From Actinospica robiniae DSM 44927 (GTDB lineage Bacteria > Actinomycetota > Actinomycetes > Streptomycetales > Catenulisporaceae): 64,000 nucleotides of DNA. Numbering within the stretch: the first letter of the stretch is position 1; the number at the start of each line of letters is the position of its first letter. The notes under the pieces were generated by a model that was given only the letters and a program-made list of their open reading frames with translations, ran no database searches and was not told the origin of the DNA. This document shows positions 1-64,000 of this stretch, in pieces. A program made the position numbers and the translations under genes. Location of the stretch: positions 1 through 64,000 of the forward strand of contig NZ_KI632511.1 in NCBI RefSeq assembly GCF_000504285.1, in the 5' to 3' direction.

Positions 1-94
1 CGTGTGCCGGGCGTGTGCCGGGCGTGTGCCGGGCGTGTGCCGGGCGTGTGCCGGGCGTGTGCCGGGCGTGTGCCGGGCGTGTGCCGGGCGTGTG
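1..94. repeat. Tandem array of an 11-bp unit (CGTGTGCCGGG)
   Basis: About eight and a half perfect head-to-tail copies of CGTGTGCCGGG run from the window edge into the first hairpin. The corresponding place in the right composite repeat (about 54460-54477) holds a single related stretch, GTGCCGGGGGCGTGC. The array therefore looks like a local expansion of repeat sequence. It may continue upstream of the window. Confidence 0.95.
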
Positions 95-96
95 CT

Positions 97-244
97 CTCT
101 CCTCGGCCGGTCCCCGGAGGCAATCAGGGACCTGCCGGGAGGTCAAGCGGCGGGTAGCTTCCGCTCATGCTCGATCTTGCATCGCGCCGCTTGACCTCCC
201 GGCAGAACCCTGACCGGGCTTCGCCTGCCCGACCGAGGAGAGAG
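97..244. repeat. Large imperfect palindrome (composite-repeat hairpin, copy a)
   Basis: The left arm starts CTCTCCTCGGCC and runs to GGTCAAGCGGCG. The right arm runs from CGCCGCTTGACC to CCGAGGAGAGAG. The arms are about 55-60 nt and pair over most of their length, with a loop around 150-183. The inner segment GACCTCCCGGCAG and its complement are the best conserved part. The same palindrome recurs at 1032-2792 (split), 54478-54625 and 55272-55420. Confidence 0.9.
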
Positions 245-1031
245 CCCACCCCCTGGGGAGCAGTGCGAGCTGCACTCGGGCCGAGCCGGGTGGCCCGGTC
301 GCGCCCGATGTCGGATTCTGTATCACCCTGATCGAGCATCCGGATCCTCGATCCGCGCGACGGGGCCGGTGGCCCGGCCAAGCCTGATGTGGACTTCAGC
401 ATCGCCGTTCGGGGTCGCTGTTTTCTTCTCTGCTCCTTCAACGCCGGGGAGCACGCCCGAGTTCCCCAGAAATCTTCGGAAGCTTCCCTTTTTCAGTAAA
501 GGCCAGATACGCAGCTTTTGTCGGTAGCAGCGTCTAGCATGGAAGCGTACGAGGGTTGTCGGGACTTGTGGCGGGAGGGGTGGCCGAATGCGGTGGTGGA
601 GATGACCGAGTGGTGCGCCCGCTTGCTCGTGCACGGCGCCGGGTCGGAAGATCCCGGGCTGTATGCCGCACGGCATCGTCACTCTTCAGTACGGATGCGA
701 TGCAGGAATTCCCCTCGGGTGCGACCGAGCCACGTGATCCTGCGCATCGCGTGAGCACCGGGTGGATCGCACCAGGTCAATGGAAGATTCAGCATCAAGC
801 GCCGACCAGACCACCGACCTCTTCGCGCTAATCGAGAATTGGGATGGCCGGATCAGGGTGATGCAGAATCCTTCCACACCGAGCGACCGGACCACTGGAC
901 TGAACCTCCCGCGGATCGAGAATCGAGATGCCCGGATCAGGCCGATGCAGAATCCTTCCGCACCGAGCGCGGTCGGGCCGCGGGACAGGACTCGGCCCGA
1001 GCGCAGCTCGCACCACTCCCCAGGGGGTGGG
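245..1031. other. Interior of composite repeat; no convincing gene
   Basis: This 0.8-kb stretch holds no frame with actinobacterial codon bias that is conserved in the right copy. It contains copies of a 30-bp module, roughly GGTGATGCAGAATCCTTCCRCACCGAG, around 856-883 and 939-966, and a decayed version near 325-350. A second block at about 435-590 (AACGCCGGGGAGC, then GCTTTTGTCGGTAG and CATGGAAG) matches 55040-55148 in inverted orientation. Short ATG frames here are judged spurious. Confidence 0.7.
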
Positions 1032-1087
1032 CTCTCTCCTCGGTCGGGCAGGCGAAGCCCGATCAGGGTTCTGCCGGGAGGTCAAGC

Positions 1088-2693
1088 CTTGAGATTTAAC
1101 CTCGGCGAGATCGTTTCTGGGGGAGTTTCGGTGTTCTGCTGACGCGCGGCACGGCCACCTGCGATTCTTCGTTTCTGTCGAAGGATACGAAGAAGGTAGG
1201 TGGCCGTGGGTCTCATGATGCCATGCCGTGAGGAGCCCGGCCAGTCCCGCGCGGCCGGGGGCGGGGGGTCGTTGAAGGTTCTGCGGGGGTTTCGGGCCGG
1301 GGTGCACGGCTGCTTCGCGCGGCGCGCGGATTCTTTGTTCGATCTCGTCGATGCGGTACTCGCGACGGACGGTCGGGTGCGCTCGCTCGCCGAGTTGTCG
1401 CTGCAGCGGCCGTTTCGTCGTGGTCACGGGGCCCTGTACGACGCCGTGGCCAGTGGCGAGATCGACGTGCCGGCATTGGCCGGATTGATCACCAGCGTGT
1501 GGGAACCCTTGGATGACGGACCATTGAAATTCGCGATCGATGTCTCTTCGTGGCATCGTCCGCACGCCGAGTGCGCACGCGAGCGCCACCACTGCCATCA
1601 CTCGTGTGCGTGCGGCAACCGGCGCGGCACCGTGCCGGGATGGCCGTACTCGGTCGCGGTCGGGCTGGAGTGGGGCGCGCACTCGTGGTGCGCACCGCTC
1701 GACGCGCGCCGCCTCGCCGTGGCCGAGGACGCGACCGCGGTCACCGTCGCGCAGGTCGAAGCGGTGCTCGAGCGCTGCGCCGCCGCCGGGCTCTCGCACG
1801 GGCGCCCTGCCGCACTGTTCGTGTTCGACTCCGGCTACGACCTGACCCGGATCGCCTATCTGACCGCCGGCCGGGGCCTGGAGAGGCAGATTCTCGGACG
1901 GGTGCGCCGCGACCGGGTCTACTACGGCGACCCGGTGCCGCGCCCGCGCGGTGCCCCGGGACGCCCGCCCGTGCACGGCCGACGCTTCGCGATCGCCGAC
2001 CCGGGCACCTGGCACGACCCGGACCTGCGCGTCGAGCGGGACTCGCCGCGCTGCGGGCGCACGATCGTGACCGCCTGGCACGGGCTGCACCAGAAGCTCG
2101 AGCGCCAGGGCGCCTGGCGCGAGCACGCGCAGCAACTGCCGCGCCTGCCCGGCACCCTGATCAGGGTCCAGACCCAGCGCCTGCCCGGCGGCCGCGCACC
2201 GCAGGACCTGTGGCTCTGGCACCACGCGAGGCCCGGGACCGGGTTCGACCTCGATCAGCTCTGGACGGCCTATCTGCGGAGATTCGATATCGAGCATACA
2301 TTCAGGTTCTTCAAGCAGTCGCTCGGCTGGACCGCGCCGCAGGTGGGCACCCCGGAGCAGGCCGACCGCTGGACCTGGCTGACCATCACCGCATACACCC
2401 AGCTCAGGCTCGCCCGCCGGCTCGGCGCTCACCTGCGCCTGCCCTGGCAGCGCCCGACACCCCCAGACCGGATCCCGACACCCGGCCGGGTCCGCCGGGG
2501 TTTCCCCGTACTGGCACGGAAAATCGGCACCCCCGCCGCAAAGCCGAAACCCACCACCGCCGGCCCCGGCCGCCCGACGGGCACGACCCGGCCACCGCGC
2601 ACACGCCACCCAGCCGGTAAGAAGACCGGCACAAGCCATGAACGAGCGACATCGAAAACACCCGACCATGATCACTAATGGTTAAATCTTAAG
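1088..2693 (+). mobile_element. IS4-like insertion sequence with intact ends and 5-bp target duplication
   Basis: The ends are CTTGAGATTTAACC at 1088-1101 and its near-perfect complement GGTTAAATCTTAAG at 2680-2693 (13 of 14 match). The flanking direct repeat CAAGC at 1083-1087 and 2694-2698 is the target duplication. The element is 1606 bp with one transposase gene that fills most of it. The target is the stem of a composite-repeat hairpin. Confidence 0.93.
1200..2678 (+). CDS. IS4-like DDE transposase
   Basis: A 492-residue transposase from a GTG start; ATG codons at 1215 and 1218 are alternatives. It belongs to the IS4/IS701-like superfamily with an RNase H-like DDE core. The N-terminal region (about residues 30-110) has the conserved stretch DLVDAVLATDGRVRSLAEL. 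Catalytic Asp candidates lie in FAIDVSSW (about residue 113) and FVFDSGYD (about 210). The C-terminal signature YLRRFDIEHTFRFFKQSLGW fits the Y-x2-R-x3-E-x6-K motif of IS4 transposases, supplying the catalytic Glu. The C-terminus is basic and proline-rich. The gene lies within intact inverted repeats and shows no stop or frameshift, so the element may be active. Confidence 0.92.
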   Translation: MAVGLMMPCREEPGQSRAAGGGGSLKVLRGFRAGVHGCFARRADSLFDLVDAVLATDGRVRSLAELSLQRPFRRGHGALYDAVASGEIDVPALAGLITSVWEPLDDGPLKFAIDVSSWHRPHAECARERHHCHHSCACGNRRGTVPGWPYSVAVGLEWGAHSWCAPLDARRLAVAEDATAVTVAQVEAVLERCAAAGLSHGRPAALFVFDSGYDLTRIAYLTAGRGLERQILGRVRRDRVYYGDPVPRPRGAPGRPPVHGRRFAIADPGTWHDPDLRVERDSPRCGRTIVTAWHGLHQKLERQGAWREHAQQLPRLPGTLIRVQTQRLPGGRAPQDLWLWHHARPGTGFDLDQLWTAYLRRFDIEHTFRFFKQSLGWTAPQVGTPEQADRWTWLTITAYTQLRLARRLGAHLRLPWQRPTPPDRIPTPGRVRRGFPVLARKIGTPAAKPKPTTAGPGRPTGTTRPPRTRHPAGKKTGTSHERATSKTPDHDH

Positions 2694-3012
2694 CAAGCGG
2701 CGCGATGCAAAATCGAGGCATCAACCCAAGCCACCGCCGCTTGACCTCCCGGCAGGTCCCTGATTTCCTCCGGGGACCGACCGAGGAGAGAGCACACCCC
2801 CGCAACCCCACCACCCCAAACCCCAACCCGCCCCACCAACAACAGCACCCACGCGAACCCGGCATCTCTCTCCGAGAGAAGGGCCTCCGCCGGAGGCGAG
2901 ATCTTGAAACTGCAACCCACCCCACCAACGTAACGGGTGGGCCGTGCCCCTATGTCTTCCGTCAAGTCTGGGCTGCTCGCTGTAACGGGCATGTGGGTGG
3001 GTGTTGCTCGGG

Positions 3013-4214
3013 TTATGTGGTGGCGGTGTGGGGCGTGTAGAGCGTGGCGTTGCGGAGCATGGCGTGGAGGACGTTGATGCGTCTGCGGGCGAGGCGGATG
3101 ATTGCTTGGGTGTGGGTTTTGCCTGCGGCGCGGTGTTTGTCGTAGTAGGCGCGGGAGTCGGGGTCGGCCAGGGCGGCGAAGGCGGAGAGGAACATGGCGC
3201 GTTTGAGCTGCCGGTTTCCGCGTCTGGGTGCGTGTTCGCCGCGGATGGAGCTGCCGGAGGACTTGGTGACCGGGGCAAGTCCTGCGTAGGAGGCGAGGTG
3301 GTCGGCGGTGGGGAAGGTGGCGGCGTCGCCGACGGTGGTCAGGATGGTCGCGGCGGTCCTGATCCCGATGCCGGGCATCGAGGTCAGGAGCGGGGAAAGA
3401 GGGTGGGCCTCCAGCAGGGCACTGAGCTGTCCCTCGAGCGTGCGGCGTTGGGCGAGGATCTCGGTCAGCTGGCGGGCGAGGGAGGGGATGGACGAGGGGC
3501 TGCGGCCCGGGTGCCGGGCACCACGACCGTCTGTTCTGCGAGGGCCTCGGCGATCTCCTCGGCCAGGCGCTCGGCCAGGCGCGGGGCCAGGGGTTTCAGG
3601 AGTTTGACGATGCGTCGGGTGCCGGCCTCGGCGAGCAGTTCAGGGGAGCCGTACCGGGCGAGTAGCGCGAGGACGGCCTGGTGCTGGATGCGTGGGCCCA
3701 GGACGCGTTCGAGGGAGGGGTGGATCTGGGTGAGCAGGCCGCGCAGCCGATTGGAGGTGCGGGTCGACTCGCCCGCGAGGTCCTGGTCGAACCCGACGAG
3801 CATGGCCAGTTCCGCCTCGGTCTCATCGAGCACGGTCAGGGTGCGCAGCGCCCTGGGTGCGGTGCGGGCGACGTCGGCGATCACGGCGGCGTCGCGGGCG
3901 TCGGTCTTGGCCTCGCCCTCGTAGAGGTCCGCGGCGCGGCGCATGGCCAGGCCGGGCAGGTAGGCGACCTGGCAGCCGACGTCGCGGGCGACGCTCAGCG
4001 GCAGCGCGCCGATGTTCGCGGGCTGATCGACGATCACCAGGACGGTGGCGAACTTCGCGATCAGCTTCTCGAACAGGGCGCGCAGTTTCGGTTCGGTGTT
4101 CGGCAGGCGCTTGTCGTAGACGGTCTTGCCGGCCGGGGTCAGCCCGTGGGCGTGGTGCTCGCCCTTGCCCACGTCCAGGCCGAGGAAGACCCCGATACCG
4201 CTGGTGTCGTACAC
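3013..4214 (-). pseudogene. IS110-family DEDD recombinase, frameshifted
   Basis: The GTG start at 4214 opens a RuvC-like DEDD domain (VFLGLDVGKGEHHAHG, then VIVDQPANIG and KTDARDAAVIAD). After about 235 residues the frame shifts: compared with 53143-54259, two extra G residues lie at about 3491 and within 3496-3499, giving a net +2. Translation would end at 3465. The C-terminal Transposase_20 part with the MPGIGIRTAATIL helix-hairpin-helix and the serine-rich KSSGSS active-site region continues out of frame in 3013-3378. The gene is otherwise nearly identical to the other copy, so inactivation looks recent. A sequencing error is possible but would need two nearby insertions. Confidence 0.88.
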
Positions 4215-4296
4215 GCTCGCCGCCTTCTACTTCGCATGGCCCTGGCCTCGACCATCGCACCGCAGCCGGCAACCACGTTACACAGGCCGCCCCGAG

Positions 4297-4320
4297 AAAA
4301 CGCCCGGCGTTGCGCCGGGC
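4297..4320 (-). terminator. Intrinsic terminator inside IS110 left end, copy 1
   Basis: An 8-bp perfect stem GCCCGGCG/CGCCGGGC with loop CAA, then GTTTTC on the minus strand. It lies between the element end and the recombinase start, so it would end a leader transcript before the coding region. Confidence 0.7.
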
Positions 4321-4468
4321 ACGGGATGCGGACCAGGCCCCTTATCAGCGGTCAGGCAGTGCTCCAAAACCCGGCGGCAACACGCCCAAGGCCATAGACA
4401 CGGCAGGGTGGCAGAGCCATACCGGGCCCGGAGGCCAGGCGCCCCCATTGCGGGGACACGTAAAAGGT
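4297..4468 (-). ncRNA. Candidate IS110 bridge RNA, copy 1
   Basis: In IS110-group elements a bridge RNA is transcribed from the non-coding left end upstream of the recombinase and guides target and donor recognition. Here that left end is 254 nt. It holds an intrinsic terminator (stem 4302-4309 with 4313-4320, followed on the transcribed strand by GTTTTC), so a transcript starting near the element end would be about 170 nt, close to the size known for IS621. It is GC-rich with several local stems. Transcription itself is inferred. Confidence 0.6.
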
Positions 4469-4595
4469 AACGGGTGGTCAGACGAACCAGGCGACGCGAA
4501 GCGGCCGCCCACACCACGACGACCACCCAACCGATCATCAACGCGCAGCAAATAGCCCGTCTGGCAGCGCCCGATGTTCCTCAGGGTCTCGGTGA

Positions 4596-5090
4596 TCAGG
4601 CGGCCTCCTCGTAGTCGTACACGCTCACTGGTATGCGAGCCGTCGTCAGCCGGGCCGTGATCAGCGGCTCGACGCGTTCCCAGTTGCCTCCGGCCAGGCC
4701 GCAGCCGATGCGGGGCATGTGCACGCTGACGGCGAGGTCCCGGGCTTCGGCGGCAAGTTGGGCCAGCGCAGTGTCTATTGCGTCGTAGCGGACGGGCGGG
4801 CCATTGCTGCCGGTGCGTATGCCGTGCTGGCCAACCATGTTGGCCACCCAGACATACTGCTCGACCTGAACCACCTGCACCGCGCCGAGGGCGAAGCCGC
4901 TGCTTGCTCGGTCGCGATGCCAGCGGCGGTACTCCTGCTCCGGCTTTGGCCAGCGCTTCGAGACCGCCAGCACGAAGCCTTTGCCCCACCCGCCGGCGTC
5001 GTTGCAGACGTGCGCGATCAGCTTTCTACCTTTGCCGTGGGGCGAGGTGGCGTCGCCCTTCAGGTACGTGATCCCCGTGAGTTCGTTCAT
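4596..5090 (-). CDS. Macro-domain protein (ADP-ribose binding/hydrolase, Poa1p/TARG1-like)
   Basis: 164 residues from the ATG at 5090. This start puts the first strand (GITYLKGDATSP) at the N-terminus as in stand-alone macro domains. A TTG at 5129 would add 13 residues, but its GGAGG lies directly against the start codon. ADP-ribose contacts are visible: GD near residue 12, HVCNDAGGWGKGFVLAV (about 27-43) and the phosphate loop PRIGCGLAGGNW (about 124-135). Such proteins bind ADP-ribose or remove it from proteins, DNA or ADP-ribose-1''-phosphate; the substrate is unknown here. It begins 10 bp after the beta-galactosidase stop, so the two may be cotranscribed. No ADP-ribosyltransferase (DarT-like) is adjacent. 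Confidence 0.85.
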   Translation of the reverse strand: MNELTGITYLKGDATSPHGKGRKLIAHVCNDAGGWGKGFVLAVSKRWPKPEQEYRRWHRDRASSGFALGAVQVVQVEQYVWVANMVGQHGIRTGSNGPPVRYDAIDTALAQLAAEARDLAVSVHMPRIGCGLAGGNWERVEPLITARLTTARIPVSVYDYEEAA

Positions 5091-5100
5091 GGAGATCACG

Positions 5101-8094
<2,994 letters not shown>

Positions 8095-8208
8095 TCATGT
8101 GCGCCTGTGTTCGATCGCGTGCGGATCTTAGCGAGCGGCATACTAGGAGCACAATCAGAACAGGAACTTCGCGCCGTCCTTATCCGGCAGTTCCGGCAGC
8201 TCAAGCGG

Positions 8209-9459
8209 CTAGGGCCGCTCCGGCGGCTCAGGCGGGGCCCACTTGGCCACGGCGGCCATCTGGCGCAGCATGAACCCGGAGCCGAGGTGGCCGGCGAGGC
8301 TGATGGCCCCGTTGCGCAGGGCGGTTCCGAGCGGTGCGTGCAGCTGCTGCATCCGGCCAGCGCGCGCGGACTGCCGGGCGATCGAGACGGTGCGGGCGCG
8401 GCGGGCCACGGTGTAGGCGTTCAGGGCCATGGCCACGTCGAGGCCGCCGCCGCCGTCCTCCGCCTCGAGTTCGTGGGCGAGCACCACTGCGTCCTCGATC
8501 GCCTGGCAGCCGCCCTGGCCGAGGTTGGGCGTCATCGCGTGCGCGGCGTCTCCGACGAAGGCGACCCGGCCGGAGTGGTACGCCGACAACGGCTTGTCGA
8601 GCCAGTAGATGTCGTTGCGTAGCAGCGCTTCTCGCGGCGTGCGGCGGATCAGGTCGGGGATCGGCGAGTGCCAGTCGGCGAAGCGTTCGAGCAGTGCCGC
8701 GTGCTCGTCGGCGAACTTCGTGCCTTCCGGAAGGTTCGCGGTCGCGTAGCAGTACAGGCGGCCGCCGGGTAGCGGGACGATGCCGAAGACCGCGCCGCGG
8801 CCCCAGGTCTCACTGGGTTCGACCTTCGTGTGGCTGCCAGCCTCGACGATCATGCGCCAAGCGGTGAAGCCCGCGTAGACCGGGCCGGGATGTTCAGGGA
8901 AGAGGGCTTCGCGGATCGGCGAGCGGATGCCGTCGGCCGCGACGACGAGGTCGGCGCTCTTCTCGCCCTGTTTCGTGCGCACGCGCGCCAGGCGGGTCTC
9001 GTCGCCCGGCAGCACCTCCTCGACCGACGTGTCGAGGTGGATGGCCGCCTGCGGGAGCTGGGAACGCAAGGCGTCGATCAGCTCCGGGCGCGGCACCACG
9101 ACGAGCGGACGGCCGAAGGCTTTTGCGACGGCGCCGAGGTCGGTGCGCACGAGCCAGCGGCCGTCGGGCCGGCGTACTCCGCCGGAGCCCTGAATCACCG
9201 CGGCCTGGTCGATCCACTCGCGCATACCGAGGCTGTCGAGCGCTTTCACGGCGTTCGGGGCGAGGGCGATTCCGGCGCCGACGGGCTCGAGGACGGGGGC
9301 GCGCTCGTAGACGTCGACCCGCCAGCCACGGCGGCGCAGGGCGACGGCGGCGGTGAGCCCGCTGATGCCCGCGCCGACGACGATCGCGGTGCCGGCCCGG
9401 CTGCTGCCCGCGACCGTGGGCCCGCTCGGCCTCGCGCCGCGGGTATCCCCGACTGCCAT
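8209..9459 (-). CDS. FAD-dependent monooxygenase (salicylate hydroxylase-like)
   Basis: 416 residues of the class A flavoprotein hydroxylase family, which uses FAD and NAD(P)H to hydroxylate aromatic or similar substrates. The dinucleotide-binding motif GAGISGLTAAVALRRRGW is near residue 30 and is followed by the acidic strand end VYERA. The second FAD motif GDAAHAMTPNLGQGGCQAIED is near residue 305, and a DG-type motif (VVAADGIRSPIRE) near 170. The gene is divergent from a TetR gene across a 77-bp gap with two operator-like palindromes, so that regulator probably controls it. The substrate is unknown. Confidence 0.9.
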   Translation of the reverse strand: MAVGDTRGARPSGPTVAGSSRAGTAIVVGAGISGLTAAVALRRRGWRVDVYERAPVLEPVGAGIALAPNAVKALDSLGMREWIDQAAVIQGSGGVRRPDGRWLVRTDLGAVAKAFGRPLVVVPRPELIDALRSQLPQAAIHLDTSVEEVLPGDETRLARVRTKQGEKSADLVVAADGIRSPIREALFPEHPGPVYAGFTAWRMIVEAGSHTKVEPSETWGRGAVFGIVPLPGGRLYCYATANLPEGTKFADEHAALLERFADWHSPIPDLIRRTPREALLRNDIYWLDKPLSAYHSGRVAFVGDAAHAMTPNLGQGGCQAIEDAVVLAHELEAEDGGGGLDVAMALNAYTVARRARTVSIARQSARAGRMQQLHAPLGTALRNGAISLAGHLGSGFMLRQMAAVAKWAPPEPPERP

Positions 9460-9479
9460 CGGACCGTCCTCTCGTTTTT

Positions 9480-9519
9480 CCTACTACAGGTGTAGTAGGA
9501 ACACTACACCTGTAGTAGG
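9480..9519. promoter_or_regulatory. Tandem inverted operators between monooxygenase and tetR genes
   Basis: CCTACTACAGGTGTAGTAGG at 9480-9499 is a 20-bp palindrome except for the central two base pairs. ACACTACACCTGTAGTAGG at 9501-9519 repeats it in the other orientation. The pair lies between the divergent starts at 9459 and 9537, the expected place for an autoregulating TetR repressor. No clear ribosome-binding site precedes the tetR GTG, so its transcript may be leaderless or nearly so. Confidence 0.85.
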
Positions 9520-9536
9520 CCGGTTACCATAGACGG

Positions 9537-10172
9537 GTGACTGCGACACCGCGCTCCCGGGCCGAAATCGTCGGCGACACGGCGATCGCGGTGCTCGCCG
9601 CGCAGGGCGCGCGCGGCCTGACCCACCGCGCCGTGGACCGGGCGGCAGGCCTGCCGCCGGGCTCCACATCCAACCATGCCCGCACCCGTGAGGCACTGCT
9701 GACCTGCGCGTTGACGCGCATCACCGAGCTCGAGGCGGCGGATGCGGCAGCAGCCACGGCCGGCCAGCCCGTATTCGACACGGGAGGGGACGTGCGGACC
9801 GCGCTCGCCGCACCGATCGCGGCCATGCTGTATCGCGGCCTGAGCCGCGGCCGGACCCGGCTGCTCGCCCGCTACGAACTGGCGCTGGAGTCCACCCGCC
9901 GGCCCGCCCTGCGCGCCCTGTACGACGAGGCGTCGCTGCCGTTCCGAGGGCCGGTTGCGGCCATGCTCGCGGCCTCGGGTTCCGCAGAGCCGCAGCGACA
10001 TGCCAAGATGTTGATCGCTTGGTGCGAGGGCGTTCAGTTCGACGCCATCGCCGGGGCGGGCGCCGCGACGCCGCCTGCCGAGGCGGAGCTGCGGACCGGC
10101 CTCGAGGAACTGCTGCGCGGCATGCTGGGGACCGGTCGGGAATCCAGCGCGATACAAGGAGTCGACAGGTGA
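9537..10172 (+). CDS. TetR-family transcriptional regulator
   Basis: 211 residues. The N-terminal helix-turn-helix (about residues 10-55) reads AQGARGLTHRAVDRAAGLPPGSTSNHARTREALL in two segments, matching TetR DNA-binding domains. The remainder is an alpha-helical ligand-binding domain with no recognised effector motif. The GTG start follows GGGTGACTGCG closely. The stop overlaps the next gene's GTG start by 3 bp (GTGA), so the HD-domain oxygenase is translationally coupled. The adjoining operators suggest it represses both itself plus the HD gene and the divergent monooxygenase. Confidence 0.9.
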   Translation: MTATPRSRAEIVGDTAIAVLAAQGARGLTHRAVDRAAGLPPGSTSNHARTREALLTCALTRITELEAADAAAATAGQPVFDTGGDVRTALAAPIAAMLYRGLSRGRTRLLARYELALESTRRPALRALYDEASLPFRGPVAAMLAASGSAEPQRHAKMLIAWCEGVQFDAIAGAGAATPPAEAELRTGLEELLRGMLGTGRESSAIQGVDR

Positions 10173-10765
10173 ATGCTGTAACCGGGCAGGCCGAATCCGT
10201 CGTGGCCGAACTCGAGCGGTTCTTCACGGAGCAGGGCGCGGGCGAGTACCTCGGCGAGCCGGTGACTCAGGCTGCTCACATGCTCCAGGCCGCGGCCTGC
10301 GCGCAGGCGGAGGGGGCGGGTGACGCACTCGTCGCCGCGGCGCTACTGCACGACGTCGGCCACTTCACTGGCACGATCAGCGGGGCGCAGCTGATGGAGG
10401 GCACTGACAATCGGCACAGCCACGCGGGCGCGGACTGGCTCGCGACGTGGTTCCCGGAGTCAGTGACCGAGCCGGTGCGGCTGCACGTGGCGGCCAAGCG
10501 CTACCTATGCGCGGTCGAGCCGAGCTACTTCGACCGGCTCTCCGAGGCGTCCGTCTACACCCTCAACGTCCAGGGTGGTCCGATGTCGGCCGAGGAGGCC
10601 GCGGCGTTCGAGGCCGGCCCGTACGCCGAACAGGCCGTCGCGCTTCGTCGCTGGGACGAGGCCGCGAAGGACCCGGACGCCGACGTGCCGGAGTTCGCCC
10701 ACTATCGCGGGCTGCTGGCCGCGCTCGTGCGTCGCCCGGGTACCGGCGAGAGCGTCAGCGGCTGA
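10169..10765 (+). CDS. HD-domain diiron oxygenase-like protein (PhnZ-related)
   Basis: 198 residues from the GTG at 10169, with AAGGAG about eight bases upstream. The sequence follows the phosphonate-linked HD family that includes PhnZ, a mixed-valent diiron oxygenase cleaving 2-amino-1-hydroxyethylphosphonate: EYLGEPVTQAAHMLQAA (about 27-43), LLHDVGHF (HD pair, about 61-66), DNRHSHAGADWL (about 80-91) and VRLHVAAKRYLCAVEP (about 103-118). Metal-ligand positions (H, H, D, H, H) appear kept. No other phosphonate genes are nearby, so the substrate may differ. It forms a unit with the TetR gene and is divergent from a flavin monooxygenase. Confidence 0.8.
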   Translation: MNAVTGQAESVVAELERFFTEQGAGEYLGEPVTQAAHMLQAAACAQAEGAGDALVAAALLHDVGHFTGTISGAQLMEGTDNRHSHAGADWLATWFPESVTEPVRLHVAAKRYLCAVEPSYFDRLSEASVYTLNVQGGPMSAEEAAAFEAGPYAEQAVALRRWDEAAKDPDADVPEFAHYRGLLAALVRRPGTGESVSG

Positions 10766-11369
10766 GGATTGCCTCGACTTCTGCGGCGAACTCCGATGGC
10801 GAGATCGGCTTGTCGTCCGGCGTGAACAGCTCCACGAACGTGCCGTCGACGAACGCCGTGGGTACGCCGGCCTGGCCTTCCACCTCGGCCGCCGCCCACG
10901 CGACCTTGAGCGCGGCCAGGGACGCCGCGCCCGCCTCGACCGCCCACGGCCGGTAGGTGTTCGCGGCCAGATCCGCGCGCAGCGCCTCGAGGTGGAGCAC
11001 GGGCGCCCGCTTCGCGATCTCGATCAACGTATCCTGATTCGCCAGGCCGGCGCTGCCGTTTTGCCGCCGGTACGCCAGGATGGCCGAGCGGAGCGCCCGG
11101 AACTCCTGGATCCCTTGCCGCGCAGCCCATCCGAGCGCGGCGAGGGCGCAGGTCGACGGGCCCGCCGCGTCGCCGCGGTCGAGGAAGTTCGCGACCTGAT
11201 AGCGCACCCGCAGCACGCCGCGGTCGGCCAGTTCGGTGATGGCCGCGCCGAGGTCGTGCTCGACGTCGGCGCTGTAGGAGCAGCGCATGTCCTCGAACAG
11301 GTCGAGCACGTGCGTAGCGGCCGGATCGCCGTAGACGACGGCGTTGGCCAGGGTCCCCTCATGGGTCAT
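10755..11369 (-). CDS. DsbA-family (thioredoxin-fold) protein with single-cysteine motif
   Basis: 204 residues resembling actinobacterial DsbA/FrnE-like proteins: a thioredoxin strand (THVLDLFEDMRCSYSADVE), a helical insertion, and a C-terminal GVPTAFVDGTFVELF with the cis-proline. The usual CxxC active site is CSYS here (about residue 30), so only one Cys remains and classical disulfide exchange is unlikely. No signal peptide, so it is cytoplasmic. It overlaps the convergent HD-domain gene by 11 bp at the 3' end. Confidence 0.8.
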   Translation of the reverse strand: MTHEGTLANAVVYGDPAATHVLDLFEDMRCSYSADVEHDLGAAITELADRGVLRVRYQVANFLDRGDAAGPSTCALAALGWAARQGIQEFRALRSAILAYRRQNGSAGLANQDTLIEIAKRAPVLHLEALRADLAANTYRPWAVEAGAASLAALKVAWAAAEVEGQAGVPTAFVDGTFVELFTPDDKPISPSEFAAEVEAILSR

Positions 11370-11491
11370 GGAAGGACTTTAGCGGTGCGGACGGCCCGCC
11401 TCACGGTCCCCGGCGGCCCGCGGCATATAGTCGATCTCGACCGGGCCCATCAAGGGGCGCCGGGCCTGAGCCGTCCCGAGAGGTCGAGTCC

Positions 11492-11998
11492 GTGAGCGAG
11501 TCCACCACCCCCGCAGCCGCGCCGGCCGTCGCCCGTCCGTCCGCCGCCGGTGCCGACGACGAGCACGCGGTGGCCGTGGTCCGCATGCGCCGCTCCAGCC
11601 TCGGCGCGCTGTTCCTGCTGGTGATCCAGGCGATCCTGGGCATGTGCGCGGCCCTGTACGGCCCGCTGCCGCACGCCGACAAGGGCAAGGGCCTGCTCGC
11701 CTCCTTCGGCGACTCCGTCACCAAGGGCCCGGCGTCGGTCGCGATGCACGCCGGGTTCGGCATGCTGCTGTTCATCGGCGCGTGCCTGGTGGTCGTCTTC
11801 GGTCTCACCGTGCGCTACACGGCCGTGCGGATCGCCTCGGTGCTCGGCTGGCTGTGCATCGCCGGCGCGGCCGTGGCGGGCGCGGCGTCCGTGAACGCCG
11901 GTGGCGCGAAGGCAGACTCGCTGACGATGGCTGTGCTCACCTTCGTCGCCATGGCGTGCTACGGCGTGAACCTCTACGTGCTCGGCGAAAAGCGCTAG
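11492..11998 (+). CDS. Small membrane protein, function unknown
   Basis: 168 residues from GTG with GAGAGG upstream. After about 35 polar, alanine-rich cytoplasmic residues there are four predicted membrane segments (about residues 36-55, 83-103, 110-130, 140-160). I recognise no family motif and no catalytic residues. It ends 4 bp into the convergent quinone oxidoreductase gene. The upstream 11370-11491 gap presumably holds its promoter. Confidence 0.75.
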   Translation: MSESTTPAAAPAVARPSAAGADDEHAVAVVRMRRSSLGALFLLVIQAILGMCAALYGPLPHADKGKGLLASFGDSVTKGPASVAMHAGFGMLLFIGACLVVVFGLTVRYTAVRIASVLGWLCIAGAAVAGAASVNAGGAKADSLTMAVLTFVAMACYGVNLYVLGEKR

Positions 11999-12981
11999 CC
12001 CAGCAGCACGGCCACTCGGCCGGTGGTGCTGCCCGCGCCGAGCGCCGCGAGGGCTTCCGGGGCGCGCTCCAGTCCGACTCGCTCGCTGATCAATGGCTTG
12101 ACGACGCCCTGATCAGCGAGCGCGCAGAGCTCCTCGTGGGCGGCCACGATCGATGCCGGGTCACGCAGCTTGTACAGGCCCCAGTGCAGCCCGAGGATCG
12201 AGTAGTTCTTCACCAGCGCGTGGTTGAGCGGCGGCGCCGGCACGGTGCCGCCGGCGAAACCGACCACCACGATCCGGCCCTCGAACGCGATGCACTTGGT
12301 CGAGCCCGCGAACGCAGCGCCGCCGACCGGGTCGAAGACCACATCCGCTCCCCTGCCGCCGGTGGCCTCCTTGACCGCGCCGACGAAATCCTCAGTTGTG
12401 CGGTCCACCACCAGATCAGCGCCCAGTTCGCGAGCGACCTGCGCCTTCTCCGGGCCGCCGACGACGCCGATCACCCGGGCCCCGGCCGCCTTCGCCAGTT
12501 GCACGGTCGCACTGCCGACGCCTCCGGCCGCAGCGTGTACGAGCACTGTTTCGCCCGGCTTGAGACCGGCCCGCCGGTGCAGCGCGAACCACGCGGTCTG
12601 ATACGCGATGTGCAGCGCGGCCGCCTCGGCGTCGTCGAGCGATTCCGGGGCGTCGAACGCCTCGGCGGTGTGCATCAGCGTGAAGTCGGCGAGCGCGCCG
12701 TGCGGGAGCACCGGGTTGCCGATCACGCGGCTGCCCACGCGGCCCGGGTCCACCCCGTCGCCGACGGCCGTGACTTCGCCGCAGAGCTCGACGCCCGGGG
12801 TGAACGGCAGCTCGGGGCGGATCTGGTAATCCCCGCGGCATAGCAGCACGTCCGGGAAGTTCAGCGCCGCCGCGCGCACCCGGACCAGCATCTGGCCCGG
12901 GCCCGGCTCGGGCACGGGGATCTCGGCGAGGCTCAGCACCTTCTCCGGCTCGCCTTGCGCGAGCGCCTGCCAGGCCCTCAT
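11995..12981 (-). CDS. NADPH:quinone oxidoreductase-like zinc-free MDR protein
   Basis: 328 residues of the medium-chain dehydrogenase/reductase superfamily, quinone oxidoreductase branch. A GroES-like N-terminal domain contains ALNFPDVLLCRGDYQ, and the Rossmann domain carries VHAAAGGVGSATVQLAKAAGA (about 150-170) for NADPH. Zinc ligands of alcohol dehydrogenases are absent. It starts 30 bp after the acyl-CoA dehydrogenase stop on the same strand and is probably the last gene of the HAD/acyl-CoA dehydrogenase operon, where it could act as an enoyl reductase or quinone reductase. Confidence 0.9.
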   Translation of the reverse strand: MRAWQALAQGEPEKVLSLAEIPVPEPGPGQMLVRVRAAALNFPDVLLCRGDYQIRPELPFTPGVELCGEVTAVGDGVDPGRVGSRVIGNPVLPHGALADFTLMHTAEAFDAPESLDDAEAAALHIAYQTAWFALHRRAGLKPGETVLVHAAAGGVGSATVQLAKAAGARVIGVVGGPEKAQVARELGADLVVDRTTEDFVGAVKEATGGRGADVVFDPVGGAAFAGSTKCIAFEGRIVVVGFAGGTVPAPPLNHALVKNYSILGLHWGLYKLRDPASIVAAHEELCALADQGVVKPLISERVGLERAPEALAALGAGSTTGRVAVLLG

Positions 12982-13011
12982 CCGGCCCGCCTCCTTCTTC
13001 TTGGACCGGGC

Positions 13012-14850
13012 TCAGAACGAGCCGTCGGCCACGTCCATCAGGGCATTGTCGGTGTGCTCGAGCACCGAGCGGCGCGCGCTGAGCTCGGGCAGCACCGTCG
13101 TGGTGAAGAAGCAGGCCACGGCGAGCTTGCCGCGGTAGAAGTCGGCGTCAGCACCCTGATCGGCGCCGGAATCCAGGGCCTCGACCGCGACCGCGGCCTG
13201 CCGGGTCAGCAGCCAGCCGACGAGCAGATCGCCGACGCTCATCAGCAGCCTGGTGGTGTTCTGCCCGACCAGGTACACCTGCTCGGCGTCCTCGCGCGAG
13301 CCCCGGCTCCACTCGCTCAGCGTCGCGACCATGGCGCGCACGTCGGCGAGCGCGGCGGCGAGGTGCCCACGCTCGGTCTTGAGCCGGTCCTCGCCCTCGA
13401 CCGAGGCGAGGAAGTCGTCGATCTCGCCGCTCAGCGTGGTCCACGCGACCTGGCGGTCACGCACGATCTTGCGGAAGAAGAAGTCCTGGCCCTGGATGCC
13501 GGTGGTGCCCTCGTAGAGGGTGTCGATCTTCGTGTCCCGGATGTACTGCTCGATCGGGTAGTCCTGCAGGAAGCCGGATCCGCCGAAGATCTGCAAGGCC
13601 GTGGCCAGCTGCGCGTAGGAACGCTCCGATCCGAAGCCCTTCACCACCGGGAGAAGCAGATCATTGACACTGTGGGCCAGCGCGGCGGCCTCGTCCTGGC
13701 CGTCGAGCTCTGCGATGGTGGCGCGGTCGAGCCAGGCGGCGGTGTAGATGTACAGCGCCCGCAAGCCTTCCGCGTACGCCTTGAGGCCCATCAGCATATT
13801 GCGGACGTCGGGGTGGCGGTCGATGGTGACGCGCGGAGCGGTCTTGTCCGCGGCCCGGGTCAGATCAGCGCCCTGCACACGGGTCCGGGCGTAATCCAGG
13901 GCATTGAGATAGCCGCTGGAGAGCGCGGCGATCGCCTTGACCCCCACCTGCATCCTGGCGAACTCGATCACCTTGAACATCTGCGCGATGCCGTCGTGCA
14001 CCTCGCCCAGCAGGACGCCGACCGCGGGCCGGTCCTGGCCGAAGGTCAGCTCGCAGGTGGTGGAGACCTTCAGGCCCATCTTCTTCTCGACGTTGGTGGC
14101 ATAGACGCCGTTGCGCTCGCCGAGTTCGCCGGTGGCAGGGTCGAAGTGGTACTTGGGCACGAGGAACAGCGACAGTCCCTTGGTCCCGGGGCCGGCGCCC
14201 TCGGGACGGGCCAGCACGTAGTGCATGATGTTCTCTTCGAGGTCGTGCTCACCTGAGGTGATGAACCTCTTGACGCCGGTGATGTGCCAGGTGCCGTCCT
14301 CCTGGCGCAACGCCCTGGTCACGCCGGCGCCGACGTCGGAACCGGCGTCCGGCTCGGTCAGCACCATACTGGCGCCCCACCCGCGCTCCACCATGAGTTC
14401 GGCCGTGCGCTGCTGCTCAGGCGTGCCGATCTGGTGCAGCAGGCCGGCGAACGCGGGTCCGCCGCCGAACATGAACACCGCGGCCTGCGCGCCCTGCACG
14501 AGTTCCACCAGCGACCACCACAGCGCACGCGGCGCGGGGCTGCCGCCGAGTTCGGCCGGGATGTCCAGGCGCCAGTACTCGGCGTCCATGTAGGCGCGGT
14601 AGGAGCGGCGGAAGGCCTCGGGCATCGCGACCGCGCGGGCCGCCGGGTCATAGACCGGCGGCGTGCGGTCGGCGGCGGCGTAGGACTCGGCGATCGGGCC
14701 GACGGCGAGCCGTTCCACCTCGGTCAGCAGGTCCCGCGCGCCGTCCGCGTCGTGGTCGGCGAAGGGGCCGCGACCGAGCACCTCGGCGGTGTCGAAGACC
14801 TCGAACAGGTTGAAGCGCAGGTCGCGTAGATTGCTTCGGTAGTGGCTCAT
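13012..14850 (-). CDS. Acyl-CoA dehydrogenase (long form)
   Basis: 612 residues from ATG 14850, the long acyl-CoA dehydrogenase form with an extra C-terminal domain (about residues 470-612). These flavoproteins oxidise acyl-CoA to enoyl-CoA. Substrate-binding and FAD motifs include [15 protein letters not shown] (about 160-175) and [15 protein letters not shown] (about 190-205), with [20 protein letters not shown] and the catalytic-base region [13 protein letters not shown] near 425-445. The start codon overlaps the HAD stop by 4 bp. The acyl substrate is unknown. Confidence 0.93.
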
Positions 14851-15524
14851 GACGCCCTTTCCTGATGATGGCCGGGTTGGGGCCGCTTGGCTGCGAACAG
14901 CGCGGCCAGCCGGCTCGCGGTCTCGTCCGCCGAGGTGTGGTGGATCACCGTCATACCCAGCTCTTCGGCCGGGCGCAGGTTGCCGCGGAGATCGTCGACG
15001 AAGACGCACTGGGCCGGCGGCACTCCGATCGCGTCCGCGCCGAGCCGGTAGATCTCCGGCCGCGGCTTGCGCACGCCGACCTCGCCGGAGATCACGACGC
15101 CGTCGAACATCTCGGCGATCAGTTCGCGCGGGTATCCGGACGGGCCCCAGGAGTTGGAGACCAGGCCGGTGGCGGCGCCCGCCTGCCGGGCCGCGCGCAC
15201 GGCGGCGATCATCCGTTCGTCCACGCGGACACCGGCCATCAGCCTTCTGATCAGGCCGTCCGCGGCCACGCCGAGGAGCGCGGCCAGGCCGCGCTCGAAC
15301 TCGGCCGGGTCCGCCGCGCCGGTTTCGAGGCCGTCGAGCAGGGCGCGGGCGCCGGCGTCGTGGCGCAAGAGCCGGGCCACGGCGTCCGCGGCGAGCCCTT
15401 CGGCTTCGGCGAACGCGGCGAAGGAGGCGAAGACGTCCGTCGTCATCACCCCGCCCCAGTCGACCAGCAGGCCTGCGTACTCGGGCGCGGCCGTCGGCAC
15501 CTCGTCGAGCACTGTGTGCGGCAC
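14847..15524 (-). CDS. HAD-superfamily hydrolase (subfamily IA)
   Basis: 225 residues. HAD motif I is [10 protein letters not shown] (about 21-30, first Asp nucleophile), motif II the Ser in GLVSNSWG (about 122), motif III the Lys in [10 protein letters not shown] (about 152), and motif [11 protein letters not shown] (about 171). The helical cap resembles the phosphatase-like N-domain of epoxide hydrolases. GTG start with AAGGGAG eight bases upstream. It is the first gene of an operon with acyl-CoA dehydrogenase, to which it is coupled by ATGA, and the TAAGCG palindrome lies 15 bp upstream. Confidence 0.88.
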
Positions 15525-15539
15525 TGCGGACTCCCTTGG

Positions 15540-15555
15540 CTAAGCGCTCGCTTAG
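15540..15555. promoter_or_regulatory. TetR-type palindromic operator upstream of acyl-CoA dehydrogenase operon
   Basis: CTAAGCGCTCGCTTAG is an inverted repeat with 7-bp arms and a 2-bp centre, 15 bp before the HAD gene start. TAAGCG-type palindromes are common targets of TetR repressors linked to acyl-CoA metabolism in actinobacteria. It differs from the 14-mer that flanks the neighbouring TetR gene, so the regulator may be encoded elsewhere. Confidence 0.75.
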
Positions 15556-15601
15556 TATCCCGAGTGGCCCGGCCCGGCGTCAAGAACCCGGGTGGAACTA
15601 A

Positions 15602-15615
15602 CCGAACGATCGTGC
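15602..15615. promoter_or_regulatory. Putative TetR operator copy 1 (CGAACGATCGTGCT core)
   Basis: The 14-mer just upstream of the tetR start at 15628 contains the palindrome ACGATCGT. The same sequence, inverted, occurs at 16315-16328 at the start of the next gene. Two copies bracketing a regulator gene suggest an autoregulated operon. Confidence 0.65.
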
Positions 15616-15627
15616 TCTAATAGCGGT

Positions 15628-16272
15628 ATGGGCAAGGGTGAGCAGACCCGGATGGCGGTGCTGACGCAGGCCGCGGAGGTGGCCGCGCGCCAGGGCCTCG
15701 GCGCTTTGACCATCGGCGACCTCGCCGCGCGCACGCACCTGTCCAAGTCGGGCCTGTTCGCGCATTTCCACTCCAAAGAGGCGCTGCAGCTCGACGTGCT
15801 GGCCTACGCCCGGGACCGGTTCGTGGACGAGGTGATCCGCCCGGCCACCCACACCTCGCGCGGTCTGGCCCGGGTGCGCGCCCTGTTCGAGCACTGGGCC
15901 GAGATCGGCGCGCACGGCAAGGCCGAGTGCCTGTTCACCTCGGCCGCGATGGAGTTCGACGACCAGCCCGGTCCGGTACGCGACCAGCTCGTGCGCGACC
16001 ACCGGGACCTGATGGACTCGATCGCGCAGATGTTCCGCACCGGGATCGCCGAGGGCGAGTTCCGCGCGGACGCCGACCCCGAGCAGTTCGCCTTCGAGCT
16101 GCACGGCATCATGCTCGCCTACTTCCACGCTTACCGGCTGCTGAACGATCCGCGGGCGGACGAGCGTGCCCGGCGCGCCTTCGAGGCCGCCCTCGCGGAC
16201 TGCCTCGTCGCGCCGCAGGAACAGACGCAACAGACGCCCGACGCCACGCCCGCAGCGGCGCAGGCCCGCTGA
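15628..16272 (+). CDS. TetR-family transcriptional regulator
   Basis: 214 residues from ATG 15628; an ATG-less extension to 15592 would translate through the operator and is less likely. The helix-turn-helix segment GALTIGDLAARTHLSKSGLFAHF (residues about 29-51) is a standard TetR reader head. The C-terminal domain contains CLFTSAAMEFDDQPGPVRD, seen in TetR proteins with a TetR_C_6-like core. It is divergent from the HAD/acyl-CoA dehydrogenase operon and directly upstream of an alpha/beta hydrolase (21-bp gap). Confidence 0.92.
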   Translation: MGKGEQTRMAVLTQAAEVAARQGLGALTIGDLAARTHLSKSGLFAHFHSKEALQLDVLAYARDRFVDEVIRPATHTSRGLARVRALFEHWAEIGAHGKAECLFTSAAMEFDDQPGPVRDQLVRDHRDLMDSIAQMFRTGIAEGEFRADADPEQFAFELHGIMLAYFHAYRLLNDPRADERARRAFEAALADCLVAPQEQTQQTPDATPAAAQAR

Positions 16273-16293
16273 CCCCCGAGCAAGGAGAGATCC

Positions 16294-17301
16294 GTGAATC
16301 CGTCGCCAGAAAAAAGCACGATCGTTCGTTCTTCTGCGCAGGCACGGATAGATCGGATACGCCCGGTCTTCGGAGCGCTCGAACGCGCGGCGCCCGGCCT
16401 CGGCTCCCGGTGGGCCTGGCGGCTGTGGTGCACACCGACCCGGCCCAGCCCAGCTGCGGTGGCCAAGTCGCGGGCGGCGGGCACGGGCGAAGTGCTCCGG
16501 CTACCGGTGGAGCTACCCGACTGGACCGGGCCGCGCCCGGTCGGACGTGACGGGAAGACCAAGCCACCGCTGCATGCCGAGATCGCCGTGGAGCTGCTCG
16601 GTCCGGCCGGCGGCCCGCTCGTCTACCTGCTGCACGGGTGGAGCGGCTGGCGCGGCCAGTTCGCACCGATCGGCCGGGCGCTGGCCGCGTCCGGGTATCG
16701 CGTGGTGCTGATCGACGCGCCCAGCCACGGCGACTCGGATCCCGGCACGCTCGGGCCGGGCCTGTCCATGCCGCCGGACTTCACCTTCGCGCTCACCGCG
16801 GCCGTCGAGCGCTTCGGCCCGGCGCACGCCGTGATCGGCCACTCGCTCGGCGGCGGCTGCGTCGCGCTCGCCCTGGTCGAAGGGCTCAAGGCCGAGCGCG
16901 TCGTGTTCATCTCCCCCGCCGCCGACCCCATCGGCTTCACCCGCCAGCTGGCCCGGATGCTCGGCTTCGGCGACCGCATCAGGACCCGCATGCTCGAACG
17001 CGGACGCCGCCGGATCGGCTTGGACGCGGCCGATTTCGTCGTTCCGCCCCTCGCCGCCGGCCGCACCGATCTGCCGCCGGCCCTGATCGTGCACGACCGC
17101 GACGACCCGACCGTCCCGGTGGCGGCCGGACTCTCGCTGGCCGGCTCCTGGCGTGAGTCCCGGATGATCGAGACCGCAGGGCTCGGACACAACCGGCTGC
17201 TGCGGGACGAGGCGGTGATCGAGGCCGTGGTCGCGTTCGTCGACGATCCGCGGGCAACCGGCCCGGCAGGCCGGAAAGCGCGCTCCCACGTGGGCGGATA
17301 G
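16294..17301 (+). CDS. Alpha/beta-hydrolase fold protein
   Basis: 335 residues; GTG start with AAGGAG eight bases upstream. Oxyanion-loop HGWSGWRGQF (about 109-118), strand VVLIDAPSHGDSD, nucleophile elbow GHSLGGG (about 186-192, Ser), acid in VHDRDDPTVPV (about 266) and His in GLGHNRLL (about 295). This is a complete Ser-Asp-His triad. The N-terminal 60 residues are basic without a signal peptide. Downstream of a TetR gene and probably its target, because a copy of the TetR-flanking 14-mer lies inside its first codons. The ester or thioester substrate is unknown. Confidence 0.88.
   Translation: MNPSPEKSTIVRSSAQARIDRIRPVFGALERAAPGLGSRWAWRLWCTPTRPSPAAVAKSRAAGTGEVLRLPVELPDWTGPRPVGRDGKTKPPLHAEIAVELLGPAGGPLVYLLHGWSGWRGQFAPIGRALAASGYRVVLIDAPSHGDSDPGTLGPGLSMPPDFTFALTAAVERFGPAHAVIGHSLGGGCVALALVEGLKAERVVFISPAADPIGFTRQLARMLGFGDRIRTRMLERGRRRIGLDAADFVVPPLAAGRTDLPPALIVHDRDDPTVPVAAGLSLAGSWRESRMIETAGLGHNRLLRDEAVIEAVVAFVDDPRATGPAGRKARSHVGG
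16315..16328. promoter_or_regulatory. Putative TetR operator copy 2, inside the hydrolase 5' coding region
   Basis: AGCACGATCGTTCG is the inverted copy of the 14-mer at 15602-15615. It begins 22 bp after the hydrolase GTG start, covering codons for roughly residues 8-12. An operator in this place would act as a roadblock, or the true hydrolase promoter and start lie further downstream. Confidence 0.6.
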
Positions 17302-17339
17302 CCGCCGGCCGGCGCCGCCCGAGGAACCGCCCGGGGTTG

Positions 17340-17361
17340 CGGAACCAGAATACTGGTTCCG
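17340..17361. terminator. Strong hairpin after hydrolase gene (terminator or operator)
   Basis: CGGAACCAG and CTGGTTCCG form a perfect 9-bp stem around AATA. Outer GGTT/AACC pairs extend it beyond a small bulge. There is no T-run. It could end the hydrolase transcript or serve as an operator for the glucanase promoter region. Confidence 0.5.
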
Positions 17362-17449
17362 AAACCGCGCCGAGGCGTTGACCTCCGTTCCCGTCGTTCT
17401 CATAATCCCGGCAGGTACCCACCCACCGAGCGGGGTTCCGGCCGTAGGT

Positions 17450-17469
17450 CTCCGTAAACGTTTACGGAG
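17450..17469. promoter_or_regulatory. Perfect 20-bp palindrome, LacI-type operator, upstream of GH16 gene
   Basis: CTCCGTAAACGTTTACGGAG is a perfect palindrome with the central C-G step and AAACGTTT core typical of LacI/GalR-family operators. It ends 33 bp before the glucanase start, so binding would block its promoter. No LacI gene is in the window. Confidence 0.8.
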
Positions 17470-17502
17470 CCCGGGGCCCGCTCAGAGTAGATCGGAACGA
17501 CG

Positions 17503-18873
17503 GTGTTTCGAACCCGCTTCACCGCCCGGTCGGCCCCCGACCGGACCGTCAGAACCCGCATATCCGCACCCGCGCTCCGGCGCGTGGCCGCGGTCATCGC
17601 CGCGATCTCGCTCGGTCTGCTGACCGACGTCTTCGCCCTCGGCACCTCCGCCTCGGCCACCACCGTCCCCGGTCCCCCGTCGGGCTGGTCCACGGTGTTC
17701 AGCGACAGCTTCTCCGGCTCGTCCGGCAGCGGCATCGACTCGCAGTGGATGTACGACACCGGCGCCGGCTCCACCTTCGGCACCGGCGAGATCGAGACGA
17801 TGACGAACTCGACCTCGAACGTGCACCAGGACGGCGCCGGGCACCTGGACATCACCGCTCTCGGGAGCGGCGGCAACTGGACCTCCGGCCGCGTGCAGAC
17901 CACCAGCGCCAACGTCGGCGCCCCGGCCGGCGGCGAGCTCGAGGTGACCGCCTCGATCCAGCAGCCCACCGGCGGCCTCGGCTACTGGCCGGCGTTCTGG
18001 ATGCTCGGGCCCGGCCAGTGGCCGGAGAACGGCGAGATCGACATCATGGAGGATGTCAACGCCCTGTCCGAGGTGTCCGGGACCATCCACTGCGGCACCG
18101 ACCCGGGCGGCCCGTGCAACGAGTCCAACGGCATCGGCAGCGGCCTGCGCGCCTGCTCCGGCTGCCAGTCCGGCTTCCACACCTACACGATGATCCTGAA
18201 CCGGACCAACACCTCCGCCGAGTCGATCACCTTCTACCTCGACGGCGCGTCCTACTTCACGGTCAACGAGAGCCAGGTCGGCACCAGCACCTGGCAGGCG
18301 GCGTTCGACCACAACCTCTCGATCATCCTCGACCTGGCGATGGGCGGCGGCTACCCGAACGGGGTGTGCGGCTGCACCAGTCCGACCGGCGCCACGAGCT
18401 CCGGCGGCACCATGAGCGTGGCCTACGTCGCGGCCTACTCCACCAGCAGCGGTAGCAGCGGTGGCGGGGGCGGCGGCGGCACCGGCGCTTCCGGGACCGG
18501 CCCGATCACCGGCTACCAGGGCCTGTGCCTGGACGACCGCAGCGCCAGCACCGCGCTGTACAACCCGGTGCAGGTCTACACCTGCAACGGCACCGCGGCC
18601 CAGCAGTGGAGCGTCGTGCAGGCGGGCAGCCTGATCAAGGTCTTCGGCATGTGCTTGGACGTCGATGCGGCCGGCACAGCCGATGGCACGAAGGTGGATC
18701 TCTACACCTGCAACGGCACAGGTTCGCAGGTGTTCATCCCGGAATCGAACGGCGAGCTCTACAATCCACAATCGAATAAGTGTCTTGACGACACTGCGTA
18801 CGGTGGATCGGGCACGCAGCTGCAGATCTGGGACTGCGCCGACACCGCCAACCAGCAGTGGAAGCTGCCCTGA
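17503..18873 (+). CDS. Secreted GH16 endo-beta-1,3-glucanase with ricin-type CBM13 domain
   Basis: 456 residues. A long Arg-rich n-region and hydrophobic core end in ASATT (about residue 50), suggesting Tat or Sec export. GH16 domain follows (about 55-310): WPAFWMLGPGQWPENGEIDIMED carries the catalytic E-I-D-I-M-E motif (shown here as two halves around WPENGEIDIMED). After a Ser/Gly linker (about 312-328), a ricin B-like trefoil (about 330-456) has three repeats ending in QQWSV, SQVFI and QQWKLP with CLD motifs. Likely hydrolyses beta-1,3-glucans such as laminarin or fungal wall outside the cell. GTG start with a weak ribosome-binding site. Confidence 0.93.
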   Translation: MFRTRFTARSAPDRTVRTRISAPALRRVAAVIAAISLGLLTDVFALGTSASATTVPGPPSGWSTVFSDSFSGSSGSGIDSQWMYDTGAGSTFGTGEIETMTNSTSNVHQDGAGHLDITALGSGGNWTSGRVQTTSANVGAPAGGELEVTASIQQPTGGLGYWPAFWMLGPGQWPENGEIDIMEDVNALSEVSGTIHCGTDPGGPCNESNGIGSGLRACSGCQSGFHTYTMILNRTNTSAESITFYLDGASYFTVNESQVGTSTWQAAFDHNLSIILDLAMGGGYPNGVCGCTSPTGATSSGGTMSVAYVAAYSTSSGSSGGGGGGGTGASGTGPITGYQGLCLDDRSASTALYNPVQVYTCNGTAAQQWSVVQAGSLIKVFGMCLDVDAAGTADGTKVDLYTCNGTGSQVFIPESNGELYNPQSNKCLDDTAYGGSGTQLQIWDCADTANQQWKLP

Positions 18874-18920
18874 TCACAGGGCTGAGCCCGGACTCCGCGT
18901 CCGATAGCGTCCGATAGAGC

Positions 18921-18960
18921 GTCGGCCCCCTCGAGACCCCCGCGTCCCGAGGGGGCCGAC
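18921..18960 (+). terminator. Terminator hairpin after the glucanase gene
   Basis: A perfect 13-bp stem GTCGGCCCCCTCG / CGAGGGGGCCGAC with a 14-nt loop, 48 bp after the stop. It lacks a T-run, as is common for actinobacterial terminators. Confidence 0.75.
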
Positions 18961-18996
18961 GCGCCGGGTCCGCACGGGAGTGGTTGACTGAGAGCC

Positions 18997-20052
18997 ATGG
19001 CGAAATCCTCCGCGGACCTGCGCGTCGGCCTCATCGGCTTCGGCACGGCCGGACGCTTCTTCCACGCCCCGCTGCTGACCACCACGCCCGGCCTCGCGCT
19101 GACCGCGATCGTCACCTCCGACCCGGAGCGGGGCGGCCAGGCGGTCGCGGCCTACCCGGGCGTGACCATCGTGGGCAAGCCGCAGGATCTGTGGGCACTC
19201 GGCCTGGACCTGGTCGTGGTGGCCTCGCCCAACAAGACGCATGCGGCGCTGGCCGAAGCAGCGCTGGAGGCCGGGTCCGCGGTGGTCGTGGACAAGCCGT
19301 TCGCGGTCACCTCGGATCAGGGCCGGGCGCTGATGGCGGCGGCGGACCGCCACGGCAGGCTGCTCAGCGTCTTCCAGAACCGCCGTTGGGACGGCGACTT
19401 CCGCACGGTCGCGCACCTGATCGAGGCCGACCGGCTCGGCGAGGTCCGCCGGTTCGAGTCGCGCTTCGAGCGCTGGCGCCCGCAGCTCAAGGGCGGCTGG
19501 CGGGAGCAGGGCGACCGGGCCGAGGCCGGCGGGCTGCTTTACGATCTCGGCAGCCACCTCGTCGACCAGGCGCTCACGCTCTTCGGCGCGGCCACCCACG
19601 TCTACGCCGAGGCCGATGTGCGCCGCGCCGGCGCCCAGGCCGATGACGACACTTTCCTCGCGCTCACCCACGCGAACGGCGTCCGCTCGCACCTGTGGGC
19701 CAGTGCCACCGCCGCGCAGCTCGGGCCGCGCTTCCGCGTGCTCGGGAGCAAGGCCGCGTATGTGACGTACGGACTGGACGGCCAGGAAGACGAACTGCGT
19801 GCCGGGCGCACTCCTGCGGACGAGGACTTCGGTTCGGTGCCGCCTGAGCGATACGGCGTGCTCGGATCGGTCGACGAGGAGAGCCCGTATCCGACGCTTC
19901 CCGGCCGCTACACGGACTATTACGCTCAGATGGCCGAAGCCCTGCGCGGCGACGGCCCCATCCCCGTCGATCCGGCGGACGCCGTCGCGACGCTCGAGGT
20001 GATCGAGGCGGCTCGGCGTTCCGCGGATGAAGGACTCGTCATCGAGCTCTGA
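18997..20052 (+). CDS. Gfo/Idh/MocA-family NAD(P)-dependent oxidoreductase
   Basis: 351 residues. The N-terminal Rossmann fold begins VGLIGFGTAGRFFHAPLL (about 10-27), followed by VVVASPNKTHAALAEAAL and the conserved DKPFAVT (about 98-104; Lys is the catalytic-type residue of EKP). The C-terminal alpha/beta domain contains GGLLYDLGSHLVDQALTLFG (about 177-196), with the conserved Asp and His. Such enzymes oxidise sugars or inositols or reduce the matching ketones. The gene stands alone after a terminator; no sugar pathway adjoins it. Confidence 0.92.
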   Translation: MAKSSADLRVGLIGFGTAGRFFHAPLLTTTPGLALTAIVTSDPERGGQAVAAYPGVTIVGKPQDLWALGLDLVVVASPNKTHAALAEAALEAGSAVVVDKPFAVTSDQGRALMAAADRHGRLLSVFQNRRWDGDFRTVAHLIEADRLGEVRRFESRFERWRPQLKGGWREQGDRAEAGGLLYDLGSHLVDQALTLFGAATHVYAEADVRRAGAQADDDTFLALTHANGVRSHLWASATAAQLGPRFRVLGSKAAYVTYGLDGQEDELRAGRTPADEDFGSVPPERYGVLGSVDEESPYPTLPGRYTDYYAQMAEALRGDGPIPVDPADAVATLEVIEAARRSADEGLVIEL

Positions 20053-20079
20053 TGCCAGCTGCCGACCCGTCGGGGTGGG

Positions 20080-20568
20080 CTACTCGTCTCGATTGCGGCC
20101 GAAGATCATGCCGATCAGCATGGCCAGCAGCAGTGCACCGAGCGTGTCCTTGCCCGGCGGGTTCGACGTGCTGGCGTTCTCAGAGAACTGAAGCCGGTCG
20201 TGGGAGCTGTACGTGTTCGAACCCGACGCGGTGGTGATGCTGATCCACACCGTCCCGGCCGTGTGCGTGGGCACCGTCAGCCTCAGGGTGTCGTCGGAGA
20301 TCACCTTGTAGTACACGTATGCCGGCCGCGCCGTCACCGTCGACGAGGGCAGACTCAGTAATTTGACTGAGTCCGTTCCGGTGAAGCCGTAGCCCGAGAC
20401 GGTGACGGTGCCGCCGTCGGTGTCGACCGTCGCCGGGCTGACGCTGCGGATGACCGGATGCGAACTGGCCTCGGCCGGTCCGGCCGCGCTCACGCCGGCG
20501 AGGAGGCACAGCCCGGCGAACAGGCGTACCCCGGCGCGGACCGCGGTAGCCCTCGTGTTCCTAGACAC
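20080..20568 (-). CDS. Secreted IPT/TIG-domain protein with C-terminal anchor
   Basis: 162 residues if started at GTG 20568, chosen because it gives a standard signal peptide (RATAVRAGVRLFAGLCLLAG then AEA-SS). Starting at 20637 would add 23 residues. The body HPVIRSVSPATVDTDGGTVTV-type sequence (split here after the first strand) is an IPT/TIG immunoglobulin-like fold of about 85 residues. A hydrophobic segment LGALLLAMLIGMIFG followed by RNRDE anchors it at the C-terminus. Probably a small cell-surface protein of unknown role, convergent with the oxidoreductase gene. Confidence 0.75.
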   Translation of the reverse strand: MSRNTRATAVRAGVRLFAGLCLLAGVSAAGPAEASSHPVIRSVSPATVDTDGGTVTVSGYGFTGTDSVKLLSLPSSTVTARPAYVYYKVISDDTLRLTVPTHTAGTVWISITTASGSNTYSSHDRLQFSENASTSNPPGKDTLGALLLAMLIGMIFGRNRDE

Positions 20569-20696
20569 CCGCCCATCGTCGGCACGCAGCAGGACCAGCG
20601 CCGCCGTACGGCCGCCGTGTCGCGGCACCGATCCCACGAACGAGTGAGGCCGAACCTTCGCCCGCCACCGAAACGTCGGCGATCTACGGTCGCGGT

Positions 20697-21338
20697 ATGG
20701 AGACTTCCACCACGACGTTCACTCGTTCGGAGCACGTTGCGATCAGCCCCAAGATCCTCTACTTCGGCACGCCGGTGGTGCTCCTGAGCACCCTGAACGC
20801 GGACGGCTCGGCCAATCTCGCGCCCATGTCCTCGGCCTGGGCGCTCGGCCAGAGCATCGTGCTGGGCATCGGCGCGCCCGGCCAGACGGCGCTGAACCTG
20901 CGCGAGCGGCCGGAGGTCGTGATCAACATCCCGTCACCGGAACTGTGGCCGCAGGTCGAACGGCTGGCGCCGCTGACGGGACGTCACCCCGTGCCGGAGT
21001 CGAAGCGCGGCACGTTCCGCTACGAGCCGGACAAGTTCGGCGCCGCCGAGCTGCGGCCCGAGCCCTCGCAGCTCGTCTCGCCCCCGCGCGTCGCCGAGTG
21101 CCCGCTGCAGTTCGAAGCCCGGGCCGAGAAGCTGCACGAGGGCGGCGGCGGCGCGTTCGTCATCGTCGAAGCGACCGTCCTGCGCGTGCATGCCGACCCA
21201 CGCCTGGTCGTGCCCGGCACGGACCACGTCGACCCGGCCGCGTGGAGCCCGCTCATCTATAACTTCCGGCACTACTTCGGACTCGGCCCCGAGCTCGGAC
21301 ACACGTTCCGGTCGGAGACCCCGCGCGTCACACTGTGA
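20697..21338 (+). CDS. Flavin reductase-like FMN-binding split-barrel protein
   Basis: 213 residues of the DIM6/NTAB flavin reductase family. Typical elements are KILYFGTPVVLLSTLNADGSANLAPMSSAW (about 19-48, in two stretches around the dipeptide LS), GQTALNLRERPEVVINIPS (about 62-80) and a C-terminal domain ending in RHYFGLGPELGHTF. It likely binds FMN and reduces flavin or acts on a small substrate. Divergent from the IPT/TIG gene and 58 bp before the isochorismatase-like gene on the same strand. Confidence 0.85.
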   Translation: METSTTTFTRSEHVAISPKILYFGTPVVLLSTLNADGSANLAPMSSAWALGQSIVLGIGAPGQTALNLRERPEVVINIPSPELWPQVERLAPLTGRHPVPESKRGTFRYEPDKFGAAELRPEPSQLVSPPRVAECPLQFEARAEKLHEGGGGAFVIVEATVLRVHADPRLVVPGTDHVDPAAWSPLIYNFRHYFGLGPELGHTFRSETPRVTL

Positions 21339-21396
21339 GGCGGCTGCGGCCCGAGGCGACGTGGCGACGGGTGACGCACGGCCGCAGACTCGTTTC

Positions 21397-22017
21397 ATGA
21401 CCCGAGCACTGATCGTCATCGACGTCCAGGAGTCGTTCGCCTCCCGCCCCCTCTGGCGCCACACCTCCAACCCCGACATCGTGGCCGACGTCAACCAACT
21501 CGTCGGCCACGCCCGGGCGCAGGGCGATCTGGTGGTCTGGGTGCTGCACGCCAAGCTCGGCAGCGGCGGACCTTTCGATCCGGAGTCGGGTCTGGTGCGC
21601 TACCAGGACGGGCTCGAGCCACTGCCCGGCGAGCCGGAACTGCGCAAGACCTCGCACAACGCCTTCACCACCACCAACCTCGGCCAGATCCTCACCGAGC
21701 GCGGCGTGCGCGAGCTCGTGATCTGCGGCATTCAGACCGAGCAGTGCTGCGAGTCCACCGCGCGGCTGGCCTACGACCTGGGCTACAGCGTCACCTTCGT
21801 CATCGACGCCACCGCCACCAACCCGATCGCCCACCGCGACCTGCTCGCCGAACTCGGCGGCGAGCAGCCGACCGTCGAGCAGGTCCTGGCCGACCCGCGC
21901 ACGCTCGGCTCCGACCAGATCCTCGAGCGGGTCGAGTACGCGCTGGCGGGCCGGTTCGCGCGGATCGCCACAGTCGCCGAGGTGGTGACCAAGAAGGCGG
22001 ACGCCGGGCCGTGGTGA
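21397..22017 (+). CDS. Isochorismatase-family cysteine hydrolase
   Basis: 206 residues from ATG 21397. The triad of this family is visible: Asp in VIDVQESF (about 8), Lys in LRKTSHNAF (about 88), Cys in CGIQTEQCCEST (about 119-120). A cis-peptide GIQTEQ precedes the Cys. Members hydrolyse amides such as nicotinamide or N-carbamoyl compounds, or isochorismate; nothing nearby identifies the substrate. Confidence 0.88.
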   Translation: MTRALIVIDVQESFASRPLWRHTSNPDIVADVNQLVGHARAQGDLVVWVLHAKLGSGGPFDPESGLVRYQDGLEPLPGEPELRKTSHNAFTTTNLGQILTERGVRELVICGIQTEQCCESTARLAYDLGYSVTFVIDATATNPIAHRDLLAELGGEQPTVEQVLADPRTLGSDQILERVEYALAGRFARIATVAEVVTKKADAGPW

Positions 22018-22052
22018 GGGCGCCGGCCCCGCTCTTTGCGCCCGCCCATAAA

Positions 22053-22064
22053 AGTGATATCACT
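22053..22064. promoter_or_regulatory. AGTGATATCACT palindrome in SPFH/RHH promoter
   Basis: A perfect 12-bp palindrome followed at once by a TATGCTAGAT-like -10 region and then the SPFH gene start at 22126. The TGATATCA core is a plausible ribbon-helix-helix operator, and the second gene of this unit encodes an RHH protein. I read it as an autoregulatory site. Confidence 0.7.
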
Positions 22065-22125
22065 ATGCTAGATGTATCCGACGCGGGAAGGCTGCGCCGG
22101 AGCGGGTGAATCGAGGGCGGACGGT

Positions 22126-23022
22126 ATGAGCACAGGGGCGGTGGGGGCGGCTGGGACGCCCCAGCAGATACAGGAGCGGGAGATCGGCAGCGCGCCCGGC
22201 GTGCCGCTGCTGGTGTTCGGGGTGGCGCTGGGGGTCGCCGGCATCGTGCTGATCAAGCAGCACGAGACGGCGACGATCTGGGGCGGGGCCGGGCTGATCG
22301 TAGTGGCGGCGCTGGTGCTGGCCGGCCTCAACGCGGTCGCGCCCGGACAGGCGCGGGTGGTGGCGCTGTTCGGCCGCTACCAGGGCACGGTCCGGGTGAC
22401 CGGGCTGCGCTGGGTGAACCCGTTCACCGTGCGCAAGCGCATGTCCACCCGGATCCGCAACCACGAGACGGCCACCCTGAAGGTCAACGACGCCGACGGC
22501 AACCCGATCGAGATGGCGGCGGTCGTGGTCTGGCAGGTGGCCGACACCGCGAAGGCCTCCTACGCGGTCGAGGACGTGCGCACCTTCGTCACCACGCAGG
22601 CCGAGACCGCGGTGCGCCACATCGCCGGGCACTACCCCTATGACGCGCGCGGTGCAGAGCGGATCTCGTTGCGGGACAACGCAGATCAGATCACCACGCA
22701 ACTGTCCGACGAGCTCTCGCAGCGGGTGGCCGCGGCCGGGGTGGCCGTCGTCGAGTCCCGGATCACCCGGCTCTCCTACGCCCCCGAGATCGCGCAGGCG
22801 ATGCTGCGCCGCCAGCAGGCCGACGCCGTCGTGGCCGCGCGCGAGCGGCTGGTCGAGGGCGCCGTCGGCATGGTGCGCACCGCCCTGCACCAGCTCTCCG
22901 AGGAGGGCCTGGTGGACCTGGACGAGGAGCGCAAGGCCGCGATGGTCAGCAACCTGCTGGTCGTGCTGTGCGGCGACCAGCCGGCCCAGCCGGTGGTCAA
23001 CGCCGGGACGCTGTACCAGTGA
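22126..23022 (+). CDS. SPFH/Band 7 (stomatin-like) membrane protein
   Basis: 298 residues from ATG 22126. Two adjacent membrane segments (about residues 27-45 and 50-68) are followed by the SPFH domain (about 75-230): [21 protein letters not shown], then [20 protein letters not shown] and [20 protein letters not shown]-terminal helix is rich in [12 protein letters not shown]. Band 7 proteins form membrane microdomain scaffolds. The next gene starts 13 bp downstream and encodes an RHH DNA-binding protein; this pairing suggests one transcription unit. Confidence 0.9.
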
Positions 23023-23035
23023 GCTGACGGCAGAG

Positions 23036-23296
23036 GTGACCGAGCGCAAGAGCATCCTGCTGCGGCTGGATCCGGCGGTGCACGAGGCGCTGTCCCGTTG
23101 GGCCGCCGACGAACTGCGCAGCACCACCGCGCAGATCGAGTTCCTGCTGCGGCAGAGCCTCGCGCGGGCCGGCCGGCTCCCCGGCGAACTCGGCGGCCTG
23201 CCGCGCCGGGGCCGGCCGCCCGGGCGCGGCGAGGCGGCGGACGGAGCGGCGGACGGAGCGGCGACGGAGGCCGAGGAACCGCCGTCCCCCGAATGA
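23036..23296 (+). CDS. Ribbon-helix-helix (Arc-type) DNA-binding protein
   Basis: 86 residues from GTG 23036, preceded by GGCAGAG. The N-terminal strand [22 protein letters not shown] and the following helix [14 protein letters not shown] fit the Arc/MetJ RHH fold, where the strand residues read DNA. The C-terminal 35 residues are Arg/Pro/Ala-rich and probably disordered. Coupled to the SPFH gene; likely represses the shared promoter through the TGATATCA palindrome. No toxin-like gene is adjacent, so a classical toxin-antitoxin role is not supported. Confidence 0.82.
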
Positions 23297-23340
23297 CCGG
23301 CCCGGCTCGACAGGCCGTGCCCGGTTACGCGATGATGGAC

Positions 23341-23445
23341 GGAAGGAGGGGAGTATTCCCCGACGACCTGGTCGTCATCACGGACCCGGCCCTGCGGCCG
23401 TCGTCCCGGCCGGTCGGCCCGCGCTGCGGGTGGAAGAGACCTCCG
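23341..23445 (+). promoter_or_regulatory. yybP-ykoY (Mn2+-sensing) riboswitch upstream of terC-family gene
   Basis: The leader shows the family hallmarks in order: GGAGGGGAGTATTCCCC at the 5' side, then a GACGACCTGGTCGTC helix followed by ATCACGGACCC, GC-rich arms, and GGAAGAGACCTCC on the 3' side pairing back to GGAGG. The yybP-ykoY class binds Mn2+ and is often found before TerC/YkoY genes, as here (TerC start at 23477). Limits are approximate. Confidence 0.85.
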
Positions 23446-23476
23446 GCGATGACACCTGCCGCCGGAGGAGCACATC

Positions 23477-24481
23477 ATGCACGTTCCCGTCTGGATCTGG
23501 GCCGCTACGGTCGCCGGGCTGCTGATCCTGATCGCCGTCGACTTCCTGGTCGGACGCAAACCGCACGAAGTGAGCCTGCGCGAGGCCGCGTGGTGGGGCG
23601 TGTTTTGGGTGGCGGCCGCGGCCCTGTTCGGCGGAGGCTTGGCCTGGCTCGGCCACGGCGAGGAAGCCGGCGCGTTCTTCGCCGGATTCGTCACCGAGAA
23701 ATCCCTGTCGGTCGACAACCTCTTCGTCTTCGTGCTGATCATGACCCGGTTCGCCGTGCCGCCCGAGCTGCGGCAACGGGTACTGCTGATCGGCGTGATG
23801 CTAGCCCTGCTGCTGCGCTCGATCTTCATCGCGCTCGGCGCCGCCGTCGTGGCGTCCTTCACCTGGGTGTTCTTCATCTTCGGCGCGGTGCTGGTCTACA
23901 CGGCCTGGAAGCTGGTGACCGGCGGCGGGGAGTCCGAGGAGGAGTTCCACGAGAACCGGCTGCTGCGCCGGATCCGGCGCACCGTGCCGAGCACGGACGA
24001 CTACCGGGGCACCCGGATGTTCGTCCACGAGGGCGGCCGCCGGCTGATGACGCCGCTGTTCGTGGTCGTCGTCGCGATCGGCACGACCGACCTGCTGTTC
24101 GCGCTCGACTCGATCCCGGCGATCTTCGGCCTGACCAAGGACCCCTACATCGTCTTCACCGCGAACGCGTTCGCGCTGATGGGCCTGCGCCAGCTGTACT
24201 TCCTCATCGGCGGGCTGCTCGACCGGCTGGTCTACCTCTCGTACGGCCTGGCCGCGATCCTCGGCTTCATCGGCGTGAAGCTCTTCCTCGAGGCGATGCC
24301 CTCGGTGGGCGTGCACCCTCCGCACATCTCGACCGGGCTTTCGCTCGCGGTCATCGGCGGCGTCCTCGCGGTCACGACCGTGGCCAGCCTGACCATCGGC
24401 CGGCGACGTCAGCCGGCCTCGACGCACTCGGACCTCGAACCCCCCGCGCCAACGGACGAGGGCACGCGCTCAAGCGGCTGA
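23477..24481 (+). CDS. TerC-family integral membrane protein, probable metal exporter
   Basis: 334 residues with about nine membrane segments. TerC motifs: FVTEKSLSVDNLFVFVLI (about 72-89) and VAIGTTDLLFALDSIPAIFGLT (about 192-212), the acidic residues of which are conserved across TerC proteins; then NAFALMGLRQLYFL. TerC-family proteins include Mn2+ exporters and tellurite-resistance proteins; the Mn2+ riboswitch upstream favours manganese export. ATG start with GCCGGAGGAGCAC upstream, an ideal ribosome-binding site. Confidence 0.92.
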   Translation: MHVPVWIWAATVAGLLILIAVDFLVGRKPHEVSLREAAWWGVFWVAAAALFGGGLAWLGHGEEAGAFFAGFVTEKSLSVDNLFVFVLIMTRFAVPPELRQRVLLIGVMLALLLRSIFIALGAAVVASFTWVFFIFGAVLVYTAWKLVTGGGESEEEFHENRLLRRIRRTVPSTDDYRGTRMFVHEGGRRLMTPLFVVVVAIGTTDLLFALDSIPAIFGLTKDPYIVFTANAFALMGLRQLYFLIGGLLDRLVYLSYGLAAILGFIGVKLFLEAMPSVGVHPPHISTGLSLAVIGGVLAVTTVASLTIGRRRQPASTHSDLEPPAPTDEGTRSSG

Positions 24482-24686
24482 GCGGAGTTCGGGCGCGGGG
24501 TGGCGGCGCCCGGGTGCGAAACGGGAGGTGTGTGTCGAGAAGGGGCGCGCGCCCGGCCGGACACTACGCTTTCGTAGGGACCGGTCCCTGACCGGATCTA
24601 TCATCATTCTGCTAGGGCAGCAGGGTGGCCGGATCCGGTCGGGTACACCGGAGGCACGGCGCGGGAATGATGAGGGGCGAAGCCGC

Positions 24687-25763
24687 ATGGGCGACCAGCC
24701 GCACGAGGACCAACCGACCGTACCGGCGTGGGCCGTGCCGCCGGCTCAACCGGAGCCGACCGCGCCGCTGCCGGGGTTCCCCTTCGCGCCACCTCAGCAA
24801 CAGCCCGGCGCCGAGCCGGGTCCCGGAGCCTCCTGGCCGGGCGCGGACGGCGGATACGGCGGCGGCTACTCCGACCCGGGCGCGCAGTACGCCTCGTACC
24901 CCGCCGGATACCCCACCGGACCGACGCCGCCCCGGCAGAACGGCGCGCGCACGGCAGTGGCGATCATCAGTGCCCTGGCCGTCATCGGTACCGCGGTCAC
25001 GGCCGTGATCTACTCGTCCGGTTCGAACAAGCATCAGACCCCGGTGTCGTTCCAGAACACCGATCCGTTGCCCACCCGCTCCGGAGCACCACTGATATCG
25101 GCCTCACCCGAGCCGAGCGACCAGACCTCCACGCAGGCCTCTCCGGACTCCAGCGACGAGTTCGACTCCCCCACCGCGGACGCGTTCGACTGGGACGCGC
25201 TCAACGACAGCGGCACGGACCCGACGCCCTTCACGCAGGACGCCCTGCTGATGCACTCGTTCACCGACTCGCAGAACATCACCTACACGCTCGAAGCCGC
25301 CGGCGAGAAGAAGTGCGTGCAGTCCACGATGTCGAAGAGCGTGCAGAACGTACTCAACGAGTACGGCTGTAAGAACGCGATGACCGGCAGCTACGTGGTG
25401 GATTCGAGCGTCGACAAGGTGGAATCGAACAACGACATCCTCGTCTCGGTCCAGATCTGGCCCTTCCCCGACGCCGCGACCGCGGACAAGGCGGAGAAGG
25501 CGCTGGCGAAGGCGAGCTCCAAGCAGTTCAGCATCTGGTGCCCCGACTCCGGGCCGGGTGCGGCCCCGTGCAACAGCCAGAACTATTACACCGCGGCGAC
25601 GTGGTGGTCGCTGCAATCGGAGTACCGGTACGTGGTCGAGGCGACGGCGGTCTACACGAACATGACGCAGGACACGTCGGTGGCCTACAAGTGGGAGAAG
25701 ACGGCCACGGCGGAGGCGGTCAAGGAATCCGGACCGCAGGTGTACGCCGACGATCAGGACTGA
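24687..25763 (+). CDS. Membrane-anchored extracellular protein, unknown function
   Basis: 358 residues from ATG 24687. About 85 N-terminal residues are Pro/Gly/Ala/Tyr-rich and probably disordered in the cytoplasm. One membrane helix follows (TAVAIISALAVIGTAVTAVIY, shown as residues about 87-108), then a Ser/Thr/Asp-rich linker (about 110-180) and a folded extracellular domain (about 185-358) with Cys residues in KKCVQSTMS, YGCKNAM, WCPDSG and APCNSQ that could form two disulfides. Similar layouts occur in actinobacterial septum or sensor proteins, but I do not recognise the domain. The 205-bp upstream gap presumably holds the promoter. Confidence 0.8.
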   Translation: MGDQPHEDQPTVPAWAVPPAQPEPTAPLPGFPFAPPQQQPGAEPGPGASWPGADGGYGGGYSDPGAQYASYPAGYPTGPTPPRQNGARTAVAIISALAVIGTAVTAVIYSSGSNKHQTPVSFQNTDPLPTRSGAPLISASPEPSDQTSTQASPDSSDEFDSPTADAFDWDALNDSGTDPTPFTQDALLMHSFTDSQNITYTLEAAGEKKCVQSTMSKSVQNVLNEYGCKNAMTGSYVVDSSVDKVESNNDILVSVQIWPFPDAATADKAEKALAKASSKQFSIWCPDSGPGAAPCNSQNYYTAATWWSLQSEYRYVVEATAVYTNMTQDTSVAYKWEKTATAEAVKESGPQVYADDQD

Positions 25764-25861
25764 CGGCCCGGCGGGGGTCCGGGAATTGTCGGAGGCCGGT
25801 GTTAGCGTGAGGGCGAAGATCGGGAATCGCCCCGATCCGCGCACCGGATCCGGAGGCTGCG

Positions 25862-26401
25862 ATGGCCAAGTCGACCACCGAAGAGCTCGTCGCCCTGCTC
25901 GAGTACGCCCATCAGCGGTTCGACCATCGGATCGACGGGCTCGAGGAGCGGGAGTACCTGTGGGAGCCGGCTCCCGGCTGCTGGTCGGTGCGCGAGGGCG
26001 ATGACGGCGTCGAGCGGGTCGACCTCGAGCCCGGGCAGCCCGAGCCGGCCCCGCTGACCACCATCGCCTGGCGGCTGTGGCACATCACGGACTGCTTGCG
26101 CAGCTACACCGACCGCCTGTTCGAGGACAAGGACGGCGGCGGCCGCGAGTGGACGACGTCCCCGGCCGCGGCCACGGCCCTCGTGGACAGCGAGTGGGAC
26201 CGGTTCGTCGGACACGTCAAGAAGCTGGACCAGGCCGGGCTCGAGCGTCCGATCGGGCCGAACTTCGGCCCCTACGCCGACGACTCGGTGCACGCGCTGG
26301 TACTGCACGCGGCCGACGAGGTGATCCACCACGCCGCCGAAGTGGCGCTGCTGCGCGACCTCTACCAGGCGGCAGGAGGACGGGCGCTGATGAACGAGTG
26401 A
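25862..26401 (+). CDS. DinB-like four-helix metal-binding protein
   Basis: 179 residues. The DinB/YfiT-like helical bundle shows metal-ligand histidines in WRLWHITDCLRSY (about 70-82) and DEVIHHAAEVALLRDLY (about 151-167), together with the early WSVREG segment. Some members transfer glutathione, mycothiol or bacillithiol, so a mycothiol-dependent enzyme is possible in an actinomycete. No operon partner is evident. Confidence 0.85.
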   Translation: MAKSTTEELVALLEYAHQRFDHRIDGLEEREYLWEPAPGCWSVREGDDGVERVDLEPGQPEPAPLTTIAWRLWHITDCLRSYTDRLFEDKDGGGREWTTSPAAATALVDSEWDRFVGHVKKLDQAGLERPIGPNFGPYADDSVHALVLHAADEVIHHAAEVALLRDLYQAAGGRALMNE

Positions 26402-26458
26402 ACGAGGGCTGAGTCTCGGCACCGCGCTGCGTGATGGTCCGGCCGCGCGGCTACCCGG

Positions 26459-27364
26459 CTAAGACGCGTCGTCGACGCCCGCCCAGTCCGGCAGTCGCTC
26501 GCAGCGGCGCAGCCACCCGTCCGGCACTCCGCCCTGACCGCGGCCGGGCCGGGCGCCGAGGATGCCGCCGACGATCGCGCAGGTCGTGTCGATGTCGCCT
26601 CCTGCGACGGCCGTCGCCCACAAGGCCTCGACGTAGTCGTCCGGGTGCTTGGCCACGATCCACAGACAGAACGGGACGGTGTCCTGCGCCGAGACCTCCC
26701 GGCCGTTTCCGAGCGTCGCGGCCGCGCTTTGTGAGTCTTCGAGCGGCAGCAGACTGATGGCGTTGGCGATGCCGTCGCGCACCAGGCCGGGCGCGACGTG
26801 CGCCGCGACGTCGCGCAGCCACTGCGCGCCCTCGACCCGTGGCCTCGTGGTGGCCAACGCGGTGGCGACTGCCACGGCGACAGCGCCGGCAAGGCCTTCG
26901 GGGTGAGCATGCGTCACTTCGGCGGAGGCAGCGGCCTGCGCTGCGGCCCGCTCCGGATCGTCGGCGAAGTAGGCGCCGAGCGGGGCGACCCGCATGGCGG
27001 CGCCGTTCCCCCACGATCCGCGCCCATCCCAGGACTCTGCGACGAGCTTGCGCCAGTCGCCGCCCTCCTGCCGGATCAGCCGCAGCATCCGGTTGACGCC
27101 CGGGCCGTATCCGCGGTCGAAGTCGTGGTGCGCGGCGAAGGACGCGGCCAGCGCGTCCTGGTCGACCTCGCCGAGGCGGTCGAGCACAGCGAAGATCGAG
27201 CAGGCCATCTCGGCATCGTCCGTCCAACGCCAGGGGTCGGCCGGCAGGCGGCGCGCGACGAGGGCGTCGTAGTTCTCTGGCACGAAGAAGCAGGATCCGA
27301 ACGCGTCGCCGACGGCCAGGCCGCGCAGCGACGCGACGGCACGGTTACGGCGGTCGTCAGTCAT
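26459..27364 (-). CDS. ADP-ribosylglycohydrolase (ARH/DraG-like)
   Basis: 301 residues. Family motifs are in order: LRGLAVGDAFGSCF (about 13-26), WRWTDDAEMACSIF (about 47-60, Mg2+ ligands TDD), GSWGNGAAMRVAPLGAYF (about 116-133), HAHPEGLAGAVAVA (about 152-165) and the second metal site GGDIDTTCAIVGGILGA (about 259-275). All binuclear Mg2+ ligands seem present, so it should remove ADP-ribose from a protein or small molecule. Start set at ATG 27364; upstream in-frame codons lack coding character. Divergent from a tyrosine phosphatase gene across 83 bp. Confidence 0.92.
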   Translation of the reverse strand: MTDDRRNRAVASLRGLAVGDAFGSCFFVPENYDALVARRLPADPWRWTDDAEMACSIFAVLDRLGEVDQDALAASFAAHHDFDRGYGPGVNRMLRLIRQEGGDWRKLVAESWDGRGSWGNGAAMRVAPLGAYFADDPERAAAQAAASAEVTHAHPEGLAGAVAVAVATALATTRPRVEGAQWLRDVAAHVAPGLVRDGIANAISLLPLEDSQSAAATLGNGREVSAQDTVPFCLWIVAKHPDDYVEALWATAVAGGDIDTTCAIVGGILGARPGRGQGGVPDGWLRRCERLPDWAGVDDAS

Positions 27365-27447
27365 GGCGGCCAGTCTGACATGCAAGGCGAATGCGGCGCT
27401 CGCGGTTTGATCCAGCGTTGGCAGCGGCCGACGATTAGGCTGAACGA

Positions 27448-27990
27448 GTGAGCAACGACGAACTGTGGGAACCAGGGCTTCCCGGATTGCTGCAACTGCC
27501 CTCCGGACGGCTCGTGCGGGGTCGCGGGCTACGGCGGCCGACGACGCCGGAGGAAGCTGCCGCGACAAACGGACAAGGCGCCGGTGGGAGCAGCGGCGAG
27601 GGCGCAGCAAGCGCAGCAGGCACGGTCGCCACGCATCGAAGCCCTGATTTCGGCCTCTACCTCCTCGGCGAGCAGCCGCCCGAGTTCACCTGGACGGCCC
27701 GGTGGGTGCGCTGGCCGGACTTCCGGCTGCCGTCCGACCGCGCCGACGCGCTCGACGCGATCGTCGAGGCGTGGACGCGGGCGGCGCACGAGCGGGTGGA
27801 GGTCGCCTGCGCCGGCGGGCACGGGCGAACGGGGACGGCGCTGGCCTGCATGGCCGTGCTCGACGGCGTCGACCCGGGCGAGGCGGTCGCCTACGTGCGC
27901 GCGCACTACGACGCTCATGCCGTCGAGACGCCTTGGCAGAAGCGCTACGTCCGGAAGTTCTCGGGGCGGCCGAGTTCCGAGGCGAGGTAG
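27448..27990 (+). CDS. Protein-tyrosine/dual-specificity phosphatase-like protein
   Basis: 180 residues. The P-loop VACAGGHGRTGTALACMAVL (about 130-149) provides the C-x5-R active site, and WVRWPDFRLPSD (about 88-99) supplies the general-acid Asp region. An Ala/Gly-rich, probably flexible insert lies at about 35-60. The downstream motif WQKRYVRKF is usual for this branch. It is divergent from the ADP-ribosylglycohydrolase gene, suggesting a shared role in reversing protein or nucleotide modification; the substrate is unknown. Confidence 0.87.
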   Translation: MSNDELWEPGLPGLLQLPSGRLVRGRGLRRPTTPEEAAATNGQGAGGSSGEGAASAAGTVATHRSPDFGLYLLGEQPPEFTWTARWVRWPDFRLPSDRADALDAIVEAWTRAAHERVEVACAGGHGRTGTALACMAVLDGVDPGEAVAYVRAHYDAHAVETPWQKRYVRKFSGRPSSEAR

Positions 27991-28021
27991 CGCGGCGGGC
28001 GCGTAACTCGTTCGGCCCATA

Positions 28022-28045
28022 CGCCGCCCGCCTGGACGGGCGGCG
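28022..28045 (+). terminator. Hairpin after phosphatase gene
   Basis: CGCCGCCCG / CGGGCGGCG, a perfect 9-bp stem with a 6-nt loop, 32 bp after the stop. No T-run. Confidence 0.6.
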
Positions 28046-28183
28046 GCCCGCCCGCTGACGGTCAGTCCAACGGCGTATCCCGGTTCGTGCCGCCGCGTCA
28101 GGTGGCGCAGCGTGGAGGGTGCGTGCCCTTCGCGCGCGACCAACGATCGCAGCCCACTCACGGACTAAGGCGGTAAGGCTGGT

Positions 28184-28720
28184 ATGAACGGCAAGCGGAC
28201 GGCGATAGCGCTCGGCGGATCGGTTCTGGCAACCCTCTGCGCGGCGGGACCCGCGCTCGCCTCAGGCGGCGGCGGAGTGAACAACTCGATCATCATCCAG
28301 CCGAACCCGGTCGCCCCCGGCGGCACCATCTCCGTGTTCGACGGCGGCAACTGCGACTACCCCTCGACCGGCACCGTCACCTTCCAGACCGGGAGCGTGC
28401 CGGGGATCCCGGCGATCACGATCGGGCCGCTCAAGAGCATGATCGGCGGCACCGGGCAGGTGCCCAGGAACATCGCGCCCGGCTCGTACCAGGTGACGCT
28501 CATCTGCACCTCGAACAGCGGCCGGAAGCAGGGGCCGTTCTACGGCACGCTCGTGGTCGCGAACGGCGCGAGCACCGGGCTGACCCCGATCGGTGGCGCG
28601 GGGACCGGCGACGGCGCCTCGCTGACCACGCCGGGCGGGCTGGCCGAGGGCATCGGGCTGGTGGCGTCGGGCGGGGCCGCCTGGTTCCTGCTGCGCCGGC
28701 GCGCTGCCAGGGTCAGCTGA
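28184..28720 (+). CDS. Secreted, C-terminally anchored protein of unknown function
   Basis: 178 residues. Signal peptide RTAIALGGSVLATLCAAGPALA (about 5-26) with cleavage before SGGGG. The mature part is beta-rich (PNPVAPGGTISVFDGGNC, then YQVTLICTSNSGRK), with two Cys that may pair. A Gly/Thr-rich linker leads to a hydrophobic C-terminus (IGLVASGGAAWFLL) followed by RRRAARVS, a membrane-anchor pattern resembling sortase-like or tail-anchored surface proteins without an LPxTG. Function not recognised. Confidence 0.78.
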   Translation: MNGKRTAIALGGSVLATLCAAGPALASGGGGVNNSIIIQPNPVAPGGTISVFDGGNCDYPSTGTVTFQTGSVPGIPAITIGPLKSMIGGTGQVPRNIAPGSYQVTLICTSNSGRKQGPFYGTLVVANGASTGLTPIGGAGTGDGASLTTPGGLAEGIGLVASGGAAWFLLRRRAARVS

Positions 28721-28829
28721 CCGACGCGGGTCTGAGGTACCGCACCACGGCGCACGCGACTGCCAGGCTTCGCCCCGTGAACGACCCCTCCCGGCAAAGC
28801 CGAGCAGGGGCACGCGCGGGCGAGTGAGC

Positions 28830-29456
28830 TCAGGACGTAAGCGCATCGATTTCAGCAGTGAGGTTCTTCCTCGCGGGCTCCTCGTAGCGCTCGCGAGCGG
28901 CGGCGGTGCGGAAGAGCGTGGGCTCTTCGAGCAGCGACCGCAGGATCTCCGCCCTTCCGCGGCGGAACGCCTCGTCGGGTATCTCGGCGTACTCCTGCCT
29001 CACCTCTAGCGCGTACTGCCGGTAACGCTCCGGGGAGGCGCCGAGGATCGCCAGGTCTGCGTCGCAGAGCACTGCGGCGTTCCGGTCACCCGGCTCGGAC
29101 TTGTGCGCCTGGGTGAGACGCACGAGGCGCGCTGTCTCCGCGGTGCGCGCCGCGGGTATACCGAGCTCGCCGAGCACTTGCTCCGCGAGGCGCGCGCTGG
29201 CTTCTTCGTTCGAGACCCCGGAGGATGACCCGATCGTGTAGATCGCGTCATGGAACCACGCGGCCAGTCGCACGGCGTCGGCGTCCTGCGCTTCCGCGGA
29301 AAGCTCCGCCACGATCGCGAGCACTTCGTCCAGGTGTTTGAGCGTGTGGTAGCGCCGATGCGGTTCCGCATAGCGCGCGAGCAGGTCTTCGCCGGCCGGC
29401 CGGGCGTGCTCTGCGCCGGTCAGCGCCATCCAGGCTTCGATCGTCGCTTCGCTCAT
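28830..29456 (-). CDS. HD-superfamily metal-dependent phosphohydrolase
   Basis: 208 residues from ATG 29456. Metal-binding motif set of predicted HD phosphohydrolases: RRYHTLKHLDEVL (about 34-46), AAWFHDAIYTIG (HD pair, about 66-71), NEEASARLAEQVL, and LCDADLAILG (Asp, about 130). The start overlaps the stop of the PLP dehydratase gene by 4 bp, so the two are translationally coupled. The ligand, perhaps a nucleotide, is unknown. Confidence 0.88.
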   Translation of the reverse strand: MSEATIEAWMALTGAEHARPAGEDLLARYAEPHRRYHTLKHLDEVLAIVAELSAEAQDADAVRLAAWFHDAIYTIGSSSGVSNEEASARLAEQVLGELGIPAARTAETARLVRLTQAHKSEPGDRNAAVLCDADLAILGASPERYRQYALEVRQEYAEIPDEAFRRGRAEILRSLLEEPTLFRTAAARERYEEPARKNLTAEIDALTS

Positions 29457-30433
29457 CGGTTCACCAGGTCCGCCGGGTCGGTGTTCGCTCCGCAGAGCAC
29501 TGCCACGACGTGCTCGCCTTCTTCCGGCTTGTATGAACCCGATCGCAGCGCTGCCCACGCGGTGGCGCCGCCTGGTTCGACGGTGATCCGGTAGGTCTCC
29601 CACAGGTGCCGGCGGGCCTCGACGATCGCGGCGTCGGGTACCAGGACACTGCTGACGTGCTCGCCGCGCGCGAGTTCATAAGCCATCTGCGATGTGCGGC
29701 GCGCACCGAGTGCGTCTGCGGCCACTGATTCCACCGCTACGTCGACGGGGCCCGCGGCGGCCAGGGCGGCGTTGAGGGCGCGGCAGTTCTCCGGTTCGAC
29801 CGCGACGGTGCGGATCCCGGTACCGGACACGGCCGCGGCCACACCGGCGAACAGCCCTCCCCCGCCGACCGCGACGACGATGGTGTCCACTTTCCGCGGC
29901 GAGGCGGCCAGGATCTCGGCGGCCAGCGTGCCGGCTCCGGCCGCGATCAGGGGATTGTCATAGGCGTGGGAGAGCAGCGCGCCCGACGCCGCCGCGAAGG
30001 TGCGCGAGGCGGCGAGGGCGTCGGCGTACTCTGATCCGACCTGGTGCACATCGGCGCCGTAACCCCGTAGCTTTTCCACCTTGACGGCCGGGGCGCTCAG
30101 CGGGACGAAGACGGTGGCGCGGGTGCCGGTGGCCCGGGCGGCCCAGGCGCACGCGAGGCCGGCGTTCCCGCCCGAGGCGATGGCCACGCCGACTTCCGGC
30201 AGCGTGCCGGCCTGCTGATGCGCGGCGGCCAGGTTCGCGGCGCCGCGGGCTTTGAAGCTGCCGGTGTGCTGGAGGTATTCGAGAGCGAACGTCACGTGCG
30301 CGCCCTCGGTGCCGGACGATCCGGGGTCGGCGGGCGCGAGGGTGACCGGGCGGATGCGGCCGGAGACGCGGTCGGCGGCGGCCGCGACGTCGGCGGGGCC
30401 GATGAGAGACGGCGCGGTGGAGCGGTCGGCCAT
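29453..30433 (-). CDS. PLP-dependent threonine/serine dehydratase-like enzyme
   Basis: 326 residues, fold-type II PLP enzyme. The Schiff-base Lys is in YLQHTGSFKARGAANLAA (about 55-72). The phosphate-binding and substrate loops are ASGGNAGLACAWAA (about 86-99) and VAVGGGGLFAGVAAAV (about 177-192), with the C-terminal VLCGANTDP. It lacks the ACT regulatory domain of biosynthetic threonine deaminase, so it fits a catabolic serine/threonine dehydratase or racemase. Cotranscribed with the HD phosphohydrolase. Confidence 0.9.
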   Translation of the reverse strand: MADRSTAPSLIGPADVAAAADRVSGRIRPVTLAPADPGSSGTEGAHVTFALEYLQHTGSFKARGAANLAAAHQQAGTLPEVGVAIASGGNAGLACAWAARATGTRATVFVPLSAPAVKVEKLRGYGADVHQVGSEYADALAASRTFAAASGALLSHAYDNPLIAAGAGTLAAEILAASPRKVDTIVVAVGGGGLFAGVAAAVSGTGIRTVAVEPENCRALNAALAAAGPVDVAVESVAADALGARRTSQMAYELARGEHVSSVLVPDAAIVEARRHLWETYRITVEPGGATAWAALRSGSYKPEEGEHVVAVLCGANTDPADLVNR

Positions 30434-30555
30434 GGCGGCGAGCCCTCCTCGGGTGCTGCTCGGGCGGATGGCGGAGGGTATCCGCCCGGCCGGCCGGGCG
30501 GATACCGCTCCACGCTACTCGCTCAGGCTCGCGCGTTGCGGATCACCGGCGGCGC

Positions 30556-31071
30556 TCAGCTGCCCGGGGTGATCTGGACGATGTCGAGCACCGCGGTCGC
30601 GGTCAGGCCGAGCGCGCCGTTCGAGCCGGTGATGCGCACGGTGACCTGCAGCTCCGCGGCGTGGCAGCCGGTCGGTACGGTGTAGACGGTGTTCTCGGCC
30701 ACCTCTTGGCCGGCCCGGTAGTCGACCGCGCGCAGCAGCGGGTCGATGATGGGGCAGCCGGTGGGCAGGGCGCCCGAGGAGCTGAGCGGGAGCCACTGGC
30801 CGGACCACATCTCGGTGGTGTCGACGGCGGCGTTGCTGCAGTTCGTGGTGATCAGGTCGGCGGTGGCGGAGCCGCCGGGCACGACCGTGGCGGGGGTGAA
30901 GGCGAAGCCGTTGAGGGCGATCGGGAAGCTCGCCGCGCATACGGCGGAACCGTCGGCGGGGGCGGCGGCGGCCTCCGCGCTGGGGCAGCCGGCCACCAGG
31001 GACAGCGCCATGGCGGCCCCCGACGCGGCGGCCATCGCCGCGATGGGGTGGAGCTTATGGAGCAGCACCAT
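30556..31071 (-). CDS. Secreted protein or lipoprotein, unknown function
   Basis: 171 residues. A signal peptide AAMAAASGAAMALSLVAGC contains a VAGC lipobox (Cys about residue 29), so lipid anchoring is possible; cleavage after AEA is an alternative. The body has four further Cys and beta-strand character (FTPATVVPGGSATADLITTN). No domain recognised. It precedes the alpha/beta hydrolase on the same strand with a 190-bp gap. Confidence 0.72.
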   Translation of the reverse strand: MVLLHKLHPIAAMAAASGAAMALSLVAGCPSAEAAAAPADGSAVCAASFPIALNGFAFTPATVVPGGSATADLITTNCSNAAVDTTEMWSGQWLPLSSSGALPTGCPIIDPLLRAVDYRAGQEVAENTVYTVPTGCHAAELQVTVRITGSNGALGLTATAVLDIVQITPGS

Positions 31072-31262
31072 ACTGACATCCTTTCTCGCTGTGGGAGAGC
31101 GATTGCGTATTCACTATCGGGGCGAAGCCGACCAGATCGCAATGCTCTGCGACGAGATGGATGTTCCGGGAATTCTGGGGCGGTGCGGGAGGTGGCGGCG
31201 ACGGAAGATGCCTGGGGCACGCGTGCTACGGGTGGGGCGAGGCGCCGACGGCGGCGGCCGGC

Positions 31263-32132
31263 TCAGGCGGGGAACGGCAGAGCGGCGGCCAGGGCCTCGG
31301 GGGCCTCGTCCGGGATCCAGTGGCTGATCCCCTCGAGCTCGACGAAGCGGTACGGCCCGGCCACGTGCTCGACGCAGCGTTCGGCCGCGTCCCGGGAGAT
31401 CGCGGCGTCGGCGGTGGACCAGACGTAGGTGACCGGGACGTCCACGGTCGGGGTGTGCGCGCCCTCGCCGAACTTCGTGGCCTGATACCAGCTCAACGCG
31501 GCGGTCAGCGCCACGGGGTCGCTGAGCGCCGCGAGGTGCGGCGCCGCGGCGCGGTCGTCGAGCGGACGGTAGAGCGCGCGCAGCCGGCGGGCGTCGTCCT
31601 CGAGGAGCACGCGCGCCGCCTTCGCCGGGTCGCGGAAGAGCGAGACGTAAGACGACATGCGGCGCTGCTGGGCGCTCGCGGCGAGCGCGGCGGCGAAGGC
31701 GGCCGGGTGCGGCACGGAGACGGCGGTGAAGGTGCGCACGCGGTCGGGGTAGTGCGCGGCGAGGAACCAGCCGACCAGCGAGCCCCAGTCGTGGCCGACG
31801 ACGTCGACCGCGCTCAGGTGCAGCGCCTCGAGGATCCCGGCCGCGTCTCCGGCCAGTTCGGGCAGTGTATAGGCGCCGGGGTCCGCGGGCCGCGCGCCCG
31901 GCGAGTAGCCGCGCTGGTCGAGGGCGATCAGGCGCAGGTTCGCGCCGTCCGCGGCGAGCACGGCGGCCAACGCGTCGTAGGCCCGGTGCGTCTGCGGGAA
32001 GCCGTGCAGCAGCAGCACCGGCCGACCGTCGGCCGGGCCCTGCTCGGCGAGATCGAAGGTGAGGCCGCCGACCTCGACGGCCCGCCGGTGCCAGCCGCCC
32101 GTCGCGAGGCGGTCACCTTGAGTGTCGGACAT
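31263..32132 (-). CDS. Alpha/beta hydrolase, epoxide hydrolase-like
   Basis: 289 residues from ATG 32132, chosen for the GAGGAAG ribosome-binding site nine bases upstream. Oxyanion HGFPQTHRAYD (about 43-53), the nucleophile in VVGHDWGSLVGWF (Asp, about 112) rather than Ser, and late His in GISHWIPDEAP (about 268). An Asp nucleophile at the elbow is characteristic of epoxide hydrolases and haloalkane dehalogenases. A cap-region Tyr candidate lies in SWYQATKF. Cytoplasmic. Confidence 0.88.
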   Translation of the reverse strand: MSDTQGDRLATGGWHRRAVEVGGLTFDLAEQGPADGRPVLLLHGFPQTHRAYDALAAVLAADGANLRLIALDQRGYSPGARPADPGAYTLPELAGDAAGILEALHLSAVDVVGHDWGSLVGWFLAAHYPDRVRTFTAVSVPHPAAFAAALAASAQQRRMSSYVSLFRDPAKAARVLLEDDARRLRALYRPLDDRAAAPHLAALSDPVALTAALSWYQATKFGEGAHTPTVDVPVTYVWSTADAAISRDAAERCVEHVAGPYRFVELEGISHWIPDEAPEALAAALPFPA

Positions 32133-32539
32133 GAGAACTTCCTCGCCGCCGCTACCGACTGCAGCCGAGCCACTGCGCCATCGACGATACGACACCGGAG
32201 CTCCGGGAGTAAGGGCGGGCGGGCCGCTTTAAAAAGATCCTGAACAATCCGAAGGGGACTCGAACGATGTCCGTTTCGCCCGTTTTAGCAGTGAATACCA
32301 TGACTTATTCACCAGTATCTTACCAACAGACGATGAGGCGGAACCCCATAAGGGACACCGGAACCCACACCGGCCACATCACCCTTTCCATCTCTTCCCC
32401 TCACAGACCGCATCGTTATTAAGCAGTTACTGCCCTGGCTCGCATATCGGAGCGCATTGCCTCTAAGGTTCCATTCAGTCGCTGCTGTCAAGTCGCGTAA
32501 ATACTCGACCGGCAGCGCAACCGCCGAATCCGCACCGGC

Positions 32540-32664
32540 CTTGACGTGCCCTCGCGGAGCCGGGGACCCAATCCCCTTGGGGTGAATCCGCGCCGTGCCG
32601 GCGCGGTAGGGCGACCTCTTACGCCCGAACCCGTCAGCTAACCCGGTAGGCGGGCGAAGAGGAA
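32540..32664 (+). promoter_or_regulatory. ydaO/yuaA c-di-AMP riboswitch
   Basis: The leader has the diagnostic elements GGGGTGAATCCGCG (32579-32592), GGTAGGGCGACCTCTTACGC (32605-32624) and the strongly conserved CCGTCAGCTAACCCGGTAGG (32631-32650), with CCTCTT at 32614-32619 pairing with AAGAGG at 32657-32662. This class binds cyclic di-AMP and in actinomycetes precedes cell-wall hydrolase genes. The ribosome-binding region (GGAAAGAG) lies right after it, so control at termination or translation of the next gene is expected. Limits are approximate. Confidence 0.92.
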
Positions 32665-32673
32665 AGAGCACGC

Positions 32674-33540
32674 ATGTCATCGCACCGCAAGCCCAGGCTC
32701 TCCTTCGTCCGGAATCGTGCCCGCGCCCTCACTCTCTGCGCGGCCACGTTCGGGACGGCGGCGCTGCCCGGCATCGCCTCGGCGGCGACCGCCGCTCCGG
32801 CCACCGCCACGGTTCCGCAGGCCACGACCGCGCACTCGGTCACCGTGCACGCGGTCGCCGTCTCGGACAGCACCGGCTCCAAGTCCAGCAGCTCCACGAA
32901 GCAGCAGGTCCACACCGTCGTCGCGGGCGACACGCTCTTCGGTATAGCCAAGGCCGCCCTCGGCGACGGCTACGACTACCCGCAGATCTACAAGCTCAAC
33001 AAGGGCAAGGCCCAGTCCGACGGCGGCAAGCTGACCGACCCCGACCTGATCGAGATCGGCTGGAAGATCGCGCTGCCCAGCGGCTCGAAGGCGTCCGCCT
33101 CCTCGTCCTCGAGCTCCTCCTCCAGCTCCTCGAGCAGCTCTTCCGCGAGCTCGAGCTCCTCGTCGAGCAGCAGCTCGTCCTCGTCCTCCGGCTACGCCGA
33201 CGACCTCGACGGCTGGATCAACCAGGCGATCTCGATCCTGAGCGCGCACGGCTACTCGGTGACCTACAACGCGATCTACCAGACCGCGATGAACGAGTCC
33301 TCCGGCAACCCGAACGCGGAGAACGACTGGGACTCCAACGCCGCCGCCGGCACCCCGTCGATCGGCCTCATGCAGGTCATCCAGCCGACCTTCGACGCCT
33401 ACGCGCTCTCCGGCTACGACGACATCTGGAACCCGGTCGACAACATCATCGCGGCGGTCATCTACGCCCAGGACACCTACGGCGGCCTGGACAACGTGGT
33501 GGCCGAGCGCTGCGGCGGCTCCTGCTGGTCCGGCTACTAA
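32674..33540 (+). CDS. Secreted LysM peptidoglycan-binding lytic transglycosylase-like protein
   Basis: 288 residues. Signal peptide ends at GIASAAT (about residue 38). The LysM domain (about 77-133) begins VHTVVAGDTLFGIAKAALG. A nearly pure Ser linker follows (about 137-171). The C-terminal SLT/transglycosylase-like domain (about 175-288) has the catalytic Glu candidate in TAMNESSGNPNAEND and the GLMQVIQPTFDAY motif. It likely cleaves or remodels cell-wall glycan strands. The c-di-AMP riboswitch upstream ties its expression to the osmotic/cell-wall second messenger. Confidence 0.93.
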   Translation: MSSHRKPRLSFVRNRARALTLCAATFGTAALPGIASAATAAPATATVPQATTAHSVTVHAVAVSDSTGSKSSSSTKQQVHTVVAGDTLFGIAKAALGDGYDYPQIYKLNKGKAQSDGGKLTDPDLIEIGWKIALPSGSKASASSSSSSSSSSSSSSSASSSSSSSSSSSSSSGYADDLDGWINQAISILSAHGYSVTYNAIYQTAMNESSGNPNAENDWDSNAAAGTPSIGLMQVIQPTFDAYALSGYDDIWNPVDNIIAAVIYAQDTYGGLDNVVAERCGGSCWSGY

Positions 33541-33571
33541 GCCGACACCCGCACAGCCGGTCCGCGACACC

Positions 33572-33607
33572 GAACCCCGCGCATCCCTTCCCGGGTGCGC
33601 GGGGTTC
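33572..33607 (+). terminator. Terminator hairpin after LysM/transglycosylase gene
   Basis: GAACCCCGCGCA / TGCGCGGGGTTC, a perfect 12-bp stem extended inward by CCC/GGG, 31 bp after the stop. No T-run. Confidence 0.8.
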
Positions 33608-33628
33608 CGCCGTGTATCGTAGAACTCT

Positions 33629-34234
33629 GTGACAGTCGATGGAACAGCGGCATACTCAGGGCTCGAAGACCTGCCCGGGCTGGTGCCCGCGGCGGTGCGC
33701 CTCGCCCGCGGGCAGGGCTTCGACTACAGCTGCCTGCCGGAGCACGGCGAGCTGCTGCGGGTGCTCGCCCGCGGCGTCGGGGCCGGCCGGATCGGCGAGA
33801 CCGGCACCGGCTGCGGGGTCGGGCTGGCCTGGCTTTCCGCCGGAGCGCATCAGGATGCCCAGGTGGTCAGCGTGGAACGGGATCCGGAGCGCGCCGCACT
33901 GGCCGCAGAGCTCTTCGACGCCCGGCCCAACGTCGAGGTCGTCCAAGGCGACGTGAGCCGGCTGCGCAAGTACGGACCCTTCGATCTGCTCGTGCTCGAC
34001 GGCGGCGGCCAGGGCAAGGGACCGGACGACGGGCCGATCGATCCGGCGCAGTGGCTGGCGCCGGGCGGGCTGATCGTGATGGACGACTTCAGCCCGCTCA
34101 CCAGCTGGCCGCCGCGGTTCGGCGAGGCCGTCGACCTGCCTCGGCTGCACTGGCTGGCCCACCCCCGGCTACGCGCGACGCAGGTCCGCGTGACGCCCGA
34201 GTGGTCGGCCCTGCTCGCCACCTATGTGGGCTGA
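33629..34234 (+). CDS. Class I SAM-dependent methyltransferase (O-methyltransferase-like)
   Basis: 201 residues from GTG 33629. The SAM-binding motif I is GRIGETGTGCGVGLAWLSAG (about 53-72), motif II VVSVERDPERAALA, and motif IV/V YGPFDLLVLDGGG followed by PGGLIVMDDFSP (about 148-159), as in caffeoyl-CoA-type O-methyltransferases. The acceptor is unknown. It stands alone between a terminator and a convergent DUF779 gene. Confidence 0.85.
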   Translation: MTVDGTAAYSGLEDLPGLVPAAVRLARGQGFDYSCLPEHGELLRVLARGVGAGRIGETGTGCGVGLAWLSAGAHQDAQVVSVERDPERAALAAELFDARPNVEVVQGDVSRLRKYGPFDLLVLDGGGQGKGPDDGPIDPAQWLAPGGLIVMDDFSPLTSWPPRFGEAVDLPRLHWLAHPRLRATQVRVTPEWSALLATYVG

Positions 34235-34309
34235 GTAACCGGCTCACTGTGCCCGCGAGACCGCGGCGGGCCGGCGCGCCGAGCCGGCGCCGTCCCGCCG
34301 CGTCCGCCC

Positions 34310-34705
34310 TCACTCGGCCAGTGCCGCCTCCTCGGCGTCGGTCAACAGACGCGACCGGATCAGGAACCTGACGCCCTCGGGCGCCTCGAGCGAGAAGCCG
34401 CTGCCCCGGCCCGGCACCACGTCCACGGTCAGGTGGGTGTGGCGCCAGCGCTCGAACTGGGCGGCGCCCATCCAGAACGCCACCGGCTCCCCCACCCCGG
34501 GCACCTCGATCCGGGCGAGCAGGACGTCCGAGCCGCCAGTGCGGAACTCGCCCTCCAGGTAGCACATCGGTGAGCTGCCGTCGCAGCAGCCGCCGGACTG
34601 ATGGAACATCAGCGGGCCGTTGGCCTGGTAGAGGCTGCGCATCAGCGCGGCGGCCGCATCCGTGACCGCGACCCGGGATACGGACCGCTCCTGCGGCATC
34701 GTCAT
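34310..34705 (-). CDS. DUF779 family protein, aldehyde dehydrogenase partner
   Basis: 131 residues from ATG 34705 (GAAGGGG upstream). The conserved Cys cluster GPLMFHQSGGCCDGSSPMCY (about 30-49) could bind a metal, and FWMGAAQFERWRHTHLTVDV is also typical. DUF779 genes are regularly found beside acetaldehyde-type aldehyde dehydrogenases, as here (45 bp downstream of one). The exact role is unknown; a metal or redox accessory function is inferred. Confidence 0.88.
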   Translation of the reverse strand: MTMPQERSVSRVAVTDAAAALMRSLYQANGPLMFHQSGGCCDGSSPMCYLEGEFRTGGSDVLLARIEVPGVGEPVAFWMGAAQFERWRHTHLTVDVVPGRGSGFSLEAPEGVRFLIRSRLLTDAEEAALAE

Positions 34706-34750
34706 GGCTTCGCCCCTTCCGCTGCGCACCGTCGCCGAACCGTCGTCGGC

Positions 34751-36274
<1,524 letters not shown>

Positions 36275-36349
36275 GGAAGACCTCCACGTGTCGTCCGGCC
36301 GCCCGCCGTCGGACGGCCGCCCACGCGGGTGAACCTAGACCGGCGAAGG

Positions 36350-37567
36350 TTACCCGAACGTTGCGTGGCGCCGGGCCCCGGCCAGCGCCGCGCGAGCGTC
36401 GGCGTCCTCGGCGCCGAAGCGGGCGATCCAGTCCTCGAGCAGGCCGGGGTCGCCGGACTCGAGCACGCACGAGCGCAGCCGTACGTCGATCCAGTGGCGC
36501 TCGGCGACCACCGCGGGCGCCTCGGAGCGCGGCAGCAGCGAGCCCGCGTACGCGGCGAGCGCGGCCGCGGCGTCCTTCTCGCGCAAGGCTCTGGCGACAT
36601 CGAGGAAGTCGGCCGGCAGATCCGTGGCGAGCCGGTAGGGGCGGGAGCGCACCAGCCCGCCGAGCGCGTGGCGCAGCCGGTTGACCTCGACCCGCACGGT
36701 GGCCTCGGCCGCGTCGTCGTCGTAGAGCCCGGATGTGAGCTGATCCCCGGTCAGGCCCTCGGGGTGGAGCGCGAGGATGACGGCCATTTCGCTGTGCCTG
36801 CGGTTGAGCCGCGTGGGCCCGACCATGGCGTGGTCGCGTCCGAGGGCGAGCAGCCTCGGCGCGGGCGGCAGCCAGAGTGTCCGGGTGCCGACCACCGGGC
36901 CGGCGGCGAGCTGGGTCTCGGCCGCGCGGGCCGCCGCGGCGACCAGGGCCAGGCTGTGCGGATGAGCGACGATGTGGCCGCCGGTGATGTCCACGATGCC
37001 GAGGATGCGGCCGGTGGCCGGGTCGTGGATGGGCGCGGCCGCGCAGGTCCAAGCTTGGACGGTGGGGCGGAAGTGCTCGGCCGAGAAGATCTGCACGGCG
37101 TGGTCGAGGGCCAGCGCGGTGCCCGGCGCGTTGGTTCCGGCGTGCGACTCGTCCCAGACGGCGCCCTCGACGAAGTTCATCGCCTCGGCCCGGCGGCGCG
37201 CGGCCGCGTGCCCTTCGACCCACAGCAGCCGGCCGGAGGCGTCCGAGACGGCCATCAGGTGTCTGCCGTCCTCGGCGACCGAGCCGACGAGTTCCCGCAG
37301 CAGGTCGATGACTTCAGCAAGCGGGTGGGTCCGGCGGTAAGCATCGAGTTCCGCACCGGCGAGGGTGACGGGCGGATCCTTGGCCGGATCGACTCGGGCG
37401 CGGGCCGAGCGCTCCCAGGAGCGCGCCACCACGTCGCGGATCGCGCATTCGCCCGAACCCGGGCCTGATCGCGGAGTGCCGGAGAGGAACGCGTCTCGCG
37501 CGCGGGCGATCTCGCGCGCGCTCGCCGCGGGGTCTGCGCCGGTCTCGGCCAGCCAATCGCCGCTCAT
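36350..37567 (-). CDS. AcoR-like GAF-domain regulator without AAA+ domain
   Basis: 405 residues from ATG 37567 (GAGGCGGTGG upstream). The N-terminal part resembles the sensory half of AcoR/acetoin-type activators: IRDVVARSWERSARARVDP (about 44-62), a GAF domain (about 95-220) with GRLLWVEGH and ESHAGTNAPGTALA, then a DNA-binding C-terminal region rather than the sigma-54 AAA+ and Fis domains. The segment RRHSEMAVILALHPEGLTGDQL, followed by ATVRVEVNRLRHALGG, suggests a winged-helix domain. Probable regulator of the adjacent aldehyde dehydrogenase. Confidence 0.85.
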   Translation of the reverse strand: MSGDWLAETGADPAASAREIARARDAFLSGTPRSGPGSGECAIRDVVARSWERSARARVDPAKDPPVTLAGAELDAYRRTHPLAEVIDLLRELVGSVAEDGRHLMAVSDASGRLLWVEGHAAARRRAEAMNFVEGAVWDESHAGTNAPGTALALDHAVQIFSAEHFRPTVQAWTCAAAPIHDPATGRILGIVDITGGHIVAHPHSLALVAAAARAAETQLAAGPVVGTRTLWLPPAPRLLALGRDHAMVGPTRLNRRHSEMAVILALHPEGLTGDQLTSGLYDDDAAEATVRVEVNRLRHALGGLVRSRPYRLATDLPADFLDVARALREKDAAAALAAYAGSLLPRSEAPAVVAERHWIDVRLRSCVLESGDPGLLEDWIARFGAEDADARAALAGARRHATFG

Positions 37568-37657
37568 CGTCCACCGCCTCGTCGAGGAGGAATATACGGG
37601 CTGAGGCGGCATCAGTCACCGGGCGCGCGCGGTGCTCTCACGCCGCGTGACCGGCCG

Positions 37658-39316
37658 TCAGGCGTGGGTGGTCTCCACCCCGGAGCCGATCTGCGCGTCG
37701 ACGTCGCCGATGTAGCCGTGCGCCTCGTCGTCGGGCAGCCGCACGGCGAGCGCCCAGTAGTAGATGCCGAGGCTGAACGCGGCCACGAGCAGCAGATCCC
37801 ACCACTGCGCGATCGCGGCCGTGGCGCCGCAGGAGGTCGTCCGGGCCGGGCCCTTCGAGCAGTAACGGCCCTGCCACGAGAGCAGGCCCATGCCGACGAG
37901 GTAGACCGGCAGCCACTGGGCCGCGCGCCAGTCCGGCTGCGGCAGGTGCGGGTTGAGCTTGAACAGGAAGTTCGCGCCGATGATCAGGTAGCCGAGGATG
38001 ATCGCGTAGCCGAGCTTCTGCAGCGTGTCCCAGCCGGACCAGTAGATGATCAGCCCGGAGACCATGAACGCGACCGGCGCCCAGAAGCCCCCGGCGGCCA
38101 GCCGGAACGGCCGGAAGCGGTCGCGGTCCTGCCGGCGCAGCGCGCCGAAGGCGAGCGGCGCGCCCGCGTACATCAGCACACTGGCCGAGGTGATGAAGCC
38201 GACCAGCGACTTCCAGGTCGGGAACGGCAGGAACGCGATGCAGCCGATGAGGAACGCGATCAGCAGTCCGAACCAGGGCACGCGGCGGGAGTTGGTCTTC
38301 TCGAACAGGTAGGGGACGTAGCCGTTGCGGGACAGGCCGTAGGACACGCGCGAGGACGCGGTGGTGTAGATCAGCCCGGTGCCCGAGGGCGAGATGATCG
38401 CGTCGGCGTAGAGGATCGTGCCCAGCCAGCCGAGGCCGAGCAGGGTGGCCAGGCCGGCGAACGGCCCGGCGTCGCCCTGGAAGGAGAGGTTCGCCCAGCC
38501 GTGCGCGAAGGCCGAGCTCGGCAGCGCGGCGATGAACACCACCTGCAGCAGGATGTAGATCAGAGCGCCGAGCAGCACCGACCCGAGCACGGCGCGCGGG
38601 ATGTCGTGCTGCGGGTTGCGGCTCTCGCCGGCGAGCTGGTCGGCCTGCTCGAAGCCGAGCAGCGCGAACATGATGCCGCCGGTGGAGACGGCCGAGAGCA
38701 CGCCCTCGCTGCCGGAGGGGGCGAAGCCGTCGATGCCGAAGTTCGAGCCGTGGAAGTGGCTCGCCGCGAACACGATGATCACCAGCGTCGGGATGGCGAT
38801 CTTCCACCAGGTCGCGGCCGAGTTGGTGTTCGCCAGCCGGCGCACGCCGAGGAAGTTGACCACGGTGAACAGGGCCATCAGCCCGATCGCGATCAGCAGG
38901 CCCTGCCAGGTGAGGGTGCCGTCGGCCTTCTGCAGCCAGCCCAGGTGCACCGACGCGTAGCTGATCGCGGCGTAGACCTCGATCGGCGCGACGGTGACGG
39001 CCTGCAGGTAGGAGAACCAGCCGAAGGACGCTCCGGCCACCGAGCCGTAGGCGTAGTGCGGGAAGCGGCCGGTGCCGCCGGCCACCGGATACGCGCCGCC
39101 GAGCTCGGCGTGCACGAAGGCCAGGATGATGATCGCCGTGACGCCGATGCCCCAGGACAGCAGCGCCGCGGTGCCGGCCGCCTGCGCCGCGAACAGCGCG
39201 CCGAAGAGCCAGCCGGAGCCGATGATCGAACCCATCGACGACCAGGTCAGGCCGATCAGCCCGATCTCCCGCTTGAGGCCGATACCGGTCGGTGCGGGCG
39301 TGAGGGAATCAGCCAT
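37658..39316 (-). CDS. APC-superfamily amino acid/polyamine permease
   Basis: 552 residues from ATG 39316. About 12-13 membrane segments. The first helices contain GLTWSSMGSIIGSGWLFGAL, the APC substrate-binding Gly-rich break (about residues 18-37), and SYGLSRNGYVPYLFEKTN lies in the characteristic cytoplasmic loop (about 335-352). It imports or exchanges an amino acid or amine by proton symport; specificity is not readable. It lies upstream of the AcoR-like gene on the same strand with a 90-bp gap, so linkage to the aldehyde operon (for example amine uptake) is possible only as inference. Confidence 0.9.
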   Translation of the reverse strand: MADSLTPAPTGIGLKREIGLIGLTWSSMGSIIGSGWLFGALFAAQAAGTAALLSWGIGVTAIIILAFVHAELGGAYPVAGGTGRFPHYAYGSVAGASFGWFSYLQAVTVAPIEVYAAISYASVHLGWLQKADGTLTWQGLLIAIGLMALFTVVNFLGVRRLANTNSAATWWKIAIPTLVIIVFAASHFHGSNFGIDGFAPSGSEGVLSAVSTGGIMFALLGFEQADQLAGESRNPQHDIPRAVLGSVLLGALIYILLQVVFIAALPSSAFAHGWANLSFQGDAGPFAGLATLLGLGWLGTILYADAIISPSGTGLIYTTASSRVSYGLSRNGYVPYLFEKTNSRRVPWFGLLIAFLIGCIAFLPFPTWKSLVGFITSASVLMYAGAPLAFGALRRQDRDRFRPFRLAAGGFWAPVAFMVSGLIIYWSGWDTLQKLGYAIILGYLIIGANFLFKLNPHLPQPDWRAAQWLPVYLVGMGLLSWQGRYCSKGPARTTSCGATAAIAQWWDLLLVAAFSLGIYYWALAVRLPDDEAHGYIGDVDAQIGSGVETTHA

Positions 39317-39408
39317 GGATTCCAATATATGGCCGTCTGCTCCTTTTGCCCGGAGCGACACGAGCGCGAGCGCTGAGTCAGTGGACGAAGAACTCGCTCG
39401 AGGGGCCG

Positions 39409-40635
39409 TCAGACGTCGGCGGCCAGACGGTAACCGCGCTTGGTGACCGTGCGGATCAGGTCGCCGTGCTCACCGAGGGCGGTTCGCAGGCGCGCGATGG
39501 TCGACTCGACCAGGTGCTGGTCGCGCTGCGGCCCGGGCGCGAGCACCGCGCTGCCGCCGAGCGGGCGCGGGTGCCAGACCCGTCGCAGCAGCTCGGCACG
39601 CGAGAGCACCCAGCCGGGGCGTTGCGCCAGTGCGGCCAACACCGCGGCGAGCAGCGGGGGCAGCAGCACCGGGTCGGGGTCGGGGTGTTCGACGTCCGGC
39701 TCGCGCTCGGCCTGCACGAGCACGGCGTTGCCCTGGATGATCAGGGTTCTCCCCTGCTCCACCGCGATCTCCTGGCGCATCCGCTCGGGCAGGTCGCGGC
39801 AGATCTGCGCGGCCAGCGCGCCCAGGCGGGCGCGGTCGGGCTGGATGACCGGGATCTCGTGCGCGAGCAGCGGGCCCGCGCACACCGGGCCGACGCAGGC
39901 GGCCGCGACCTGTTCGCGCAGGGCCGCGAGCACGCGGTCCCGGCCGAAGACGGCGTCTCGGGCGGCGGCCGCGTCCAGCAGGGCGCTGACGCCGGGCGCG
40001 GAGGTGAACGCGACCGCGTGCACCTCGCGCGCGACAATCGCCTCCACCAGCCGGTCCACCGCCAACTTGTCCTCGGGCTCGACCCACCGGTACACCGGCA
40101 CCGCGACCACCTGCGCGCCGGCCGCGCGCAGCTCCAGCGCCAGGTCGCAGTCGGCGCCCGGGTCGAGCGAGCCGTACTGCTGCACCGCGATGCGCTTGCC
40201 CGCCACGCCTCGGCCGATCAGGTAGTCGCGCACCTCGCTGCACAGCTCCGAGGCGGCCGAGAACTCCTCGCGCAGCCCGCTCGCGCGCACCGCGCCGGTG
40301 GCCTTCGGGCCGCGTGAGACCACGACCGTCCGGTGCAGGGCGCGGTCGAGCTCCTCGGCCAGGCCCCAGCCTTCGGCCGCGGAGATCCAGCCGCGCCAGC
40401 CGCGCCCGGTGGTGGCCACGACGTAGTCCAGCTGCTCGCGCAGGCACTCGCCGGTGGCCGCGCGCAGCTCGGCGTCGTCTTCGAGCGGGACCAGGCGCAG
40501 CGTGGGCGCCTCGAGCACGCGTGCGCCGCGGCGGCGCAGCAGGGCGGTGAGGTCCTCCCGGCGCCGGTCCGCGGTGACCGCGACCGTGAGCCCGAGCAGC
40601 GGCTGCTCGGCGAGGACGGGGACGGCGCGGGTCAT
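39409..40635 (-). CDS. nnaR: NnaR-like nitrate-assimilation regulator (HemD-like domain plus winged helix)
   Basis: 408 residues from ATG 40635, chosen for GGAG eight bases upstream; in-frame ATGs at 40656 and 40650 are alternatives. Residues about 15-265 form a uroporphyrinogen-III synthase (HemD) fold: VVATTGRGWRGWISAA, VQQYGSLDPGADCDLA, VAFTSAPGVSALLDAA. Residues about 315-405 form an OmpR-type winged helix ending STIARLRTALGEHGDLIRTV then KRGYRLAAD. This two-domain layout is that of NnaR, a co-activator with GlnR of nitrate/nitrite genes in Streptomyces and mycobacteria. It is divergent from nasA, as expected. Confidence 0.88.
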   Translation of the reverse strand: MTRAVPVLAEQPLLGLTVAVTADRRREDLTALLRRRGARVLEAPTLRLVPLEDDAELRAATGECLREQLDYVVATTGRGWRGWISAAEGWGLAEELDRALHRTVVVSRGPKATGAVRASGLREEFSAASELCSEVRDYLIGRGVAGKRIAVQQYGSLDPGADCDLALELRAAGAQVVAVPVYRWVEPEDKLAVDRLVEAIVAREVHAVAFTSAPGVSALLDAAAARDAVFGRDRVLAALREQVAAACVGPVCAGPLLAHEIPVIQPDRARLGALAAQICRDLPERMRQEIAVEQGRTLIIQGNAVLVQAEREPDVEHPDPDPVLLPPLLAAVLAALAQRPGWVLSRAELLRRVWHPRPLGGSAVLAPGPQRDQHLVESTIARLRTALGEHGDLIRTVTKRGYRLAADV

Positions 40636-40795
40636 GGTCGCAATCTCCATGATCACTGTTTCCGGGAGGTTGCCTCATCGCTACGCGCCGGTAAGGACCC
40701 GCTGCGATCCGTCGCCGACGCCGCATCCAAATCTTGGTCCGCCGGCGAAACCGGGGTGAGAACGCGGCGTCATCCGGGTCGCGCACTCTCGAGGC

Positions 40796-42910
40796 GTGGA
40801 CCTGAAGCGAACGACTCCCGCGGCGACGCACTGCCCTTACTGCGCGCTGCAGTGCGGCATGACCGTCGCGCCGGGCTCCGGGGCCGAGCCGGCCCGGGTG
40901 GCCGGTCGGGAGGACTTCCCGGTCAACGAGGGCGCGCTGTGCGGGAAGGGCGCGGCCGCGGCCGCGGTGCTCGACCCGGCCGTCCGGCTGACGGTGCCGC
41001 TCGTGCGCGACGCCAAGGACGCGCCGCTGCGCCCGGCGACCTGGGACGAGGCGCTGGAACGGGTGGCCCGCGAGTTCGCCGCGCGTCCGGCCGCGGCGGT
41101 GGGGATCTTCGGCGGCGGCGGGCTGACGAATGAGAAGGCTTATCTGCTCGGCAAGTTCGCCCGGGCGGTGCTGCGCACGCCGAACATCGATTACAACGGC
41201 CGGTTCTGCATGTCCTCGGCCGCCTTCGCCCAGCTGCGCGCCTTCGGCGTCGACCGCGGGCTGCCCTTCCCCGTCCGCGACCTGCGCGAGACCGGCGCGA
41301 TCCTGCTGGTCGGGGCGAACGTCGCGGACACGATGCCGCCGATCCTGCGGCACTTCACCGCGCAGCGCGACGCAGGGGGCTGGTTCGCCGTGGTGGACCC
41401 GCGCCGCACTCGGACCGCGGAGCAGGCGGACGTGCACGTGCAGCCGGTGCCGGGCACGGATCTGGCTCTGGCCAACGGATTGCTGCACATCGTGGTTGCG
41501 ACAGGGCTCTGTGACGAAGAGTACGTCGCGGCTCGTACCTCAGGGTTCGAGGAGGTACGCCGGATGGTGGCCGGTTACTGGCCGGAGCGAGTCGAGCAGA
41601 TTACCGGGGTGCCGGCGGCGCAGCTGCGGCTGGTCGCCGAGGAGCTGGCGGACGCCGCGCGGTCCGGGCGCGGCGCGATGATCCTGACCGCGCGCGGAAG
41701 CGAGCAGCACAGCGACGGCGCGGCGACCGTCTCGGCCTGGATCAACCTGGCCCTCGCACTCGGGCTGCCGGGCCGGCCGCACTCCGGCTACGCGCCGGTG
41801 ACCGGCCAGGGCAACGGGCAGGGCGGGCGCGAGCACGGGCAGAAGTGCGATCAGCTGCCCGGCTACCGCAAGCTCGACGACCCGGATGCGCGCAAGCACG
41901 TCGCCGCGGTCTGGGGCATCGACCCGTCCGACCTGCCCGGCCCGGGGCCTTCCGCGGTCGAACTGCTCGACCGCTGCGGCGCCGAGCGTGCGGACCGGAT
42001 CGACGCGCTGCTGGTCATGGGCTCGAACCCGGTGGTCTCCGCGCCCGCGGCCGGCGACCTCGAGGACCGGCTGCGCGACATCGGCTTCCTGGCCGTCGCA
42101 GACCTCGTGCTCTCCGAGACGGCGGCGCTCGCGGACGTGGTGCTGCCGGCCGCGCAGTGGGCCGAGGAGACGGGCACCACCACGAACCTGGAAGGCAGGA
42201 TCCTGCTTCGGGAAAGGGCCCTGACTCCCCCGCCCGGCGTGCGCACCGACCTGCAGATCATCGACGGTCTGGCGGCCCGGCTCGGACGCCCGCTCGGCGA
42301 CGACCCCGCCGAGGTCTTCGCCGAGCTGGGCGAGGCGAGCCGCGGCGGTATGGCCGACTACTCCGCAGTCACGCATCAACGCTTGCGCGACGGCGCGGAG
42401 TTGTACTGGCCGTGCGGCATCGACACCCCCGAGGGTACGCCGCGCCTGTTCACGGAACGCTTCGCCACGCCGGACGGCCGCGCCCGGTTCAACGCCGTGC
42501 AGTACCAGGGCGCTGCCGAGGAGCCGGACGCCGCCTACCCTTATCGGCTCACCACCGGCCGAGTGCTCTCGCAGTACCAGTCCGGCGCCCAGACCCGCCG
42601 GGTCGACGTGCTCAACCGCGCGGCGCCGGAGCCGTTCGTGGAGCTGCACCCGGATCTCGCGGCCGCCCATGCCATCGCCGAGGGCGAGCTGGTGGCGGTG
42701 ACCAGCCGACGCGGCACGGCCACCGCGCCGGCTCGGCTCTCCCGGGCCATCCGGCCGGACACCGTATTCATGCCTTTCCACTGGCCTGGCGCAGGCCGGG
42801 CGAACACAGTGACCAACCCGGCGCTGGATCCCCACTCGAAGATGCCCGCGTTCAAGGTCTGCGCCGTGCGGATCGGGGCGGCGGCCGGGCCGGACGGGGT
42901 GGCGCCATGA
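40796..42910 (+). CDS. nasA: Assimilatory nitrate reductase catalytic subunit (Mo-bis-MGD)
   Basis: 704 residues, cytoplasmic (no Tat signal). An N-terminal 4Fe-4S site is formed by C13-x2-C16-x3-C20 with C49 in ALCGKG. Molybdopterin domains follow, with NGRFCMSSAAFAQLRAFG carrying the Cys likely to ligate molybdenum (about 140), GQGNGQGGREHGQKCDQLPG (about 341-360) and the C-terminal dinucleotide domain LTTGRVLSQYQSGAQTRR to VTNPALDPHSKMPAFK. It reduces nitrate to nitrite. GTG start. The stop overlaps the next gene by 4 bp; electrons probably come from that FAD protein. The C-terminal BFD iron-sulfur domain of some NasA is absent. Confidence 0.94.
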   Translation: MDLKRTTPAATHCPYCALQCGMTVAPGSGAEPARVAGREDFPVNEGALCGKGAAAAAVLDPAVRLTVPLVRDAKDAPLRPATWDEALERVAREFAARPAAAVGIFGGGGLTNEKAYLLGKFARAVLRTPNIDYNGRFCMSSAAFAQLRAFGVDRGLPFPVRDLRETGAILLVGANVADTMPPILRHFTAQRDAGGWFAVVDPRRTRTAEQADVHVQPVPGTDLALANGLLHIVVATGLCDEEYVAARTSGFEEVRRMVAGYWPERVEQITGVPAAQLRLVAEELADAARSGRGAMILTARGSEQHSDGAATVSAWINLALALGLPGRPHSGYAPVTGQGNGQGGREHGQKCDQLPGYRKLDDPDARKHVAAVWGIDPSDLPGPGPSAVELLDRCGAERADRIDALLVMGSNPVVSAPAAGDLEDRLRDIGFLAVADLVLSETAALADVVLPAAQWAEETGTTTNLEGRILLRERALTPPPGVRTDLQIIDGLAARLGRPLGDDPAEVFAELGEASRGGMADYSAVTHQRLRDGAELYWPCGIDTPEGTPRLFTERFATPDGRARFNAVQYQGAAEEPDAAYPYRLTTGRVLSQYQSGAQTRRVDVLNRAAPEPFVELHPDLAAAHAIAEGELVAVTSRRGTATAPARLSRAIRPDTVFMPFHWPGAGRANTVTNPALDPHSKMPAFKVCAVRIGAAAGPDGVAP

Positions 42911-44175
42911 GCCTGGGACACATCTGCGTGGTCGGCGACGGTCTGGCCGGGAACATGTTCGCCCGGAGGCTGCTGACCTACCTGCCGCAAGCGCAGATCA
43001 CCGTATTCGGCGCCGACACCGCTCCCGCGTACAACAGAGTCCTGCTGCCGGACGTGCTGGCCGGCCGCACCGACCGCTCGCTGCTGGCGTTGCCCACGCC
43101 GGAAGGCCCGGGGCTGCGGCTGCGCACCGGAGCGCGCGTCTCACGCATCGACCGCGCCGCGAAGACCGTGACCACCGCGTCGGGCGACTCAGAACACTAC
43201 GACACCCTCGTACTGGCCACTGGCGCCAATCCGGTTCTGCCCGCGCTCACGGGCCTTCGCGATCCGTCCGGCCCGGGCGGGCTGCGCGAAGGAGTCCACA
43301 CCCTGCGCACCCTCGCCGACCTCGACGGCCTGCGCCCGGCAGCCTTGGCCGCGCACCGCGCCGTCGTCATCGGCGGCGGCCTGCTCGGCGTGCAGTGCGC
43401 CAGGGCTCTGATCTCGCTCGGCCCCAAGGTGGAGCTGCTGCATCAGGGCCCTCATCTGCTCGATCATCGGATCGACGACGTCGCCGGGGCGATCCTGGCG
43501 CGCACGCTGCGCGGCCACGGCGTCGAGGTGCACACCGAATGCCGCGTGCGCGGCGTCATCACGGCCGACGGCGTCGCGGACGGGCCCGGACCCGCGCGCG
43601 GAGTGCGGCTGGCCGACGGCGTGACCCTCGACTGCGATCTGGTGCTGTTCGCCTGCGGCGCCGCCCCGGCGAGCGCGCCGGCCGTCGCGGCAGGCCTGGC
43701 CGTGCGCCCGAGCACCGGCGGCGTCATCGTCGACGACTGGCTGCGCACGGTCACCGACACGGCGGTCTACGCCATCGGCGACTGCGCCGCGCCGATCTCC
43801 GGCGCCTGGCCCGGCCTCGCCGCCCCGGCCCTGGCCCAGGCCGAGTTCCTGGCCGCGCGACTGGCCGGACGGCCCACCCGAACCCCGCGGTACCAGGGCG
43901 CCGGCAGCGTCATCCGGCTCGGCGGCGACGGCCTGGACCTCGCCGTCCTGGACGCGCACGAACCGTTGGAACGGCCGCGCACCGTGCGGCTGGTGGACCC
44001 GGTCGCCGGGACCTACCGCTCCGTCACCGTCGGCGGCGGCCGCCTGCTCGGCTCGGTGCTGGTCGGCGACGTGTCCGCGGCCGCGCACCTGAGCCACCTG
44101 CTCACCCGGCCGGGACCGCTGCCGGCCGATCCGCTCGACCTGCTCATCGCGCCAGTGAAGGGAAGTCACCCATGA
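42907..44175 (+). CDS. FAD/NAD(P)H-dependent reductase of nitrate assimilation
   Basis: 422 residues from ATG 42907 (ATGA overlap with nasA). It is homologous to the N-terminal part of NirB: FAD motif VVGDGLAGNMFARRLL (about 8-23), AYNRVLLPDVLAG (about 42-54), TLVLATGANPVLPAL, NAD(P) motif VVIGGGLLGVQCARALISLG (about 154-173) and the FAD-closing VYAIGDCAAPI (about 290). It lacks iron-sulfur and siroheme domains. Placed between nasA and nirB, it most likely passes electrons from NAD(P)H to NasA, like the NasB/NasC-type electron-transfer subunits. Confidence 0.88.
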   Translation: MSLGHICVVGDGLAGNMFARRLLTYLPQAQITVFGADTAPAYNRVLLPDVLAGRTDRSLLALPTPEGPGLRLRTGARVSRIDRAAKTVTTASGDSEHYDTLVLATGANPVLPALTGLRDPSGPGGLREGVHTLRTLADLDGLRPAALAAHRAVVIGGGLLGVQCARALISLGPKVELLHQGPHLLDHRIDDVAGAILARTLRGHGVEVHTECRVRGVITADGVADGPGPARGVRLADGVTLDCDLVLFACGAAPASAPAVAAGLAVRPSTGGVIVDDWLRTVTDTAVYAIGDCAAPISGAWPGLAAPALAQAEFLAARLAGRPTRTPRYQGAGSVIRLGGDGLDLAVLDAHEPLERPRTVRLVDPVAGTYRSVTVGGGRLLGSVLVGDVSAAAHLSHLLTRPGPLPADPLDLLIAPVKGSHP

Positions 44176-46730
44176 GAATCCTGATCGTCGGATACGGCAT
44201 GGTCGGACACCGGTGTGCCGAACTGCTCGCCCAGCTCGGACCGGAGGCCGAGGTCTCCGTGCTGGCCAAGGAGGCCCGCCCGGCCTACGACCGGGTCCAT
44301 CTGACCTCTCTGTTCAGCGGCGCCACCGAGGCCGACCTGGGTTATCCGGACCCGCCCGGCGTCACCGTGCACCTCGGCGACGAGGCTGTCCTCCTCGACC
44401 GCGACGCTCGGACCGTCACGACCGCCTCCGGCGCGGTCCACCCGTATGACGTGCTGATCCTGGCCACCGGCTCGAAGCCTTTCGTGCCACCGGTGCCCGG
44501 CCACGACCTGACCGGCTGCTTCGTCTACCGCACGGTCGAGGACGTGGACGCGATCAAGGCGTACGCGGCGGCCCGCGCCGGGGACGGCTCCGGCGCGGTC
44601 GGGGCGGTGGTCGGCGGCGGCCTGCTCGGCCTCGAGGCCGCGGGCGCGCTCAGCTCGCTGGGCCTGACCACGCACGTGATCGAGTTCTCGCCGCGGCTGA
44701 TGCCCCTCCAGGTCGACGACGCCGGTGGCCTCGCGCTGCGCCAGCGGATCGAGGAGCTCGGCGTGTCCGTGCACACCAGCACCCGGACCGAGGCGGTGCG
44801 CGCGGGCGAGGACGGCTCGGCCGCCGTGATGCTGCTGGCCGCGGGCGAGGAGCAGCGCGAGCTGAAGACCGACGTCGTCGTCTTCGCTGCGGGCGTGCGA
44901 CCGTGGGACACGCTCGCCCGCGAGTACGGGCTCGAACTCGGCGAGCGCGGCGGCATCCGCGTCAACGAGCACTGCCGAACCTCCGACCCGCACGTCTACG
45001 CCATCGGCGAGTGCGCGCAGGCCGTGGACGGCCGCGTCTACGGCCTGGTGGCACCCGGTTACGCGCAGGCCGAGACGGCGGTTCGGCACATCCTGGACCG
45101 CGAGCCGAGGCCGTTCACCGGAGCGGATCTGTCCACCAAGCTCAAGCTGCTCGGCGTGGACGTGGCCTCGTTCGGCGACGCCTTCGGCGCCACGCCCGGC
45201 GCGTTGAACACACTGTATGCGGACGAGTCACAAGGACTGTACAAAAAGCTCGTGGTCACCGAGGAGGGCGAACTGCTCGGCGGCATCCTCGTCGGCGACG
45301 CAGCATCCTACGACGTGCTCAAGCCGATGGTCGGCAGCGGCGCCAAGCTCCCGGCCGCGCCGATCCAGCTGCTGCTGCCTGCCGCGGACGGCGAGGGCGC
45401 GGCAGGCCTCGGCGTCGGCTCGCTGCCGGAGTCGGCGACGATCTGCAGCTGCCACAACGTCAGCAAGGGCGAACTGCTGCAGGCGATCACAACAGAGGGC
45501 TGCGGTACCGTCAGCGCGCTGAAGTCGTGCACCAAGGCCGGCACCGGCTGTGGCTCGTGCGTGCCGATGCTGACGAAGCTGCTGGATGCGGCGGGCGTGG
45601 AGCAGTCCTCGGCGCTGTGCGCGCACTTCTCCCAGTCCCGCGCCGAGCTCTACGAGATCGTGCTGGTGCGCGGCGTCACGACCTTCGCGCAGCTCATCGC
45701 AGAACACGGAGTCGCGGCGGCGGGATCAGAGGGCTGCGAGATCTGCAAGCCGGCCGTCGCCTCGATCCTCGCCTCGCTCTCCGGCCGCCTGTTCGGCCAG
45801 ACGCACATCCTGACCGGCGAGCAGGCCGCACTCCAGGACACCAACGACCACTTCCTGGGCAACCTGCAGCGCAACGGCTCGTACTCGGTGGTCCCGCGCG
45901 TGCCCGGCGGCGAGATCACCCCGGAGAAGCTGATCGTGATCGGCGAGGTGGCGCGCGACTTCGGGCTCTACACGAAGATCACCGGCGGCCAGCGGATCGA
46001 CCTGCTCGGCGCGCGGGTCGAGCAGCTCCCGGCGATCTGGCAGCGGCTGGTGGACGCCGGCTTCGAATCAGGGCACGCCTACGGCAAGGCCGTGCGCACG
46101 GTGAAATCCTGCGTCGGCTCGAGCTGGTGCCGCTACGGCGTCCAGGACTCGCTGCGGATGGCCATCGACTTGGAGCTGCGCTACCGCGGCCTGCGTTCCC
46201 CGCACAAGATCAAGGCCGCGGTCTCCGGCTGCGCCCGGGAGTGCGCCGAAGCGCAGGGCAAGGACATCGGCGTGATCGCCACGGAGAACGGCTGGAACCT
46301 CTACGTCGGGGGCAACGGCGGCTTCCGGCCCCGGCACGCCGACCTGTTCGCCAAGGACCTGACCGAGGACGAGCTGGTCCGGGCGATCGACAGGTTCCTG
46401 ATGTTCTACATCCGCACGGCCGACCGGCTCGAGCGCACCGCGACCTGGATCGAGCGGATCGAGGGCGGGCTCGAGCACGTCAAGGCGGTCGTGCTGCAGG
46501 ACAGCCTCGGCCTCGGCGCCGAGCTCGACGCGCTGATGGCGGCGCACGTGGCGAACTACACCGACGAGTGGCGGGCGGCGCTGGACGACCCGGACACGCT
46601 CAGCCGCTTCGTCTCCTTCGTGAACGCGCCGGGCGAGGCCGATCCCTCGATCGAGTTTACCGCCGAGCGCGAGCAGATCAAACCCTTGTTGACCATCGGA
46701 CGAGCCGAGGACCTGGTGGGTGCGCGATGA
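44172..46730 (+). CDS. nirB: NAD(P)H nitrite reductase large subunit
   Basis: 852 residues from ATG 44172. FAD/NAD(P) domains: LIVGYGMVGHRCAELLAQLG (about 4-23) and VVGGGLLGLEAAGALSSLG (about 146-164). BFD-type [2Fe-2S] Cys set SATICSCHNVSKGELL and SCTKAGTGCGSCVPML (about 420-465). Ferredoxin-like sulfite/nitrite reductase half-domain, then the siroheme/4Fe-4S ligands VKSCVGSSWCRYG and VSGCARECAEAQGKDIG (about 640-700). It reduces nitrite to ammonium with six electrons. Start overlaps the preceding stop and the stop overlaps nirD, both as ATGA. Confidence 0.95.
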   Translation: MRILIVGYGMVGHRCAELLAQLGPEAEVSVLAKEARPAYDRVHLTSLFSGATEADLGYPDPPGVTVHLGDEAVLLDRDARTVTTASGAVHPYDVLILATGSKPFVPPVPGHDLTGCFVYRTVEDVDAIKAYAAARAGDGSGAVGAVVGGGLLGLEAAGALSSLGLTTHVIEFSPRLMPLQVDDAGGLALRQRIEELGVSVHTSTRTEAVRAGEDGSAAVMLLAAGEEQRELKTDVVVFAAGVRPWDTLAREYGLELGERGGIRVNEHCRTSDPHVYAIGECAQAVDGRVYGLVAPGYAQAETAVRHILDREPRPFTGADLSTKLKLLGVDVASFGDAFGATPGALNTLYADESQGLYKKLVVTEEGELLGGILVGDAASYDVLKPMVGSGAKLPAAPIQLLLPAADGEGAAGLGVGSLPESATICSCHNVSKGELLQAITTEGCGTVSALKSCTKAGTGCGSCVPMLTKLLDAAGVEQSSALCAHFSQSRAELYEIVLVRGVTTFAQLIAEHGVAAAGSEGCEICKPAVASILASLSGRLFGQTHILTGEQAALQDTNDHFLGNLQRNGSYSVVPRVPGGEITPEKLIVIGEVARDFGLYTKITGGQRIDLLGARVEQLPAIWQRLVDAGFESGHAYGKAVRTVKSCVGSSWCRYGVQDSLRMAIDLELRYRGLRSPHKIKAAVSGCARECAEAQGKDIGVIATENGWNLYVGGNGGFRPRHADLFAKDLTEDELVRAIDRFLMFYIRTADRLERTATWIERIEGGLEHVKAVVLQDSLGLGAELDALMAAHVANYTDEWRAALDDPDTLSRFVSFVNAPGEADPSIEFTAEREQIKPLLTIGRAEDLVGAR

Positions 46731-47155
46731 CGATCGAGATGGACACCGCCGAGATGGACACCGCAGTGGCGTTCGCCGCAGACACGCCGCCCGGCCCGGC
46801 CGCACGGGTGTGCCGGTACGAGGACCTGATCGCCGGGCGCGGGGTGGCCGTGCTACTGCCGGACATGACCCAGGCGGCCGTCTTCCGCACCTTCGACGGC
46901 CGGCTCTTCGGCGTCGGCAACCTCGACCCGGCCACCGGCGCGCACGTGATCTCGCGCGGTCTGACCGGCTCCCGCGACGGCGCGCCCACGGTGGCCTCGC
47001 CGATGCTCAAGCACGTCTACGACCTGGCCACCGGCCAGTGCGTGGACGGTCCGGCCGGGCGCGAGCCGTATGCCCTGGCCGTCTTCCCCGTGCGCTGCGA
47101 CGAAGGCGTCGTGTACATCCACACCGCTCCCCCGATCGTCGCTGGAGGCAATTAG
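46727..47155 (+). CDS. nirD: Nitrite reductase small subunit (Rieske-fold, cluster-less)
   Basis: 142 residues from ATG 46727 (ATGA overlap with nirB). The Rieske-like fold spans about 25-140: CRYEDLIAGRGVAVLLPDM, VFRTFDGRLFGVGNLDPATG, SPMLKHVYDLATGQCVDG. At the two loops where true Rieske proteins have C-x-H and C-x2-H, this sequence has DPATGAHVIS and SPMLKHVYD, so no [2Fe-2S] cluster is expected; this is normal for NirD. About 20 N-terminal residues are a loose extension with a repeated EMDTA. It supports NirB activity. Confidence 0.92.
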   Translation: MTIEMDTAEMDTAVAFAADTPPGPAARVCRYEDLIAGRGVAVLLPDMTQAAVFRTFDGRLFGVGNLDPATGAHVISRGLTGSRDGAPTVASPMLKHVYDLATGQCVDGPAGREPYALAVFPVRCDEGVVYIHTAPPIVAGGN

Positions 47156-48480
47156 TGGCCACATTCCGCTCCTCGTCGCGCGCACCATTGACCGGCTGGC
47201 GCCCGGAAGACCCGAGATTCTGGTATGACGGCGGCGCCCGCGTCGCCCGGCGCAACCTGTTCCTCTCGATCCTGACCGAGCACGTGGGCTTCTCGGTCTG
47301 GTCTCTCTGGTCGGTGCTCGTGCTCTTCCTCGGCCCGGCCGACCATGTGGACGCGGCCGGGAAGTTCCTGCTCACCGCGGTGCCGACGCTGGTCGGCTCA
47401 TGCCTGCGGGTGCCCTACAGCATCCTGGTGGTGCGCTTCGGCGGCCGCACCTGGACCGTCATCAGTGCGCTGCTTCTGTTGATCCCGTGCGGAGCGGCGG
47501 CGATCGCGGTCAAGCCGGGCGTGAGCTACGGGACGCTGGTGCTGCTGGCCGCGCTGGCCGGAGTCGGCGGTGGCAACTTCGCCTCATCGATGACGAATAT
47601 CAATGCTTTCTATCCGCAGCATCGCAAGGGCTGGGCGCTGGGCCTGAACGCGGGCGGCGGGAACCTCGGCGTCGCCGTCGTGCAGCTGGTGGGCCTGGCC
47701 GTGCTGTCCTGGGCCGGCGCCGGGCACCCGCGGCTGCTCGCCGGGATCTATCTGCCCTTGATCGTGATCGGCGCGGCCGGCGCGGCCCTGTGGATGGACA
47801 ACCTGCCGCGGCCGGAGACCCGGTACCGGGCGGTGCGCGAGGTGTGCAAGGAGCCGCACACGTGGATCGTGTCACTGCTCTACATCGGCACCTTCGGTTC
47901 CTTCATCGGCTTCAGCTTCGCCTTCGGCCAGGTTCTGCAGATCCAGTTCGCCGGCCAGTTCGCCACCCCGGTCAAGGCGGCCGGCCTGACCTTCCTCGGC
48001 CCGCTGATCGGCTCACTCGCCCGGCCCCTGGGCGGTCGCGCGGCCGACCGCTGGGGCGGGGCCCGGGTGACGGTGTGGAGCTTCGGCGCGATGGCCGTCG
48101 GTGCGGCGGCCGTGTGGGAGTCCTCGCGCACCCACTCGTTGCCCGGCTTCGTGGCCGGCTTCGTCTGGCTGTTCGCGCTCAGCGGCGTCGGCAACGGCTC
48201 GGTCTACAAGCTGATCCCGGGCATCTTCAAGGGCCGCACCGGCGATCCGGCCCGGGACCAGGCCCTCGGCGGCGCGTTGATCGCGATCGCCGGGGCGGTG
48301 GGCGCGTTCGGCGGCGTGCTGGTGAACCTGGCCTTCCGCGAGTCCTTCCTGACCTACCATTCGGCCACCGGAGCGTACGTGGCCTTCATCGCCTGCTACC
48401 TGGTCTGCGGCGTACTCACCCGTTTGGTGTATCAGCGCGCGGAGGTGCCGGCTGCCAAGCCGGTGCCTGCCTCGGTGTAG
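47155..48480 (+). CDS. narK: NarK/NasA-type nitrate/nitrite MFS transporter
   Basis: 441 residues from GTG 47155, sharing one base with the nirD stop (TAGTG), with GGAGG nine bases upstream. Twelve membrane helices. The nitrate signature GVGGGNFASSMTNINAFYPQ (about 139-158) and a second Gly-rich motif LSGVGNGSVYKLIPGIF (about 343-359) are typical of NarK proteins. An Arg in FLRVPYS-like helix 2 (SCLRVPYSIL) fits the substrate-binding Arg. It brings nitrate in for the upstream enzymes. End of the five-gene operon; the convergent sigma-factor gene follows a bidirectional hairpin. Confidence 0.94.
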   Translation: MATFRSSSRAPLTGWRPEDPRFWYDGGARVARRNLFLSILTEHVGFSVWSLWSVLVLFLGPADHVDAAGKFLLTAVPTLVGSCLRVPYSILVVRFGGRTWTVISALLLLIPCGAAAIAVKPGVSYGTLVLLAALAGVGGGNFASSMTNINAFYPQHRKGWALGLNAGGGNLGVAVVQLVGLAVLSWAGAGHPRLLAGIYLPLIVIGAAGAALWMDNLPRPETRYRAVREVCKEPHTWIVSLLYIGTFGSFIGFSFAFGQVLQIQFAGQFATPVKAAGLTFLGPLIGSLARPLGGRAADRWGGARVTVWSFGAMAVGAAAVWESSRTHSLPGFVAGFVWLFALSGVGNGSVYKLIPGIFKGRTGDPARDQALGGALIAIAGAVGAFGGVLVNLAFRESFLTYHSATGAYVAFIACYLVCGVLTRLVYQRAEVPAAKPVPASV

Positions 48481-48497
48481 GCGCCCGCCCCCTGCCT

Positions 48498-48535
48498 CCT
48501 CGGCGCCGCTGGACTCGGATCAGGCGGCGCCGAGG
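48498..48535. terminator. Bidirectional hairpin between narK and the ECF41 sigma gene
   Basis: CCTCGGCGCCGC at 48498-48509 and GCGGCGCCGAGG at 48524-48535 form a perfect 12-bp stem with a 14-nt loop. The right arm covers the last codons of the sigma-factor gene. No T-run; it can serve both convergent transcripts. Confidence 0.72.
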
Positions 48536-49413
48536 ACTTCCACCGCCGCGAGTCTGGCCGGGTCGGTCACCCCGTGCATGCCGACGATCCGGCCCCCCTC
48601 GACGGTGAAGGCCATGACGGAGATCACCCGGCCGTCCGGGCCGAAGGCCGCGATGCCCGGCAAGCCGTCGACGTACACGGCGACGCCACGCGACGCCGCC
48701 CCCGCCGCACGGCGCGCGCCGGCCGCGACCTCGGTGGCTCCGAGCAGCACGACTTTCCCTTCGGCGGTCTCGAAATCGAGCTTCACAGCCGGATCGAGCA
48801 CCCGGAGCAAGGCCTCGAAGTCACCTTCCCGGGCAGCGGCGAGAAAGGCGTCGACCGCGGCCCGCTGCTCCCTCGCCCCGGCGGCGGGCGGAACCCGGCC
48901 GCCGGCCCGCACTTTGCGCCTCGCCCGGCTGGCCGTCATCTTGGCCGCGTCGGCCGACTTGCCGATGATCCGTCCGATCTCGTCGAAGGACACTGCGAAA
49001 AGGTCGTGCAGGACGAAGGCGAGGCGCTCGCTCGGCGCGAGCGAATCGAGCACGACGAGCAACGCCGTCCCGACCGCGTCCGCGAGCACCGCGTCCTCGT
49101 CCGGGGCAGGTGCCTCGTCGAGCACGATCAGCATCCGTTCTTCGGCCTCCGTCGAGGACGCGACCGGATGCGTCTGCCGCGTCCGCAGGACGTCCAGGCT
49201 CAGCCGTCCGACGACGATCGTGAGCCACCCCGCGAGGTTGCCGATCTCGGCCGCGTCCTGCCGTGACAGCCGCAGCCAGGCCTCCTGCACCACGTCCTCG
49301 GCGTCGGCGTGCGAGCCGAGCATCCGGAGGGCGACCGCGCGCAGGCGGCCGCGCTCACGCTCGAACGCGTCGGTCAGGGTCGGCGTGGGTGTCGGCGTCG
49401 GCGTGTCGGCCAT
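48520..49413 (-). CDS. ECF41-type RNA polymerase sigma factor with SnoaL-like C-terminal domain
   Basis: 297 residues. After a short Thr-Pro repeat, region 2 (about 15-80) includes LRAVALRMLGSHADAEDVVQEAWLR (two stretches) and region 4 (about 120-170) contains LAPSERLAFVLHDLFAVSFDEIGRIIGKS in two parts. Residues about 185-297 form an SnoaL/NTF2-like domain (VDAFLAAAREGDFEALLRVL). ECF41 sigma factors lack an anti-sigma gene and are controlled by this extension. Their partner is usually a carboxymuconolactone-decarboxylase-like gene, here divergent at 49518, with a matching promoter between. Confidence 0.93.
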   Translation of the reverse strand: MADTPTPTPTPTLTDAFERERGRLRAVALRMLGSHADAEDVVQEAWLRLSRQDAAEIGNLAGWLTIVVGRLSLDVLRTRQTHPVASSTEAEERMLIVLDEAPAPDEDAVLADAVGTALLVVLDSLAPSERLAFVLHDLFAVSFDEIGRIIGKSADAAKMTASRARRKVRAGGRVPPAAGAREQRAAVDAFLAAAREGDFEALLRVLDPAVKLDFETAEGKVVLLGATEVAAGARRAAGAASRGVAVYVDGLPGIAAFGPDGRVISVMAFTVEGGRIVGMHGVTDPARLAAVEVLGAA

Positions 49414-49415
49414 GG

Positions 49416-49442
49416 TGTTACCTTCCTCGGTTCCGCTCCGTC
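49416..49442 (+). promoter_or_regulatory. Candidate ECF41-dependent promoter
   Basis: TGTTACC, exactly 16 bp, then CGTC. The known ECF41 consensus is TGTCACA-N16-CGTC, so the -35 matches at 5 of 7 and the -10 fully. It faces the CMD gene whose start is 76 bp downstream, the arrangement known for ECF41 loci. Confidence 0.75.
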
Positions 49443-49517
49443 ATGGGGGATGACGGGCCGAACCGGCCCGAGGTAACCGACCCGACACCCGACCCCCGCC
49501 ACGAGGGAGTACGAACC

Positions 49518-49967
49518 ATGCAAGCACGTATGGAAACCACGGTGAACCCCGACGTCGTCAACGCGATCCAACTGCTCAGCAAGGCGGTCCGCTCCTCCGG
49601 CATCGATCAGAAGACGACCGAACTGGTGCACCTGCGGGTCAGCCAGATCAACGGTTGCAGCCCCTGCGTCTACGCGGGTGTCGCCCAGGCGAAGAAGCTC
49701 GGCGAGACCGACGAGCGCCTGCACGCCGTGGCCGTCTGGCGCGAGTCCCCGTTCTTCACCGACGCCGAGCGCGCCGCTCTCGACCTGGCCGAGGCCGCCA
49801 CCCGGATCGAGGACGGCCAGCCGGGCGTGGACGACGAGACTTGGCAGGCCGCGGCGGAGCACTTCGCCCCGGCCGAGATCTCGTCCATCCTGCTCTGCGT
49901 CGCGCTGACGAACTTCTTCAACCGGATCAATCGCGCGCTGCGCACGCCGGCCGGGAAGGTCTGGTAG
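49518..49967 (+). CDS. Carboxymuconolactone decarboxylase/AhpD-like protein, ECF41 partner
   Basis: 149 residues from ATG 49518 (GAGGGAG upstream). The CMD/AhpD helical fold has the redox motif QINGCSPCVYAGVAQAKKLG (about 49-68) with C-x2-C and the following conserved His position replaced by Ala-Gly. Also KTTELVHLRVS and ETWQAAAEHFAPAEISSILL. AhpD-like proteins act as peroxidase reductants; ECF41 partners are often annotated as COE (carboxymuconolactone decarboxylase, oxidoreductase or epimerase) proteins without proven function. Confidence 0.92.
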   Translation: MQARMETTVNPDVVNAIQLLSKAVRSSGIDQKTTELVHLRVSQINGCSPCVYAGVAQAKKLGETDERLHAVAVWRESPFFTDAERAALDLAEAATRIEDGQPGVDDETWQAAAEHFAPAEISSILLCVALTNFFNRINRALRTPAGKVW

Positions 49968-49978
49968 ACCATGGCTTC

Positions 49979-50398
49979 ATGGCGAACTTCAGCACGAAGG
50001 TCGTGCCGGTGCGCACCGGCCGGACGGAGACCGTGTACGACCTCACCCGCACCTGCGAGGCCTTCCTCGACGAGGTCGCGGAGCGTGGCGACGGCCTGCT
50101 CAACATCTTCGTTCCGCACGCGACCGCCGGCGTGGCCATACTCGAGACCGGCGCCGGAAGCGACGACGACCTGCTCGCCGCCCTGCGCGACCTGCTCCCC
50201 GCGGACGACCGCTGGCGCCACCGGCACGGCTCGGCCGGACACGGCCGCGACCACGTGCTCCCCGCCTTCGTCGCCCCGCACGCCACCCTCCCCGTGATCG
50301 AGGGCCGGATGGAGCTCGGCACCTGGCAGTCGGTCGTCCTGGTCGACACGAACCGCGACAATCCGGACCGGCAAGTGAGACTGAGCTTCCTGAGTTGA
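49979..50398 (+). CDS. YjbQ-family (UPF0047) protein
   Basis: 139 residues from ATG 49979. Family hallmarks: NIFVPHATAGVAILETG (about 42-58), WRHRHGSAGHGRDHVLPAF (about 79-97, several His) and LGTWQSVVLVDTNRDNPDRQ (about 112-131). The fold is a homotrimer with a metal or phosphate site; members have shown weak thiamine-phosphate synthase activity, but the physiological role is uncertain. Only 11 bp from the CMD gene, so possibly cotranscribed from the ECF41 promoter. Confidence 0.88.
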   Translation: MANFSTKVVPVRTGRTETVYDLTRTCEAFLDEVAERGDGLLNIFVPHATAGVAILETGAGSDDDLLAALRDLLPADDRWRHRHGSAGHGRDHVLPAFVAPHATLPVIEGRMELGTWQSVVLVDTNRDNPDRQVRLSFLS

Positions 50399-50412
50399 TC
50401 TAGATTGGAGGC

Positions 50413-51093
50413 ATGGGAAGCTACCTGATCACCGGCGCCACCAGGGGTATCGGCCGAGCCCTGGTCGACGAGCTCGCCGACGACGACCTGATCCTCGCCG
50501 CCCGCGACGGCAACGCGCTCGCGGCGCTGTGCCGGACGCTGCGTGCGGCCCGGCCGATGCCGGTCGACCTCGGCCGGCCCGAGACGATCGCCGCGGCGGT
50601 GGAGGAGGTCGGACTGCCGGAGCACCTCGACGGGATCGTGCACGCGGCCGGGGTGATCAAGCTGGGCCGGGTGGAGGAGCTCTCGCTGAAGACCTGGAAC
50701 GAGGTGTTCGCGGTCAACGTCACGGCGATCGCGGAGCTGACCCGGCTGGTCCTCCCCCCGCTGCGAGCGGCCCGCGGCACGACCGTGTTCGTGAACTCGG
50801 GCGCCGGCCGGGCCGTGAGCGGCCGCGGCAACGGGGTCTACTCGGCCAGCAAGCACGCGCTGGTGGCGCTCGCCGAAGCACTCCGGCTCGAGGAGCCGGC
50901 CGTGCGCGTAACCAGCGTGTTCTCCGGCCGTACGGCCACGGATATGCAGCGTGAGCTGCGCGCCTACGAGGGCGAGGAGTACCGGCCAGAGGACTATCTG
51001 CGCCCCGCCGTGGTCGCCCGGATCATCGCCGACGCGCTACGGCTGCCCGCCGACACCACCGTCGGCGACCTGCGGGTGATGCCGCGCGGCTGA
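50413..51093 (+). CDS. Short-chain dehydrogenase/reductase
   Basis: 226 residues. NAD(P)-binding TGATRGIGRALVDELA (about 7-22), NNAG-equivalent VHAAGVIKLGRVEE (about 75), catalytic Ser in VFVNSGAGRAVSG (about 130) and YSASKHALVALAEALR (Tyr-x3-Lys, about 142-146). Close to the minimal SDR size and to the YdfG/short reductase group. It starts 14 bp after the yjbQ-like gene, continuing the possible CMD/yjbQ/SDR transcription unit. Substrate unknown. Confidence 0.92.
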   Translation: MGSYLITGATRGIGRALVDELADDDLILAARDGNALAALCRTLRAARPMPVDLGRPETIAAAVEEVGLPEHLDGIVHAAGVIKLGRVEELSLKTWNEVFAVNVTAIAELTRLVLPPLRAARGTTVFVNSGAGRAVSGRGNGVYSASKHALVALAEALRLEEPAVRVTSVFSGRTATDMQRELRAYEGEEYRPEDYLRPAVVARIIADALRLPADTTVGDLRVMPRG

Positions 51094-51280
51094 CGCTCGG
51101 TCAGCCACGCGGGGCGGCGTTCACACGCTCTCCTCAAGAAATTTCCGGGAACGGCGAGAGGTTCTCAGGCGAATTGATGATCGGATAGGTGTTGGTGGGG
51201 TGTGGTGGCCTCTTGAGTCGGGGTGGTCGTCGGGGTGTGGGCGGCCGCTTCGCGTCGCCCGGTTTGTCTGACCACCCGTT

Positions 51281-51453
51281 ACCTTTTACGTGTCCCCGCA
51301 ATGGGGGCGCCTGGCCTCCGGGCCCGGTATGGCTCTGCCACCCTGCCGTGTCTATGGCCTTGGGCGTGTTGCCGCCGGGTTTTGGAGCACTGCCTGACCG
51401 CTGATAAGGGGCCTGGTCCGCATCCCGTGCCCGGCGCAACGCCGGGCGTTTTC
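51281..51453 (+). ncRNA. Candidate IS110 bridge RNA, copy 2
   Basis: About 173 nt between the element's left end and a perfect intrinsic terminator, upstream of the recombinase start at 51535. Position, length and strong secondary structure fit the bridge RNAs of IS110-group elements. The stretch TCTGCCACCC at 51334-51343 resembles the insertion target TCTGWCCACCC with one base missing, and could be part of a target-guide loop. Transcription and guide assignment are inferred. Confidence 0.6.
51429..51453 (+). terminator. Intrinsic terminator inside IS110 left end, copy 2
   Basis: Stem GCCCGGCG (51429-51436) with CGCCGGGC (51440-51447), loop CAA, then GTTTTC. It is one of the few hairpins in the window followed by a T-run. 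Confidence 0.75.
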
Positions 51454-51625
51454 TCGGGGCGGCCTGTGTAACGTGGTTGCCGGCTGCGGTGCGATGGTCG
51501 AGGCCAGGGCCATGCGAAGTAGAAGGCGGCGAGCGTGTACGACACCAGCGGTATCGGGGTCTTCCTCGGCCTGGACGTGGGCAAGGGCGAGCACCACGCC
51601 CACGGGCTGACCCCGGCCGGCAAGA

Positions 51626-53142
51626 GAGCGTGTCTAATGGAGTGTGTAAGCGGGTGACCTGTTGAGCAGCAGGTGGTAGTGCCTGGCTGCTAGAAATGGT
51701 GACACGCTGTGAGTGGCAAGAAGATGGACCAGGTGCTGTCGGTGGAGGCCGAGGAGCATCTGGTGGAGGAGCTCGAGCAGGTCGAGGGTGCCCGTCGGGT
51801 CGCTGCGATCCTGGCTCCGGAGGCGATCGACTCTCTGCTGGCCGAGGCCGAGAAGGCCGGGGGCGGGGCGCAGGAGCTGCTGGCTGCGATCACCAAGGCG
51901 GTGCTCGAGCGGGCGCTGCAGGTGGAGATGGCGGATCACCTCGGCTACGAGAAGGGGGATCCGGCCGGGGTCGGCTCGCCCAACTCGCGCAACGGCTCCT
52001 ACCCCAAGACCGTGGTCACCGCGTCCGGGCCGGTGCGCCTGCAGGTCCCGCGTGATCGGGCCGGCTCGTTCGAGCCGCGGATCGTGCCCAAGCGCACCAA
52101 GAGGCTCGGGCAGGTCGACGAGATGATCCTCTCGCTCTACGCCCGGGGGATGTCCACCCGCGACATCCGCGACCACCTCGCCGAGGTCTACGGCGCCGAG
52201 ATCTCCCCCGCGCTGGTCTCCAACGTGACCGAGGTGGTGCGCGAGGAGATCGCCGAATGGCAGAACCGCGCGCTCGACGCGGTGTATCCGATCCTTTACA
52301 TCGACGCGATCGTGGTGAAGGTCCGCGAGTCCGGCAGCGTCGTGAACAAGGCCGCGCACCTGGTGATCGGCGTGGACACCGACGGGTACAAGCAGGTGCT
52401 CGGCATCTGGATCGAGCAGAAGGAGGGCTCCCGGTTCTGGCTCAACGTCCTGACCTCCCTGCGCAACAGGGGCCTGAAAGACGCCCTCGTCGTGTGCTGC
52501 GACGGGCTGAGCGGGCTGCCCGAGGCGATCGGGCACGTATGGCCCGAGGCGATCGTGCAGACCTGCGTGGTCCACTTGATCCGCACCTCGATGCGGTATG
52601 TCGCCTACGCCGACCGCAAGAAGATCGCCGCCGCGCTGCGCCCGATCTACACCGCCGCGAACGCCTCGGCCGCCGAGGCCGCGCTCGAAGCGCTGCGCGG
52701 CACGTTCGCCCGCAGCGCACCCGGGGTGATCTCCGCATGGGAGCGGTCCTGGGAGACGTTCATACCGTTTCTCGACTTCCCCCTCGAGCTGCGACGGGTC
52801 ATCTACACGACCAACGCCATCGAGTCGATGAACTTCCAGCTCCGCAAAATCAGCAAGACCCGCGGGCACTTTCCCGACGACGACGCCGCGATCAAACTGC
52901 TCTACCTCGGCATCCGCCGCATCGAGGGCCGCCACATCGACGGCGAGGGCCGCCACGTGCCGGCCGGACAGCTACGCGGCACCGGAACCTACGGCTGGAA
53001 GCGGGCCCTGAACGACTTCGCGATCCGCTTCCCCGGCAAACTCCCGGTCTGACCAGCAAAACCGTCACCGACGGCAACCGCCGACGGAGACCCGAAGAAG
53101 GAAGAACCGTCCCCAAACTTACACACTCCAATTGACAAGCCC
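51626..53142 (+). mobile_element. IS256-family insertion sequence with 8-bp target duplication
   Basis: The ends, read inward, are GAGCGTGTCTAATGGAGTG and GGGCTTGTCAATTGGAGTG, continuing for 25 bp with four mismatches. The flanking direct repeat CGGCAAGA (51618-51625 and 53143-53150) is the target duplication; removing it and the element restores the IS110 reading frame seen in copy 1. Length 1517 bp. Confidence 0.95.
51709..53052 (+). CDS. IS256-family (mutator-type) transposase
   Basis: 447 residues from GTG 51709. Catalytic DDE residues of the mutator class are visible: Asp in YPILYIDAIVVKVRESG (about 200), Asp in LVVCCDGLSGLPEAI (about 265) and Glu in VIYTTNAIESMNFQLRK (about 372). Upstream region holds the zinc-less DNA-binding domain with YEKGDPAGVGSPNSRNG and the conserved RDRAGSFEPRIVPKR. 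The frame is intact within intact inverted repeats, so the element may be active. Confidence 0.95.
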   Translation: MSGKKMDQVLSVEAEEHLVEELEQVEGARRVAAILAPEAIDSLLAEAEKAGGGAQELLAAITKAVLERALQVEMADHLGYEKGDPAGVGSPNSRNGSYPKTVVTASGPVRLQVPRDRAGSFEPRIVPKRTKRLGQVDEMILSLYARGMSTRDIRDHLAEVYGAEISPALVSNVTEVVREEIAEWQNRALDAVYPILYIDAIVVKVRESGSVVNKAAHLVIGVDTDGYKQVLGIWIEQKEGSRFWLNVLTSLRNRGLKDALVVCCDGLSGLPEAIGHVWPEAIVQTCVVHLIRTSMRYVAYADRKKIAAALRPIYTAANASAAEAALEALRGTFARSAPGVISAWERSWETFIPFLDFPLELRRVIYTTNAIESMNFQLRKISKTRGHFPDDDAAIKLLYLGIRRIEGRHIDGEGRHVPAGQLRGTGTYGWKRALNDFAIRFPGKLPV

Positions 53143-54477
53143 CGGCAAGACCGTCTACGACAAGCGCCTGCCGAACACCGAACCGAAACTGCGCGCCCTG
53201 TTCGAGAAGCTGATCGCGAAGTTCGCCACCGTCCTGGTGATCGTCGATCAGCCCGCGAACATCGGCGCGCTGCCGCTGAGCGTCGCCCGCGACGTCGGCT
53301 GCCAGGTCGCCTACCTGCCCGGCCTGGCCATGCGCCGCGCCGCGGACCTCTACGAGGGCGAGGCCAAGACCGACGCCCGCGACGCCGCCGTGATCGCCGA
53401 CGTCGCCCGCACCGCACCCAGGGCGCTGCGCACCCTGACCGTGCTCGATGAGACCGAGGCGGAACTGGCCATGCTCGTCGGGTTCGACCAGGACCTCGCG
53501 GGCGAGTCGACCCGCACCTCCAATCGGCTGCGCGGCCTGCTCACCCAGATCCACCCCTCCCTCGAACGCGTCCTGGGCCCACGCATCCAGCACCAGGCCG
53601 TCCTCGCGCTACTCGCCCGGTACGGCTCCCCTGAACTGCTCGCCGAGGCCGGCACCCGACGCATCGTCAAACTCCTGAAACCCCTGGCCCCGCGCCTGGC
53701 CGAGCGCCTGGCCGAGGAGATCGCCGAGGCCCTCGCAGAACAGACGGTCGTGGTGCCCGGCACCCGGGCCGCAGCCCTCGTCATCCCCTCCCTCGCCCGC
53801 CAGCTGACCGAGATCCTCGCCCAACGCCGCACGCTCGAGGGACAGCTCAGTGCCCTGCTGGAGGCCCACCCTCTTTCCCCGCTCCTGACCTCGATGCCCG
53901 GCATCGGGATCAGGACCGCCGCGACCATCCTGACCACCGTCGGCGACGCCGCCACCTTCCCCACCGCCGACCACCTCGCCTCCTACGCAGGACTTGCCCC
54001 GGTCACCAAGTCCTCCGGCAGCTCCATCCGCGGCGAACACGCACCCAGACGCGGAAACCGGCAGCTCAAACGCGCCATGTTCCTCTCCGCCTTCGCCGCC
54101 CTGGCCGACCCCGACTCCCGCGCCTACTACGACAAACACCGCGCCGCAGGCAAAACCCACACCCAAGCAATCATCCGCCTCGCCCGCAGACGCATCAACG
54201 TCCTCCACGCCATGCTCCGCAACGCCACGCTCTACACGCCCCACACCGCCACCACATAACCCGAGCAACACCCACCCACATGCCCGTTACAGCGAGCAGC
54301 CCAGACTTGACGGAAGACATAGGGGCACGCCCACCCGTTGCGTCGCGGGGCGGGCTGGGGTTTCAAGATTCCGCCTCCGGCGCGGGCCCTTCTCTCGGAG
54401 AGAGATGCCGGGGTTTGTGGGGTGCTGGCGTTGGCGGGGCGGGCTGGGGTTCGGGGTGGTCGGGTGCCGGGGGCGTG

Positions 54478-54625
54478 CTCTCTCCTCGGCCGGGCCCCGG
54501 AGGCAATCAGGAACCTGCCGGGAGGTCAAGCGGCGGAGGCTTCCGCTCATGCTCGATCTTGCATCGCGCCGCTTGACCTCCCGGCAGAACCCTGACCGGG
54601 CTTCGCCTGCCCGACCGAGGAGAGA
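54478..54625. repeat. Large imperfect palindrome (composite-repeat hairpin, copy c)
   Basis: Same arms as the hairpin at 97-244, including nearly the same loop with TTCCGCTCATGCTCGATCTT. Left arm CTCTCCTCGGCC to GGTCAAGCGGCG, right arm CGCCGCTTGACC to CCGAGGAGAG. Uninterrupted. Confidence 0.9.
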
Positions 54626-55271
54626 ACCCACCCCCTGAGGGAGCAGTGCGAGCTGCGCTCGGGCCCGGGTCCCGTCCCGCAGCCCGGCCGCGCTCGACGC
54701 GGAAGAATCCTGCATCACCTTGATCCGAGCGTCCCGATTCCCGATCCGTGCAAAGGGTCGGTGGTCCGATCGCGCTTGATGTCGGATCCTGCATCGCCCT
54801 CATGCTGTCGATCCCGATCCCAGACCCCGCGGCAGAATCCCGCAGGCCGGTCGCGTTCGGCGCGGAAGAATCCTGCATCGCCCTGATCCAATCCACCCCG
54901 TGCTCATTCGGTCGGCGGGATCGCCTGGCCCTGTCGCACTCCGAGGGGTATTCCTGCACCGTTCTCGGCCATGCCCCTGACGCCGTCCGCGCAGCCATCC
55001 CGCCCACCACCCCTCCCGTCGCAAGCCCCGATCCCCCGTACTCTTCCATGGTAGACGCCACTACCGACAAAAGCCGCGTATCCGGCTTTCACCGGATAAG
55101 CAAAAATACTGGAGATTTCCGGGCACTCGAGCGCGCTCCCCGGCGTTGAACGAGTAGTAGAGAAGAGAGCGGCCCAGAACGGTGATGCAGGATTCTTCCG
55201 GATCGAGCGCGACCGGGCCACGGGACAGGACTCGGCCCGAGCGCAGCTCAGACCCCTCCCCAGGGGGCGGG
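54626..55271. other. Interior of right composite repeat; no convincing gene
   Basis: Matches 245-1031 in inverted order. The GGAAGAATCCTGCATC module occurs near 54700, 54786 and 54866 on this strand and once inverted near 55185. The block with CTTCCATGGTAGACGCC and ACCGACAAAAGCCGCG at 55043-55073 is the counterpart of 519-547. Open frames across it are not conserved between copies. Confidence 0.7.
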
Positions 55272-55420
55272 CTCTCTCCTCGGTCGGGCAGGCGAAGCCC
55301 GATCAGGGTTCTGCCGGGAGGTCAAGCGGCGCGATGCACAATCCACCATCAGCGGAAACCACCGCCGCTTGACCTCCCGGCAGGTCCCTGATTGCCTCCG
55401 GGGACCGACCGAGGAGAGAG
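55272..55420. repeat. Large imperfect palindrome (composite-repeat hairpin, copy d)
   Basis: Intact version of the hairpin that is split by the IS4-like element at 1088-2693. The arms are at about 55272-55331 and 55362-55420, with loop GATGCACAATCCACCATC. It supplies the uninterrupted reference for the 5-bp target duplication of that IS. Confidence 0.9.
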
Positions 55421-55560
55421 CACACCCCCGCAACCCCACCACCCCCAACCCCAGCCCGCCCTCCCAACGACAGCACCCACACGAACCCGGCATTCTCTCC
55501 GAGGGAAGGGCCTGCCAGCGGCGCTTTTCGTCTTGAAACCGCAGCTCGCCCTGCCAGCGC

Positions 55561-55569
55561 AACGGGTGG
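55561..55569. other. Unoccupied IS110 target site in composite-repeat tail
   Basis: CAGCGCAACGGGTGGACAG here corresponds to the two occupied sites at 2932/4477 and 51272/54339, where AACGGGTGG appears on both sides of the IS110 elements. The neighbouring GAACCGGGCGACGCGAAGCG also follows the occupied copies, which shows the sites are equivalent. Confidence 0.85.
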
Positions 55570-55665
55570 ACAGAAGAACCGGGCGACGCGAAGCGGCCGC
55601 CCACACCCCGACCCGACAGACCACCACGCCCACGAGCACTCAACCGATCATCAACTCGCATTAAG

Positions 55666-56420
55666 ATGCCAACATGGCGGGGGGGAACGCGCCGGACGAG
55701 CGCGCAAGGAAGTATCAGACGTAGAACGTACCGGGACAGCCCTCGTATGCTGGCCGTCCTGCTCCTGCTGTTGTCGGGCGCGGCAACGCTGACGACCTGG
55801 CTGGCGGCGAGCTATGACGAGAACAGTTCCAGCGCGCGGGCCTATCAGGACGCTCCGGCCTGCGCGTCTGCCGCTAAGGCAGGACCCGACTGCGTGCTGA
55901 CCATTCCGATCATGGTCGAGCGGGCGTGGAGCCAGACCACCAAAGGCAATGGAAAAACGACCACCTACTACGTCCAGCTCGTCGGGGATGCCCCGGCGAA
56001 CGGGGCGGTCCAGCTGACCCGTTCGTGGGACCAGCTCACCGGCCTCGCGGAGTCCAGCGCGCTGGTCTGGCGCGGCCGGCTCGTCGGGCTACTCGAACTC
56101 AACCAGGAGTACGACACCCTCGATGCTCCCAGCATCGTGACGCAGCTGTATCTCAACTGGATGATCGCGACGGCGCTGTGCACTCTGTTCGTCCTCACCC
56201 TGCTGCTGTCGCTGTTCACGCCGCTCACCAGTTCGCCATGGCGCCACGCCTTGACCGTGCCGTCCGGGGTCGGCGCGTTCTCGTTCGCCGTCGGTGCGGT
56301 CCTCGCCAGCCAACTGGGCGACGGCGACGATGCGTTCCTCGTGTCATATTCTTCGGCATCTTCGGTGCCATCGCGGCGCTGGTCATGCGCGACGTGTATG
56401 GGAAGGGTGGCCTGCACTGA
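55666..56420 (+). pseudogene. Four-helix membrane protein, probably frameshifted near its end
   Basis: The frame from ATG 55666 encodes a first membrane helix (LAVLLLLLSGAATLTTWLA, about 29-47), an extracellular domain of about 120 residues with two Cys, and helices around 165-185 and 200-220, ending QLGDGDDAFLV at about 56342. There the frame leaves the hydrophobic pattern and would run into the convergent gene to 56616. In another frame the sequence continues naturally as VIFFGIFGAIAALVMRD and stops at 56420. A single indel at about 56339-56345 best explains this. Function unknown. It begins seven bases from the end of the composite repeat. Confidence 0.7.
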
Positions 56421-56444
56421 TCACGCCGAGAGCGCCGTTGCGCT

Positions 56445-57296
56445 TTACCGATCAAATGCCTCGGCGTGGCGCACGCACCAGGGTTCGAAGGTGCGCGGGC
56501 TGCGCCTGAGCACCTGTCGGACGTCGTCGGTCCGGAAGCCGTCCGTGTCGGCGCGCATCGCGGTGATCGCTTCCAGCAGGGCGGCGGCGAGAGCTGGCGG
56601 AGCGCCGTTCGCGTAACGCGCGCGGACGGCGTCCTCGGCCGTCGCGGCCGTACGCACCTCGATGGTGCGGCCGAGGACGTCGGCGAGGATGCGTACGTGC
56701 TCTGCCGTGGTGCGCACCTCGTCGCCGGTGAGCGCGTAGATCTCCCCCTCGTGTCCGTCCTCGAGCAGAGCGCGGGCCGCGACGTCGGCGATGTCGGCGG
56801 GATCGATGAGCGAGAAACGGCCCGGCCCGGTCGGATCGAGCACATAGTTGCCCTCGCGGATCGTCGGCGCCCACTCCAGCGCGTTGGTCATGAAGCCGCT
56901 CGGCCGCAGGATCGTCGCGGGGATGCCGGAGTCGAGCACGAGCCGCTCGCGGGCGTGGTGCCACCGGCCCATCGCGGGCACCGGGTCGCCGATGACGTTC
57001 ACCGAAGACAAGAGCACGATGCGACGCACCCCGGCGGCGACCGCCGCGGCGACGGCGTTGGCCGCCTGGTCGATCCCGGTGCCCTGAGTCAACAAAAAGA
57101 GCCGGTCCACGCCGTCGAACGCGGCCTTAAGGCCGGTCGGCTGCGTCAGATCCGCCACAGCGACGGATGTCTTGTCACAGAGCCCTGCGGCTCGGGTTGG
57201 ATCGCGGACCAGGATGCGGATCCGCTCGCCGGCCGCGTCGAGCGTGCGCACGAGCTCGCGCCCCACATTTCCGGTCGCACCAGTTACCAGGATCAT
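56445..57296 (-). CDS. NmrA-like NAD(P)-binding protein (atypical SDR)
   Basis: 283 residues. NAD(P)-binding motif ILVTGATGNVGRELVRTLDA (about 2-21), VRDPTRAAGL, then LFLLTQGTGIDQAANAVAAA and VVLLSSVNVIGD-like strand (VRRIVLLSSVNV). The catalytic Tyr of classical SDRs is absent, and ILRPSGFMTNALEWAP is typical of the NmrA/SDR5 group, which includes redox sensors and quinone reductases. Divergent from a MarR regulator that likely controls it. Confidence 0.9.
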   Translation of the reverse strand: MILVTGATGNVGRELVRTLDAAGERIRILVRDPTRAAGLCDKTSVAVADLTQPTGLKAAFDGVDRLFLLTQGTGIDQAANAVAAAVAAGVRRIVLLSSVNVIGDPVPAMGRWHHARERLVLDSGIPATILRPSGFMTNALEWAPTIREGNYVLDPTGPGRFSLIDPADIADVAARALLEDGHEGEIYALTGDEVRTTAEHVRILADVLGRTIEVRTAATAEDAVRARYANGAPPALAAALLEAITAMRADTDGFRTDDVRQVLRRSPRTFEPWCVRHAEAFDR

Positions 57297-57313
57297 GGCT
57301 GCCCCCTGAGGTC

Positions 57314-57364
57314 ATTAGCCGTCTCACGACTTTCGGAACGTTAGCCGGTAAATGATTAGCCGTC
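57314..57364. promoter_or_regulatory. Three TTAGCCG direct repeats in the nmrA-like/marR intergenic region
   Basis: ATTAGCCGTC at 57314-57323 and 57355-57364, and GTTAGCCGGT at 57340-57349, lie between the divergent starts at 57296 and 57420. They are probable binding sites of the MarR protein encoded next to them. Confidence 0.6.
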
Positions 57365-57419
57365 AATCGACCTCCGCTAAGCTCGGTCCCCCGCCCCTCC
57401 GGATGGAAGGCCACGCGAC

Positions 57420-57851
57420 GTGCCCGGATTCCTCGACCTGCACGGCCGGACCAACAAGGCCGTCCGCGCCGCCGCCGACGCCCGCATCCGCCGCCACGGC
57501 CTGCACCTCGGCCAAGATCACCTGCTGGCGCTGCTCTGGGCCCAAGACGGCCGCACCCCCGGTGAACTCGCCGCGGCCCTCGAAGTCAGCACCCCCACCG
57601 TCGTCAAGGCCGCGACCCGGATGTCCGCTGCCGGCCTCCTCGAACGCCGCCCCGACGAGCGCGACCACCGCCTCGTGCGCATCTGGCTCACCGATGCCGG
57701 CCGCGCCCTGCAGCTCCCGATCGAGCAGGAGCGGCGCCGCCTCGAAGAGGAGCTCATCGCAGACCTCAGCCCCGCCGAGCGCGATCAGCTACTCGCCGCC
57801 CTCGCCAAGGTGCACCAAGCGGCGTCTCGCCTCCAGCAGGATTCCGTGTAA
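57420..57851 (+). CDS. MarR-family transcriptional regulator
   Basis: 143 residues from GTG 57420. Winged helix: QDHLLALLWAQDGRTPGELA (about 32-51), recognition helix STPTVVKAATRMSAAGLLER (about 57-76) and wing RRPDERDHRLVRIWLTDAGR. Dimerisation helices lie at both ends. It is divergent from the NmrA-like gene, with direct repeats between them. The effector is unknown. Confidence 0.92.
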   Translation: MPGFLDLHGRTNKAVRAAADARIRRHGLHLGQDHLLALLWAQDGRTPGELAAALEVSTPTVVKAATRMSAAGLLERRPDERDHRLVRIWLTDAGRALQLPIEQERRRLEEELIADLSPAERDQLLAALAKVHQAASRLQQDSV

Positions 57852-57892
57852 GCAAAGGGATTTCGCCGAATTCGCACACTGCGACTTCGGTT

Positions 57893-58669
57893 CTATACAT
57901 CCTGACTGTGGTCGGGCACACGGGCGAGCGTGAGGCCGAAGTGTGTGCGGTAGGCGGCGAGCACCTGCGCGTCGTCCTCGAGCGTTTCTTCAGTGCGCAC
58001 GCCGTCCTGGGTGGTGGTGATCAGCTTACGGCCGGCCAGGGTGATCATGCCATCGTCTGTCAGGATGGTGCAGAACGGTGAGCGGGTGAAGTGGGACGTG
58101 GGCGAGAACCGCTGGAACCCGTGCGCGATCGTGAAGTCGGCGAGCTCGCGCGGGCGCTGCTCGATGCGGTAGGCCGGGGTTCCGTCGCGGTAGACGTCGA
58201 GGTCGCCGTCGGGCGTCGCCTCGATGCGGAAGACGCCGCCGGGATCCTTCTGCTCGTCACGGTAGTCCAAGCGCAGCGGGAACTCGCTGTGCCGGCCGAA
58301 GCCGACGTCCACGAGCCACGGCTCGTCGAGGTCGACGCGCAGCGCGAGGTGGTCGAACGGCGGGCTGAAGCCGTTGTCGCCGTGCACGCGCACGGCGAGC
58401 AGGCTTACCTGGTAACCCAAGGCGCGCAGTAGCGCGGCGAGCAACCCGTTCAGCTCGTAGCAGTAGCCGCCGCGCCGCCGGGTGACGATCTTGTCGAAGA
58501 GTGCGTCCTCATTCAGGGGCACGTCCTCGCCGAGGTGAATACTCAGGTTCTCGAACGGCACGGCGTGCAGGTGCCGACTGTGCAGCCGGCGCAGATAGTC
58601 CAGGTCGGGGCGGTCGGGATGCGGCAGGCCGATCCGCTCCAGGTGCGCAGTGACAGATACTTCATTCAC
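57893..58669 (-). CDS. nat: Arylamine N-acetyltransferase
   Basis: 258 residues. Catalytic triad of NAT enzymes: Cys in TRRRGGYCYELNGLL (about 70), His in FDHLALRVDL (about 107) and Asp in WLVDVGFG (about 122). Also HAVPFENLSIHLG near residue 35. These cytoplasmic enzymes transfer acetyl from acetyl-CoA to arylamines or hydrazines; relatives form amide bonds in ansamycin biosynthesis, but no such cluster is near. Length is slightly short of the usual 275. Confidence 0.92.
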   Translation of the reverse strand: MNEVSVTAHLERIGLPHPDRPDLDYLRRLHSRHLHAVPFENLSIHLGEDVPLNEDALFDKIVTRRRGGYCYELNGLLAALLRALGYQVSLLAVRVHGDNGFSPPFDHLALRVDLDEPWLVDVGFGRHSEFPLRLDYRDEQKDPGGVFRIEATPDGDLDVYRDGTPAYRIEQRPRELADFTIAHGFQRFSPTSHFTRSPFCTILTDDGMITLAGRKLITTTQDGVRTEETLEDDAQVLAAYRTHFGLTLARVPDHSQDV

Positions 58670-58718
58670 GTGATCAGTTATCCCAGTTTCGAGGCCGGGA
58701 TGCCATCAGGCGGAGGAC

Positions 58719-59759
58719 CTACGCCCGACTGAGACCTTGGACCGGTGTCGGCTCCTCCGACAGCAGGCGGTCGACGTCGGAGCGGCGCGGACGCGGGCCG
58801 TACACGACCATCGCAGCAGTCTGTGACAGCGTGAGGAGTGCGAGGAGGAGAAGCAGCGGCAGCGCGAGCGTCGGCGCGACTGCTTTGGCGTAAATCGAGA
58901 ACTCCGCCAGTAGGACGACGATCATCCCGCGACCGAGGATCGCGATCGCACTGATGAGTCGTTCATCACGGCGATGTTCAGAACAATGAGACAGCATGTT
59001 GATCAGCTTGACGGAGCAAGCCGCGAGCACACCGAGAATCGCGTCGGCGACGAGGCCCTCGCTCGTGTCGCGAGTGCTGCCGATCACGATGATCAAACTT
59101 CCCGCACTCCAGCAGATCATGCTCAGCGCGCAGGTCGCGCGTCGGCCGTGCCGCACCAGGAACGTGCGCTTGCCGAAGAGCGCATCGCCGCGCACGTCGC
59201 GGAAGTCTTTGAGCACGATGCGTCCGATGAAGCCGAGGTAGAGCCCGCCGAGCAGGACGAAGTCGTGGCTGGTGACCGGGCGATGAGCCGCGTCCACGCC
59301 GAGCAGGAAAGGCACCGCGACGTAGCAGGCGGGCAGCACCAGCGGCGCGAGCACCCCGCGTTCGGCGAAGCGGAACGGCCGCAGCGAGTAGGCGGCGCTC
59401 AACACCAAGCCCACTGCGACGACCAGCACTGCAAGCCAGCCAAGGGCGGCGCTCGCGGCGAGCGCCGCGATCGCTCCGATGATCCCGGTCGTCGAGAGCT
59501 GAGTCCGGCTGGCGTCCCCGCCGACGAGCGGCCGGCGTCGGTCGCCGGGGAGGTTGACCCGGTCGATCGCCTCGTCCGCGAGATCGTTGCAGGCCACTGA
59601 GAAGATGAGGAATCCCGCAATCGTCACGAGGATCCCGGTCAACGGCAGGTAGGCGTTCGGCCGTCCGGCCTGCGCGATGCCGAGCGCCGCGTACGAGGCG
59701 AAGAGCACGAACACCGGGGGCCTGGCCGCGACGAACGCGAGGCGGATCCGCTGTATCAC
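58719..59759 (-). CDS. UbiA-family prenyltransferase
   Basis: 346 residues from GTG 59759, sharing GTGA with the stop of the small upstream ORF. About nine membrane helices. First Asp-rich motif is FSVACNDLADEAIDRVNLPGDRRRPL (about 53-78 in two stretches: NDLADEAID and the R-rich continuation), and the second is VLKDFRDVRGDALFGKRTFL (about 187-206). These Mg2+-prenyl-diphosphate sites are conserved. It prenylates an aromatic or quinone-type acceptor; partners are not in the window. Confidence 0.88.
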   Translation of the reverse strand: MIQRIRLAFVAARPPVFVLFASYAALGIAQAGRPNAYLPLTGILVTIAGFLIFSVACNDLADEAIDRVNLPGDRRRPLVGGDASRTQLSTTGIIGAIAALAASAALGWLAVLVVAVGLVLSAAYSLRPFRFAERGVLAPLVLPACYVAVPFLLGVDAAHRPVTSHDFVLLGGLYLGFIGRIVLKDFRDVRGDALFGKRTFLVRHGRRATCALSMICWSAGSLIIVIGSTRDTSEGLVADAILGVLAACSVKLINMLSHCSEHRRDERLISAIAILGRGMIVVLLAEFSIYAKAVAPTLALPLLLLLALLTLSQTAAMVVYGPRPRRSDVDRLLSEEPTPVQGLSRA

Positions 59760-59920
59760 TTGTTGCTCCCGTATCTGCTCATCGCCAGGCCGAGGAGGAT
59801 GAACCAGCCCACGGCGACAAGACCCGCGATCACGCACAGGACGACGCACACGACGCCGAGCATGCTGATCATGTCGAACGTGCGGTCGCCGGGCTTCGTA
59901 TCGCGGCTGTTGTGGGTCAT
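59756..59920 (-). CDS. Small single-helix membrane protein coupled to UbiA gene
   Basis: 54 residues from ATG 59920 (an in-frame ATG at 59956 would add 12). After a polar start, MLGVVCVVLCVIAGLVAVGW and FILLGLAM form one long or two short membrane helices, ending SRYGSNK. The stop overlaps the prenyltransferase GTG by GTGA, so translation is coupled. No known family; possibly an accessory subunit. Confidence 0.6.
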   Translation of the reverse strand: MTHNSRDTKPGDRTFDMISMLGVVCVVLCVIAGLVAVGWFILLGLAMSRYGSNK

Positions 59921-60010
59921 GGACCCATGAGACCAGCCCGGGCCGGCGCCGGGCATCGGCAGACCTACTCAACCGGCGGCTGCGCGGTACTCGGTCGGTG
60001 TTGAGTAGAA

Positions 60011-60709
60011 CTACTCAGCCGCGTCGTCACCGAGGCCGTTGTCCAGCGCGTAGCGGACGAGCTCGACGCGGTTGTGCAGCTGAAGCTTCGTCAAGGTGTT
60101 CTGGACGTGGTTCTGCACGGTGCGATGCGAGAGGGTGAGCCGTTCGGCGATCTGCCGGTAGGTCAGGCCGGTCGCGACGAGGCGCAGCACCTGCATCTCC
60201 CGCTCGGTCAACCGCGGCGTATCGGTCTCCGGGCCGGTCGCGCGGTCGGCGAGGCGGCGATATTCGCCGAGCACCAGGCCCGCGAGCCCGGGCGTGAAGA
60301 CGGCGTCACCGGCGGCGGTGCGACGCGCGGCGTCCACCAGTTCCCCGCTGCTCGCGGACTTGAGTACGTAGCCGGACGCGCCGGCTTTGACGGCGTCGAG
60401 TACGTCCTGGTGCTCGCCGCTCGCACTGAGCACGAGGATGCGCAGCGCAGGGCAGCGTTGCAGCAGCCCGCGGATCAGCTCGGGCCCGGACAGATCGGGC
60501 AGGTGCAGGTCGAGTACCGCGACGTCGCAGCCGAGTCCCGGCACGATGCGGACCGCCTGCCGCCCCTCGCCGACGCTTGCGCGCACGTCGAAGCCTGCCG
60601 CGGCCAGGTCGCGGGCCACCGCGTCACGCCAGATGGGGTGGTCGTCGACGATCAGCACCCGTAGCGGCGCGTCTCTGTCCTCAGCGCCGACACCGTCCTC
60701 GTCCGTCAT
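60011..60709 (-). CDS. NarL/LuxR-type response regulator (MacR-like)
   Basis: 232 residues. Receiver domain: VLIVDDHPIWRDAVARDL (acidic pocket), phospho-acceptor Asp in VAVLDLHLPDLSG (about 66), Lys in GYVLKSASSGEL (about 115). The C-terminal LuxR helix-turn-helix is LTEREMQVLRLVATGLTYRQ then IAERLTLSHRTVQNHVQNTL (about 168-207). Start overlaps the kinase stop (ATGA). Partner of the upstream kinase. Confidence 0.93.
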   Translation of the reverse strand: MTDEDGVGAEDRDAPLRVLIVDDHPIWRDAVARDLAAAGFDVRASVGEGRQAVRIVPGLGCDVAVLDLHLPDLSGPELIRGLLQRCPALRILVLSASGEHQDVLDAVKAGASGYVLKSASSGELVDAARRTAAGDAVFTPGLAGLVLGEYRRLADRATGPETDTPRLTEREMQVLRLVATGLTYRQIAERLTLSHRTVQNHVQNTLTKLQLHNRVELVRYALDNGLGDDAAE

Positions 60710-61938
60710 GCCGCGCCCTCCTCAATCGACACGGACCGCATCGGCAGCCGTAGCTCTATCTCTGTGCCCTGACCCGGTGGCGCGACGATGGAGACGGTGC
60801 CGCCGAGCCGGATCGTGCGCATCCGGATCGACTGGGCGATGCCGAGACGGCCCTCGGCCTCGGCTTTCTCCAGCCGTCCCGGCTCGATGCCGGGGCCGTC
60901 GTCCCGCACGGTCACGCTGACGGTGCCCGCCCCGGCTTCCGCAAGGATCCACACCCGAGTATCCGGACCCGTGTGTTTTATCACGTTATCCAGCGCGGCG
61001 CCTACCGCGGCGGCCAACTCGGCGCAGTCGACAGAAGGCAGCGCGATGGGCTCGGCCGGCAATGCGAGCGTCACCCGCGGAGCCTCGAAGGCGCGCAACG
61101 CGCTGCACAGATCCGAGGTGCCCGCAGGCGTGCGCGAGAGCGGTCCGATGGCGACGAGCGCGCGTAGAGCCGTCTCCTGCTCTCCGGCGAGTCGGCCGAG
61201 TTCCGCCGCCGGGCCGCCGATCTCGGCGCCGCGCCGCTGGACCAGTGCGAGCACCTGCAGCACGGAGTCGTGCACGGCGCGGGCCAAGCGTTCGCGTTCG
61301 ATGGTCGCCGCCTCGAGGTGCGCGGCGCGCCGGGACTGCTCCTCGACTCGGGTGGCGAGGTCCGCGACGTAACCGATCAAGGCACCCGGCAACAGGATCA
61401 GGATCGCGAGATTGAGCGTTCCCTCGTTGACGTTGTCGCGCACGAACACGTCTCCGACCGAGAGCGCGAGGGCCGCCGCCGTGCCGGCCCCGCTCCCCCC
61501 GACCACGCCCCAGGCAAGCACGACCGACGCGACCCAGAGCATCGGGAGGATCTGCGGGTTCTGCCCGGGCGGCACGATCCAGCGGGTAGCCAGCAGGCAT
61601 CCCAAGGTGACGACGAGGTCCGCGACGAGCAGCGGCGGCAGCGCCGGTCGCGTTCGGCGGTCCGGAGCGGGCCGATACCGCGCGTATCCCAGGATGCTCG
61701 CGACGCTCCAGAGCGCCATCGCCACGGCCACGGCGTAGCCGCCCACCGGATGCGCATAGTTGTGCCCGTAATGCACCGTCAGGGTCACGGCGTAGGCGCA
61801 GGACAGCAGCCGGAACATGGACACGGCTCGCCAAAGCAGTGCACTGACGCCGTCGACCGGGGTGCGCTCGACGCGCGCCGCCAGCGCCGCGGCGGCAACG
61901 CGCAGCGGGCGGGGCGGCGACGCGGACTCGGGGCTCAT
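60706..61938 (-). CDS. MacS-like sensor histidine kinase
   Basis: 410 residues from ATG 61938. The N-terminal region (about 20-200) has six or so membrane helices opening with ALLWRAVSMFRLLSCAYAVT, characteristic of the MacS/DUF5931 kinases that pair with NarL-type regulators in Streptomyces (MacRS, morphogenesis and antibiotic production). A HisKA_3-like helix has the phospho-acceptor in RLARAVHDSVLQVLALVQRR (about 237), and the ATPase has N-box ALDNVIKHTG and G-box VRDDGPGIEPG. The signal is unknown. A 31-codon ORF overlaps its start. Confidence 0.9.
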   Translation of the reverse strand: MSPESASPPRPLRVAAAALAARVERTPVDGVSALLWRAVSMFRLLSCAYAVTLTVHYGHNYAHPVGGYAVAVAMALWSVASILGYARYRPAPDRRTRPALPPLLVADLVVTLGCLLATRWIVPPGQNPQILPMLWVASVVLAWGVVGGSGAGTAAALALSVGDVFVRDNVNEGTLNLAILILLPGALIGYVADLATRVEEQSRRAAHLEAATIERERLARAVHDSVLQVLALVQRRGAEIGGPAAELGRLAGEQETALRALVAIGPLSRTPAGTSDLCSALRAFEAPRVTLALPAEPIALPSVDCAELAAAVGAALDNVIKHTGPDTRVWILAEAGAGTVSVTVRDDGPGIEPGRLEKAEAEGRLGIAQSIRMRTIRLGGTVSIVAPPGQGTEIELRLPMRSVSIEEGAA

Positions 61939-62030
61939 CGGGCGGCGAATCGTTCGACAGCGTCCTGATTCGCGTTCAGGTACAGCTGCGGCATCGGTGC
62001 CACGTCGATGTGGATCTCCACGGTGTGCAT
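61935..62030 (-). CDS. 31-codon ORF overlapping the start of the histidine kinase gene
   Basis: MHTVEIHIDVAPMPQLYLNA continuing to VERFAAR, from ATG 62030, ending in TGA within the kinase ATGA. It has amphipathic beta/alpha character and actinobacterial third-position GC. No strong ribosome-binding site is seen. It may be a leader peptide that couples translation of the kinase, or chance. Confidence 0.4.
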   Translation of the reverse strand: MHTVEIHIDVAPMPQLYLNANQDAVERFAAR

Positions 62031-62073
62031 GCGGCCAGCATGCCAGGCGGAGGCCACACACGTCGAAGGCCAG

Positions 62074-64000
62074 CTAGAAGACTGCGGCCAAGTACGCTGC
62101 AGTGCGGCTGTCCCGCGTACCAGCGACGTCCGCGGGCGTGCCGGCGGCGACGATCCGGCCTCCGTCGTCGCCGGCTCCAGGCCCGAGGTCGATCACCCAG
62201 TCGGTCTGCGCCACGACACGCATATCGTGCTCGACGATGACGACCGTGTTGCCCGCGTCCACCAGTCCTTGCAGGTGACGCATCAGCCGGTCCGTATCGG
62301 CGGGATGCAGGCCCGCGGTCGGTTCGTCGAGGATGTAGAGCGTGTCGCCTCGCTGAGCGCGTTGCAGTTCCGTGGCCAGTTTGACGCGTTGTGCCTCGCC
62401 GCCGGACAACTCGGTCGCCGGCTGGCCCAGCCGGAGGTATCCGAGCCCGACATCACGCAGCACGGTCAGCGAGCGCATGACGCTCGCTTCCTGGGCGAAG
62501 AAATCGCAGGCTTCGTCGATACTCGACGCTAGAACCTGGGCGATGTCGCGGCCGTTCCATTCGATCTCAAGCGTGGCAGCGTTATAGCGGCTGCCGTGGC
62601 ACGTCGAGCAAGGCGCGTAGACGCTCGGCAGGAACAGCAGTTCGACCGTCACGAAGCCCTCACCTTCACAGGTGGGGCAGCGTCCCTGGGCGACGTTGAA
62701 CGAGAATCTGCCGACGCCGTAGCGGCGCTGGCGGGCCTTGGGCGTGTCGGCGAAGAGCTTGCGCACGTGATCGAAGAGGCCGCTGTAGGTCGCCACGTTG
62801 GAGCGCGGTGTGCGTCCGATCGGCTTCTGGTCCACGCGCACGACGCGTCGCACGTTTCCGAGGCCGCCAACGATGTGTCCCTCGGCGGTCTCCGAGGTCG
62901 GCGCGAGCAGCGGATCCGCGTCGTCGTCCGGTCCAGCGTCCGAATCGTCGAGCGGACGGCCCAGGTGCCCGGCCACGAGTTCCGGAAGCGCCTGGCTCAC
63001 CAGGCTCGACTTCCCCGACCCGGAAACGCCGGTCACCGCTGTGAGACAAGCGAATGGGAACGCGACGTCGAGGCCGCGCAGGTTGTTGCGCGTGACGCCC
63101 TCGAGACGCAGCCATTCCCGCTGCCGCCGTGGCTCGCGCCGGACGACGGTGCCGGCCTGCGCGAACAGGTAGCGGCGAGTGGCGGAGGCCTCGACGTCGG
63201 CGAGCCCGGCGGGTGGCCCACTGTACAGCACCTCACCGCCCGCCTCTCCCGCCGCCGGCCCGATGTCGACCAACCAGTCCGCGGCCCTGACCACGTCCAT
63301 CGCATGTTCGACGACGAACACTGAGTTGCCGCTGTCCTTCAGGCCTTGGAGGATCACGAGCAGCGCGTCACCGTCCGCCGGGTGCAGGCCGGCCGAGGGT
63401 TCGTCCAGAACGTATACGACGCCGAACAAACGCGAGGACAGCTGGCTGGCGAGGCGCAGGCGTTGCAGCTCGCCCGACGACAACGTCGGCGTGGCGCGAT
63501 CGAGCGAGAGATAGCCGAGTCCGAGATCGACGATCGGTTTGAGGCGTTCGAGCAGTTCCGCGGCCAGTCTCCTTGCGGCGACGCGCTTTTCGCCGCGGAG
63601 GTCCGATCCGTGTCGTGCACTCGGCCGGGTTTCGCTCGTCACGCGCTTGAGCAGGTCCGCCAGCTCGGACAACGGCAGCCGTGTCAGCTCGGAGATGTCA
63701 AGCCCTTCGAAGTTCACTGACAAGGCTTCCGGCTTCAGCCGCTTCCCACCGCATGCCGGGCAGTCGCCGCCAGTCATGAACTGGGCCACGCGCGCCTTCA
63801 TCTTCGTGCTCTTACTGTTGGCGAAGGTGTGCAGCACGTAGCGCTTGGCACCCGTGAACGTGCCCTGATAGCTCGGCTCCATGCCCTCCTTGATCGCCGC
63901 CCTCGTCTCTTTGGGCGTGAAGCCCGCGTAGACGGGCGCGGTCGGCTGCTCGTCAGTGAACAGAATCCAGTCGCGCTGCTTCTTCGGCAGGTCACGCCAC
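62074..64000 (-). CDS. uvrA: UvrA-family excinuclease ABC ATPase (5' end outside window)
   Basis: About 640 C-terminal residues are visible; the frame runs through the window edge (WRDLPKKQRDWILFTDEQP upstream of an internal ATG at 63882). Features in order: zinc module CPACGGKRLKPEAL, ABC signature LSSGELQRLRLASQL, Walker B VYVLDEPSAGLHP, second nucleotide-binding domain with Walker A GVSGSGKSSLVSQAL, zinc module CPTCEGEGFV to CSTCHGSRYN, signature LSGGEAQRVKLATEL and ILDEPTAGLHP. UvrA scans DNA for damage in nucleotide excision repair. This compact form resembles the UvrA paralogues linked to drug self-resistance rather than the main repair copy, but the missing N-terminus prevents a firm choice. 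Confidence 0.9.
   Translation of the reverse strand, partial: WRDLPKKQRDWILFTDEQPTAPVYAGFTPKETRAAIKEGMEPSYQGTFTGAKRYVLHTFANSKSTKMKARVAQFMTGGDCPACGGKRLKPEALSVNFEGLDISELTRLPLSELADLLKRVTSETRPSARHGSDLRGEKRVAARRLAAELLERLKPIVDLGLGYLSLDRATPTLSSGELQRLRLASQLSSRLFGVVYVLDEPSAGLHPADGDALLVILQGLKDSGNSVFVVEHAMDVVRAADWLVDIGPAAGEAGGEVLYSGPPAGLADVEASATRRYLFAQAGTVVRREPRRQREWLRLEGVTRNNLRGLDVAFPFACLTAVTGVSGSGKSSLVSQALPELVAGHLGRPLDDSDAGPDDDADPLLAPTSETAEGHIVGGLGNVRRVVRVDQKPIGRTPRSNVATYSGLFDHVRKLFADTPKARQRRYGVGRFSFNVAQGRCPTCEGEGFVTVELLFLPSVYAPCSTCHGSRYNAATLEIEWNGRDIAQVLASSIDEACDFFAQEASVMRSLTVLRDVGLGYLRLGQPATELSGGEAQRVKLATELQRAQRGDTLYILDEPTAGLHPADTDRLMRHLQGLVDAGNTVVIVEHDMRVVAQTDWVIDLGPGAGDDGGRIVAAGTPADVAGTRDSRTAAYLAAVF

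Follow-up and report, generated by a model that had tools for sequence, protein, structure and literature searches.

The left end of an IS110 element in the genome of Actinospica robiniae DSM 44927 raises the question of whether the non-coding DNA ahead of the recombinase gene encodes an RNA that chooses the insertion site of the element and, if so, where that RNA ends. The window referred to below is the whole 64,000-nt stretch of DNA that was analyzed, and it carries two copies of the element. The original prediction placed a candidate bridge RNA in this left end and had it stop at an intrinsic terminator. Judging from comparison with the left ends of relatives, it is very probable that the left end, which we find to be 258 nt long, encodes a bridge RNA.

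Element copies and the target site

The recombinase identifies the element as a member of IS110: both the PF01548 and PF02371 domains were matched, an intact copy is named "IS110 family RNA-guided transposase" by NF033542 (NCBIfam) with a score above the cut-off, and the closest two solved relatives found for the protein are IS621 and ISCro4. The gene is flanked by 258 nt before and 68 nt after (measured in copy L015), giving a long non-coding left end and a short right end. In the window, the left ends of the two copies show 100% identity across the 269 nt that were compared, and both recombinase genes are broken, that of copy 2 by an IS256-family insertion and that of copy 1 by a frame break; intact 399-aa recombinase copies are present elsewhere in the genome. 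The element and its surroundings are laid out as follows.

2943–4472, minus strand: copy 1 of the IS110 element, with its left end at 4215–4472 and the recombinase frame broken
51174–55654, no strand assigned: host palindromic repeat split by the element, with ends TTGATGATCGG / CCGATCATCAA
51277–51278, plus strand: left core CG, the true left edge of the element and the last bases common to target, left junction, and donor, from ten own copies versus empty sites
51535–54259, plus strand: recombinase gene of copy 2, interrupted, with PF01548 and PF02371 on 53132–54259
51617–53150, plus strand: IS256-family insertion in copy 2, with the 9-bp repeat CCGGCAAGA on both sides and a transposase at 51709–53052 (PF00872)
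54307–54329, plus strand: right end, with -35-like TTGACG at 54307–54312, left donor AGGGGCA at 54321–54327, and core CG at 54328–54329

Comparison of ten copies with empty sites gives a target of CCACC-CG-CCCA, a left junction of CCACC-CG-TTACC, and a right junction of GGGGCA-CG-CCCA; CCC, an earlier candidate for the letters shared by the junctions, was rejected because the empty sites gave CG. The left end had been put at 254 nt, and while it is indeed non-coding, its edge lies 4 nt further left, at the core CG, and with a GTG start at 51535 this yields the 258 nt. A DNA search of the 9.92-Mb genome (one contig) matched the left end at 12 places, 10 of which have both element ends, and a covariance model built for this analysis recovered the identical 12 sites (150 of 16024 first candidates scored). 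All 10 complete copies are inserted at one point of a ~1.5-kb palindromic repeat, within its ends, and the joined sites read CCACCCGCCCA in nine of them, window copy 1 having one extra G; the anatomy of the element and its site specificity are plain at the sequence level. Of the 166 ends of the repeat, 100 were listed; 49 of the 94 that are empty carry a perfect site, versus 9 of 10 joined occupied sites, a contrast that is suggestive only, because the copies are not all independent, L019 and L020 having common flanks. The joined sequence shows no enrichment in the genome (88 occurrences versus 117 for the reversed control).

The host repeat consists of nested inverted repeats marked by GGGCGGCCGCTTCGCGTCGCCC, and an unsplit copy lies at L027:1422-2954. 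At three or fewer mismatches, the motif occurs 166 times in the genome versus 7 for the reversed control, which points to roughly 80 copies of the repeat. A 501-nt stretch of it has at least 91 matches in its own genome (40 candidates scored; best E 4e-263), and each of 13 further family genomes has 0–7 weaker matches to it (best E 3e-26). A coding or autonomous form of the repeat was sought among five longer copies and rejected, since the two tested contain other transposases instead, with PF13006/PF01609 in one (L234) and PF05598 in the other (L235).

The intact 399-aa gene is present in five copies outside the window (L015 and L018–L021), among which 1526 nt are identical, which suggests recent spread, whereas the host repeats surrounding the IS110 copies mostly differ by roughly 10–20%; L022 and window copy 1 differ in length through small insertions. 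This identity of intact copies, together with the match of the guides to target and donor described below, makes it scarcely credible that the left end is functionless and degraded and that the ten copies spread via duplication of the host repeat, an account with which the broken state of both window copies and the common flanks of L019 and L020 would be in keeping.

The IS256-family insertion of window copy 2 (L016) is also present in L014, with 3 mismatches over 3051 nt, and these two IS110 copies occupy different sites, so that the element together with its insertion may have been mobile as one piece, or gene conversion may have copied it. The insertion in L013 is of equal length and diverges from offset 330 on, and a single insertion common to three IS110 copies was rejected, as it is common to only two.

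Covarying structure and guide sequences

A scan of species genomes yielded 286 relatives, the best 80 of which were kept, and further ones came from the order, in which 162 of 391 genomes matched and 39 stretches were taken; 7 of the 122 loci gave no protein match. The alignment comprises 49 of 66 de-duplicated left ends, with L196 (28% identity) excluded. In the RNAalifold consensus, a 5' stem-loop is accompanied by two internal-loop arms, one for the target and one for the donor, both of which are enclosed by an outer helix, and with the guides assigned by the rule for IS621 in passages of PMC11208160, the proposed RNA is arranged as follows.

51291–51508, plus strand: proposed bridge RNA of ~218 nt, both ends inferred, from the covarying structure and, for the start, from the position of the -10
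51292–51309, plus strand: 5' stem-loop (helix 1, 95.9% of cells paired)
51310–51316, plus strand: outer closing helix, 5' strand CCTGGCC (helix 2)
51317–51385, plus strand: target-binding arm (helices 3 and 4, 98% of cells paired)
51338–51343, plus strand: left target guide CCACCC, which has the letters of the left target's top strand, CCACC-C, in ten copies
51361–51366, plus strand: right target guide TGGGCG (RNA UGGGCG), complement of the right target CGCCCA
51388–51491, plus strand: donor-binding arm (helix 5, 96.3% of cells paired)
51407–51412, plus strand: left donor guide AGGGGC, with the same letters as right-end AGGGGCA at 54321–54327
51468–51473, plus strand: right donor guide GTAACG (RNA GUAACG), complement of CGTTAC at the left edge, with donor covariation in 91 elements
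51502–51508, plus strand: outer closing helix, 3' strand GGCCAGG (pairing partner in helix 2)

Across the 49 left ends, 97.2% of the pair cells are paired and 21 of the 34 pairs show two-sided changes. The covariation score is 0.413, as opposed to 0.273 for shuffled alignments and 0.06–0.10 for slid controls, although the structure was scored on the alignment from which it came, which gives it an advantage over the slid versions. The outer helix alone scores 0.284 (0.148 shuffled, 0.016–0.099 slid), and its count of three pairs with two-sided changes was reached in 111 of 500 shuffles. As a single sequence, the window RNA folds no more stably than its shuffles (z +0.70), and its minimum-energy fold differs from the consensus structure; single-sequence folds were thus uninformative. 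At the Rfam gathering threshold, nothing in the window was matched at the left end, the sole match being a ydaO (c-di-AMP) riboswitch elsewhere, at 32512–32668 (88.9 bits). The original prediction had named the lack of a covarying two-loop structure across homologous left ends as one ground for its refutation; such a structure was found, and its target and donor loops covary in turn with the DNA, so that the proposal of a bridge RNA in the left end is supported.

An edge was recognized in 94 left ends, in 39 of which the right guide and right target could also be read. For the right target guide, 117 of 161 positions match across 23 distinct pairs, a number reached in none of 20000 permutations (mean 75.8, maximum 107), and with the poly-C guides left out, the remaining 10 pairs match at 50 of 70 positions (mean 32.4; 3 of 20000 permutations); the right donor guide matches its donor at 545 of 637 positions (mean 486.4 and maximum 505 in 5000 shuffles; n=91), and all of these permutation figures are optimistic because the sequences are related. 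The right donor guide tracks the donor end in three sequence classes, as is seen at its second base, where guide and donor are G-G in 65 elements, A-A in 23, and mismatched in 3, and at its sixth base (C-C 72, T-T 16, mismatched 3; n=91 for both). Among the target guides, CGAAAAGG is paired with target CCTTTTCG in L126, L129, L130, and L131, and CTTGTGTG with CACATAAG in L167 at seven of eight positions. The left target guide fits its target and varies little, so it adds less, and the left donor guide is nearly invariant and therefore affords no covariation test. Guide and right target do not agree in L088, L112, and L134, the last under either reading of the guide, and L023, a partial copy in this genome, has the same guides yet a left flank without CCACC.

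The right flanks of L088 and L112 begin CGTTACC, which resembles the element's own left edge and runs against the guide prediction; donor-donor events were considered for the two and rejected, as their left flanks do not fit. Directly 3' of the right target guide, a UG at window positions 51367–51368 could pair with the CA of donor GGGGCA, a tentative pairing, as both are nearly invariant, that would resemble the handshake bases described for IS621.

A sister element in the same genome, L024, provides a close comparison, as its left end is 89% identical and its guides are for poly-C. Its right target CCCCCCAG agrees with its own right guide at 6 of 8 positions in strict register and at 8 of 8 with one G bulged. 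Between the two left ends, 9 of 19 nt differ in the target guides versus 24 of 221 in the remainder (p = 2e-4, with gap columns included), and on this sequence evidence natural retargeting within one genome appears clear. The left end lies immediately upstream of the start codon, as would suit a mere structured 5' leader that regulates translation of the recombinase while the protein chooses the site. The guide letters, however, vary in step with those of target and donor, and so similar a sister differs in both guides and target, which makes such a leader very unlikely in comparison with a bridge RNA.

The hairpin and its probable place in the donor arm

It had been claimed that the left end contains a perfect 8-bp stem, a CAA loop, and a T-run, kept in both copies, and these are present: a stem GCCCGGCG (51429–51436), the loop CAA, and a stem CGCCGGGC (51440–51447) are followed by G, TTTT (51449–51452), and C, the T-run being of four T, and the hairpin is identical in the two window copies. 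Their reading as a terminator that ends an RNA of ~173 nt (51281–51453) is not supported, since a conserved guide, stem, and outer helix lie downstream and the hairpin is kept without the T-run. Two features describe the region.

51429–51452, plus strand: the reported hairpin (51429–51447) and T-run TTTT (51449–51452), read as the donor-arm apical stem and not a terminator, from fold, alignment, and scan
51418–51462, plus strand: donor-arm apical stem-loop, in which CCGCaUCCCG (51418–51427) pairs with CGGGGCGG (51455–51462), from the segment fold and 19 aligned long-form arms

The hairpin lies between the two donor guides, and its T-run falls in an internal loop of the longer stem formed by 51418–51427 with 51455–51462. 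Downstream of the T-run, the right donor guide starts after 16 nt and the outer helix ends after 56 nt, and the donor-arm stem runs to 51491. Among 19 distinct long-form donor arms (25 before removal of duplicates), chosen for their length and for containing CGCAA, with L166 added, compensatory changes preserve the hairpin, one pair being C-G, U-A, or U-G, and TTTT follows it in this element only. The T-run is likewise absent in two relatives outside the 19 arms (L165 and L167), and the sister element retains the hairpin but has GTTACC in place of GTTTTC. TTTT is found between the donor guides in 5 of 91 parsed left ends (2 of 93 could not be parsed), and in the other four it forms the apical loop of a shorter hairpin and does not follow one. 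A consensus terminator scan did not list the hairpin, and in a 20-kb block it gave 6 sites versus a shuffled mean of 6.1.

These observations render it unlikely that the bridge RNA ends at an intrinsic terminator at 51429–51452 that separates it from the recombinase mRNA, or, in a variant of the same idea, that a leaky terminator yields some short, seekRNA-like RNA with the target guides only: the right donor guide, donor-arm stem, and outer helix that covary are all downstream, the T-run is missing in relatives that keep the hairpin, the sister included, and the four T are enclosed by a further stem. Termination at this point would accord with the presence of the hairpin and four T in the left ends of all ten complete copies, with the slightly better folding of the 173-nt form than of its shuffles (z -1.25; 14 of 200 as stable), and with the short processed RNAs with target guides reported for IS110 and IS1111 types in passages of PMC11187229. 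From the sequence comparison, it is more likely that the hairpin is part of the bridge RNA, in its donor arm, than that it marks the RNA's end. What looks like a hairpin with a T-run in the left end of an IS110 element can thus belong to a donor-arm stem, and truncation at such a point would lose the right donor guide.

Proposed circle junction, core overlap, and known systems

One further feature bears on where the RNA would start.

51279–51284, plus strand: -10-like hexamer TTACCT, completed by right-end TTGACG only in the circle, with 17-nt spacing in 42 of 42 joined ends

Joining the ends places TTGAC 17 nt before TTA in all 42 elements with both ends, a spacing that assumes one donor C and with which the junctions of this genome agree, and the -10 fits the consensus poorly. 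With 51284 as the last base of the hexamer, we propose a start at ~51291. In the mechanism that we propose, and in which we have high confidence as a whole, the left end would encode an IS110-type bridge RNA of ~218 nt (about 51291–51508) that is transcribed upon excision of the element as a circle, because only there does the right-end -35 meet the left-end -10. The first arm would pair with both target strands through the left guide CCACCC and the right guide UGGGCG, the second would pair with the element's own joined ends through AGGGGC and GUAACG, and the 8-bp CAA hairpin would be the apical stem of this donor arm and not a terminator. The recombinase would bind the RNA and catalyze joining of the circle into CCACC-CG-CCCA in the ends of the ~1.5-kb palindromic repeat; we infer transcription, circle formation, RNA binding, and catalysis alike from this arrangement.

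In 35 of 38 elements, the target has as its second core base the one that the right guide predicts (C 30 times, T three times, A in L167, and G in this element), but it agrees there with the second base of the donor in 3 of 38 (L203, a duplicate of L133, was dropped from the count). As this base follows the guide and rarely the donor, donor and target seem to overlap by a single base (C), as opposed to the shared CT of IS621. In this element, donor and target core are both CG, and poly-C flanks leave the rows of most relatives ambiguous; the clear rows are those with T and A targets, together with an empty site in the genome of L102 that has five C and fits one donor C. Another empty site, from the L130 genome, has four C.

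In the recombinase (L015:1268-2467), D14, D105, and D108 are conserved, and the Glu position of the DEDD motif appears, from residue spacing against the published IS621 numbers, to be Asp63 in 103 of 104 sequences; the Ser of the C-terminal domain, S319, is conserved in 104 of 104 and aligns with SGSSVRG of IS621. Among nine relatives with A-rich right guides, six (L102, L105, L119, L129, L130, and L131) are inserted in DDE_Tnp_1 genes, their left flank encoding part of such a transposase (PF01609), and the flanks of the other three gave no match. These transposases we take to be IS5-type. The flanks suggest that these relatives aim at other transposase genes, as is published for ISEc21 in passages of PMC11187229.

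Bridge RNAs, the natural redirection of IS110 elements, and REP targeting have already been published (passages of PMC11208160, PMC11208158, PMC11187229, and PMC1525189). According to passages of PMC11208160 and PMC11208158, the IS621 bridge RNA is 177 nt long, with a CT core and a right target guide of 4 nt. In both systems the RNA, known or proposed, lies in the left end upstream of the recombinase and has a 5' stem-loop, a target arm, and a donor arm, the 5' guide corresponds to the bottom strand and the 3' guide to the top strand, and a conserved Ser stands within a matching SGSSxRG stretch; the promoter that IS621 rebuilds across its circle junction may have a counterpart here, to judge from the sequence pattern. 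Unlike the RNA described for IS621, the one proposed here is ~218 nt long with an outer helix closing over both arms, its right target guide is 6–8 nt, the overlap of donor and target is CG, and seemingly only C in most relatives, and the 399-aa recombinase appears to have Asp in place of the DEDD Glu. The seekRNA of ISEc21 and ISMch6, reported as 74 nt in passages of PMC11187229, shares with this element the non-coding region upstream, a bottom-strand match that precedes the top-strand match, a relative retargeted through guide changes, and a transposase gene as target (here in relatives), whereas the conserved structure here spans ~218 nt. Like the REP-targeting ISPa11, ISPpu9, ISPpu10, and ISRm19 as described in passages of PMC1525189, this element has all its complete copies in a genome at a single position within an abundant palindromic repeat, which is a ~1.5-kb compound palindrome here and a short REP there. 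In the literature searched on Actinospica transposases, Streptomyces bridge RNA, and IS110/bridge RNA, no description of this branch appeared among the matches listed, and published predictions may already include it.

The outer helix and the one-base overlap may be a variant of known bridge RNA systems. A wider reading, which could as easily prove wrong as right, is that these elements form an actinobacterial IS110 branch whose bridge RNA has an extra helix over both arms and whose overlap is one base (C), with the target guide alone setting the other core base, and that here a poly-C form, still present as the sister, was retargeted by changes in its guides to a repeat that has expanded in this lineage, and afterwards gave rise to about ten copies. 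If the one-base overlap is true, such elements would be less constrained in their choice of target than under a fixed CT core. Natural retargeting can, on the sequence evidence, be followed inside one genome, and a probable bridge RNA from a GC-rich actinobacterium, for which the four guides, the exact element ends, and many natural targets are all at hand, makes the system directly testable.
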